Source: Lobulomyces angularis (taxonomy: Eukaryota > Chytridiomycota > Chytridiomycetes > Lobulomycetales > Lobulomycetaceae). From it: a stretch of DNA of 55,343 nucleotides. This document shows, in pieces, positions 1 through 55,343 of this stretch (the first letter of the stretch is position 1; the number at the start of each line of letters is the position of its first letter). Made by a program: the position numbers and the translations under genes. The notes under the pieces were generated by a model that saw only the letters and a program-made list of their open reading frames with translations, searched no databases and was not told the origin of the DNA. Location: NCBI GenBank assembly GCA_027604685.1, contig JADHYX010000025.1, positions 48,754-104,096 on the forward strand, given 5' to 3'.

Positions 1-23
1 AAAAAAAAAAAAAAAGAAAAAAG

Positions 24-1066
24 ATGGTAGAAGAAACAGTAAATAAAAAACATTCAAATAAAGAATTAAGTCTAATCTACTTAAATGATTTTATACATAA
101 TAGATCTCAATGGAAGTTTCAAAAACTGAGGTTTATTTTTATTTTTTTAATTTTTGTTATTAATCCCTTTTTTTTTTTTCTTTTCCTTTAGACAAGTTTG
201 GCTTTTAAAAAATATGTATAATTCAGAAAAATTGTCAAAAGAAGATTTTAAATTGATGATGGAATATTTAAAAGAATTAAAAGGTGCATCACGTTTGGTA
301 TTTAATTTTTCCTTTTTTTTTCTATATTTAAAAAATTATACCATGTTCAGCTTTTTTTTTTAAATTAATTCAATTTCAGTAGTATTTTTATTTTTTATTT
401 TATTTTTTTTATTAGACAACTATAAGTGAAGCAAAATCATTGAAATCAAAGTATAAAAAAAGAGATAAAAATATTTCAGAGGAAAAAGTTGAAACAAAAA
501 ATGAAGAAAATTTAGTCAAGGAGGATGAAAATCCAATACTTAATAAAAAAAAAAAGAATAAAAAAAAAAAAGTTAAACAATTCATTCAAGCTAGTCACAT
601 TTTGATGGAAGATGAAGAATCAATAAAAGAGCTATTTGCAGGTTTTTTTTTTTTGTTTTATATTTTATTTTATTTTATTTTTTTTTTAGAAATTGAAAAA
701 GATCCATCGAAATTTGAAAGTTTAGCTAAATTAAAATCTATTTGTCCATCAAAAGATAAAGGTGGAAATTTAGGTAACATGATTAAAGGCTCTATGGTAA
801 ATAATATTTTTGACTTTGTAATTAATAAAAACGTATAGGTTTCTGAATTCGAAGATATAGTTTTCAATCCAGATACAGTGTTAAACAAACTATATGGGCC
901 AATCCAAACTGACAGTGGATTTCATATTTTGAAAGTTACCTCTAAACCTGAAAAAAACAATAATGATAACCCAAATACTAATTTACAAAAAAAAGAAAAT
1001 TTAATCGTTGTTGACAAAAGTTGTTATAAAAGAGCCAAAAAAGTTATAAAGTTGTTAACCGAATAA
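24..1066 (+). CDS. WKF-domain / parvulin-type peptidyl-prolyl isomerase fusion
   Basis: Five exons (24-130, 192-297, 416-641, 690-796, 839-1066) join in frame to 257 aa. Residues about 12-75 match the WKF domain of human C7orf50, a nucleolar protein: the WKFQKLRQVWLLKNMY block, then YLKELKGASR and the EAKSL helix. A lysine-rich linker (about 85-125) leads into a parvulin (rotamase) domain at about 130-240, with QASHILMEDEE, the SICPSKDKGGNLG loop, GSMVSEFED and the closing GFHILKV strand. Parvulins catalyse cis-trans isomerisation of Xaa-Pro bonds, and the small parvulin Par14/PIN4 is linked to pre-rRNA processing, so a nucleolar ribosome-biogenesis role is inferred. Exon 3 encodes the end of WKF, the linker and the start of parvulin with no intervening Met or stop, so the fusion is read directly. 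The ATG at 24 is the only one visible upstream; the window edge is close, so an earlier exon cannot be excluded. Confidence 0.85.
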
Positions 1067-1420
1067 GATTTTTTCATTTTTAATTTTTTTCGCATTAATT
1101 AATGTAATATTTAATTTCAATTTTTTTTTTTACTTTATTCAATAGCTTAAATTAAAATTATATAGATATTATATATATATATATTTTTTATTATAAACAC
1201 ATTTCCTTACTCATTTAAAAAAAAAATATTGTATATAACCTAAAAGAAATAAAATTATAATAATAAAAAAAGAAATGAAAAAAAGAAAATTGAAACCCAT
1301 TTCATTATATTTGTTAACTTTTTTTTGATAATATAATAGTATTATATAAATTTTTTTTTTTTTTTTTTGTTTAATATATTTTCTTAAAAGAAAAAAAAAT
1401 ATATATCTAAATATATATTT

Positions 1421-3478
1421 ATGAAAAAACTTAATTTTCTTTTATCATCAATTCCATTAAGATCTACTCGAATTAATGTTAGTTAATTTTTATTTTTTTA
1501 TCTTTTTTTTTAATTTTTTTTTCTTATTTTAAAAATAACCTTTAATAAGGTTAAACAAAGTAAGATAGGAAAGTTTTTTCCAGTTGGACCTCAGAATTAC
1601 AATGTGAATGCAAGATATTTTTCCTCTCAAACCATAAACGTTTCAGTTGAATCCAATTTAACAAATTTTAATCAAAACCATCCCACCTCTAATAAACATC
1701 AAATTGAAAAGGAATTTAGTAATCTGATGCTTGCTGGATTTGCTAAAAAGAGGGAGACGATAAATTTTTTTGTAGAAAATGAACGAAAACTGAGTTATGA
1801 TTTGATACTAGAATTTTTTCAATATTTGATAAGATTTAATTTGGAAAAAGAGTTAAAGCAATGTTTCGGGATGATAAATAACCCAACGATAGTGATGTAT
1901 ACCAAGATTTTGTCTCTCCTTTCAAAAAAAAAAGACGTTGAATGGTTCATGTACTATTTTAAAAAATTAAAATTAGAAAAAAATTTTAAACCTGATGTGT
2001 ATACTTACAATATAGTGTTGAATTTTTTTGGACATTTGAGGGACGAGACTAGAGTAAAATATTACTACAATGAAATGCAAAATTTAAAAATTAGTCCAAA
2101 TATCTACACCTTTAACAACTTGATAAATTTTTGCTCGGAAATCCAAAATTTTAGTAAAGTCAAGTACTTTTTTAACAAGATTTTGGAAAATGAATTAACA
2201 CCAAACATTATCACTATGAATAGCATGCTAAAAGCTGTAGCCAGGGAAAAGGATTTGGTTAGAGTTGAATATTATTTTGATAAAATTAAAAAATTTGGAT
2301 TAAACCCCGATAAGATTTCATATACCATTGTACTGAAAGCATATTTGGATAAAGGTCTTTTGGATAAAGTGCACAAATATTTAAATTTGATGAAAGAAGA
2401 AGGCTCACTGGATACAGTTGTTTATAACATTTTGATGCAAAAAAAACTAGATTCTGGAGATGCGGAAAGAGTTGAAATTTTTTTTAAAGAATTACAGTCA
2501 AAAAATTTAGAACCAGACGTAATTACATACACTACGTTGATGAGCAGTTTAGTTGATCTTGGTAGATCAGAGGAAGTTGAATCGTACTATAAAGAAATGG
2601 TTTCTAAAAATATAGAACCCAATTTGCAGGCTTACACCATTTTAATAAAAAGCTTTTTTATGTTGGAAAATAGTGAAAAAGTGGAGCATTATTTCAAAGA
2701 GTTTATATCCAAGGGATTACAGGCAGACGCTGTTATATACAGTTACCTAGTGTCCACCTTTGCACAGAGCAACAATGAATTTAAGCTCAGTTATTACTTT
2801 AATGAGATGATTAATAAAAATTTGAAACCTGATATGAAAACTCTGAACACCTATGTTTTAAATGGAACACAACATGATTATAATAAGATTTTTGAAAAAA
2901 TTAAGAAATTAGACTTTTTAAATTTTCAGTTAGACATTACAACTTGGAGTGGAATTATGAATGCGTACAATCATTCGCGCGATAGCGATACAGCAATCAG
3001 AATATATGAAACATTAACTGGCACTTTAGGAAAAAGATCACCAGCAATATTACCAATAAAAATTGAGAGAATACCTTACGATCTTAAGACTGCTGGTTTA
3101 TTTGCTATTGGCCTGGATGTTTGTAAACACGGGGGATTGAGAGACAAATACCACGACATTTGGCTGGATGCGCTAAACTCAAGAATACCATTGAACGCGA
3201 ATGTGTTAACTTCTTACATTGAATGCATGTGTAGATTTGACTTGTTTGAAAAGGCATTATTTTTATTAAGAAATTTGATGAGCTCCAAATGTAAAGATCA
3301 AAGAATCCCAAAACCAGATGAAAAAACTATATCCACATTTTTAAAAATTTTGGATAAAAGTAGAAAATTTAGATTAAAAAAAATGTTCAAGTTAGTTTTA
3401 CAAGGAAATTTTAAAATGATACCAAAAAAAGTTGAATATAAAAAAAGAGAGAAGAAAATAAAAGAAGAGAAAATTTAA
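1421..3478 (+). CDS. Mitochondrial pentatricopeptide-repeat (PPR) protein
   Basis: Exon 1 (1421-1477) encodes a basic, hydrophobic leader (MKKLNFLLSSIPLRSTRIN) typical of a mitochondrial presequence. A GT..AG intron (1478-1549) joins it in phase 0 to one long exon ending at TAA 3478, giving about 660 aa. From about residue 115 to 440 it shows roughly ten 35-residue PPR motifs in tandem with the usual pattern, for example DVYTYNIVLNFFG, NIYTFNNLINFCS, DKISYTIVLKAYL and DVITYTTLMSSLV. The C-terminal third is more diverged but still helical-repeat-like (LNANVLTSYIECMCRFDLFE), and the tail is lysine-rich. PPR proteins bind organellar RNA and act in its processing, stability or translation; the exact target cannot be read. 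The start rests on the leader peptide, because the long exon by itself has no good ATG at its 5' end. Confidence 0.88.
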
Positions 3479-3747
3479 ATAAAAAAAATTATTTTTTTTT
3501 ATATATTGTTAGATACATTAAAAACTAAGATAAATTAATAAAAAAAAAAAAATATATATTTTATTTTTTATTTATCATAGAGACAAGTATTTGGTAAAAA
3601 GAAAAGAAATTTTTTAACTTAGTTAAATTCAATCTATTTATTTATTCATTTAAAAAAATAAAATATAAAAAAAAAGTTATAAATATGTAAGATCTATTAA
3701 TATACAGTAGGAAAATAGAAAAAAAATAAAACTACATATTATTTTTT

Positions 3748-4730
3748 TTATTTTTGATGTCTATACTGGGACCAAAGCGCAGCCATTCTAGCATTTTGAC
3801 CTGGAGTGAAAGAGTTCATGCAGCTGTCGTAGGTGTAATCCATAAAGTTAGTTACTGGATCGTTACCAGGAAATTGATCTCCAGTACAAGTGTTTCTACC
3901 AACTGGACAACTACAAAAAATTAAAAAGCATTTTAGTAAAAACTTTACCCTCCAGCAGGAGAAGCTTCAGCAGGTGTATCCAACACGAAATCACCACCTT
4001 GTTCATCACAACCACCTTGGAAAGTGTGGTAAAGACCTAACCAATGACCAACTTCGTGAGTAGCAGTATCACCTTCGTTGAAGTTGGATTGTGAGCCATT
4101 TGGTAGAGTAGTAACTGAGCACACTACACCATCTTTACTTGGATTGGAAGCATAATCATTAGGAAATGTTGCCCAACCTATATTAAGATTTTTTTTTTTA
4201 AGTTAAAAAAAAAAAAAAGACTACTAACCAAGCAGTCCCCCACCAAGGTTAGCAGTATAAAAGTTCAAATCTTTAGCAGAACCTTTTCTTAAAGCAGGTT
4301 TAAACTCATCTTCAACAGTTGAATCTGGAGGAATATGGTACCAGTTTTTGTTGTCAGTTCTATCAGTGCTAACAAGTCTAAATTGGAAACCAGAGCTTGA
4401 GTATGCATTGTTTAATACATTGATTTGACTTTGGATTTGTTGGTCACTCAAGTTACCATCAGCACCATCCATTAAAACATGAAAGTAAACATCAATGACA
4501 GTGACTTGATTAGCGATGAAATGGTTTCTGATGCCAAACTTGAAAGAATAAAGTTAATAAAGATGAATGATAATTAAAAAAAAAAAAAAAATTGATTTTG
4601 AATATTTTACATCTTGAGATACTGTCAAATCTTTTGCAGAATTATGTGAACGAGTTCCACACCATTGGTTGTTGTGTTGAGGAGCAGCAGCGATTAGAGC
4701 AAGGATTGAAGTTAAAATGGTAAATTTCAT
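3748..4730 (-). CDS. Secreted M43 (pappalysin/MEP1-like) zinc metalloprotease, intron-containing copy
   Basis: Four exons on the minus strand (4611-4730, 4229-4538, 3949-4177, 3748-3910) give 273 aa with all three introns restoring frame. The N-terminus [16 protein letters not shown] is a signal peptide. The catalytic domain has the zinc-binding motif [11 protein letters not shown], in which three His bind Zn and Glu is the general base. The conserved cysteines around GGCDE and CPVGRNTC and the Met-turn region [17 protein letters not shown] are present, as in fungal extracellular metalloprotease MEP1 and other M43B peptidases. It probably degrades extracellular host or substrate protein. It is close in sequence to the intronless gene at 14650-15483 on the other strand. 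A T-rich repeat lies directly upstream of its ATG. Confidence 0.93.
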
Positions 4731-4756
4731 TTTTTTTATTTTTTTTATATTAAATT

Positions 4757-4800
4757 TATCTTATTTATTTTTATTTTTATTTTTATTTTTATTTTTATTG
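4757..4800. repeat. (TTTTTA)n microsatellite upstream of the metalloprotease
   Basis: Five to six tandem units of the hexamer TTTTTA occur about 30-70 bp upstream of the minus-strand metalloprotease ATG. This falls in its 5' UTR or promoter. The tract is a candidate length-variable element; no function can be read from sequence. Confidence 0.7.
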
Positions 4801-6557
4801 TTATTCTTTAGCAAGTTATTTTATAGGTTTTTTTTTTTGAAAAAAGTAGAACCCAGCAAAAAGATTCTATACTGATTTTTTTAAAAATTATTATTATTAG
4901 TTGTTATAACAGCTTAAAATTTTTTTTTTTTGCTGAAGAAAGAAGTTCTAATTCCAGGAATCCAATATCCTTGGTTCCAGGTTAAAAAAAAAAAAAAGAA
5001 GAATTGGATTCTAGGTTTCTAGCTTGTTCTACCTGATGTTAAATAAATTTTTTTTTTCTAAAATAAGAGATGGAATGCTAGTGGAATATGTGAGATTTTC
5101 AGTGTTGCATCGCTTTAAGTAACTTTTTGAAGTTTTACTGATTTAGTAGTAGATTTAAATTACTTAATAATAAACGTTGAAAATAAAAAAATAAAAAAAA
5201 GGGTTGAGACTACTATTGGTTGAATTTTACACTGCGTTGTTTAAAAATATTAAAAAGATAGTAAAAACGAACAATGCTCTTAAAGAAAGTGAAGTAAGAT
5301 TGAGTTATTTAAAAAAATTAGAAATGCTTATGAGTGTTTTAGCCTCAAGGAACGCTGGTTCAATAAGAAAAAACTAATAGATATTAATGTAATATTAAAA
5401 TTAAGGTAAACTTCTATCACTTCTATAACTTATTTTTAATCCCTGAATACCAAGTTCCTGAACCTGAACCTTCTTGACCTTCTGTATTTTTTTTTTTTTT
5501 TTGCCTAAAATTCTACTTCCTGCAAAGTTGCTGAATTAAATTAATATTAAATTGATATTAAATTAAATTTTTGTCAATTATTTTAAAAAAAATATTGTAC
5601 TAAAATTATGTTAAAATTATCCTAGAAATTATGTTAAATTATCTTCCAAGTAAGGTTGAATAATCTGTAAATGTTTATCACATAAATTAAGGAGCAACAT
5701 TAGAGTAGCAATGCTATTAAAACTATATTAAAAATATATTAAGATTATATTAAATTTATATTAAAAAATTATACCAAAATTTATATATTAAATTCTAAAT
5801 TATAATTATCCTTTAAATTATGTAGAAATTATATAAAAATTATATTAAAAACCTTAAAAATTACATTCAAATAATGCATACATTTAAAATCCTTGGGATG
5901 CTGTAACTGAAGGTAACCGAGTAAATGATCAATACAGGATATAATTAGTAGAATTACACCAAGAGGTTTCTCTTCAACTTATTTATATCCCATTATTTTT
6001 TTTTTATTTTTTTTTCACTTCTTGAAACTTACTAAATAATTAAATTTATTGATAATAACAATCTTGATTAAAAAAAAAAAAAAAAAAGGTCATTAAAAAA
6101 AGTTTGATAAAAAATTTGAAAAAAAAATATTTTTTTAAATTATAAATACACAAGATAACATTATTATTATTTTTTTTTTAAACTTAATGAATAAAGAAGT
6201 AAAGGTATAAATAGTTTTAGAGCATAAATTTTTTGATCCCAATAGAAACAATTTCTTAAAACTTATATATAAAAAAATATTTGTTATGCTTCAATCACAT
6301 CAAAAAAAAATTAACATTTTTGACATTTAATCTTCCTCTCTCCTTGAGTTCAAAATTAATTTAACAAGAATAAACCAAAATTAAATTTTAATCAAAAATA
6401 AACCAAAATAAAAAAAAAAAAAAAATCAAATAGCTTTTTAACACATTTAACTATGAGAGTTTTTCGTTTTTACTTTTTTTTTGATGAAATTTGAAAATAA
6501 TTCAAGTAACACTTAAAAAAAAAAAAAAAAAGGAAAGTTATTATAAAAAATTAAATT
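4801..6557. other. Intergenic, AT-rich; one isolated coding-like stretch
   Basis: No complete gene was found here. The stretch 5201-5377 (+) is open for 58 codons, ending in TAA, and reads as amphipathic-helix-like protein (beginning GLRLLLVEFYTALFKN). It has no ATG and no convincing flanking exons, so it may be a leftover 3' exon of a lost gene. From 5520 to 5870 the DNA is a degenerate field of ATTAAA/TTATATTAAA units. Poly-A and poly-T runs are frequent throughout. Confidence 0.5.
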
Positions 6558-7434
6558 ATGGATATAAATTCTATAGCGGATTTTGAAAAAAAAGTAGATT
6601 TGATGTTATCGTCAAACACTTATGATAGAAGGTCCGCACTACATTTGTTAAAGCTCTATCAATTTTACCCTGAAAAATTAAACTTGAAGTATATAGAAAA
6701 AGTGTTGATCCTGACTCTTAGTATAATATTTTTTGCCTTTATTTTAATTTTATTTTTTAAATTAATTATTGAAAAAAAAAAAAATAAAGCTGCCTTACCT
6801 CAAAACGATTTTACACTCGCTTTGTACTTATTAAATGAAGATCTGCATAAAAAAGAAGACGTTCAAAGATTAATTAATCTACAATTACTTTTGGTATTCA
6901 AAAAAGTTTTTTTTTTTTTTAAAATAATTTTTTTTTAGGAAACTGGTAACTTCGTAGAATTTTGGAAAGAATTAAAAATCTCTAAATCTAATTCATCTTC
7001 CAATTTAAAAAATTTGGATAAATTTTATCCCAAGTTTAACGATTCTGTTAAGGAGTTTATTGCAAAAGTAAGAAATAAAAATTGAAATAAACTTTAAATT
7101 TTTTTTTATTTTATTTTTTGTATAAAGATTGTAAACATTACTTTTGAAAATGTTGAAAAAGAATTATTAAAGTCGATTTTAAATCTTTCAGATGATATTT
7201 CCCTCAGTGCTTTTTTAAGAAACCATGGATGGTGTGTAATTTTTTGCTTATCATTATTAAAAATTTTTGTTTTATTTTATTTTTTTCATGTTAATTTTTT
7301 TTTTTAGGAACCTAAACAACCATACCGTAAATATTCCAAGACCAACTGCAACACAATTAAAAGTTTTAAACAATGCAGAAGGTGTTGTTCAGTTTAATCA
7401 ATTAAAAAAGATTATTGAATATTCAAGATCTTGA
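6558..7434 (+). CDS. eif3k: Eukaryotic translation initiation factor 3 subunit K
   Basis: Five exons (6558-6720, 6790-6893, 6939-7067, 7128-7231, 7308-7434) join in frame to 208 aa, close to the usual 215-220 aa of eIF3k. The N-terminal helical repeats carry the family signature YDRRSALHLLKLYQFYPE and LPQNDFTLALYLL. The middle holds LLETGNFVEFWKEL, corresponding to the conserved ET..F..FW region, and the C-terminal winged-helix part contains FLRNHGWNL. eIF3k is a non-core subunit of the eIF3 complex that binds the 40S ribosome during initiation. The first intron splits the TLTALPQNDF block. The ATG at 6558 follows a poly-A run and gives the family-typical N-terminus. Confidence 0.9.
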
Positions 7435-7610
7435 AAGTTTTTTTTTTATTTTTTTTTAAAAAAAAAAAAAAAACTTATATAAAGATTATATAATATAGGA
7501 TTTTGAAAGAATTTAATTTTTTTTTTTTTATTGAAAAATAAAGATTAATTTTTCCAAATTTTTCAAACCTTAATTTTTTTTTTTTTATTTTTTATTCACT
7601 GATTTTTCAA

Positions 7611-8745
7611 ATGTCATCTTTACAAACGAATGTCAATTACCAATCAAGAAAATTGGAGTTGAAAAACGATACGACTGAACTTGAACTGAAGGAAAAAGCT
7701 ATTCAAAATGAAATTGTTGAAATTAAAAATGTTTTTGCTGAACTTAGGGTAAAGTATAGGAAATTAGCAGATTGGAACAGTTTGACTTGGATGCAGGGGA
7801 AGAAGGCACAACTCAAGATAAAAAAAAAAGAATGAAATATTAATGCAGAAACTTTTTCAACAAACTCAATCAATACCCGAAGAAATTATGCTAAACGAAG
7901 AAAAAATTAATTCAAAACTGGAAATGCGGTTCAAAATAAAAGCTGTAGTTTGGGAAAAGGGAAGACACTTGACTGGTAAAATGAATTAATGACCTATTTT
8001 ATTAATCCAACAGTATAATTTTTAGATTTACTCATTAATAATTTCAAAAAAAGGTCATATGATACTCTGTGCTCTGACAGTAGTGGCAGTTCAGGAAGTA
8101 GAAGCTCTGTCGCCGAGCATGAGAAGTTTGAAGACCAAGTTGGACTTCGTGACAAAAGGTGCATTATAGATCCTATTGCTGCCTCAACAAACCGTTATGC
8201 CGCGCATATTGTCCCTCCTAAAAAGAATAATAACTTCGTAAATAATTGCAAGCATAAAAATATCCTATTCCCAGGTTTCATAATTGCTGAGAATTCATTT
8301 CTTTACAGCGTTTGTAACGGGATGTTACTGTTTCCTAAATTGCATACATTTAACAATTATTGTTTTACGATTCGTTTGCTAACGATGTTTATACAGTTTG
8401 TGTACAAGAAAAAACTTACTGGGAACTAAATACAGTAAGGACGGAATACTGGATAATATGGATGGTAAAGCAGTGACTTTTGGAAATAATGATGAATTAA
8501 AACCTCAGGAAATATTTTTGCAAAATCACAATATGAAATTTGATGAAATGACATTAAAGTTACAAGCTACTACCGATCCAGTAAAATTTAAGAAAATTGA
8601 GTCAGCCGAAAATTTCCCTGATGACGATAATAGTTCTGAGGATTTGAATAACTTCTCTTCCTACGATGAAAAATTATCCGAGCAGGCAACCAAAGTTTGG
8701 GAAGCTACACAATTTACACAAACGTTTTCAATTGGAATAATGTAA
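7611..8745 (+). pseudogene. Broken coiled-coil protein gene, function unknown
   Basis: I do not recognise the product. An ATG at 7611 opens a charged coiled-coil reading frame (ENEIVEIKNVF region). Good coding sequence then moves to a second frame around 7760 (a DLDAGEEGTTQD stretch) and to a third after a ten-A run near 7822. It continues through a plausible 50-nt intron (about 7974-8026) into a serine-rich segment (SDSSGSSGSRSSVAEH). A last block, 8398-8745, reads in yet another frame and ends at TAA. No GT..AG pair with the right phase reconciles the first two shifts. This is either a decayed gene or one damaged by homopolymer sequencing errors in A-runs. The end of the region is acidic (NFPDDDNSSEDLNNF). 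Confidence 0.45.
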
Positions 8746-10282
8746 ATAATTTTGAATTTTCTATGAAATTTGAAAAAGAGTTTGTTTTAAAACTGGAAAT
8801 AGAGACAAATTAATTGATTTCATTTCCAAAGTATTCCTTAAGAGTAAGTGTGTTTAAAATATATACCATGAAAAATAACAGATTTAAAGTGATAAGAAAT
8901 CCTTAACTAGAGGAAAAGAGTATTTTTATTAAAAAAATTTGAATAGAAATTTATTCATTTTTGCTCTGTAGTTAAATGCTCTTTACGGAGCATTTAGTAT
9001 ATAACTTGTTTGAACAATAAGTTATCAGTTTTGGGAAAAACCATTTTTTTCTTTTTAAGACCAAGCTTCGAAGATTTTCCTGATACCTTGCTTAATTTAT
9101 CCTTTTGTTGTTTTTTTAATACCCTTTTCATTTAAATCTTGATTTTGTAAAATTCAAATTCTTCCTACAATGAATCAAATTTTTCTTTTTTTTTTGGAAG
9201 TATAAAACAACTGATATTTGAAACATCAAATTTTTAACTGATATTTGAAAGTGAAAAAGCAGAAGAAATTTTCTAAATATTTTTGATTAGATTATTATTT
9301 AGATTACCTCTGAACCAAAGAAAATTCCTGTTAATATCTTAAATTTTTTATTTTTTTATTTTTTTTAAATAATAATTTAGTTTCTTTTTCAGTATTTGAA
9401 TTTGAATTCAAAAAATCAATAAACAACAGGAATTTTTAATACTTTAACATACAGAGAATTGAAGATTAAATATTTCCCTCAATCCAACATATAATTTTTT
9501 ACTTCAAAAAAGTTAAATAGTCTTCTTAAATTTCCTATCAAAATATTTTTCGAGGTTCACAATTTTGGTTTCAACTTTTCGATTTAAAATAAAAATTCTT
9601 ACAAAAAAACTGGAACTACTGATATTATGATTGGCTTAGGAACAAACATTCCGCGTTAAAAAAAGATTAATTAAAAATGAAACATTCAAATGCTCCTTCA
9701 CACTTCAGCTGTTAGTCACCTGCAAATGCAAATATTCAATTATTTGAAGAACTCTTGTACTTACTTTGAAAAACAACGAGAATTTTTGTTATTTTGTTGT
9801 TTCAGCGTTAAGTGGATGTAAAAAAACACCTATTTATTTCTCTCATATTATGCCAACTGGTTTTGCCCTTTGTTTTTTAATTTATTTAGGGAGATAAAGA
9901 CCTGGAATAAGTTTGCTGATACAAACTCGATCTAAAGTTAAAATTTATAGATAATATATAGTACTGTGTGAGTTACTTTTTATTAAGTTACCCAGTTGTT
10001 ACCAATAGTGAAAGAGGTTGTCTGGACGAGAGGTTCGTTTGTGATAATGAATATATTTAATCATAGTAAAAAAAATACTGTGCACAAATTAAATATTCTC
10101 TACAATAATCTCAACACACCATCATCTTTATGACTGTCAAAATTTTAATCTAATTCTTTTTGGAGTGCTAGTGAAATATCGACCAGTTAATGAAAACTGA
10201 GTAACATTAGGCTCAACTTTTTCAGTTGCCCATTTTAAGACTTTTAATCTACAATTAAGTTGACTTTTTGCCTTATTAAACT
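8746..10282. other. Intergenic, no gene seen
   Basis: About 1.5 kb of AT-rich DNA with less homopolymer and more mixed composition than other spacers, which suggests old, decayed coding or transposon sequence. No reading frame longer than a few dozen codons, no tRNA-like fold and no clear repeat was found. Confidence 0.5.
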
Positions 10283-10925
10283 CTAGAAGAATAGATCTAT
10301 AAAAAAAAAAAACTTAATCACCATTTGCGAACTTTTCACTTCGCCAGTTGAAAATCTAACAGTCTCATAAACAATTTCAATATTACCTCTAACATATAAA
10401 TCCAGATGTTGTTCAGGTAATTGGTGAAAATTGTTTCTGACAAATTCAATATTTGCAGCAAACAATAACAAAACTAATACCAGGCCCTTTCTTTGGTCTT
10501 AGGTACTCAAGTTGAACATCAGTATTTCCTTTTAGTTGTAAACTTTTAAGCAATTCAATAAGTTCGTAGATCCGAACTATTTTTTCACCTTATAAAATTT
10601 TTTCTCAATATTAAACACACCTAATTTTTCATCTTGGCTAATTTTAATTAAGCCCAATACATTTCCGATGCATTGAAAGTTTATCGTTTCTTTTTCATTT
10701 TGATTTAAAAATGAATCGTCGTACTTTTGCATTTTTATCTATTTCCTTTACAATTTTATTAAAGTTGTTAAATTTTTTTTTTCTAAATTTTTCAACAATT
10801 CATTTTTGTTGAAACTCTTCTTGTAAGGATTTTTTAAATTCTTGTTGAAATTTTTCCTTTAAAAATTTTTTAATTTCTTGTTGAAAATCTTTTATTAATT
10901 TTTTTGTTTCTTCAATGGAAGCCAT
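10283..10925 (-). pseudogene. Decayed coding relic with coiled-coil start
   Basis: On the minus strand an ATG at 10925 begins a lysine/glutamine-rich coiled-coil (MASIEETKKLIKDFQQE, then repeated FKxxLQEEFQQ units) that hits TGA. A second frame begins MQKYDDSFLNQNEKET and runs to FNIEKKFYK before a stop. A third continues IVRIYELIELLKSLQL to PKKGPG. The last (10283-10471) reads ANIEFVRNNFHQLPEQHLDL and VRFSTGEVKSSQMV. Each block looks like real protein, but the frame changes do not coincide with intron borders. It is a multi-frameshift pseudogene of unknown family; gag-like proteins of retroelements also start with such coiled coils, but nothing confirms this. Confidence 0.45.
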
Positions 10926-11100
10926 TTTTAATCTACATAACAAGTTATATAAATATATATTTTAATTCACTTACGATAACAGTAATGATTTGATAATTGT
11001 TAAACTTGATTAAAACTTCCTTTAGAATTGATTTCCAAAGTTAATAAAATTGAGGAAAATAGCTTTGTTACATAAAAATTTTCATGGATCATACTTTTTA

Positions 11101-11597
11101 ATTGAAAGTTTTGTATCATTTTGAAAGAACTCCCTTCTACTGTTATGGCAAAAATTAAAGTAAGTTTAATGAGAAGCAGTAATAGAATCATATAATTCCA
11201 TTTTGACTAGTTATTTTGTTTAACGACTAATAAACAGAAAATGATTCTGTCAAGTTTCATTAGAACTGTTGGGTTATATTACATTTCAATTCTTAATACT
11301 GCATTTTCAAAGAATGCTGATGTAAGCACGTTTTAAATCAAGGAATTGACAGCGTTGAAGGATATAGGAAATGGTTTCTTCTATAAACCAGAAAAATTGT
11401 TTAAATTATTTGGAAGAACCCAGTGGTCTGTTGTAGCATATGCAGTGGACCAGAAGAAATTTAATGTTTAGAAAAGAATTTTATACTCTGGATCGAAAGA
11501 CTTAAAAAAAGAAACTGAACACTATGAAATGTATTCTGGGATTAAAGGTGAAAGTTACCAGTTGAAGGAACAAGGTTACAGCACTGGAATTTCTTAA
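11101..11597 (+). repeat. Degenerate dispersed repeat, copy A
   Basis: This stretch is recognisably related to minus-strand sequence at 36411-36712. Shared blocks include one around CTGTTATGG (11140), one around GTGGACCAGAAG (11446), a near-identical 33-nt block around TCGAAAGAC (11490), and one around ACAAGGTTACAGC (11572). The frame 11337-11597 translates to a coding-like peptide with one internal TAG (FYKPEKLFKLFGRTQW; then YSGSKDLKKETE). It is therefore a decayed member of a dispersed gene or transposon family that I cannot name. Confidence 0.55.
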
Positions 11598-12133
11598 CAC
11601 AAGTAGTCGACTGCCATAAATATTTTACTCAAACATACCCCAGGTGTTTGGAGCAACTTTCACAACTTAGCATGAGAGTAAAGCAACGCGTAAAATGTTT
11701 AGTGTATGTACTTTCATTGCGACATGTGCAGTAAGAATGTATGGCTCTTATTATATAAAATGTTTTGAAGTTTAATGATAGATCAAATAGTATTAAAATA
11801 AAAAAATTAAAATACAAGCATTACTTCGAAACTTAAAACTGTTTTACTTCTTTTTCTTACACTTACTACCAATCAACCACACACACAACCTCTGCAATCA
11901 CCAGAACCACCAAATCCTGGTTCACTTTCTTTCAGCTCTTCAGCAGTTTTGTCCTAATGATATATTTCGGCAGTCGTTAACCACCAATATCTCTAATCCA
12001 ATTCAAAAGCAATTTATTTATAAATTTCCGTGTAACTCAGGTAATAGATTTTCAGAAGGAAAAATTTTCAAAAGGAAAATAACAAAAAAATTAAAAAAAA
12101 ACTGAATTAAAAAAAAAAAAAAAAGGAAAGATT
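11598..12133. other. Intergenic, decayed
   Basis: No gene was found. A short coding-like stretch around 11606-11668 (reading AINILLKHTPGVWSNFHN) may belong to the adjoining relic. The rest is AT-rich spacer leading to the PH-like gene. Confidence 0.4.
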
Positions 12134-12666
12134 ATGGTTAATTTAACAATAGATGAAAATAAAAAAAACTTGATAATTCACTTGAGCGTTTTTCAAAAAA
12201 TCTTATCAGTTCAAGGAGATTTAATAATACCTTTAAAACAAATCAAAAGTTGCTCCCCTTCAACTCAAAAACCTCCTTTGTTTAATGGGTTTCGAGTAAG
12301 TTAAAAAACAAAAAAGAAAAAAAATTAATTTTTTTTTAATTTTCAATTTTATTTTTATATATTTAAATTTTTTTTTTTTAATAAAATAGGTTGGATGTGA
12401 TGTACCTGGAATAATCAAGGCAGGAAATTTTTATCATTTTGAATCTAAAACTGACTTTTATTATACTACCTTTAATGAAAAATATAGTTTAAAACTTGAA
12501 GGTTTTTTTTTTTTATCTTTTTTTTTTTTAATTGTAACTATTATTTTTTTTTTTTTTAGTTGATACTGCAACTCATAGAATTATTCATGTTGATGTTAAT
12601 GAAGGAGAAGATGTAAATCAAGTTGCGAAATTAATCAACGATGCAGTTCAAGAAGTTTCTGAATAG
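12134..12666 (+). CDS. Small bacterial-type PH-like domain protein, function unknown
   Basis: Three exons (12134-12295, 12390-12501, 12560-12666) join in frame to 126 aa. The protein resembles an uncharacterised family of about 110-130 aa, common in actinobacteria and also present in fungi. The shared order of features is an N-terminal hydrophobic strand, an (I/V)PL strand (GDLIIPLKQIKSC), the FRVGCDVPGIIKAGNFYHF block corresponding to the family's G-R-PG-x-x-PG-x-x-x-x-G(T/N)F motif, an aromatic F/W-rich strand (DFYYTTF), an LKLE strand and a final helix (NQVAKLINDAVQEV). The fold is probably PH-like, and no enzymatic residues are apparent. The family pattern is recalled from general knowledge, without a search. 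No signal peptide or membrane segment is seen. The function is unknown. Confidence 0.72.
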
Positions 12667-14649
12667 AAAAGTGTATTTATTAAGTAAATTAAAAAAAAAA
12701 AAAAAATGAATTGTTTTAAATAGAGTAATATATTTTATTGTAATATATGTAAAATTTAACTATTTTTTTTAGTAAAAAATTCAAATTTTTTTAAAGGAAG
12801 GAAGGTTACATTGAAAAAACAATTTCATGTTTTTTTTTTAAAATGCTGAAATTTAAGGTTTTTGTTTTTTTTTCTTTCAATTAAAAGAATAAAAATAATT
12901 ATCTACAATTATAATATGGATTTATGGTGGATGAAGACTCTATTTTCTGTCTCTTACTTTAAATTCGTTTTTTTAAAAGTTTAAGTGAATAATTTAAAAA
13001 AGCATTATTAAAAAAATACTATTTTTAAAAATATTATTCAAAAAACATTATTCTATTAGAATTTTTAAAAATAAATTTATTCTCATTCATTAGATTTTTA
13101 AATTAATTAATTTATATGAAAAAATTTTTTTTTTTAATTATACATAAAAAAGAACACACCAAAAAAAAAAATACTAAAATTTAACTATATTTTTTAAATA
13201 AAATAATAATCAAAGGTTGCCAAGTTGCCAACTATTCTTTTTTTATTTTATTTTATCTGCTGTTGCTGAAAAAACAACTTAACCAAGGACGCCAAGTTGA
13301 AAAAAAAAAAAGTGTAAAAGGTAATTAATAATAAAAATTTTTGTAGGAATAGAATGTTTTTTATTATTATAATCAAAATTGAATAGAATAGATAGAAGCA
13401 CACCTTCTATATGCTCGAGTGTTACAAAAAGCTTAAAAATGTAGAAAATAGGGATTTTTTTTATTTTTAGGAGTGACTTTTTGTCTGTAATTAAACTGTA
13501 ATTTTTTTATTGTTGTTACTTAAAAATGAAAAATTAAAAAAAAATTTCGGAAAGAAAGTAGATTGGTGATATAAAAGAAGCGTAGCCATGAAGAGAGATA
13601 GGCCATGTCATTAGAGCAAGTTAAGGATAGTTATAATACTAATCCTGAACAAGAACACTATGGGTTAAAAACATTTGATAAAGCTTGTAGCTATTGTGTC
13701 ATTCATAGGACTAGAATTCTCATCAATGATATTTTTTGTTACAAGTCAAACAAACTCTATCCATAAATATTATACTTTTGGTTTTATTGCAACAGTTCAA
13801 ACATTAACCGCACTTGGATTTTGTTGGGAGGCATAATAGAAAAACAGGAGATAAATTTCATCAACAAAAACAGGAACCAAGTTGAAGGGGTTGTCTGCGG
13901 GAGTAGTCAGTAGGAATTTTATATTGTTATTAAAGAAGGAAATATTTACAAATATAAAGTTGTTTATAAAGAAGTTATAGGAAGAATATGAAATTATATA
14001 GGAAATTATAGGAAAAAATTTATCATCACCTCACCCTTTACCATCAAATTGTATTATTTTTCATGTAGGAAAAATAACTGAACACTATTTCTGTAGTATT
14101 ACTATATTATTTCTATATTATATCTATAGTATCACTATAGTATTACTATGGTGAATAGACTATAATACTGTTATTAATTAATAGTCCTGTTGTCATAAAA
14201 CTGCTGATCCTACTAACAATTATAGTATACTTATCATGGAATTTGTAGTCCTACTATCATAAGTTGTTATAAATAATAACTTAACATATCATAAATTTCA
14301 TGTAAGATTGATTCTATTTTTTTGTTACTTAAAAAAGACATTTTGCTGCGTTCAGTTTTGTTTTTTTTTTATTTTTTTTTTTAGAATGTAACAGCCTTGT
14401 TTGAAAAAATATTTAGAAAATTTGCTAGTTTTTGCCTTGAACTCCCTTTTTACAAAAAAAAATAAAAAAAAATTCTTATGAAACAACAATTAAAAAACAG
14501 AATCTAGGGCGACTTAAAAAAAATAATTTTCTTTATTTTATAATATTTATTTTTTAAAAAAAAAAAAAGTATAAATAATCTATCCTACTTCCCTTTTTTT
14601 TTAAATAAAATATAAAAATTTAAATATATATAAAATAAAAATAATAATA
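12667..14649. other. Intergenic, AT-rich, with a small membrane-protein relic
   Basis: About 2 kb without an intact gene. Poly-A/T and ATTATT runs dominate 12700-13350. A decayed two-TM reading frame is annotated separately at 13605-13836. From 14085 to 14230 the sequence is a degenerate repeat of CTATAGTATTACTA-like units. The last 100 bp form the T/A-rich leader of the next metalloprotease gene. Confidence 0.5.
13605..13836 (+). pseudogene. Relic of a small two-TM membrane protein (one frameshift)
   Basis: ATG 13605 opens MSLEQVKDSYNTNPEQEH and reads to TFDK. The same frame then becomes unnatural and ends at a TAA near 13767, but shifting by one base at about 13682 gives LVAIVSFIGLEFSSMIFFV and FGFIATVQTLTALGFCW, two convincing hydrophobic segments ending in TAA at 13836. 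No intron fits the shift. It is most simply a frameshifted small membrane-protein gene of unknown family; a sequencing error is the alternative. Confidence 0.45.
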
Positions 14650-15483
14650 ATGAAATTAGCAATCTTATCCGCTCTTGTATTAGCTGCTTCCTCTGTAAAA
14701 ATTGATAAAAAATGGTGTGCTACTCGTGAAATGAGTGCTGAAAAAGATGCTGTTGTTTCTCAAAATTTTGGTGTTGTAAATACTTTCTTGAGCAGACCTC
14801 AACTCACAAAAATCAAGGTTCACTTTCACATCATCACTTCTGAAGAAGATGGTCAAGTTGTTGGTGATATCACTACTGATCAAATTCATCGTCAAGTTAA
14901 ACGTTTAAATGATGCTTACTTGAACTACGGTTTCAAATTTAGCACCGAAAGCACCACTAGAATTAAGAACAGCTCTTGGTACAATGTTGTTCCTGAAAGT
15001 CAAGAAGAAATTGATATGAAAACCTCCCTCAGAAAAGGTTCCGCTGAAGAATTAAACTTTTACGTTGCAAACATTGGTGATGGTTTATTAGGTTGGGCTA
15101 CTTTCCCATCTGATTACCAAGAAGCTCCAAAAATGGATGGTGTTGTCTGTTTACAAGGTTCTTTACCAGGAGGTAATGCTGAAAACTACAACTTGGGTGA
15201 TACTGCTACCCACGAAGTTGGTCATTGGTTAGGTCTTTACCACACTTTCCAAGGTGGATGCAGCAACGAAAGAGGTGACTATGTCAGTGACACTCCTGCT
15301 GAAGCTTCTCCTGCTTTCGAATGTCCTGTCGGTAGAAACACCTGCACTGGTGAAAAATTCCCTGGAGATGATCCAATTACAAACTACATGGACTACACTT
15401 ATGACACCTGTATGAACTCTTTCACTCCTGGACAAGGTGAAAGAATGAAGAAACTATGGGGTTCTTTCAGAGCTGGAAAATAA
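14650..15483 (+). CDS. Secreted M43 (pappalysin/MEP1-like) zinc metalloprotease, intronless copy
   Basis: Single exon, 277 aa. The N-terminus MKLAILSALVLAASSV is a signal peptide, followed by a short pro-region. The catalytic domain contains [11 protein letters not shown] (zinc ligands and catalytic Glu), the cysteine pairs around GGC and CPVGRNTC, and the Met-turn region [17 protein letters not shown]. It aligns along its whole length with the gene at 3748-4730 but has none of that gene's three introns. Its third codon positions carry more C (AAC, ACC, CTC, TTC) than neighbouring genes, a sign of high expression or of a different history. The role is probably extracellular proteolysis, as in fungal MEP1. 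A T-rich leader lies upstream and the ATG follows ATAATAATA. Confidence 0.95.
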   Translation: MKLAILSALVLAASSVKIDKKWCATREMSAEKDAVVSQNFGVVNTFLSRPQLTKIKVHFHIITSEEDGQVVGDITTDQIHRQVKRLNDAYLNYGFKFSTESTTRIKNSSWYNVVPESQEEIDMKTSLRKGSAEELNFYVANIGDGLLGWATFPSDYQEAPKMDGVVCLQGSLPGGNAENYNLGDTATHEVGHWLGLYHTFQGGCSNERGDYVSDTPAEASPAFECPVGRNTCTGEKFPGDDPITNYMDYTYDTCMNSFTPGQGERMKKLWGSFRAGK

Positions 15484-15873
15484 ATATTTTTTCATTTTCA
15501 TTTATTTTTTTATATATAAAAATAAAGTAGATTACAAAGAAATAAAATTCTTATATATTATAAAAGTATTTTAAAAAATAAAGTAAAGTAAAATAAAAAT
15601 TATATGAATAATTTCTGTTTTTTTTTTTTTTGTAACCTCAAAGTCTAAGTTTTATTGTAAGTTTAAAAATGTTTTTTTTGAATTTTATTTTTTTTTTTAA
15701 TCTTCAAAAATATCAGTATATTAAATTTTAACTTTTTATAAATAAAAAGAAAATAAAAAAAAATTAAAAATATTAAATTTTTTTTATTTTTCAAAAAATT
15801 TATTATACAAATATATACTTTATTTTAAGAAAACCTTCTTTTTATATTAAATAAAAAATAAAAAATTTTCTTC
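15484..15873. other. Convergent spacer between metalloprotease and Kelch gene
   Basis: 390 bp of A/T homopolymer-rich DNA between two convergent genes. It should hold both 3' UTRs. Nothing else was seen. Confidence 0.5.
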
Positions 15874-17519
15874 CTACAATTTTTTTTGAACAAGAATTTG
15901 TCCCTGTTCAAAATTATTTTCAAATTCTGTTATGACATCTTTATACAAACAAGCTTCAGAGTTTGAATCGAACCATCCATTTTCTTCTTGAATTTCAAAC
16001 AGATTGTTGTAATCTTTACCTGCCGTTAAATCTGTACTAAACTGTTTAAAGTGTTTTTTTAATCTTTTTTCAATTTCCAATTTGTTATTAATGTTAACTT
16101 TTTTGATGTATTTTGAAATTACTATTTCTTTGTCGTGTTTTTTTGGATTATATCCTACATTTATATTGTATATATTTTTTTTATTATCAATTTTAGTTTT
16201 TTTTTTTTTTTTATTACCAACATAATGCAATTTTAATTTAATTTTTCCATCCATTTCAACAGTGTAATAAAGTGCCCTTAAAACCAGAAAAAGAAAAAAA
16301 AATTAATATTTGTTAGCATTTCATTTGGATTGGTAAAAAGAAAAAAAAAGATTACCGAGCAAGATAAAATGTATTTTTCCAGTTATGTAAAAATTGGTCT
16401 CCAAATCCCAACTTAAAGTGCCAAGTGTCTGGAAAAACTGGAAAACTTTCACCAAATTGTCCAAGGGTAGGGTATATGGTTGAACTATCGTTAAATGGAC
16501 TGCCGGGGCGAGAAAAATCATTAAATTCTGAGTTTTGTTGAGAACTATATCTGTCATCATCTAAAAAAGAATATTCCAAATCGTTTGTTTCAGTTGACAT
16601 ATCGTTGATGATCTCCTCATCTGCTACTGGATTTAACTTTTCAACACCTAAAAAAATTTATTAAAATACATTTTGTCATTTTAAATACTATTATCAACTA
16701 GTTTGCTACAAGTCCCATCTTCAATATTGACTTTTTTTTATTTTAAAAAAAAATTAATATTTTTTAACCCAATTATTAAAGCAATATAAAATAAAATTTC
16801 ATATACCTTGAAGAATTTGTTCCTCTTGATTTAAATTTGTACCATATACATTCACTTCTACTTTCTCCCCAACAACGGATCCAATAGGGGAACTTCCCAA
16901 TCCATTTTCAGCTCTAACTCTAAATTGGTAAGTAATTTTTACATTATCTACGACAAATATTTAAAGATAATTACGTATAAAAAAAAATTTTTTTTTTTTT
17001 TACTATTTACCCTCTGCTGGCCATGTATGAGAGTCTACACCCTTTCTTTTTCTTATGGTTCCTCGGTCAATCAAATTTCCATCTTGATATTGGTTCAAAA
17101 ATACATCTTTAGCAAACTTTTCATTCAATTCCTTTAAGTCTAATGAAATCATCAATTTTTCAATATGTTCGTCCGTCGAAAAAGATTTTGATTCGATAAC
17201 CGAGACAATATCATAGTTGAGGTTGTTTAATTCATTTTTTTCTTTGCGCTTACTGGAAATATCAGAGGTTTTATGCATTTTTGAGGCTGTTAAAGGAAAT
17301 TCACTTTCATTGTTGAAATCACTGTTACTAAAGGCGCAATTAACTTCGACGTAATATTTTTTTTCACTTCCTGAATTCCATTGCTCTTTATACAATTCAT
17401 TCACTTCAACCACCACTATATCCGCTACATTTTCATTTGGACTATTTAATTTTTTTTTTTTGAATCTTATAATTGCACTCGGCGCCACTAACGGTCCTTG
17501 GGATTCAAGAACAGTTATC

Positions 17520-17550
<31 letters not shown>

Positions 17551-19299
17551 CTAATATTAGAAAAGCATAAATTTTTTTTTGCACCCTTTTTTGGTTGATA
17601 AAAAGTAACACAGTCAATAGATGCCGCATCAGAATTTTTGTTCCAAGCTTGAATTTTAAACTCGTAGGAAAGAGAGTCATCAAAATTGCCAAAATAATAA
17701 CTTAATTCTCCTCCTTCATAGAGTTTTATCCAGTCTAAAAGGCGATCGTCTTTTTCTTTTATTCTAAAAAATAGTCTATAGCTTCTATCCATTAAATGAA
17801 GGAATTTATCAACCCAAGAAAGTGTTTTATTCTTTTTTAGAAAGGAGAGTTTATCAACAGGTAAAAGAGGCCCAATTTCACAATAAAAAAAGTCGTTTTT
17901 TTTAAAGTTCAATGATTGCTCCTCCTTTTGCACTTCACATCCTCCAAAAGAAATAATTTGGTTTCCATCCAAAATTACAGAGGAATGCCCATACGTAGAA
18001 GAAAATGAAGCTTGTTTCATAGAGGTCCAAGCATAAGATACTAAATAAATAAAAAAATAAAAAAGTTAAAAAAGAAGTTATAAAATTTTAGAGCTATACA
18101 TAAATCAAAAACCAGAATCTCTAGGGTATTTGTCATTTCTTCAGAAATTGATGGAGATTGACCTCCAATAACTAAAAATTTAATTTAAAAAAAAAATTAA
18201 AATTAAAATTACCTATTAGTTTATCATCATAAATAGCAGCAGAATGTAAGTATCTGGCAACAGGATAAAAATTTCCTTTAATTGGTGGGTATACCCATTT
18301 GTTTTCACCTTTTAAAAAAAATAAAAAAAAAAATTATTTAATGGTAAAAAAATTTTCTGTATAGTAAACCTATGTCTAAAAAAAAGATATCATTCAAAAA
18401 TATCTTTTCACCATTAATATTAGAGTTTACTCCACCAAAAAAAACAATTTGATTTTTTTTTTGATAATAGCAACTGGAATGAAAAGCCCGATTTGCAGGT
18501 GTTTCCCCAACAAGTGATGGTCTTTTCCACTCACAGGTATTCAAATTGAACATGTGAACATCATTAAAGTAATTTTTATTGTATGCACCTCCAAAAACAT
18601 AAAGAAACTCTTTTTTTTGGTATTGAACATAAGTTAAAGTGAGCCCAGCTCTTGGTGCAAATGGTGGATGTTTCGGCGATGTTTTAACTATATGCAAAGA
18701 GTTATCGTTTTTATCAAAAGCGAGAAGCTAATTATACTAAAATTAATATCACTTTGGAAAATGGTTGGCTCACTTGGTTCGTTACAAATGTAAAGTTTAA
18801 TTCTTCATTTTCCAGATTGCTTTCAAATTCAAACCCACCAAGAAAATAAACCTTCTCACCAACAACTAGTTCAAAAATTATAAGTGTTTACTTTAAAAAT
18901 TAAAAAAAAAAAAAAAAAATTACCTGAAGAACCAAAAAAAGATTTGCCAATAGCATCCTTTAAACTTGAATCAACAGTGTAATCAATCTTATTCCAAATC
19001 TTTCTTTCTAAAAAAATTTTAACTGTTAAATCAACACTTTATACAGTACTTGTATCAAAAGATAAAATGTCTTTAGAAAAACCGTCTTCATTATATCCAA
19101 AAAATACATAAATTTCACTTTTTTCAAACACATTTGAATTTTTTTTTTTTCCTTGTTTTTTTTTTTGATCTATAGAGGAACTTTTGTTTGAAGAGAAATT
19201 GTGAATGCAATGACCAAATAATTCTTGTTTAACGGAAGGTGAATTAATTTTAAAACTATTACATTTAAAAATGGTATCAAAGTTCTCAGTGTTTCCCAT
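15874..19299 (-). CDS. Kelch-repeat / fibronectin-III protein, host cell factor (HCF-1)-like
   Basis: A multi-exon minus-strand gene starting at ATG 19297-19299 and ending at TAG 15874-15876. The N-terminal half forms a Kelch beta-propeller with repeated hydrophobic-GG units (VYFLGGFEF, LYVFGGAYNKNYFNDVHMF, IVFFGGVNSN, VIGGQ, IISFGGCEV) and interleaved RAGLTLTYV, ANRAFHSSCYY and ARYLHSAA strands. The C-terminal half has two FN3-like segments; the last is clear (ITYQFRVRAENGLGSSPIG). This order is that of HCF-1, a scaffold for chromatin-modifying complexes. After FN3 comes an acidic/serine-rich stretch, then a tail (ALYYTVEMDGKIKLKLHYVG, then KEIVISKYI) that weakly recalls a chromo-barrel or Tudor-like fold, interrupted by a lysine run. 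At least nine small introns are inferred; a few border positions are approximate. The HCF assignment rests on domain order. Confidence 0.75.
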
Positions 19300-19783
19300 A
19301 CTATTTTTTTTTTTTTTGTTTAAATAACTTTATATTTTAAATAACTCTATAATAGTACAACTGCCTTTTTTTAAATTTTTTTTTTTTTGGTTTTTTTTTA
19401 AAAATAATACATTATAACGTCAAAAAAATTAAAATATAATTGTAGTTGCTGGATAATTTTACAAACTTTTTATATTTTTTTTCATAAAAACAAATTTAAT
19501 ATTGAAACTCTTTTACTATTCTAAAAAAAAGGAATTTTGCTGTACAAAACAGTCATGAGTTAAAAGGAAGATCCTACCACAAAAATTGATGATTTCTCTT
19601 TTATTTTCTGCTTATTAAATTTTTAAAAGAAAAACAAAAATCTATTTTGATAAATTGTTTTTAAATTTGGAATTGAAAATCAAAAAAAAAAAACCAATTG
19701 TTTACTTCCTCTTACATTTCCTTCAAAAATTTTGATTGCAACTTTCTTTAAAACTGAATTTAAATATAAGTTTTTTTCTCCTT

Positions 19784-20514
19784 CTACTTTGATTGCCTTA
19801 AAACAAATTGGGAAGCGTGAGATTTTAAAATTTTTCGTGTACTAAAAATTGAAAAAATTATTTCAAAAAATATTAATGTTGAGTACACTTTAGATTTTAT
19901 AAAAAATAAAAAAAATTAAAAATTTTCAAAGAAAAAACTTTTTTTTGTTACCTAAATTTATGGAAATGTCCAAAGGTAAATCAAAACCAAACATGGATAT
20001 CGGTTGAAAAAATATAAAGTAAATATTTGTCATGAATTGAGGAAAAACACTAAGAAAAAGAAAACCCAACAAGTCTGGAACCTTGATTGCCAACCAATGT
20101 GTAATTTTAAGGTTTAGTTAAAGAATCTTTTTAGGAAGTGTACCTTTTCTTTTAAATTTCCGGAGTATCCGAAATACAATCTTATTGGTTCTATTAGAGT
20201 AAATGAAATAGATAAGCACCAAATCATAAATCTGTGAAAATCTACTGCATCTAAGTATATAACCTTCAGGTATAGGGAAAATGCCGAATGCACTACCCAA
20301 ACAGGATAGAAATAAACAGTATAATGCAATAACATTTGCAACTGTAAATTAGAAGAAATTTCAATTGCTAATCAAAAAAAAAGGAATCAAAAAAATATAT
20401 ATATATATTTAATATATTTTATTTACGTATTTGAGAAGAGTTTTTGACATTATACTGCACTTTCGCTGAACTATTATCATTTTTACTTTTTTTTGGAAAT
20501 ATAGCATTTTTCAT
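19784..20514 (-). CDS. tmem17: TMEM17-like ciliary transition-zone membrane protein
   Basis: Four exons (20427-20514, 20144-20367, 19952-20081, 19784-19887) give 181 aa, near the family's usual length of about 200. Signature pieces are SNLQLQMLLHYTVYFYPVW (first TM), the hallmark EPIRLYFGYSGNLKEKVPDL across the exon 2/3 junction, LLGFLFLSVFPQFMTNIYF (third TM), and the last TM followed by RKILKSHASQF. TMEM17 belongs to the TMEM17/80/216 four-TM group and acts in the MKS/B9 module of the ciliary transition zone, controlling membrane-protein entry into cilia. Its presence implies a flagellated life stage. The gene is head-to-head with a Zn2Cys6 regulator, with only 114 bp between the start codons. 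Confidence 0.9.
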
Positions 20515-20576
20515 TTTTTCTGATAATTTCGGGGTTTCAAATTTCCTTTTAGGGTTTTTTTCCACGCCTCCTGTGT

Positions 20577-20582
20577 CACGTG
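20577..20582. promoter_or_regulatory. CACGTG palindrome (E-box) in a divergent promoter
   Basis: A perfect CACGTG lies in the 114-bp spacer between TMEM17 (-) and the Zn2Cys6 regulator (+). It sits inside a locally GC-richer patch (20530-20600) that stands out from the AT-rich surroundings. CACGTG is the core site of bHLH factors such as Cbf1, USF and Pho4 in fungi. Binding is inferred from the motif only. Confidence 0.5.
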
Positions 20583-20628
20583 GTGTTTGGGGGGCAAATT
20601 TTACAGTTTAACTTTGAAAATATAGTAA

Positions 20629-22534
20629 ATGAACAAAAAACGAGGAACCATATCAACTTTAGCATGCAACAATTGCAGATTAAGAAAGCAAAAATGTTCT
20701 GGTAAGTGGTGCTTTTTTTTTTCTCTAATTAAATTAAATAGGAGAGCTTCCTTGTGAAAGATGTCAAAAAAGTAATAAAATATGCCAATTTGTAGAGAAG
20801 CGAAAAAGACTAGGAAAATATGAAGTTTGCACTCCTTCAATTTTATTATATAAATCAACTGAAATGTCACTTTCGGATTGGAACTTAATATTTAATAGTA
20901 TTGTTAAAAATCAATAAATCTTTTTTTAAAATTGTAATAAAAAAAAATTATTATTAATTTTTATTTAGATTTTTTTGCACTGTTATCAACTCCTAAGCCT
21001 TGTAATTCATACATATTTGAAGTTAACGATGAAGAAGGTTTGAGGCATTTTAGCAAGGAAGTTAGTTACACCCTGGATAGCCTTTCCCCTGAATTTCCAC
21101 ATAACATTACCGAATCTGATTTTAAAATTTATAGATATGTCTATGAAAATTGTCTGACACCAGTTGAGTCCACATTCCCAGTGGCTTCTAGTACTTTTAA
21201 TCCTATACTAAATTAGTTATAATAAAAATTTTTTTTTATTTTATTTTAGGAACGGGAAAAAATACTAAGTCCACAAAGGATACAGTTGTTGATTTGAAAA
21301 GTTTTCAGTTTCATTGCAACTCCATGTCTACTGCACACCTATGTATTGGGCTAACTTTTGCTTTATTGTATTCAAAAATGGGGATTCAAATTGAATTAGC
21401 GTATAAATTTTATATACAAGCTAATGAAGAACTAAAAAAAGTTCCATTTACTGACTATGACATTGAATACTTAAGGTGCAGATTGTTTATGGGTCTTTTA
21501 TCCTTGTACTTTAATGATAAAGAAACCAGTAACTTTTGGATAAAAGAAGTATTAAATTTTATGTGTCGCTATATTATTGACAATGTTTTTAAGGTTTTCA
21601 TTGCAGGAAACAACTTTAATTGGGAGATTAATAGCACAAGTGAAAAAAACCTGTTGCAAGAACGGTATTTAAATCAGCTTCATCTTAGAAAAAGTATTTG
21701 GACATTACTTTTGTTACATATGGCTTTACTTGAAAAGAATTTTAATGGTATATAGGGAAAGTAACCATGAAGTTAATTTTTTTTTTTCTTATTTTTTTTT
21801 TAGGAGATGATGTCATCTTAAAATTTAGCAATCCTTTTGATGTGAATATATGCAATTCCGAAAAGAAATTTTCAGTTTCATCTTTTTGCGTTATATATAA
21901 TCAAGTAGTTAAATTTTGCAATGACCCCGTGGACTGTAATTACCGTTCAAAAATTTTCGAATTACATGAAAAATTATTGCTGTGGTTCGATAGTTTATTA
22001 GACATTAAAAAGTGCTTTAATTCATTAGAATCTTTTATTCAAAACCATCAAGTATCCAATGATTGGATTAATGGCATTCACAATCTTACAATGATTAGTT
22101 GGTGGTTGTCGGCTTTAATTAAGCTTCATTTTTTTAACAACAACTCAATTTATTTTGAGTCCAAATTCAACATATCATACAGAGGAACTGTACAAGGATC
22201 AAGTCTGGAAATTATACTATTATCTATTCGAGCCCTAGCGACCATACTTATGATTCGACTCCCTGAAAATCACCAGGAGTGTCCTATTGTGTATAGTATT
22301 TCTACGGATTTAATTGTAGCTACTGTTTTGAATAACGCTATGTCAGTGATCCTAGAGTTACTGAGTGGAGATCGGCGAGGATGGTGTGGAAATGAAGAAA
22401 TACGAAACCTAGTAATATCTTTTTATTTAAAAAAAGTGTTTTTAGGAGTTTTAAAAAGACGAAAAAATCCTTTTTCTCAAGAATTGTTTTTCAAGTTTGA
22501 GCCATTAGTGGAGTCGTTTTATATTTTAGACTAG
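20629..22534 (+). CDS. Fungal Zn(II)2Cys6 binuclear-cluster transcription factor
   Basis: ATG 20629 starts MNKKRGTISTLACNNCRLRK. The six cysteines follow the C-x2-C-x6-C-x5-C-x2-C-x6-C pattern of the GAL4-type zinc cluster and are split by the first intron (20702-20741) just after the third Cys. Four further small introns are inferred, two of them after SDWNLIFN and after PVASS, and another in AAT-G|GA near 21750. The rest (about 500 aa) is helical and resembles the middle homology region of these regulators only in general (for example SLEIILLSIRALATILMIRL), with a C-terminal TAG at 22534. Zn2Cys6 proteins are fungal, DNA-binding transcriptional regulators, usually recognising CGG half-sites. 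The target pathway cannot be told. Confidence 0.88.
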
Positions 22535-24223
22535 ATTGTTTTTGCAAGTCATTTACCATTACAATTAAAACAACTTAGAAAAAAATAAACTCTTTTCTCA
22601 GTTTAAATATACAATATTGAATGTTTTTAAAAAATTGCTCTTAATTAATTACAGCGTATTTCAATTGTTATATTTAAATTTTAACGTAAAACATATGACA
22701 CTTGAATGCAAAAAAAAAAGAAAAAAACAGATTTAATAAAGAACATAACAGTTTTAATCTATTTTACATATTTCTAAAGTAAAAAAATAAAAAAAAAAAA
22801 AAAAAACAAGATAGTAAATCTCCATATAAAAAAAAAATATACTTTTTAACATTGTTCCAATGGATTCCGTAGATGTGAGTGACTATAGCTTCAACAGAGT
22901 CAGTAGTGTTGATACCAGATTAACTAGTTGAAGCACTTAGTCCGATTTGAGAGTTTGTTGTTGAAGTTAGCTTTGGCATTGCATTCAGACCATACTAAGG
23001 ATTTCAAACCAGACGTTTAATTGACAGTTTTTACGATTTTCAGTTATTGGGTAAAGAAATCACAACTATAAATTTATATAAAGGCATATAATAAACTACC
23101 CACTAAAAACCTTTCGAAACATAGGCAATTGCATTCGTAGTCATTAGTATATATAGGACAACTCCACAATTAGAAACTTTATTTTAAAATTCCATCCCCA
23201 GCAGAAGCAATGTAACTGTCAAACAAAAGGGTAATTGCAAATGATTCAGAGTTTAAGTTTTCAGAAACAGTTACTGCAGGGCAATCACATACCTCCATAT
23301 GCTACAGTAATGATATTAACTGAACCTACTGGTGGTTTGTCTCCAGAAACTGGGCCTTCGACTGCAACAGCGAGAGCACTTGTTAACAGGGTAGCAGCAG
23401 TAGCGAGTTCATTGTTTAGTAATACTTATTTGATTTTAAAAAAAAACTAGTATATAAATCTTAAATTTGATAAATTTATTGTCTTATCTATTATAAAAAA
23501 ATTCAGAAATACTAAGGAATAGAATAATTTAGATAGCAGTTTAACAACCCATATCGATATTTTGTTTTCTAAATGCTTCAGGACTACAAACGAAACTACC
23601 ACAATTAAGATAGCCTTTGCCGGAAAATTAAATGTCTACAACGCCTACTAGCAACTCATTTTTTATATATTAAAGTGACTTCCTATAGTCTAACAATTTG
23701 AATGTTGAATCATTTCATTGTGCAAAGAAAAAAATTGCGGTAATGAAATCTACTCGTATGTTTACCCTTCATCTCCAATTTCTCAACACATATTTAATGT
23801 GTTGATTACTTGTAGTCCTCTATATGAAGAAAAAAAAACCTTGATTTTTGAAAAAATCTTGTTTAATGATACAGCAGTGTATTTTAACCATTATTCGATA
23901 ACATTTTCATTTTATCCGTTGTTCTTATTTCAACTAAAAGCATAATGAATTGTTTAGCAGTACTTATAGGCTAAACAAAACAAAATATGATCCTTATATA
24001 TTTTAAATAGACAAAATTACAATTTCATTACAACGTTTGCTTTTTGCTTTTTTTGTTTAATTCTTTCTTAGCTAGAATTCTATTGGGTAACACTTCTAAA
24101 TGTTAATCAATTCTGTAAATGGAGTTTTGGTCTTGGTAATATGTATATTTTTTAATAAAATATAGTAACTTTTAAACTTAATTTTATATATGATCGCAAA
24201 AAAAAAAAATTTAAAAACTTAAA
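22535..24223. other. Intergenic, decayed sequence
   Basis: 1.7 kb with no intact gene. It holds a coding-like relic at 23179-23425 (-) and weaker protein-like stretches at 22850-23010 (-), for example TDSVEAIVTHIYGIHWNN, and at 23718-23945 (+). The composition is less homopolymeric than other spacers, in keeping with decayed coding DNA. Confidence 0.45.
23179..23425 (-). pseudogene. Coding-like relic with a 19-nt GT..AG interruption
   Basis: On the minus strand 23425-23293 is open (NNELATAATLLTSALAV, then GDKPPVGSVNIITVAYG). It is followed by 19 nt at 23274-23292 that begin GTATGT and end CAG. Removing those 19 nt keeps the frame open through VSENLNSESFAITLLFDSY to a TAA at 23179-23181, 75 codons in all. 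No start codon or further exon is convincing. It is probably an orphan exon of a lost gene; the family was not recognised. Confidence 0.35.
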
Positions 24224-25688
24224 ATGATAAAAAAAATACTGTTAATTCGAAATGGAAACAACATTTTCAACAAAGGTTTTACTAAAACGCTCAGACCTTT
24301 TGCAACTAAAGTAGATCCAGCGGTACTGAGCAGCGAATTTGACCACATTGCCAATAAATTATCAAAATTTGTCGACGAAAAAGACTTAAAAACCTACAAG
24401 TCTCTTTCAATTGGGGAAAAATTAAAAAAGTTTGACACCATTTTATATAATTTAACTGAAAAGCTTAATGCTTACAAGGCTCAGTTGTTAGATTCCAAAG
24501 ATTCTTTACAAGTTTTTGAAAAAAATGTATTTTTTGACTGCAAAAGATTAAATTTTATTTTCCGAAGTGAAGATTTAAAAGAATTAGATAGTAGTTTTAC
24601 TGATTTAATCCAACTATTAGATGAATATTTTAAAAAAATTGGAATGTTTAGCATTTTTTGGAAAGGTACTTTATTCTCTTTTATGACCACAAAAAAAAAA
24701 TAATAATTTAAACTTTGCAATCCATTAATACCTTTAAAAATAATAAAAAATTTAATTAGGTGGTAACATTGTTGATGACATAAAATTTAGGTTAAACCAT
24801 CAAGATTTGTTAGAACCAAGAAATAGTATGTATTATGCAACTGGTAGATTTAATGAGCGAAAATTTTTGATTTTTGAAAAGACTATAAAAAAGCTGGAAA
24901 GTTTAAATTTGATAAAAAGTAAAGTCGACAATTCAGAAGTAGAGGATAGTTTAGCCAATTTTGATCCTGCTGCTTTGGATAATCTTAACCCAAAATTGTT
25001 TAAATTTGATATTAATCACTCTGAAGAAGAAAAAGAAAATGCAAATTTGGATTTAAATCTGGATATGTTGAAAAAAGACATAGATAATTTAGTTTGGCAA
25101 ACAATACTACTACAGGTTAATATTATAGTTTACATACAATTTTATTGTCTCTTTGTAGTCCACATTATGGGGAGGGTGTCTTTTTGTTACTCACTTGGGA
25201 ATTCCATGGGCGATAACAATTCCATTCACGTTAACCGGATTTGGATTAGGTTTGCTATCTACCATATTATGTTTATTTATTCAATTTTTGTTGTAAACTC
25301 ATACTCAGGCTTTAAGCGAATGCAATCAAAATTTGAAACTTTCAAAGAAAAATTATACTCATACTTATCGCTTAGGTACGTTAAAAGATTGTGAAATTTT
25401 TTATGCAACAATAATTTATTTTGTAGACATCAAAAAATTAAGTCTAATTTGGTGTTGACTTATGACAAAGAGTTTGACAGATTATTACGAAAGCCTTTGA
25501 TTAGAGTATTAGAAATAGGAGAATCGGAGATTTCTAAAGAGTTCAATCTTAATGAAAAATATATAGAGGTATTCTAAATATTTTTTTTTTTATTTATCAC
25601 GTTCATTTTCCAAAAAAAAAAAAAAAATTTTTTTTAGGAGTTAAATTCGTTAAAAGATGAGTTAAATTATTTAGAAAAAAAGATTTAG
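24224..25688 (+). CDS. Putative mitochondrial inner-membrane protein, possibly Oxa1/Cox18-like
   Basis: ATG 24224 begins MIKKILLIRNGNNIFNKGF followed by TKTLRPFATKV, a basic amphipathic leader of mitochondrial type. About 270 hydrophilic, helical residues follow. A hydrophobic region then comes from a 43-nt intron's far side: LWGGCLFVTHLGIPWAITIP and FTLTGFGLGLLSTIL. After that there is a basic helix (FKRMQSKFETFKEKLYSYL) and a coiled-coil tail ending at TAG 25688. The HxG-IPW-x-I motif, a TM pair and a following basic MQ-x-K helix faintly recall the first TM of Oxa1/Cox18 insertases, but the long N-terminal region is unusual and the match is weak. The intron after the TM region has two possible donors (38 or 59 nt). 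Treat the function as unknown. Confidence 0.5.
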
Positions 25689-26221
25689 CAAAATTATAGA
25701 GATAAACAGCAATGTTATATTAAAACTGTTTTAAAATAAATAAAGAAACTATTAAAAGATGATAAATACATACTGAAAAGAATTAGCTTTTTATTAAGGT
25801 TATGCACATAAACCTAACTACTTTTTATTGAGAAAAAGCCATTTGCATAAAAAAAGAAAAAATTTAACATTTCTTTAATGTTTTTCACACTGAAGTGAAC
25901 TTTTGTAGCAGCTGTAAGAAACTTCATCGGGCACGTTTGAAATTAATTGATTGAAACTAACTAGATGATGGCCAAGATCTCTTGCTTTTTTTCTGAAAAA
26001 TTTACATGCTTTACAACAATTTAAACATTATCTTTTCGATAAATATAAACCAAGCTTAGTAAACTTAAACTTCATTAAGTTAAAGCAAGGAAAATACTTT
26101 GAAAATATTCAGCTCAGTATCTCCAAAGGAAGCAGCACCCAACCATTCGCTATTATCTCTAATTATTCAAGTTTATTTTTATTGTCAAAAATTTAGAACT
26201 CCGAAAAATTCTCATTAAAAA
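25689..26221. other. Intergenic, nothing recognised
   Basis: 530 bp of mixed AT-rich sequence between two co-directional genes. No ORF, repeat or RNA gene was recognised. Confidence 0.5.
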
Positions 26222-27339
26222 ATGCAATCAAACTCATGCAATACAAGGTCACAGTGCAACATAGGAAGTAAAAATCAACCTAGCCAGAAAAGCTTTTCAA
26301 ATAGGAATTCAATTAAAAAAAGCTCAGTTAAATATGAAAAGATATTTAATTGCTTAAGGAAATTTAACAAATCAAATTGTTTTCCATCATTTATGATATT
26401 ATTACAAATTGTATAAAATTGATATATATATATTTTTCTTTATGTATTAATTTTTTTTTTGAAATGTTTAGCTACTAATTTTGTTGGCTCTATTTATAAA
26501 ATTGTGGTTTAAGGAACCACCGCCTTGGATAATAGTTAATTTTATTTTACTGTTTGGAATTCTTTTTGATATACCCACTAGATCATCTAAAAAATTTTTA
26601 TTTGGTTTGAAACGTATTTTGACGAAATCTGAGTTTTCGTTAAAAAAATTTGTGGCAATATATCACTTTAGTGTAAGTAACCTAGCAGAAATTTGCTTTC
26701 TTAAACAGCATTTATTTATGTGCAATTTTAGTATTTTGTATTCTTATTCATATTTACAACACTTGTTGCGCTTGAATACATGATTACATCCAACCTGTGG
26801 TATGTCGCTCGACTCTCCTGTTCAGCAGGTAATTGATATTAAAAATTTAATTTAATTGTATTTATAACAAATTCGAAGCATGTCCAACATTTAATGATAA
26901 CTGTCTGAAAATTACAGGTTTAATTAAAATTTTTTAATACTTTTACATATACTTTCGATAATTATAAATTAGATCCATTGCTTAAAAATCAGACTTACTT
27001 GTCAGAGCATCCGGATTGTAGTTTGAATCGCGTTACTGATTGGCAAAAAAGTATGACTACTTTAGGTGCTATTTCATTTCCTATTGGTTATTTAATGTTG
27101 GTTAACGTAAGAAACTAAATTTTGTTTCAATTCAAATGTTACTTTGCTAGTTTTTTGTAATTCATAGTGTTGCCACAAGAGTAGTTACCGACATAAACGG
27201 AGGAGATCTGTTTGCATCCAATTTAGATAAAAAGTTGAACTCATTAAGTAATAGTAACGAAATGTCAAAACGAATATTGAGAACCCATGAAGATGAACAA
27301 AACCACTCAGGAAAAAATTTATCTCTAAAAAAAAATTAA
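26222..27339 (+). CDS. Four-TM membrane protein with cysteine-bearing loop, unknown family
   Basis: ATG 26222 gives a polar, basic N-terminus (about 45 aa). An intron (from 26414, acceptor before 26471) then joins ILLQI to LLILLALFIKLWF to form TM1. Further exons give TM2 (PPPWIIVNFILLFGILF), TM3 (YFVFLFIFTTLVALEY, after a 59-nt intron), an extracellular-type loop with several Cys (ARLSCSA, CPTFNDNCLKIT, HPDCSLN), TM4 (LGAISFPIGYLMLVNFFVI) and a polar tail ending at TAA 27339. Five or six introns all keep the frame. The topology (four TMs with a Cys-containing loop between TM3 and TM4) recalls tetraspanins, but the CCG motif is absent, so I do not assign it. A membrane location is the only supported inference. 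Confidence 0.62.
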
Positions 27340-27751
27340 CGTTTCATGCATTTTTCAATTAAATCAAAACCTTCATGGTGCTTAAATTTTTTTTTTTTTT
27401 ATTTTCACCTATGTTTATTTTAACTCTTTTATTTTTTTTTTTTTTTTTTAGTAATAGATAGCATAAGGAATAATTGTTTTGATTTATATTTATAACTTGT
27501 TAACATATTTAAGTTATAAATACATAAGATTAAGATTTTGAGAAAAGCTTTTTTTTTTTCAATTACCTTTGATTTTAACAAAATTTCCGCATGGATTTGA
27601 TAAGTTTTGTTATTTTTAATTTACTTATTTTAATTTTTAAATAAATTTGATCTGTAAAAAAATTTTTTTTTCAAAAATATTACTTTTACATCTTAATATT
27701 TTTAGTTGAGGAAAAGTAATACGAAGATAACTGTTTTGTACAAAAAAATAA

Positions 27752-30700
27752 ATGGGAATACCAGCATTTTTTCGATGGATAACTGTGAAGTATCCAAAAT
27801 TAACAACACAAGCAGAAGAAGAAAATAATACTGATATCAACAATGTTAAAATCCCAGTAGACGCAACAAAACCAAACCCAAATGGTGTAGAATTTGATAA
27901 TTTATATTTAGATATGAACGGTATTAAATTAACATGAATAAGATGCTTAATTTTTTTTAGGAATTATTCACCCTTGCACACATCCTGAAGATAAACCAGC
28001 TCCTAAAAACGAAGGTTTTATTTAAAAAAAAATTTATTTATTTAAATAATTTATTCTTTTTCCTTCAAAATTGAAAAAGATGAAATGTATAAAGAAATAT
28101 TTCTCTATATTGACAGGATTTTTGATATTATTAGACCCAGAAACTTAGTTTATATGGCAATTGGTATTTTTTTTTTTTTTAATTAACTCAGTTATTATCT
28201 TTTTTTAGACGGAGTTGCACCAAGAGCAAAAATGAATCAACAGAGAAGTAGGCGATTTAGAGCGGCTCAGGAGGCCCAAATTTTAATTGAGGAACAGGAA
28301 AAAATTAGAAAAGATTTAATGGGTGATTAAAATTATTTTTTATTTGAAGCTAACTTTTACCATTTTTTTTTTTTTTTTTTTTAGAACGAAATATAGTTGG
28401 TGAAGGGGAAGAAAAAAAAGAACATTTTGATTCTAATTGTATAACTCCTGGTACACCATTTATGACGCGGTTGGCAATAGCGTTGAGATATTACATTGCG
28501 GAGAAGTTAAACTCCAACACTGCCTGGTCTAATGTAATTAAATATTCAAATTTTTTAAAATGTATAAAGCTGTTATTTTTTTTTTTTGGAATTTGTAAAT
28601 TTACATTAATTTTTTATTAATTAGATTAAAGTAATTTTAAGCGATGCAAGTGTACCTGGAGAAGGGGAACATAAGATTATGGATTATATTCGGAGGACAA
28701 GAAATCAGCCTGAATACAATCCAAATACATCCCATGTTTTATACGGGTTAGATGCAGACTTAATAATGTTGGCAATTGCAACCCATGAACCTCACTTTTA
28801 TATCCTCAGAGAAGATGTAATGTTTAAGAATGCTGGAAATACTGGATGTTTTATATGTGGGCAGCCAGGACATTTAGGTATTAAATAATTCCTTTTGGTG
28901 TTGTTGTGAAGTTCTTATTAATAATAGCTGCTGCGTGTAAGGGAACTCCTGTTGACCAAACAAAAACAAAAACGGTGCTTCCGGCAAAGCCGTACATAAT
29001 TTTTCATGTAGCAATTCTCAGAGAATATTTGGAAATGGAGTTGGCCTTTAATCATCCTGCAGTACAATGGGTAAGTTGATTTTTAAGTTACCATGTTTGC
29101 TAACCGTTACTCAATCTTTTAAGGATCTTGAGAGAGCTCTTGATGACTGGGTTATGCTATGTTTCTTTGTAGGAAATGATTTTTTACCCCATTTACCATC
29201 ACTTGACATAAAAGAAGGAGCAATTGATAAACTAGTTGAATTGTGGAAAAAACATGTCATTGAGCAGCAAGGATACCTAACCAATAGTGGTGACATCGAC
29301 CTGAAAAAAGTGAAGGGTTTAATGATGGACCTAGGTGTATTGGAAGATCAAATATTTATTGAAAGAAGAAAAGGGGACGAAAGAAGGAGAGAAGCTAGAC
29401 GCCGAAGAAGGGCTGAAGCAAAGAAATCTGAGGAAATGAAAAATCTCCCAAAGGTTCATCCAAGCGAAGTTTTTGATTTAATTCCTTCGTATCCCGTGAA
29501 CATGAGTGCCCAACAGCGTCAAGAAACTAATTTAAAGGCTATTAGTGATAAAAGAAGTGGAGTTGAGTGGACGCCGGATGATGTTAGAAATAAAAATGCA
29601 GCTCTGTTGTTAAAGGAGTCTTTTAAAAAAAATATCAGTTCCACAACTTCAGTGAATTTAGCTAAATCTGAGATTACTGAGCAAGTTATTGGAGTAAAGC
29701 GAACGATTGAAAATGTTAAACTGGAAGATAGGACTGATTTAGTTGAAGAAGCAGCAGAAAGCGTCGAGAAGGAAGAAACAGAAGACGCTGAGAAAATTGA
29801 AGAAGAAGAAGATGAAGAAGAAATTGAAGAAATTGAAGAAATTGAATCTGGAATAGTTGATCCTATTTTAGCATTGAATATTCCAGAAGAGGTAAAAAAA
29901 GTGGTGTCTAAAAAGATGGCCCAAAAGGATATTATGGAAAACGATTCTGAAGAGGAACCGGAAGATAATGTGAAATTGTGGGAAAGCGGATGGAAACAAC
30001 GCTACTACAACGATAAATTTCAAACCGAGGCTGACAATGAGGAATTTAAAAGAAAGTACGACGATGTTTTGTTAAAAAAACTTTTTTTAACTATTAATTT
30101 TTTACTTGTAATATAGAATTGTTACTGCTTATGTAGAAGGATTCTGTTGGGTTTTGAAGTATTATTATCAAGGAGTTCAGAGTTGGACGTGGTATTTTCC
30201 ATTCCACTATTCTCCTTTTGCTAGCGATTTTGATTTTATCGACGAATTAACTATCACTTTTGATTTAGGAAAACCATTCAACCCGTATGAGCAACTAATG
30301 GGTGTTTTACCAGCCTTATCTCGAAAACATGTTCCTGAACCCTTTCAGGATTTAATGTTAAACGAAAATTCTCCAATTATTGATTTTTATCCTGAAAAGT
30401 TTCCAATTGATTTAAATGGTAAAAAATATGCGTGGCAAGGTATTTTTCTTTTGTACGATAATTGCATCTAAATTATTCTTACTGTGCAGGAGTGGCGTTA
30501 CTACCATTTATTGATGAAAAAAGGTTAGTTGAAGAGATGAAACCTTATTATTCACAACTGACAGCAGAACAACAAAAAGAGTGTATGATCGGATCAGAAT
30601 ATTTATGGCTGGGAAAGCAACACGAAGATTTTGAAGAAATTTGCTCGTTTTACGGAAAAAAGCAAATGTTGAAAGACGAAGATAATATATGCAAATTACC

Positions 30701-31947
30701 AGGAACCGATGTTTTAGGAAGTTGTAAATTGGATGCTGAGGTTTGCTTACCCGCTTCAACTTTTTACTCTCCCTTAGAGGACTTCAGTGATATTTTTGAT
30801 AACTGTTCTATCAGTGTGATATATTTGATGCCCTCTTATGAACCTGGATTTTTATTTCCAAGTAAAACGCTATCACAAGTAAAATTTCCCAGAAAGATGC
30901 TGGATTCTGTTGATTATGAATTCGTTAGGTCAGGTGGTGGTAGTGTTAGAGGCAATAGAGGTGAACATTTTATCTTTATAAAAAAATACTTATCCTTATT
31001 ATTAGGAAGAGGTGGTCGCGGTGGAAGAGGAGATAGCAGAGGTATAAATGGGGCTAGTGGAAGATTTATAAGGTAAGAAGCAAATGTTAATAATTATTTA
31101 ATTATACTCCATTTTAAGACATGGAATTGGGGCAGATAATGATGCGGAATATTATGAGAGACAACTTGATACGCCGGCATACTTTAATAATCATCCTCAG
31201 CAACAAGGGGGCAGGCATCTACCACACCACAGAGATAAAAAAGGCAGATATGAAGAGTCTCATATTTCACACTCTCAGCAGTTTACAAGTTATAGAGGAT
31301 CCTATCGCGGTAATACCAGATCCCAGCGAGGAGGATCCTCCTCTTACAATCATGCGAACAGTCATAATACCCAATATCAATATAGATCTGAACAAACTTT
31401 TCAGTATCAACAGAGGCCGGCGCATACCACAAGGCAACCGCACCATCATACACCTCGGGTAGGTGATTTTCAATATCAGCCAGATCAGAGATACCAGCAA
31501 CGACCTGCATTCCAACCTTCCCAATATCAACAACCAGCTTACCAACAGACACCATATCAACAGCCAATTTATCAGCAGCCACCACAATTTCAACCACACC
31601 ATCAACGACCGCCTTATCAGCGACCACAATATCAACAACCGCCAAATCAACAGCAGTTTTCGCCTTCTTATCAACAACCTCGAGGGGGATACAATCAACG
31701 TCAAAATGTTCATCCGAACATTAACCATAGATATAACGCATATCCTCCAAGGGGTAGGGGAAGAGGAAACTATAATTCGCGAGAAAATTCATCACACAAT
31801 GGACAGGTAATGTTTTTCTTTTCTTTCCATTTCGATTTTTTTTTTTCTTTTTAAGATTTTTTTTTTAGATTCTTCTCTTTTAATTTATTTATTTATTTTT
31901 TTTTTTAGATTTCTGGAGGTTTTGTTCCAAGAGATGCTAGATCTTAA
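27752..31947 (+). CDS. RAT1: Nuclear 5'-3' exoribonuclease (RAT1/XRN2)
   Basis: A multi-exon gene from ATG 27752 ([16 protein letters not shown]) to TAA 31947, close to 1000 aa. It contains the XRN N-terminal catalytic domain: [36 protein letters not shown] with the acidic metal site, [33 protein letters not shown] and [24 protein letters not shown] zinc knuckle ([14 protein letters not shown]), typical of RAT1/XRN2 as opposed to cytoplasmic XRN1, follows. The second conserved region ([17 protein letters not shown]) is present, then an acidic linker, and the [20 protein letters not shown] block. The C-terminus is an RGG box and a long Y/Q/P-rich low-complexity tail. The enzyme degrades 5'-monophosphate RNA in the nucleus, acting in transcription termination and rRNA processing. 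Confidence 0.96.
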
Positions 31948-31995
31948 AAACATAAAATTTTTTAATTTCGGTTTTCTTTTTTTTTTTTTTTTTGT

Positions 31996-32005
31996 NNNNN
32001 NNNNN
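31996..32005. other. Assembly gap (10 N)
   Basis: A run of ten N after a long poly-T tract, in the spacer between the convergent RAT1 and CDC40 genes. The true length is unknown. Neither coding region is affected. Confidence 0.99.
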
Positions 32006-32209
32006 CATTAACTTTTTAATTTAAAAAATTAAACTTTTCTTACAATATAATTAAAAAAATACAAAACTGTTTATTAGTGAGTGTGTGTGTGTTTTTTTTT
32101 GGGAATAAAAAAATATATATATCACTCAATCCCAATATCTAAATTTTTTAGTTTAAAAAAAAAAAAATATTAATATTTTGAATAAATGAAAATAATAATT
32201 TTTTTTTTT

Positions 32210-34184
32210 TTACTTAATTGTTCCATCCCAACCGCAAGTAGCAACTTTACTTTGCTCCTGAGGATTCCATTCTGAGCCAATTACTACACCATCATGACCT
32301 TTTAACTTTTTTAAAACTTTACACGTTTTAAAATCCCAAAACCACACTTTTCCTTCACTATCACCGGAACATAAAAATCTATCATCTGGGCTAAAGCTGG
32401 GTTTACAAGCGTAACCAGCTATCAAATGACCTTTAAAAACTTTATTTCTGTTGTATTTAAATTTATCAGTCGCCGAATAAATAAGTATTTGATTATCTAA
32501 ACTTTGACAAGCTAGCCATTTTTCTAAAAAATTTTTAATATTGATTAGCTTCTTCTCATACAAAAAAAAGAAACATACTATTGTAGCTTCTAGAAACTGC
32601 AGGCATAGAATGCATATCTGCTTCAGCAATATATTTAATAACGACAGGAATCCCAAATTCCCAGGCTCTAATAGTCTTATCATCACTGGTGGTAACAAAT
32701 CTTCGATTGTTATCAACAAAAGTAATAGTGTTGATGGCCCCCATGTGTTGATTATAAGTTTGTACTACTTTGTTTGATCGAATATCAAACTGGTATACAC
32801 ACTTATCGGCACATCCGACTAAAAAAGTATTAGCCCTTTGGAAATCTGGATTGAATTTAACACAGTATGGTAAACGCTTTGTTCTCATTCTATTAATACA
32901 CTGTCCTAAATAAAACATAAAACTTTTTACTCCAGTATTTTTATAGGTACAAACCTGTTTCAGTATCCCAATTTTTTATCCACTTATCATAACCAGCACT
33001 TACAAAACTTGTTCCATTAAAATTAAAGTTGATATCTTTAACTGCTTTTGTATGCCCCAAAAATGTCCTTAAAAGTTTTCGATCGTGATGTGCATCCCAA
33101 AGTTTAACACTATTATCCATGGAGCCACTTAATAATAAATGTCCACTATTGGGAAAAAAGTTAATTGCGTTAACTCCTTTTGTATGGCCTGTCCAAGTGT
33201 GAATAACCTTTTTAGGTAAAAAGCATTCTTTATCCCCTGGAGTGGACTTTAAATCTATATCCAAGTCTGTAGGCACATGCAAATATGACCTTCCGAGATA
33301 ATCCAATTCAGATTTACCATGAAATATAGTTTTTTCAAAAGTGTTTTTTTTTAATTCTTCGTCTTCGGGATCTATCACTTCTGGTTCTTTCTCTTCTTCA
33401 CCAATGTTCTCCTAAAAAGGAGTACTTTTAATTTCATAATGTGAAAAATTTTAAATTAAGTTACAACAACTGGCAATTTTACATCATCTGCCACTTTAAC
33501 GGCTTCCTCACTCCTATTGATCTCTCCTTCGACAACTTGTTTTCCAACGTTTTCGTTTTCATAACCAGCCCAAGGACCAAAATATCCATCAACTTTACTA
33601 GAATCACCTTTTGGAAGTCTTTTTTGTTTTTTTGTTTTATTCTGTTTTTCCTCTGCTATAGTTGACCCTTAAAATATGGATATTAAAAAACAACCTAGAA
33701 ATTTCAAAAAATATACCTTCATTTAAGATTGCTTTATTGATGTCTCCAACATAACCCATACCATCTATTTTTTGACAAAGTCAATGAATGAGCTCTCCCG
33801 CAAATAATTTATAGTTATTTTACCTGGATTCAGTGTATATCCATCACGTTTAAAAGTACGTTGCAAAGATTGAAATTGAAAATCACTTATTGCTGCTTCC
33901 TCCACAAATCCTGTTAAGGTATTTTTTGTGCTGCTTCTATTAGTTGAAAAAGGATTAATGGGACCCTGCACCTGTTTATTTAATTGGTTATAATTTAAGT
34001 TGGTAGTGATTTCTTTTGAAGTAGGAACTAAATCGATCAAATCATTGACAGTAGTCTGTATTTCTGGATTTAAATTAACTTTCTGTCTTTTATTAGCATG
34101 GCGCGCAATAGTATCATTTATGTGTGAATTTTCTTGTAACTCGTCTTCTGAACTACTAACATAATTTGAAACAAGAGTTGTCAT
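32210..34184 (-). CDS. CDC40: Pre-mRNA splicing factor CDC40/PRP17 (WD40)
   Basis: Minus-strand gene from ATG 34182-34184 ([19 protein letters not shown]) to TAA 32210. The N-terminal region carries family landmarks such as NPFSTNRS, the [16 protein letters not shown] stretch, [12 protein letters not shown] and the [16 protein letters not shown] segment. Seven WD40 repeats follow ([104 protein letters not shown]), the last ending the protein, as in CDC40. PRP17 acts in the second catalytic step of splicing within the spliceosome. Several small introns are inferred by frame. A possible GTG-initiated extension is ignored in favour of the ATG. Confidence 0.95.
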
Positions 34185-34694
34185 TGCACAATCTGTCACA
34201 CAAGCTATCTGAATATTTTTACATTTTTATCATAATTAATAAAATACATAAGATCAAATTAGGAACTGCAGAGGCTTCCAAAAGTTCATAAGTAGATTGC
34301 ACTTGCAAAGAAGAAATACATTAGGAATGGAGACTTTGAAGTGGTTTCAGTGTTAGCAGATGCCATTTTCATTTTCTTATGTTTTTTTTTTTCAGTTTTT
34401 TAACTACAAATTATGGAATTGCTTGAACATTACTTATTTTGTCACATTATAATTTAGAAAATTCACATTAACAAAATAAACTTGTGTGAAAATTATTATT
34501 ATTTTTAAAGCAGAAGTTGAAAAATAAATTCCACTGTGTTCCCATTCAAAAATATCTCTTTTTATTTGATGCTGCGAAATAACTCAAGAAATATATAATA
34601 GTACTCTTTACCTCGCTGATGTCCATATTTCGTGAAACTTTTACCAATATTATTTAATCTCCGCCAACCAATCATTAAAAAGTTTAAATCATAA
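34185..34694. other. Divergent promoter region, CDC40 / membrane protein
   Basis: 510 bp between divergent genes. A minus-strand ATG near 34366 opens a short frame of about 26 codons with a hydrophobic end (FLMYFFFASAIYL) before TGA; it could be a leftover or a short upstream ORF. Nothing else was recognised. Confidence 0.4.
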
Positions 34695-36145
34695 ATGCAA
34701 CTTTTTGAAAAGAATGATACCTACTGGAATACCTTTTCTATTGAAACTGCCTCAATCTGCATCGGAATTACTTTGGTCATAACCAGCGAAACCTTATTTA
34801 AGCATGGACTCTCAATTAATGTCAACAAAGACAGAGATAGACAGAAGCTATTAAGTTTTATTTGCTTGGTAGGTGCCATTAACTGCTGCTTCTATTATGG
34901 TAAATGTGAATTTTAATAGTAGTATATTTAAAAATTGGAATTGATAGGTCTAAGTCAAACGAGACTGTCAACTCTTTTGGCAATAATGAGCGGTTTAATC
35001 GTTCAATTTGCAGGACAATTTGGAGTAATTATAATTTTTCACAACAGTATAGTTCGGTTAATGACAAGTTCACCACGAAATGCTAAAAAATTGAGAAGAA
35101 AAAGATACAAAAACTTTTTTGTTACTTTATATTTTTATCCAATTTTATGCTTGGCACCTACTTACTATGCTATTTATTATTTTATAAACAATAATAACAA
35201 CATTCCTTCAAGCGATACCTATCTTTTACGGATACAGCGAGGAATTAGCTTACTAAATATCTTAGTAATGGAAATTTTTGCAACCGTAACTGATGTGATT
35301 TTAATGAATTCTGTCAATAAAGTGCTTAAAGACTCTTATCTATCAGGTATTTTCGGTTTTCTGCTATATATTTTTTTTAACAATAAGCAGAAGAAGACAA
35401 CTTTGAACCTCCACTGCAAACTTATCCTATGGATTTTCATTTACCATCCAATGAATTTCCAGATTCAGGGACCATTGAATCTGTTATACCATTAGCTGTG
35501 GAATACGATGCAAATAGCGAAGTCTATGGTAGTGCATCCACCATGCCAAAAACCTTCAGTGCGCCAGAACTAAATAAGCAATTATCTGTACACGATTTGC
35601 AAAGAATAGCAAAAATGAATTCAACAGTTCTTCAATATAAGTGGAATACCAGTGAAGATTATCTATTACCTATCCATAAGCCAAATTTTACCAGTAAAAA
35701 AAAGGAAGTCAATTTTCGTCATACCCATGAAGAAAACTCAGAGAGTGAGATAATAGTCTCATCGGATTGTGGTGTGTCTAGAGCTTCCAGCTCTAAACAG
35801 TCTAAAAACTACATTTCAATGATTTCACAGGAGCCGAGTTTGGGCAAACTTTCAAATAAACTGAGAAGTATTAATCAAAACACAATGAAACTTTAATCGT
35901 TGGTTTTTTTAGATGCACATCGAAGTTTACACAAAGGTTTACCAAACGCGTTGCATTTAAATTATTATATGATCTGGCTAACAATGGCTCTTGATTTTGT
36001 AGTTAAAGTCCTAATTATGACGGGTTACAACTTTCGGATTGATGGAATAACTACCATATTGATGATAGCTCTACGAGGAAGAACAAATTTAGAATTCGGT
36101 TTAAATTTGGAAAAGATTTTTGGAAGAAAATCTTTGGTAGAGTGA
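34695..36145 (+). CDS. Polytopic (about seven-TM) membrane protein, fungal, unknown function
   Basis: ATG 34695. Four exons join in frame: FYYG|LSQTR across a 47-nt intron, LSG|AEEDN across an intron at about 35347, and LR|NAHRS across a 47-nt intron at about 35867-35913, ending TGA 36145. Hydrophobic segments include SICIGITLVITSETLF, LLSFICLVGAINCCFYYG, LLAIMSGLIVQFAGQFGVII, FFVTLYFYPILCLAPTYYAI, LNILVMEIFATVTDVILM and YYMIWLTMALDFVVKVLIM. Between the sixth and seventh there is a long (about 170 aa) serine-rich hydrophilic loop, probably cytoplasmic. The C-terminus has LRGRTNLEFGLNLEKIF. This topology resembles unassigned GPCR-like fungal membrane proteins. It has no recognisable ligand or G-protein motif, so the role is unknown. 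Confidence 0.65.
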
Positions 36146-36410
36146 CTTTTATATGATAAATTAATTACCTTAAAAACAAAAAATTAATATAATCCCTCTA
36201 TAATTTATTTAGTTGGTCAATAATTTAAATTGATATAGAATTTTACAAAATTTAATTGTTATGTAGAGAAATAGACTGTTATAATTTATTTAAAAAATAT
36301 AATAATAAACTAATTTTATTGCAAAAATAGAAGATACTTCACAATTAAAAAAAAAAAGTAAGTATAAATATAAATAATTTTTCCGTTATTTCCTTAATAA
36401 GATTCAATTT

Positions 36411-36712
36411 GAGATTCCAGATGCTGTAACCTTGTTTCTTCGTTACAACCTGTAGTTTTCACCAAATAAATACCACTTATTCAGTTTCTTTTTTTATGTC
36501 TTTCGAACCAGAATAAAAGATTCCTTTTTTCATCATTAAAGTTCTTCTGGTTCCACTTTACTTCACCAGCAAGCTCCCAAAGTCCATCCCAGCAATTTTT
36601 TTTGTTTAAATAAGAGGAATGATAAGATTTTATGGCTGCTTATTAAACTATCTTTAGCTTTACCATAACAGAAGGAGCGAATTTTTTCAAACTTGTACAA
36701 CCTATCAACTGA
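36411..36712 (-). repeat. Degenerate dispersed repeat, copy B
   Basis: Read on the minus strand this matches copy A (11101-11597, +) in the same order: a TTGAAAAAATTC / CTGTTATGG block (36660-36700), GTGGAACCAGAAG (about 36556), the near-identical TCGAAAGACATAAAAAAAG block (about 36503), and ACAAGGTTACAGCATCTGG at 36414-36438. It lacks about 170 nt present in copy A. Its translated remnants (FYSGSKDIKKETE) match copy A's (LYSGSKDLKKETE). It carries several stops and is inactive. Confidence 0.55.
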
Positions 36713-37257
36713 AATTGTGTAAATCTACTGAAAAGATAATGAGTTTTATTATTATGATGTAGGTGCAAAAGATATTGCTCTGACTCTTTAAAAATTTTTG
36801 TACTTCAGAAATATTGATTATTTCATTTTATTTTTATGGGACAAGGTTACAATTTCAAGCAAGGATTACAATGTTTTTCAAGGTCACACCAAATTCTTCA
36901 TTAAATCACATAAAATCTGATCTATTTTATACTCTTCTTATTATTACACTATTCAAGTAGAGCGCCAGTTACGGCTTATTTAATATAACTTACCAAAAAG
37001 CTCTGCTAGACAAAGATTAGTAAATGTAGTAAATGTAGTGTTAGGTAACTTCTCGTCGAAACTTACCATTGAAAATCGTTAAAAACAAGTATGTAAGCCA
37101 ATATGCAATCAAATAGAGTATATAAAATTAGAAACAGTCCAGATTTAGCATTGCATAATATTTTAGTTCATCCAAAACTTTATTTACGAAAAATTTTGTT
37201 GTGAAACTGAAAAAAAAAAAAAAAAATATAGATTAATTTAAAAAAATAAAAACTTTA
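36713..37257. other. Intergenic, decayed
   Basis: No gene was found. At about 36840-36870 the plus strand has GGGACAAGGTTACAATTTC, resembling one end of the dispersed repeat, so a further fragment may lie here. An A-run precedes the TFIIS start codon. Confidence 0.4.
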
Positions 37258-38757
37258 ATGGAAGTTTCTGAAATTCAAACGCTAAAAAGTCAATTAGAAA
37301 AGTCTATATCTAATGGAAAAGTTAATGTGAGAATAAAATTATTTCCGATTCTTGAACTATTAACTTTATTTTTGATTTATTTTTTTATTCGTGTATTTTA
37401 CATAGAATGTGTTAGATCTTCTTGAAAGGTTAGAAAATTTTAAGGCGACTGAATCAAATTTAAGGGTAATAGAACTTTTTATTGAAATGATAAATGATTT
37501 AAAAATCTTAATTTTTTTAATAAAAAGTTGACAAAAATAGGACTTTGTTTATCGTCGATAAAAAAACATAAAAATACTACAACAGAAATAAATACAAAAG
37601 TAAAACTTTTGGTTGATAAATGGAAAAAGACAGTTAGAGAAAGTAGTTCAAATAATTCTAGCACCTCATCAGAAAAGCATACTTCAATAGAAAATAACGC
37701 ATCAATTAATAATAAAAAAACTACAGAAAAACCATCTTTGCCAAATTGTATTGATTAATTTTTTTTTTTCTTCTTAACAATTATTTTTTAAAAATTAATT
37801 TAGGTAATGTTCGAAAACTTTCAAATGACTCTAATAATAATGCAATTTCACCTGCATCTTCTAGTGTAAATTCACCTAATCCTTCAAACGTCAAGGAAAG
37901 AACTTTTCAAACAGACGGAATCAAACTCACCTCAACAGGGAGCACAGTAAGAGACAGTGAGTAATGCATAAAAAATTTTTATTTGTCTTTTTTTTAAAAT
38001 TTAAATTAAATTTTCTGTAAGATTGTACTGGCATGCTTTATTCAGCGTTAGGTTTAGGATCTGAAGAGGAATCGGATTTACTCTTGGAGATAGCAATATC
38101 TATCGAGAAAACGGTATTCGGAAAAAACGAAAAAGTAGATCAACAATATAAAAGTAAAATAAGATCGTTGTTTATGAATTTAAAGGATAAATCTAATCCT
38201 GAATTAAAAGAAAGGTAAGTTTTTTCATCATTATCAGAAAATAAACATTTAAAAATATTTAGAGTTATATCAGGGGAATTAGCAGTTGAAGTTTTTACGG
38301 AAATGAAACCAGAAGAAATGGCTTCAGATCAGATGAAACTTTTACTGGAGAAGGCAAAACAACAAAGGTGGAAGATTGATAAAATTATAAAATTTTTATG
38401 TTTTTTTTGTTTGTAGCCTTCATTTTGCACAAACTCCTAAAGACAACTCTGCAGAAACGGATCAGTTTAAGTGTGGTATTTATAAATGCATCTGTTGTTT
38501 TTTATTTTTTAAAAATATTAAGGGCGATGTGGGAAACGAAGAACAAAATATTATCAGATGCAAACGAGGAGTGCTGATGAGCCTATGGTAAGGTTAATAT
38601 AAAAGAAACAAGGAATAACAAGATTTTTTTATATATTTTAGACTACTTTTGTTACTTGTCTTGCTTGTAATAACAGATGGAGTAAGAAATATGAAAAATC
38701 AATTTTTTGAGAGGTTTTTTAAATTTTTTTTTTTATTTTTTTTTAGGATTCTGCTGA
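37258..38757 (+). CDS. dst1: Transcription elongation factor TFIIS
   Basis: A gene of about nine exons from ATG 37258 (MEVSEIQTLKSQLEK) to TGA 38757. The N-terminal LW/TFIIS domain I is visible (LDLLERLENFKATESNLRKL, then INTKVKLLVDKWKKTV). A serine/asparagine-rich linker follows, then the central three-helix domain II (NCTGMLYSALGL; KSKIRSLFMNLKDKSNPELK; MASDQMKLL). The C-terminal zinc ribbon starts FKCGRCGKRRTKYYQMQTRS and has the ADEPMTTFVTC hairpin, whose Asp-Glu pair enters the RNA polymerase II active site, ending CLACNNRWRFC at the very end. TFIIS stimulates transcript cleavage by stalled polymerase II. The zinc ribbon is split by three small introns, each restoring the expected sequence. 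Confidence 0.96.
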
Positions 38758-39138
38758 TGGAAAAAGTTAAGCATGCTTCATATATAAAGATTGAGTTTTT
38801 TACAAATATAAAGTAAATATATATTTTTTAAAATAACGGTTTTTTCATTGAAAAGAAGGGTTTTAGGGATTTTGAAAGCTCAATAAAAATTTAATTTCTT
38901 GAAATTTTTTCTATTGCAAAAAAACCCTTGTTAACCCTACACCCCTGTGCCACCAGGTCATCAACGTCGCACAGATTGCATGGTTACACCGCGCTTATCA
39001 ATTTTTTTCCAGTAATTTGTGCCACAACTTAAATATATATAACAACACCGAGGCAAATTAAAAATTTCAGCCTCTATACAAAAGTTTATTTAATGAAGCA
39101 CTTAATGCTCTGCAAGAAATTTTTCAACTTTTTTCCAA
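38758..39138. promoter_or_regulatory. NADPH oxidase upstream region with a GC-richer island
   Basis: 380 bp between TFIIS and the NADPH oxidase ATG. The segment 38930-39000 is clearly GC-richer than the rest, with CCCTACACCCCTGTGCCACC and an ACGTCGCACAG stretch, and is the likely core promoter or regulator-binding patch. It ends 140 bp before the start codon. No specific factor site is assigned. Confidence 0.4.
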
Positions 39139-40996
39139 ATGACAAAACAGATGCATGCGGTCACCATTGCCGAGGTTCCTTTGCGAACTAACAAAGCGGT
39201 CTTTGGTGTCAGATTTCAGAATTGGATGGTTAACGAAGGTAATAATTTTGAATTGATTTAATTTATTAATCTGAATATTTTCTTATGTTTGAAGGTCCAA
39301 AAAGAATCTTTCTTACTTTATGGATTTTAGCAAATATTGGTTATTTCGCTTATAGTTGGTGGGCTTTATGGACCGACAAAAATTTAACAACATTTCGCTC
39401 TATTTTAGGTTGGGCTTTACCTACAGCAAGGGTACCATTTTTTCTAATTTAGTTTTCTAAAGAAAAATTTTTATTTTTATTTATTTTATTTTTTTGTTTT
39501 ATTTTTTTTACTCAAATTTTTTTTTTTCCTATTTAGGGAGCTGCAAATTTATTAAACTTCAACTGTGCAGCAATTTTATTTACAGTTTGTAGAAATTTAA
39601 TTTCAATTTTAAGAACCACTTTTTTGAATAAATTGGTACCCTTCGATAAAAATATTACATTTCACATAGTCATAGCGTGGTGTATCGCGTTTTGGTCTTA
39701 TGTTCACTGCGTTGCTCACTATTTCAATTATTTATATGTTCAACAGGCTTTAACCGATGACAACGGAGTAATGCGCACCGCAGTTTCATTAGCATTACTT
39801 AGTGGCCCAGGACTTACTGGACAAGTAATTACCATTGCTTTTTTTTTAATGATCACCAGTGCTGTGGAGGGTGTTAGAAGAAAATATTTTGAGATTTTTT
39901 GGTTTACTCACCATCTGTTTATCGTTTTTTTCGGTGCAACTTTGATTCACGGGAGTTTTTGCTTTATCAAAGGTGATTCTGGCGATCCTTGCAGAGGCGG
40001 GGCTACTTTTTGGAAATGGTGGGTTCCTAGTGCATTTATATTTATCGTTGAAAGAATTTTGAGAGAAGTAAAAGGCAGAAGAAAAACTTATATATCAAAA
40101 GTAGTTCAGCATCCAAGTAAAGTAGTGGAAGTGCAAATCACCAAACCATCTTGCAAAACCGAAGCCGGTCAATATATTTTTTTGTGCTGTCCTGAAATTG
40201 CTGCATATGAATGGCATCCCTTCACTTTAACCTCATCTCCACATGAGCCCTTCATTAGTGTACATATTAGGGTTGTGGGAGATTGGACAACGAAATTTGC
40301 TGAGAGACTCGGGTGCAGGTTTGGCAAGGATGATAAACCGAGACATAATACGTTACCATACGTTATGGTTGATGGACCATATGGATCAGCTTCAGAGGAT
40401 GTTTTTGATTATGAAGTCGCTATTTTAGTTGGCGCTGGTATTGGTGTAACACCATTTGCTTCTATATTAAAAACAATTTGGTATCGTTTATCTCAACCTA
40501 ACGGGCTAAAACTATTAAAAAAGGTTTACTTTATCTGGTCTTGTCGAGAACAATCCGTAAACAAAATTTTTTTTTTTTTTTTTTAAAATTTTTATTTTTT
40601 TTTACAAAACAGGCATTTGAATGGTTTCAAGATTTGCTGAAAACATTAGAGGAGGATATACGACAAAATGGGCCAAAGTTTCAAAATTTTTTATCTATCA
40701 ACAGTTTTTTAACAGCCAAGATGTCTTCTGATAACGCCCACAATATTTATTTACAGGAAGCGGACGAGGAGAATGACTTGGATGCAATAACAGGTCTTCG
40801 AGCCAGAACCTTTTTTGGTAGACCCAATTTTGACGAAATTTTTAAGAAAGTTAGAAGTACCCACAGAGGAACTGATGTTGGAGTGTTTTTTTGTGGTCCG
40901 AAAGTGGTTAGTGGGAAATTGCATATAGCTTGTAATACCTGGACTGAAGCTGAACCTGGAGGCACAAGATTTTTTTATGGAAAGGAAAATTTTTAA
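39139..40996 (+). CDS. nox: NADPH oxidase (NOX, gp91phox family)
   Basis: Four exons (39139-39238, 39295-39431, 39537-40556, 40613-40996) give 546 aa, the usual size for fungal NoxA/B or human NOX2. The ferric-reductase-like membrane part is clear: PTARGAANLLNFNCA, CRNLISILR, LVPFDKNITFHIVIAW with its haem His, CVAHYFNY, and FWFTHHLFIVFFGATLIHG with the second haem His pair. The FAD site is HPFTLTSSPHEPFISVHIR and the NADPH sites are DGPYGSASEDVFDYE, LVGAGIGVTPFASIL and FFCGP. The C-terminus is KENF, very close to the NOX2 C-terminal KENF/KE-F pattern. No N-terminal EF-hand is present. The enzyme transfers electrons from NADPH across the membrane to make superoxide, and in fungi it governs development and hyphal or cell differentiation. 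Confidence 0.97.
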
Positions 40997-41415
40997 AAAA
41001 AAAAAAAAAAACAATTTAAAATTAAAATTTTATTAATTTATTATACATAGTTATTCATAGTAAAAAAAATTTTTTTTTTTTTTTTTTTATGTAATATGTA
41101 AAGAAGAAAAATGTATTGATCTGAAAAAAAAAAATAATAATAACCCAATATAATGTATAAATAAATTATTAAATAAGAGACTTTCTTAAAAGTGTTACTT
41201 TACAAAAGGTCAAACCATTTACGCTGTTCTTGGAGCTGTTTTATACTATTTTTTAAAAACCCAAAATATTGCAACTTCCATTTTTTTTTTTTTTTTTTTT
41301 TCTTATTAATTAATTATTATTATTTCTATAAACATTATTTTTTACTAATAAAAGAATTTTGAATTTTTTTTTTTTTTTAAAATTGTATAAAAAAGAAAAA
41401 AAAAAATTTGGTTTT
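40997..41415. other. Convergent spacer, NOX / LSD1-like
   Basis: About 420 bp dominated by A and T homopolymers between two convergent genes. It presumably carries both 3' UTRs. Confidence 0.5.
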
Positions 41416-44400
41416 CTATGTCGGATCATTTAAATCTTTAGTAGAGCTATTTATGTTAGTCGAAGCGACGGTCTTTTGATGGTACTTAGAAATGTGATCA
41501 AATAAAGATTCCCTCTCGTCAATAATGTGCTCACAATTTTTTCTCCAACAAGAATATTTACTTTTTTTTAAGTTTGTAAAAAAAATTTCCTTTTTGAAGT
41601 TTGTATCATTTATTGGCCCTAATAATCTATTAGATATATCTGTTGCAACTCTCAAACCGCTAATATAAGCACCTATATTATATATAACACAGTACGCTTA
41701 AAAATAAAAATAGGAATAATTACCATGTACTGTGGCAGGATAATGTCTATTAGTAGCCTCTCCAGCCCAAAACAGTTTGTCCCAAAGTGTTAACCCTAAC
41801 GCATCATAGTCATCACCGGAAGATCCATTAGCAACATAACTGTAGCTACCACGAGAAAACTCGTCTTTACTCCATCTTGTAACAATAGTTTCAATTGGAT
41901 TCAAGATCCGCTTTCCTTGCAATATTTTCGCTAAAATTGTCATTGCTTTGTTGACAATGACAGCGTCACTTTCAGATTCCATTTCTACTGCAGCCCATCC
42001 TGACACAAAACTCACTAACACTGGCAGCCCAGTTGTGCTTACAAGATTCCTAAATTAATGGTTAAAATTAAAAAAAAAGGTTTAAAAAAAATGCAAATTT
42101 TACCAAAATAGAAAGTACCTTCCTCGGTTAGAGGCATAAGAAATAGGGTCATAGATAATTTCTAAAAAATCTAGTAATCTGCAGTGTTACCCAATTTTTT
42201 ACCTCCATATTCATTTATTTCTCCAGGAACATGAGAACCAACTGAACCGAAAACATCAACTTTCGGATCCCAAAATACTTCAGGAAAAACAAACACAACC
42301 TTATTAAACCAACCAAAGCCCATCCTCTCGATCGCTACACCACTTTTGTCAAAAAATTACTATTATATTTAAATTACCTTGAGATTTCCAAAGTGGTAGC
42401 TCTGGTGAAAATTTAATTGCTTTTTGCTTTAAAGTTCCTAGTGGTATCGATATAACCACTGCATCCGCTTCGAATTCACTATTTACATTTTAAATTAAAA
42501 ACTGTGACAAAAAAATACCTTTCATCCCTACATGTAACTTTAACAATGCCTTCGGTACTAGACTCACTGATACCATCTGCTGTGTTAATAATATCAATTG
42601 AGTCAACAATTTTATTAAATTTAACTTTAATTTCCTTTTGAATTTTGTTTCCACTTTTTAATGCTTCTGGAACCTGACCAAAACCATTCTTCAACATCGA
42701 ATGATGGCCACCAAATTCATAGCCATCATCTTAACTTTATATGAACCTAGTAAAATATCATATTTCATCATACCTTGGTCCCAATGATGTAAAGAGAGGT
42801 TATTCAACGTTGTAGCATTTGCAAACTCCAAATTAGCTTGGTGCCAATGGAACATTCGCAATTGGGATTCACTTAATTCTGAAAAACTAGAATGATTTTG
42901 TAAATAATGATCTATCACTTCTCCTAAAGATAAGTTCAACTCTGTTTTAGAAGCTATAAACTTTTTCTCCAATGGAGTAACGATTTTTAGCTGCCCATTA
43001 ATCAAAACACTAAATAATTAAAAATCAAATTGTTTCACAAATACCTATTACATGCTTGGTTTAAACATTCATTGAAAACTCTTTCACTAAATTGATCTTC
43101 CTCCTTATCTGTCGGGCGACCATCAATATCATGCACTGACGGAAGTAAAGTTAAAAATATACCGAAAGAAAAAAGTGATAATTACAAGGACAGATTGAGG
43201 CATTCTTTAAATAATACAAACCAAGCTGGAGCTGAGATCGAATAATTACATCCAGAGGATTTCCACCTTCAAATCCAGTCACAATTTGTGCTATTCAATG
43301 AAAAAAAAAAAAAAATGTTTAAATCTTTATATTGTCCAGTGTTACCAGCTAGATCAACTCCAGGTGTCTTTGTTATATTAGGGAATTTTGATGATAAAGG
43401 AAACGTAAAAATGCGTCCACCAACTCTTTGGCGTGCTTCTAACACAATGATATTTGGTCTTTCCGCTTCAGGAGCCTCTATAAATATATTTTGAATTTCT
43501 CTTGCAGTGGTAATTCCACTAATGCCTAAAGAGATTAATAAAAATATCGGCTTTCAAACCAGCTCCAATAATAATTATATTGATTTTTTTTTTTTTTGGT
43601 ATTAAGTTGCTTGTTTTTTGATTATCTGTTTCAAGGGTAGCTTCTATATTGGGGGATTCAAATAATCCAAAATTAATAAATCTATATCTGTGTAAGTAAT
43701 TCCAAATAATTGACAGCATTGTGGAAAATTCAAATCCACCTTCTCCTAATATAAGACCTACCTTTTCAAAGCATTCTGGAAACGAAATAAATTTTTTTGG
43801 ACTAATAAACACATAATTTTTTAGATTAATGAACTAGTTGTTAGAAAGTAATGTATACTTTAATAACCACAGTAATAAAACACAGTTTCTCAATTCAATG
43901 AATCCTAAAAAAAATAAATAAATAGCTTTTAATAAAGTAAATTTATAATAAAAATTGACTACCTCTTCTTAAAATGACTTCCTTAAAAAATTTCGGAAAC
44001 ATCATTTTTTCCAGTTCAGAAAACTTATTTGGAGGTAATCTAAAAACAAAAATATTTAATAAAATAATATCTACATCTCACCGTGATCTGATTGCTGCTC
44101 TATCTAGTGCCTCTTTTGACGGTCTTTGAAATTTTACTTCTCCAGTTTTTTTCCGAAGCCTTTCCTTTCTAAGGCTATTGAAGTTACTATTCACATTACC
44201 GTCAAAGGATTTAATATCAGCATTATTGTTATTTGCAACTTCCACATTTCTAAAGTGTTTATTTTCGACACTAAGCTTTAAGTCATTACTGGGCAAGTCG
44301 GAATTTTCAAATTTTGTGGGAGAATTAATGGTATATTGACTGTTTTTATTATAGAATTGGGTATCATTTTGGAAAAAATCCTTCATCGTTGGCGAAATGG

Positions 44401-44641
44401 GTTCAGAAATTGTGGGTCTACAACAATTTTTTAATTATTTAGGAAAAACAAAAATAAAATAAAAAAATTGATAGAAAACAAAATTTTACAATTTAAGAAC
44501 AGAAGCAGCCTGTTGAACGGAGTTGTTAAATTCTTGTGTCAAGTTTTGAAGGTTACTATTCGAACCATTGACATTCTGCTCATTAAAATCATAGACGACG
44601 CTGCTGCCACTAACAAGAAAATCATCATCTGTGTTTGGCAT
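41416..44641 (-). CDS. LSD1/KDM1-like FAD-dependent histone demethylase (SWIRM + amine oxidase) with C-terminal C2H2 finger
   Basis: Minus-strand gene from ATG 44639-44641 ([19 protein letters not shown]) to TAG/TGA-type end at 41416. A disordered N-terminus is followed by a SWIRM domain ([20 protein letters not shown] through [12 protein letters not shown]). The amine-oxidase domain follows: [17 protein letters not shown] (FAD, across a 34-nt intron at 43526-43559), [69 protein letters not shown] with the lysine equivalent to LSD1 K661, and [19 protein letters not shown]. Where LSD1 has its Tower (after PLEKKFIAS) there is no long insert. A C-terminal C-x4-C...H-x4-H finger (YSCWRKNC ... HISKYH) is added. 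The role is inferred as removal of methyl groups from histone H3 lysines. About ten small introns are present. Confidence 0.92.
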
Positions 44642-44931
44642 GTTTTATTAAATATTAATTGTTAACAATCATCAATTTTTTAGGGTTTTAAATAAAATTT
44701 TTTTAAAAGGAGATTTTTGAAACAATCGTTATAATTATATAGAAAATCTACTGTATTGACTTTATAAACAGTCAAAATATGTTTTAATTAAGAAAATATT
44801 TTTACTTATATTAATTTTATTTTTTATTTCTTATATATACTTTTTTTTAATTATTTTTTTTTAATTATTTTTTATTTTTATTTTTTATTTTTTTATATAT
44901 ATATATTCAGGTATTAAAAACCGAAACTTTA
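44642..44931. promoter_or_regulatory. Divergent promoter, LSD1-like / NOP2
   Basis: 290 bp between the two start codons, extremely T/A-rich, with ATATATATAT and TTTTTATTATTT runs just before the NOP2 ATG. No specific site was recognised. Confidence 0.4.
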
Positions 44932-47073
44932 ATGGCAAAGTTAAACCACAAACAACGAAAAAGGCAGAGTCTACCGGCCGATTTCTCAGAACCGATTAAT
45001 GGAAAACCTGCAAAAAAAAATTTAAATTCTAAACCAAAAAATAAAACTAAGGTTAAAAAAACAAGGCTAGCTAGTAATAAAATTCAAAAAAACCAGTCCA
45101 AGCAGATACCAAGTGATGAAGAAGACAGTGATGACCATATTAAAAAGGATAAAAGAGAAAGCTTAAAAGACTTGGAAAGGTTGGGACAGTTTAATGATGA
45201 TGATTTTGAACTAATGGTATTTTTTCATAAATTAAATTTTTTTTTGTTACTAAAATTTTTAAAGAGCGATGAAGCAGGTGATTATATTGATGAGGAATTT
45301 GACGACAATGCTGATGAATCTAATATGGATAATGACATAGATAACCATAATAATAAAATGAAAATGTTTGAAAATAGTGAAGAGGAGGGTGATATTGAAC
45401 TAAATGGTGCGGAAGAAGACAGTGAATCTTTTTCTGAGGAGCATACTGAAACCGGAAATACAGAAAGTGCTGAGGAAGAAAACTATTCTGATGTGGATTC
45501 GGATGGAAATGAATTGCTGGAAATTGAAAAGGAATCAAAGAAATTAGATAAAAAAAGAAAAATAGATGAAGTTTTGGCAGAGGAAGAATTACAAACACAA
45601 ATGCAACAAAGAGAAGCCTTTGTATTACCACAACAAGAGTTGGACGACGCCGAGATGGAAGTAGAAGAGGAAGATGCAGCAGAAGATCTACAAATAGTAC
45701 AAACTAGAATACAAGAAGTTGTCAGGGTTTTAAATAGATTTCAAGAACTAAGGGATGAAGGAAGAGACAGAGCCGAATACATCGCTCAGCTAAAAAAGGA
45801 CCTAGCATTATATTACGGGTACAACGATTATCTACTAAATTTATTATTTGATTTGTTTCCGGTTTCAGAGGTATGTTGCTGATAATAATATCACTAAAGT
45901 TGGGTTAGGCAATTGAGTTCTTTGAAGCTAATGAGGTTCCAAGGCCTGTTGTCATTCGAGCCAATACTCTAAAAGCTGGAAGGAAAGATGTAGCGAATTC
46001 TTTAATCAACCGTGGAGTTAACCTTGAACCTGTAGGAAAATGGTCCAAAGTCGGATTGCAAATATTTGACTCACCTGTACCAATTGGCGCTACTCCAGAA
46101 TATTTAGCTGGCCATTATATGCTACAAGCAGCATCCTCTTTTATGCCAGTAATGTCATTAGCTCCAAAAGAAAATGAAAAAATTTTAGATATGTGCGCAG
46201 CTCCTGGTGGAAAAACTACCTTTTTAGGTAAATTAAAATAGTTTTAAATTATTGTAATATATAATTTAGCTGCCTTAATGAAAAACACTGGTTCAATTTT
46301 TGCTAATGATGCAAACAAAGACAGATGCAAATCTCTAGTTGCAAACTGCTATCGAATGGGTGTAAAAAATTGCGTTGTTTCACATTACGACGGAAGACAA
46401 TTTCCATCAGTTATGGGTGGGTTCGACAGAATTTTGTTGGATGCTCCATGCAGCGGTACTGGAGTAATTTCAAAAGACCCAAGTGTTAAAATAAGCAAGG
46501 TGATTTTTTTAAAAAAGTTTTTAATATTTAAAAGCTTCTTTTTATACATAGTCTGAGGAAGATTTTCGCTTACTTACTCATATTCAAAAGGAGTTAATAA
46601 TATCAGCAATAGATTCTTGTGACGCCAAGTCAAAAACTGGGGGATACATTGTATATTCTACTTGTTCGGTTACAGTTGAGGAAAATGAAGAAGTTGTCAA
46701 TTACGCTTTAAAAAAGAGACCTAATTGTAAACTAGTTGATTCTGGATTAGACTTTGGAAAAGACGGTTTTTCCAGTTTTAAAGGAAAAAGTTTTCATAAA
46801 AGTTTAAACTTAACAAAAAGATTTTACCCTCATACACATAATATGGATGGTTTCTATGTTGCGAAAATAAAAAAAATTAGTAATACATTTAAAAAAGTGG
46901 ACAATGATGAGGAAGGTGTGATTATAGGGAATGGAAGCGGTTATATGACTTCCACTAATAAAAAGCAGAAAAAATTGATGAAAAATGAAAAATTAGTTGA
47001 ACAAGAAGAGGTTAAATTTAATGATGATGAAGATGAAAAAATTATTAAAAGAGGATTAAAAAAAAAATTTTGA
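44932..47073 (+). CDS. NOP2: 25S rRNA (cytosine-C5)-methyltransferase NOP2
   Basis: ATG 44932 ([15 protein letters not shown]) to TGA 47073. The long N-terminus alternates basic and acidic stretches, as in nucleolar proteins. The RsmB/NOL1/NOP2 methyltransferase core follows: [39 protein letters not shown], the AdoMet motif [13 protein letters not shown], the Asp in [12 protein letters not shown], motif IV with the release Cys in [19 protein letters not shown], and motif VI with the catalytic Cys in [18 protein letters not shown]. The C-terminus is basic. NOP2 methylates C5 of a conserved cytosine in large-subunit rRNA and is needed for 60S biogenesis. One small intron (about 45215-45262) is a multiple of three without stops, so unspliced reading would insert 16 residues. 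Confidence 0.96.
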
Positions 47074-47323
47074 TATCAATTTTAGAACTTCAATATATTT
47101 AGTATATTTTAATCATATTGTTAAATTGTTTTATTTTTAATTTTTTCATTCAAATCAAATTTTAAATTTCAAATTTTATAGAACTTTTCTTTAAAAAATT
47201 GTAGAAGTTAAAAATAATTATTTAATTATACATAAAAAATATTTATTATCAATTTTTAAATGCAAATAAAATTTTGAATTATAAAATTAAACAAAAAAAT
47301 TAAATCTTAATCGAAAAAAAAAT

Positions 47324-48402
47324 CTACATAATAGAACATTCAGGAATACCATTATTTAAATCCAAATCATTTATCTCTGGCATAAGCTCTTGAGGGGGAT
47401 TGCCATATTCTTGCATCTAATTAATTTTTTCATTTTCAGTGATTCCATATCAGCATTTTGAAAAATTATATATATTTTACCTGCTGCATAAGGTCTGTAA
47501 TAATCTTACTTTCCTCTTCATCCGGTTCTCCATTAGGTACCTTGGTTGTGTTATAAACCTTAACAATTTTTGTAATTATTTCAGCTTGACTAGTGTAGCG
47601 CTTTTTTTCCTCTATAGATATTTTTGATGAATTATTTTTCAACCAGTCAGGATACTGCAAAAAGAATAAAAGATGTTAAAATTTGAATAAAAAAAAAATT
47701 TTATACTTTTAATGACAACTCTTTCATAGGTTCAAATAGTAAATCTCTTGAAATAAAATTCTGCAACATTTTATCAAAATTAAACATGCTATCCATCTCT
47801 CCTGTAGACATTAACCCTTCAAGGTCCTTCATCATTTGCTCCATGTTGCCCATATCTGAAAGAAACGGCTTATTTTCATTAAATTCCTCCTAAAATTGTA
47901 TACAGATAAAAAAACATTAAGCCTAAATTTTTCCAAATTTTAAATTTACTGTGACTTTGGATTTACTGTCATTTAATAAATTTATTGTGTCAGTAATTTT
48001 TGATTGTAAGGTAGTGTTGTCAATTGCGTTATCCTTATTATTAGAGTTTTTACTAATATTACTTGAATTCCTTGAGTCCAAGTTTTCCTTATTTTCAGTT
48101 TTGAAAAGTTCTTTGGAAAATTCTTTTATATCTCTAGTAATTTCGTCAGCTTGATTGTTATCCAGATTTCCCTTAAGCATTTCTTCCATATTTTTTTGCA
48201 ATTCGGCTAAAAATTTCGCCTCTTCCAGTTCCATAGCAGAAACCTCACTGGCAGAAGTTTTGTTGCCAGAGCTTTTCACTTCTTTTGAAAAGCTCTTTTG
48301 TGTATTAGTTGTAGTTGAAGGTAATGTATCGTTATCAAATTCATCAAGTATATCATCCAGCATTTCATCGAAATCATCTGGTTTTGAATTAACTTCTGCC
48401 AT
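47324..48402 (-). CDS. PEX19: Peroxin-19, peroxisomal membrane-protein import receptor
   Basis: Minus-strand gene from ATG 48400-48402 (MAEVNSKPDDFDEMLDDIL) to TAG 47324, four or five exons. The acidic N-terminus with DDFDEMLDDILDEFD is the PEX3-binding region. The middle has a conserved AELQKNMEEML helix, and the C-terminal helical domain reads MGNMEQMMKDLEGLMS, FISRDLLFEPMKELSLKYP, W L..N, VPNGEPDEEESKIITDLMQQMQEYG and PPQELMPEI. The last four residues are CSIM, a CaaX farnesylation box, as in PEX19 of other eukaryotes. It binds newly made peroxisomal membrane proteins in the cytosol and docks on PEX3. It is head-to-head with PEX5, with 236 bp between start codons. Confidence 0.96.
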
Positions 48403-48511
48403 TGAATTAATTTTTTTTTAACTTTTAATTTTTGAAAATTGTAGGGGAAAAATATATTTTCCAATTTGTATTATTCACATGAGGCGAGCCTGTACAGTTG
48501 CCGGCTGTTGC

Positions 48512-48516
48512 CCAAT
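48512..48516 (+). promoter_or_regulatory. CCAAT box in the PEX19/PEX5 divergent promoter
   Basis: The CCAAT sits within a GC-richer stretch (GTTGCCCAATGGCGAGC) about midway between the two start codons. CCAAT is the site of the HAP/NF-Y complex in fungi. The assignment is by motif only. Confidence 0.5.
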
Positions 48517-48558
48517 GGCGAGCAATTTTCCCACTCTTTTTCTTCCTTCCTCGCCAGC

Positions 48559-48566
48559 TGACGTCA
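48559..48566. promoter_or_regulatory. TGACGTCA (CRE) palindrome in the PEX19/PEX5 divergent promoter
   Basis: A perfect 8-bp cAMP-response element TGACGTCA, the full site of CREB/ATF-type bZIP factors. It lies 73 bp upstream of the PEX5 ATG and 157 bp upstream of the PEX19 ATG. An exact 8-mer containing two CG steps is rare in such AT-rich DNA, which supports function. Confidence 0.6.
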
Positions 48567-48638
48567 TATTCAGTGCGAATATTTTATTAAAATAACTTTT
48601 TTTTATTCTGGTTAATTTTAATTTTCTTTCTATCTCCT

Positions 48639-51094
48639 ATGGAAGCTTCCTGCGTTGGCGAAAGCTCTGTTCAGAAACTTGGCAGCTTGATTAACAAGGA
48701 TAAATCTCTCTACTCTGACAACATACGAAACACCCAGTCCAGAATATCTGATGCAAGTAGGAAAAACATACTACAGTTCGACTCCAACGCAAACAATTTT
48801 ATTAACCAAAAGCAAATAATCAACAGTAATAATACTCCTAATTTTTTAAATCAAAATTTGATAAATCAAAATTCATTAAATGAAAAGTTGATACCTAAAA
48901 ATGTTATTCACATCAATGATGAATGGTCTCATGAATTTATGAAAGGCAAGCATTTACTAAATGATAATGCTCGTTTTGATCTAACCTCAGGAAACAAGCA
49001 GATGATGGAGAGCGTATTTCAGAGCCATTTTAGTAACATTTTTTTGATTAAATTTTTAATTGAAAAATATTCTTCAATATAAGCTACTCCCGCTAATTCG
49101 AACTGGAACACTGAATTTCAAACTTTCCAAGCCCATCACCAGAATCTTGTAGTACTGGGAGATGCTGAAATGGAAAAAGCCTTTGAAAGAGCACAAGGTA
49201 ATGTTATATTTAATTTATTTTCTAACAAGTATTTTGACTCAAAAGGTCACTCTTGGGAGCAAGAATTCATAACCGAAAATTCATGGGAGAAGGAATTCGA
49301 AAAGCAGCAGCTCGCCGAGGCTGAAGATTGGGCAGATGAGTACCAGCAAACCTTTCATATTGGTTAGTTTTTAACTTATATTTAAATTAAAACTTCTGTT
49401 AGATTCTGCATCGGACAAGGACGCGCTACACCGTACAGCCACCCATTTACATAATATCATGCAAACTAGGTTTTTATACACTTTTTCTTAAATTTATAAA
49501 TTATAAACATTTTAGTTCCAATCCGAAGTTTCAAAATTCAAATTTTAGTCTATTTTTAAATAAAATCAAAGAAAGACAAGTGGAAATTGAAGGAAATAAT
49601 ATAGTTGATGTCGACTCAGCAACGTATAAAAAATTTATTATGAAACTTTTACTAAATGTGAATTAGGAAAATTACGAATGATGAAAATTTTACTTCTGAA
49701 GCATTAGAGTTACCTCAAAACTTGGCCAATAAATGGGCGCAGAATTTTAACGGAACTCAAGTTAAGTCAGGCGAGTGGGAGGAGGATTTTTTAATGGAGC
49801 AGCATGCTTCCTCCTCTAGTAACTGGGCAACAGAATACCATGAAAGCGGGCCTGAATATGATTGGAATAGTAGAAATGACAATATTAGCTGGGTGGATGA
49901 ATTTAACGGGATCAGTTTAAATGCAAAGGATGAGACTTTGACGTGGAATGAAGAATTTCAGAATTCGGTTACTAGAAAAGGGCCATCGAATTTATACCCG
50001 TTCACTAAAAATAATCTCTTTTTAAATCAAAGTATTGACTCTTTGCAGCAGTTGTCTACAAAATCCCACTTGTCGGAATCAATTCTATCCTTGGAAGCCT
50101 TGGTGCAAATGGAACCCAATAATGCACAATGCTGGTATCAATTAGGAATGAAACAGCAAGAAAATGAGAATGATCATTTAGCTGTTGTTTCTTTGTTAAA
50201 TGCGCTAGAACTAAACCCAAAACTTTTGGATGGTATTTTTATTTATTTTTACTCAACTTAATCAAAAATATGATAGCCTGGATAGCATTAGCGGTATCTT
50301 ACGCAAATGAAAATTCTAATGAAGGAGTGTTGGAGTCTTTAACTAAATGGATAGAAAATAATGATTTATACAAGAACAAAGGAAACTTAAAAAATAGACA
50401 ATATGGTAGAGAGGGGCATGAATTTTTAACCAAGAAATTTTTGGCCCTAGCCAGAGAGCGCCCATTGGAGGTAGATGCTGATGTGCAGGTTTGTATACTG
50501 AAATTTATATGATTAACAGTTGTTAAGGTTGCTTTGGGCATACTGTTTAATGTTTCAAATGAATATCAAAAAGCAATTGACTGTTTTGAAAGTGCTTTAT
50601 CAAAGCGACCTCAAGTATATTTTAAAGGATAAAAATTTTTTTTATTTCCTTTAATAGGATTACTTGCTTTGGAATAAATTGGGAGCAACTTTAGCAAATT
50701 CGAAAAATTCAGTGAGAAGTTTGGACGCTTATTTTAATGCACTTTCAATTAATCCAGAATTTATTAGAGCACGATACAATTTAGCTATTAGTTGTATCAG
50801 TTTGCAGCAATATACAGAAGCGGCAGAACATTTACTAGGTGGATTACAGATTCAAGAGCAAATCAATGGTGCTGATAATATAGGAAAAATTAACGGAAAT
50901 GAAGACATTTCTTCTTTGCGGTCTGATGGTTGTTGGAAATTACTTAAGTTGATCTGTGATGGTTATTGTATAAAACACATTATATTTAAACCTTTTTTTA
51001 ATTGTTTTGTACTATTCTAGTGCAACGACCAGAATTAACTGAAGCATGTAATCAACGAAACTTAAATTTTTTTCGAGATCATTTTGAATTTTGA
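48639..51094 (+). CDS. PEX5: Peroxin-5, PTS1 import receptor
   Basis: ATG 48639 begins [19 protein letters not shown], with the conserved N-terminal Cys (residue 5) that is mono-ubiquitinated for receptor recycling. About ten WxxxF/Y motifs follow (WSHEF, WNTEF, WEQEF, WEKEF, WADEY, WAQNF, WEEDF, WATEY, WVDEF, WNEEF), which bind PEX14/PEX13. The C-terminal half is a TPR domain ([104 protein letters not shown]) that binds C-terminal SKL-type signals. It ends [20 protein letters not shown] before TGA 51094, the family's typical terminus. About nine small introns are present. It carries peroxisomal matrix proteins from cytosol to the import pore. Confidence 0.97.
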
Positions 51095-52123
51095 TTTATA
51101 TTATTATTTTACACATATTTAATAACAACTGAGCATTATGTTTCACATTTATATTTTCTTTATTTTGACTGGTGATTGTTTCCTAAATCCATTATAATAT
51201 ATTATATTATGCTTGATTACATTGCTGTTTACACGAAAATACAAATAATTTCAAAAAAAATTAACTAAAAAACAATAAAAAGGAATAAAAAATAAAAATT
51301 TGATTGAATCAAAAATCAAGACTTACAAACGGTATTGGTTTAATGGCATTAAAGTGCTGAAATTTCCGAGGAAGTATGAATGAAAGAATTAACCAATTTG
51401 GGGAGTTGGAAAACACAGCATTTTGCAGGAACTGCTCACAAAGCAAAAGGTTTGCTGAGATGTGAGAAATGGTTGGTCAGCAGTAGTGTGCTCAGTTAAG
51501 TTTGAAACTGGAGTTAAAAAAAATCTGAAGGTAAGGAAGGAATTTGTATACTCAACACCACAAGATTATAGAATCAGACGAGTAACATAAAAATTTTCGC
51601 CGAGATTATGAGATTGAAAATCAAATAGTTGAAGTAAAAACCTAGTTGCTACATCAGAAAAAGCAGAAGGAATATCCAATTTTTGGAAGATCCAAAAAAA
51701 GAATAGATTCAATTCGATAATTTATTTATCGACTTGCTGTAGTTAGCGAACATTTCTAACATAAATAGAGGAAATTAATTACGTTTTGTTTTTGAAGTTG
51801 CTGAATTTAGACTTTTAAAGGACTTCCAACTTTCTTCATGCAACATTTCTGTAAGGCATTTTGCTAAAATTATTAGAAATAATCTTTTTCTAACTAGAAT
51901 TTTAGGTGTTGAATTTTATCTCTGGAGCTATTTTTGAAAGTTGCACTTTTTAACTAGCAGTACTTTTATATTAGATTTATAATATTAATTTTTAACATAA
52001 CATCAGTAGTGTCTTTAAAATACACAAAATTACTTCAACATCATTTAAGGTTCATTTTGAACTATTGAAAAAACTATCATTTTTGGAATCTAAAAAATTT
52101 TGGTTGCAAAAAATACTACAAAA
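51095..52123. other. Intergenic, decayed
   Basis: One kb without an intact gene. From 51370 to 51620 the composition is more balanced and may be a decayed coding remnant (a short frame INQFGELENTAFCRNCSQSK is seen around 51391). No link to a known family can be made. Confidence 0.45.
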
Positions 52124-52994
52124 ATGTCATTGGAGGTAAATGCTACGGTGCTTGACCTGATAATGATAGAATCCGCTCAATATTTTATTACAAATAATGA
52201 TGCAGAAATAGCTTATTATAAACGTAAATCAAAAATTACCTTGAGTTAACTTTATTATTAGTTGAAAGCATTGGTTATAAAGTAGGATTGTCGTTATCGG
52301 AAAAATTAACAAGAGAAAAATCAAGGTTTTATTATCTTTATAATACTTTCATTAAATAAAATGAAAAAATAGATTTTTAGATAATTTAGATGTGGTGAAG
52401 TGGATCTGTAAAGAGTTTTGGATAATTTTGTTTAAAAAGCAAATTGACAATCTCAAAACTAATCATAAGGTATTTATACAAAGTTACTTCATGCTATTAA
52501 AATATATATGAAATTTTTTTTTTGCTTTTAATTTCGTTTACTCATCAATACCATGGTCTACAAAATTTTAATATTGAAATATATTAAAAAAGAACTAATT
52601 TTTTAATTATAAATTGGATTTTTTTCCTATTTATTTTTTAATTTTTATTAGGGAGTTTATGTTTTAACGGATACAAATTTTAAATGGTTTCAGAAAATGT
52701 CCGCAAAAGGAGGGCAACAGGAAACAACTAAGCAAATGTTCCCGGTATGTGACTAATAAGTATTTGTTGAAAAACTTAATGATATTTTAGTTTTTGGCGT
52801 TTCCTTGTGGGGTTCTGAGAGGAGTGCTTTGTAATCTTGGAGTTGATTGTGTTGTTATTGGAGAAGTAACAGCAATTCCTCAATGTATGATATAATTTTT
52901 TTTTGCTTCTTTTTTTAATTAATATAATTTTTATTATATATTATTTTTTCAAAATGTAGGCACATTTCAAATTAAAATTAACAAACAGAGTTAA
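52124..52994 (+). CDS. TRAPPC6: TRAPP complex subunit TRAPPC6 (Trs33)
   Basis: Six exons from ATG 52124 to TAA 52994, about 165 aa, the normal length. Conserved landmarks are LESIGYKVGLSLSEKLTREK, SRFLDNLDVVKWICKEFW, ILFKKQIDNLKTNHKGVYVL, TDTNFKWFQKM and the C-terminal AFPCGVLRGVLCNLGVDCVV, then GEVTAIPQCTFQIKI. TRAPPC6 is a small Bet3-fold subunit of the TRAPP tethering complexes. These act as exchange factors for Rab1/Ypt1 in ER-Golgi and autophagy traffic. Introns fall after KL|ES, SR|F, NHK|G, FP|F and Q|C, each with GT..AG ends and correct phase. Confidence 0.95.
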
Positions 52995-53423
52995 GAATTT
53001 AATCATCGATTGCATTTTTTTTTTTTTTTTGTTTTGAGGATATTACTTTTTTTTATTTTATTTTACTTTATAAACGACATTAATTTTTGTTATACCGAAT
53101 AATTATCTACTGGTAGATTTCGAATTTATCTTTCAAGATTCAATTCATTAGATGTAATCATAACTCAGTTTCTGATTCATAAGCTTTTTTAGTTTATTCT
53201 CATAGAGTTATTTAGTAGTGAGCGCAATTGCTCTCTTCAAGGAACATTTTTGCATCCCACCAACTTATTACTGTAAAACATGGTTGAAAGGAAATTATTG
53301 CGTTAAAGAGTAACATAAATACTTGAAAAGAAACTCTATATTTCTCTACAGCAAACAAGTTTGCACTAAAACTATAAATATCATTTAATTCGAATCCTTT
53401 TGAAAAAAATTCAGCTACAATGC
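52995..53423. other. Convergent spacer
   Basis: 430 bp between TRAPPC6 (+) and the seven-TM gene (-), AT-rich, with the 3' UTRs of both. Nothing else was recognised. Confidence 0.45.
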
Positions 53424-54489
53424 TTATTTTTCTATAGTTTTGTAATTACATCTAGTATCATAAGGGCTACGGCTCGAATTTTGACCCTGATCACTACAAC
53501 TTACCAAGTCAATGCTTTGAGGTACCTGGGAAGCCTGCGAATCTAATTCTCTCCCAGACAATGAATTGGACCTGATTGCTTTAGTTATCATATTTAGAAT
53601 GAAAAATTCGCACTGAATAATAAAAAAGATTGATACATCAGAATTGTACAATTCAAGTTGTTTCATACCTTTAATTTTATTGAATACAGCAAAACCTTGA
53701 ACATAATTTGATATTCGTACATGTCAGCATATTCTATAGAAACCTAAAGGATATTTCAGTATATTAAGCGAAAAGTGGGTTAGCATCATATTCATTACCA
53801 TTATTATGTCTAAAACGATAACTATAGTATTTATGTAAACTGTATGAAAAACAAGATTTTTCATCTTTCTAGAATCTTTCATATTTAAAGTTCCTCTACA
53901 ATAGTAAAGATATAGAAAACTCAAAATCAATTCTTGAATAAGAAAAGAAGTCATTTGAATTTTTTCTATTGTTGCATATCCAATAGTCCAAAATGGAGTT
54001 CCAATAAGGTTTGCGCCGAATGTAAAAACCTGTTCAAAAAAAAAAGTTAAATTTTTAAAGTTTTAAATGAATACCGTAGTTGGCCAATGGGAGAAAACTA
54101 CGTTGTAACAAATAAAATAAAAAATGGCTTTTCTATACTTTTCTGGTATGTTCATTAGATGAAGACGAGAATACATAACCAAAGACAATCCAGTAACCAT
54201 ACCGTACCTAAAAAAAGGTGAACAACACGAAATAGATTTAAAAATACCATCCAACAGTTAAAATAACTAATGCAGGAACTTTAGACTCTAATATACTGAA
54301 AAACAAAAGGATAAACCCAAATGCGAATAGAAAGGTACAAACACTCGTAACAATTAGTGATTTAAAATAAAATGACTTAAAATTGGTGAAAGTAGTAAAA
54401 ACGATTATCATAATTTCTAAGGAGTTGTACATTGCAATGCATCCTGCACCAATTTGAAAGTATGCAACTCCGCGAGGTATTACTGTCAT
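53424..54489 (-). CDS. Seven-TM membrane protein of a fungal family (SRLHL motif), unknown function
   Basis: Minus-strand gene from ATG 54487-54489 (MTVIPRGVAYFQIG) to TAA 53424, four exons. Segments: IGAGCIAMYNSLEIMIIVFT, LIVTSVCTFLFAFGFILLFF, VPALVILTVGWYGMVTGLSL joined across a 42-nt intron into VMYSRLHLM, FYFICYNVVFSHWPTTVFTF, SFLIQELILSFLYLYY, VYINTIVIVLDIIMVMN and a last stretch IFFIIQCEFFILNMI. The GW(V/Y)GMVTG..LV.YSRLHL block is familiar from an unnamed family of seven-TM proteins in early fungi. A hydrophilic serine-rich tail follows. An acceptor-like TTGCAG directly precedes the ATG, so an extra 5' exon is possible. A receptor-like role is plausible but unproven. It lies just 3' of, and co-oriented with, the Fanzor gene. 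Confidence 0.7.
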
Positions 54490-54746
54490 TCTGCAAAAAA
54501 CAAATAAAGACCGGTTAAACTTATATGGTTAAATTCTCCAATCACTAAACTGAACCAATCAAATTCAAATTCATTACTTCATATTTATATTATTTATTTT
54601 TCTGTAACAGTTGTAACACCACATATAAATATATTACATTTTTTGGATAGTGCTTGGGCATTATCTTTTTGAACATCAAATATTCAAAAAAATAATACAG
54701 CGAACACCAATTAAAATAAAATAGCGAAAACTATTTAGGAAAAATT
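54490..54746 (-). other. 3' flank of the Fanzor ORF (candidate omega-RNA / element end)
   Basis: 257 bp between the Fanzor stop codon (54747) and the start of the seven-TM gene. In described Fanzor and TnpB systems the guide RNA scaffold (omega-RNA) comes from the 3' end of the element, downstream of or overlapping the ORF end. The region is AT-rich with short mixed stretches (54485-54560). No terminal inverted repeat can be tested, because the other end lies outside the window. Confidence 0.3.
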
Positions 54747-55343
54747 TTATCTACTTAAATAATTTGGTCTAACTCTATGCAATAAAGTTGCTTCTACCAC
54801 ATCCTTTAAGTTTAAAGTAGCAACATCATCCCTGTTCCAAAGTCTTTCAACTAAATTTCCATTCACCATTTGCTTACACATTTCGTTTTTGCAACGTAGC
54901 AATCCATGAACTTTAATTAGTTTATCTTTTTTAGTGGGATTTGGATGTTGTCTTTCTTTAAATGTTTCTAAAGATCTACTTTTACATCCAGGGCAAATTG
55001 ACGAAGTCAAAAATTCATTAACCAAACATACTTGATATCCTGCCTTTTTAAACATGTCTCTAAACCCTTTTCCTTTTGTTGGAACTTGATATTTCATAGC
55101 AGTTCTTGACCAATCTCCAATTAACACCGTTGTATTTTCATTATCTCCAAACTTTTCTTTAAATTTTTTAATGAATTTAGTTTCTGATTTTTGCGAGTTT
55201 ATGAAAGCATTTAATTTCAATTTTCTAAATATTGTGTTCTTATAATTTAATTCCAGTTGAGTAAATCGATACAAGTAATCTTTTAAATAAATACGAAATG
55301 CAATAGGATCAAGTAACTTTCTAGATGGAATAGGTATATTTTG
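54747..55343 (-). CDS. Fanzor (eukaryotic TnpB-like RNA-guided nuclease), C-terminal part, truncated by window edge
   Basis: The minus-strand frame is open from the right edge (55343) to TAA 54747-54749, 198 codons; the N-terminal part lies beyond the window. The order is that of Fanzor RuvC regions. It begins with a basic helical segment, then the RuvC-II strand VLIGDWSRTAMKYQVPTKGK, where TnpB has Glu but this has Gly. GFRDMFKKAGYQVCLVNEFL follows, containing the Glu thought to replace it. The zinc finger has C-x2-C (CPGC) and C-x4-C (CKNEMC) knuckles, and the RuvC-III block is LWNRDDVATLNLKDVV with the catalytic Asp. Fanzors are nuclear RNA-guided DNA endonucleases descended from IS605/IS607-type TnpB and spread by transposons and large viruses. 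No stop interrupts the visible part, so it may be intact. Confidence 0.9.
   Translation of the reverse strand, partial: QNIPIPSRKLLDPIAFRIYLKDYLYRFTQLELNYKNTIFRKLKLNAFINSQKSETKFIKKFKEKFGDNENTTVLIGDWSRTAMKYQVPTKGKGFRDMFKKAGYQVCLVNEFLTSSICPGCKSRSLETFKERQHPNPTKKDKLIKVHGLLRCKNEMCKQMVNGNLVERLWNRDDVATLNLKDVVEATLLHRVRPNYLSR

Follow-up and report, generated by a model that had tools for sequence, protein, structure and literature searches.

An open reading frame breaks off at the right-hand edge of the DNA analysed here, and the locus raises the question of which gene this is the end of, what larger unit carries it and whether the copy is intact or decayed. The window, by which we mean the whole stretch of 55,343 nucleotides, corresponds to positions 48754–104096 of contig C25, which is 104096 bases long, so that the window and the contig end at the same base. 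A sequence-only reading had proposed that the uninterrupted C-terminal 198 codons of a Fanzor RNA-guided nuclease, with a zinc finger and a RuvC-III motif in place, lie here in an early fungus. The frame was confirmed: 198 sense codons and a stop codon occupy the minus strand of the Lobulomyces angularis window from 55343 to 54747, reaching the window edge without an upstream limit. The CPGC, CKNEMC and NRDDVATLN motifs were all located within it, and L. angularis is an early-diverging fungus (Chytridiomycota, Lobulomycetales). The parts of the gene are as follows.

54747..55343, minus strand: C-terminal 198 codons and stop codon of the Fanzor1 gene, as identified by the frame and PDB matches; still open where the contig stops, at 55343
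55014..55016, minus strand: codon of RuvC-II Glu110, aligned with SpuFz1 E541 (chain residue 935)
54984..54995, minus strand: first half of the zinc finger, CPGC, residues 117–120; Cys117 and Cys120 near-invariant in the A2 alignment
54876..54893, minus strand: second half of the zinc finger, CKNEMC, residues 151–156; Cys151 invariant and Cys156 near-invariant in the A2 alignment
54828..54830, minus strand: codon of RuvC-III Asp172 in NRDDVATLN (NRDD being residues 170–173, 54836–54825), aligned with SpuFz1 D606

Compared with all PDB sequences, the translated frame matched PpFz1, the Fanzor1 of Parasitella parasitica, with E 5.8e-32 and SpuFz1 with E 2.4e-28, and every match with E < 1e-3 was a Fanzor1. 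The Guillardia theta Fanzor1 was a marginal match (E 0.004), and a swi6 entry (E 0.034) was taken as chance. A relative elsewhere in the genome, L015, which has an open frame of 332 amino acids across the RuvC region, matched SpuFz1 with E 5.8e-53 in the PDB search. Among profiles, the Cas12f1/TnpB zinc-finger domain of Pfam (PF07282) scored a sub-threshold 17.8 bits against a cut-off of 26.3, and an NCBIfam search of the window protein returned a single row, far under its cut-off. An AlphaFold2 model of the window protein, built with 14 sequences, had a mean pLDDT of 84, and all six of its Foldseek hits with E < 1e-3 were Fanzor1 chains; as their TM-scores to the query were low (0.42–0.45) and the rmsd high (7.5–9.3), the model backs the family but not the detail. 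Judged from these matches and the model, the gene piece is the C-terminus of a Fanzor1 nuclease, the last third of the gene, which upholds the proposal of a Fanzor and specifies it as type 1.

The four cysteines C117, C120, C151 and C156 make up a C4 zinc finger (TNB). According to the available text of PMC10432273, the metal ions of SpuFz1 are coordinated by E541 and D606 together with D383 and N385; our SpuFz1 residue numbers use a tag offset of 394 inferred from chain length. The contig ends at 55343, and the RuvC-I Asp and the N-terminus of the window gene therefore lie beyond the readable DNA; the description as uninterrupted is correct for the 198 codons before that point. In relatives of the window copy the RuvC-I Asp (SpuFz1 D383, with N385) is present in the motif IDPN, and on contig C6 the assembly breaks exactly at the codon for this Asp, 225 bp past the equivalent of the window edge. 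The REC part was found in another member of the family, L051, which matches SpuFz1 chain residues 413–656 with E 2.7e-14.

The sequence-only reading had itself named a bacterial TnpB gene on a contaminant contig as what would overturn it. That the frame is such a gene, or an IS607-type (Fanzor2) gene on a contaminant, is hardly credible: the weak, sub-cut-off PF07282 match would fit it, but the PDB matches below 1e-3 are Fanzor1 alone, for L015 as for the window protein, and speak against membership of TnpB or Fanzor2 for the latter. Moreover, among the matches to L015 listed with a species name the best are from the chytrids Lobulomyces and Clydaea, Clydaea being the best outside this genome; copies occur on 89 contigs, a group of them with an apparent spliceosomal intron; and the window also encodes WD40, PPR and NADPH-oxidase-like proteins. 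A scan for viral relatives with the window protein returned 14 stretches, none of which encodes a relative.

Returning to the Fanzor1 gene, its copies remain homologous from the contig edge past the stop codon as far as window position 54648, the outer end of the following feature.

54648..54682, plus strand: right terminal inverted repeat, TAGTGCTTGGGCATTATCTTTTTGAA..., with the TA target-site dinucleotide (54648–54649) first; inner end approximate

TAGTGCTTGGGCATTATCTTTTTGAA at 54648 on the plus strand has no second match in the window even when up to 3 mismatches are allowed (0 expected), and genome-wide the repeat pattern has 38 sites, compared with 0 for its reversed form used as a control. 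Five copies (L011, L013, L019, L025 and L041) have both ends present, at 2.0–2.4 kb and with inverted repeats each starting with TA, and a Fanzor was the only reading recognised inside them, as judged by eye. The window copy shows the TA at its right end and the right repeat only, since its left end lies beyond the contig. By the evidence of these ends, the window gene sits in a probably Fanzor-only, Tc1/mariner-like element resembling SPu-1. A shorter element of 1.3 kb with both repeats but only fragments of Fanzor (L070, C129:1815–3141) is apparently an internal-deletion derivative. The sequence-only reading missed this TA-flanked inverted-repeat transposon, the multi-copy family to which it belongs and the candidate guide RNA after the stop codon.

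Beyond the element lies a host gene.

54241..54528, minus strand: probable first exon of a neighbouring host gene for a DUF7703-like membrane protein (PF24802, 23.9 bits, E 3.5e-5, cut-off 27)

The possible start of this gene is near 54489, and as its first exon is thus about 160 bp from the element end, the Fanzor element would have inserted in the upstream region of the gene. Elsewhere in the window, all on the plus strand, are a pentatricopeptide-repeat protein (1514–3478, a 654-aa frame), an M43-type (pappalysin-like) metallopeptidase (14605–15483, a 292-aa frame; PF05572, E 2.7e-18) and a ferric reductase/NADPH-oxidase-like gene with apparently at least one intron (39537–40996). A WD40 protein is also encoded.

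A search of the genome (20.76 Mb, 533 contigs) with the window protein gave 150 scored matches from 235 candidates, which resolve to at least 102 places on the 89 contigs mentioned above; the searched set may lack some small contigs. Most of the copies examined are decayed. Among the 35 rows covering at least 150 of the 198 residues, a few of which represent one place in two frames, 31 contain stops; the stop-free rows are the window and those on C196, C216 and C175. An alignment was made of 34 copies, each with a DNA match over 420 or more of the 697 positions, shorter matches and duplicates being left out. In 30 of them there is a stop or a gap whose length is not divisible by three, the open copies being the window, L008, L015 and L017; gaps were scored against the window copy, which is gap-free by construction. 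These counts are what favours the view that the window copy is itself dead, its C-terminus open by chance and its upstream part broken or deleted as in most relatives. We put that possibility somewhat below even odds, because the frame of the window copy stays open throughout its 198 codons and third codon positions differ in excess from three relatives, pointing to recent selection. The position of the copy in the assembly bears on the same issue. Of the 38 repeat sites, 20 have a contig edge no more than 1 kb away, against 5% expected (the far edge position is lacking for 7 of the 38), indicating that the assembly breaks at Fanzor elements, and several contigs other than C25 start or end inside them. 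This suggests that near-identical, young copies exist within the family, and the window contig too breaks inside its element; yet the closest match to the last 200 bp of the window is only 90% identical (C119, over 168 bp), while the right end is 94% identical to those on C119 and C415.

The case for selection rests on codon positions. Averaged across the 34 copies, identity is 0.76, 0.81 and 0.64 at positions 1, 2 and 3, and the window copy differs from L021 at 7, 3 and 18 such positions (P 8e-4 against an even spread), from L010 at 19, 12 and 44 (P 7e-6) and from L025 at 23, 16 and 48 (P 3e-5). Two pairs involving the open copy L008 also show a strong position-3 excess, and 10 of 12 pairs of broken copies show none that is significant; the other two (P 0.007 and 0.003) both involve L011. 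In a tree built from 26 of the 34 copies and L021, 27 in all, we compared change on the terminal branches at positions 1+2 with that at position 3. The window has a ratio of 0.28; the three further open copies have 0.08, 0.15 and 0.24 and L021 has 0.13, compared with 0.48–5.3 in 20 of the 22 others. The remaining two are broken copies (L011, 0.27; L003, 0.40), and given these low ratios and the excess in the L011 pairs the codon-position test is not clean. We read the window lineage as having been under protein-level selection until recently, which does not imply present function.

The upstream part of the gene may also be interrupted by an intron. Group A copies (L010, L011, L013, L014, L018, L019 and L025) carry an insertion of a few tens of bases, bounded by GT and AG, after the RuvC-I motif DPNKRDLLYCLG or a decayed form of it, with TACTAA inside it in L010, and L041, L032 and L015 read straight through this point without an insertion. 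This is probably a spliceosomal intron, to judge by its sequence, and would represent gain or loss within a transposon gene; if it is real, the window gene is probably interrupted upstream of the edge too.

Between the stop codon and the element end lie 99 nt that we propose as a candidate scaffold for the guide RNA (omegaRNA) of the nuclease, on the basis of their predicted fold and of what is known of SpuFz1.

54648..54746, minus strand: candidate omegaRNA, two hairpins including the terminal repeat, from the predicted fold
54633..54647, minus strand: predicted 15-nt guide region in host DNA just past the element end, inferred from SpuFz1

These 99 nt fold at -26.5 kcal/mol (z -6.06), and none of 200 shuffles was as low. 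Six other copies have z-scores of -3.9 to -5.6 and both hairpins, the short one being imperfect in L015, and right ends of 88–120 nt fold at -19.3 to -31.6 kcal/mol. Pairing was counted in an alignment of 27 of 32 copies, the window included, after degraded right ends (L023, L039, L040, L042 and L043) had been dropped. With the window's own fold as the structure, a choice that favours that fold, 90.3% of cells pair, compared with 46–56% when the structure is slid and 89.4% in shuffles (7 of 500 shuffles reach the observed value). Covariation is modest, its score being matched by 5 of 500 shuffles, and pairs changed on both sides show no excess in these 27 copies (2, against a shuffle mean of 2.6). 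No match in the window reached the Rfam gathering threshold.

The hairpins could instead be a transposase-binding inverted repeat folded on itself rather than an RNA product. We consider this improbable, although the 3' arm of the long hairpin is the terminal repeat itself, RNAalifold found no consensus pairs on the gappy alignment of mostly decayed copies, and one left end (L041, sense) also gives the long hairpin, at -14.7 kcal/mol. Five left ends carrying the same repeat, however, fold over 99 nt at only -5.1 to -14.7 kcal/mol in sense and -10.1 to -18.0 kcal/mol in antisense (raw values, computed without shuffles), against the -19.3 to -31.6 kcal/mol of right ends, and the short hairpin beside the stop is not part of the repeat, its pairing persisting through changes from AU to CG or UG (columns 25–41). 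A repeat within the RNA also has parallels: the 3' repeat of SpuFz1 is within its sequenced RNA (PMC10432273), and the scaffold of an ascovirus Fanzor1 is predicted to include the repeats and target-site duplications (PMC10711439), just as the repeat lies inside the scaffold predicted here. The SpuFz1 RNA, sequenced, protein-bound and derived from the equivalent place, is 88–90 nt long with a scaffold of 75 nt, and runs 14–15 nt past the conserved region (available parts of PMC10432273).

Taken together, we assign a probability of about 0.87 to the joint claim that the window contains the 3' third of a Tc1/mariner-like element whose sole gene is Fanzor1, and that this element works with an omegaRNA in the following manner. 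The 99 nt after the stop would be transcribed as the scaffold, ending at the right end of the element, and the RNA would carry 14–15 nt of flanking host DNA as a guide. The complex of Fanzor and omegaRNA would then cut host DNA matching the guide beside a short TAM of which the TA target site is part; in this way an excised site or an empty allele might be cut and refilled from the copy that carries the element. Movement itself would need a Tc1/mariner transposase supplied in trans. Transposase matches in the genome are few and none has been shown to share the inverted repeat of the element: the DDE_3 profile (PF13358) has six, three of them over the cut-off, and a genome search with PF12784, an ill-chosen family, gave no match and is uninformative. 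On C128, a C-terminal piece matching PF13358 (25.7 bits, sub-cut-off) lies just downstream of a decayed, distant Fanzor1 on the same strand (L050:1316–2343). The repeat end of the family was not found at this locus, and we therefore do not claim its transposase as the autonomous partner.

To examine the insertion sites, we tallied 36 left ends by eye, excluding L016, L017, L018 and L048 (degraded or unclear) and right ends hit by the probes. In the B subfamily (L053, L055, L058, L064, L068, L071, L072 and L073, on C42, C86, C163, C184, C262, C286, C488 and C529), CA precedes the TA in seven of eight left ends, L053 being the exception; with a background frequency of 0.039–0.041 the chance of this is about 1e-9. 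All eight lie 75–522 bp from a contig edge, and seven are 95–100% identical to the probe (the eighth 83%), so that B looks like a young set and, on this evidence, is apparently the youngest subfamily. The other 28 left ends have CA three times against 1.1 expected, and in subfamilies A1 and C the TA is preceded by AT in 7 of 11 ends (background 0.126, P 1e-4), a pattern noticed post hoc whose P value precedes any correction for grouping.

It is possible to explain these differences by sister subfamilies whose Fanzors read different TAMs, only insertions by a matching TAM having been kept, but we regard this as rather unlikely. A preference of the transposase for its target, or two bases belonging to the element, would account for the CA in B without any selection by the nuclease, and to this we give a little less than an even chance: CA before the left repeat is reported, in the text available for PMC10432273, for SPu-1 and for ghost elements lacking Fanzor. 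On the other side, the same source gives CATA as the experimentally found TAM of SpuFz1, and other subfamilies in this genome have different flanks with nearly the same repeat. (In the accessible part of PMC11423790 one sentence swaps the order of the GtFz1 and SpuFz1 TAMs, and further on the GtFz1 TAM is stated as TTAA.) Among the B copies L053 alone has a long N-terminal frame, and it breaks off ahead of most of the TAM-contact residues. If the explanation by different TAMs were true, past shifts of TAM would be preserved in the insertion sites as in a fossil record, and the copies would provide a natural series in which to test the role of Fanzor for its transposon.

Few Fanzors have been studied in detail at the bench (SpuFz1, GtFz1, PpFz1 and two Fanzor2s), and RNAs have been sequenced for 20 loci from ten organisms, according to the portions of the literature available to us. 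We found no paper naming both Lobulomyces and Fanzor; most subscription papers were outside the search, and the supplements of large surveys may list the genome. L. angularis is a second chytrid with Fanzor-only elements, and its set is larger and in part young. It supplies homologues for biochemistry, together with a predicted TAM and RNA that are open to direct test, and its insertions are numerous enough to approach the question of why a transposon should retain a nuclease unable to mobilise it. As for the copy in the window, its usefulness is limited as long as the remainder has not been located.

The closest known system is SPu-1 with SpuFz1 in Spizellomyces punctatus (Bao and Jurka 2013; Saito 2023), which has in common with the element family described here a Fanzor1-only content, a length of about 2.1 kb and insertion at TA sites; the accessible text of PMC3627910 gives it a 33-bp TIR. 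The two also share inverted repeats of about 30–33 bp, an RNA-sized stretch between the stop codon and the right repeat, the RuvC residues, many copies alongside decayed ones, and CATA. They differ in number, with 42 loci reported for SPu-1 against at least 102 Fanzor places in L. angularis, and in sequence, SpuFz1 having 36–38% identity to the C-terminal window piece in the Foldseek alignment. SpuFz1 is a single ORF, in contrast to the apparent intron after RuvC-I in group A, and is followed by about 75–80 nt rather than 99 nt after the stop. PpFz1 (PDB 9cf0), the best match by E value, shares the C-terminal RuvC and zinc finger but has a greater length, an additional FRI domain and a 5'-ATN TAM, as described in the available part of PMC11423790. 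Also close are Fanzor1-like proteins of Clydaea vesicula, likewise of the Lobulomycetales, which in the parts that align are 39–78% identical to L015 (7 rows) and are annotated only as hypothetical or otherwise. The RuvC and zinc-finger plan is common to bacterial TnpB and the window protein, but there is no TnpB chain among the PDB matches and the window element is of the eukaryotic inverted-repeat type. The window gene is a well-preserved further member of the already known Fanzor1/SPu-1 kind.
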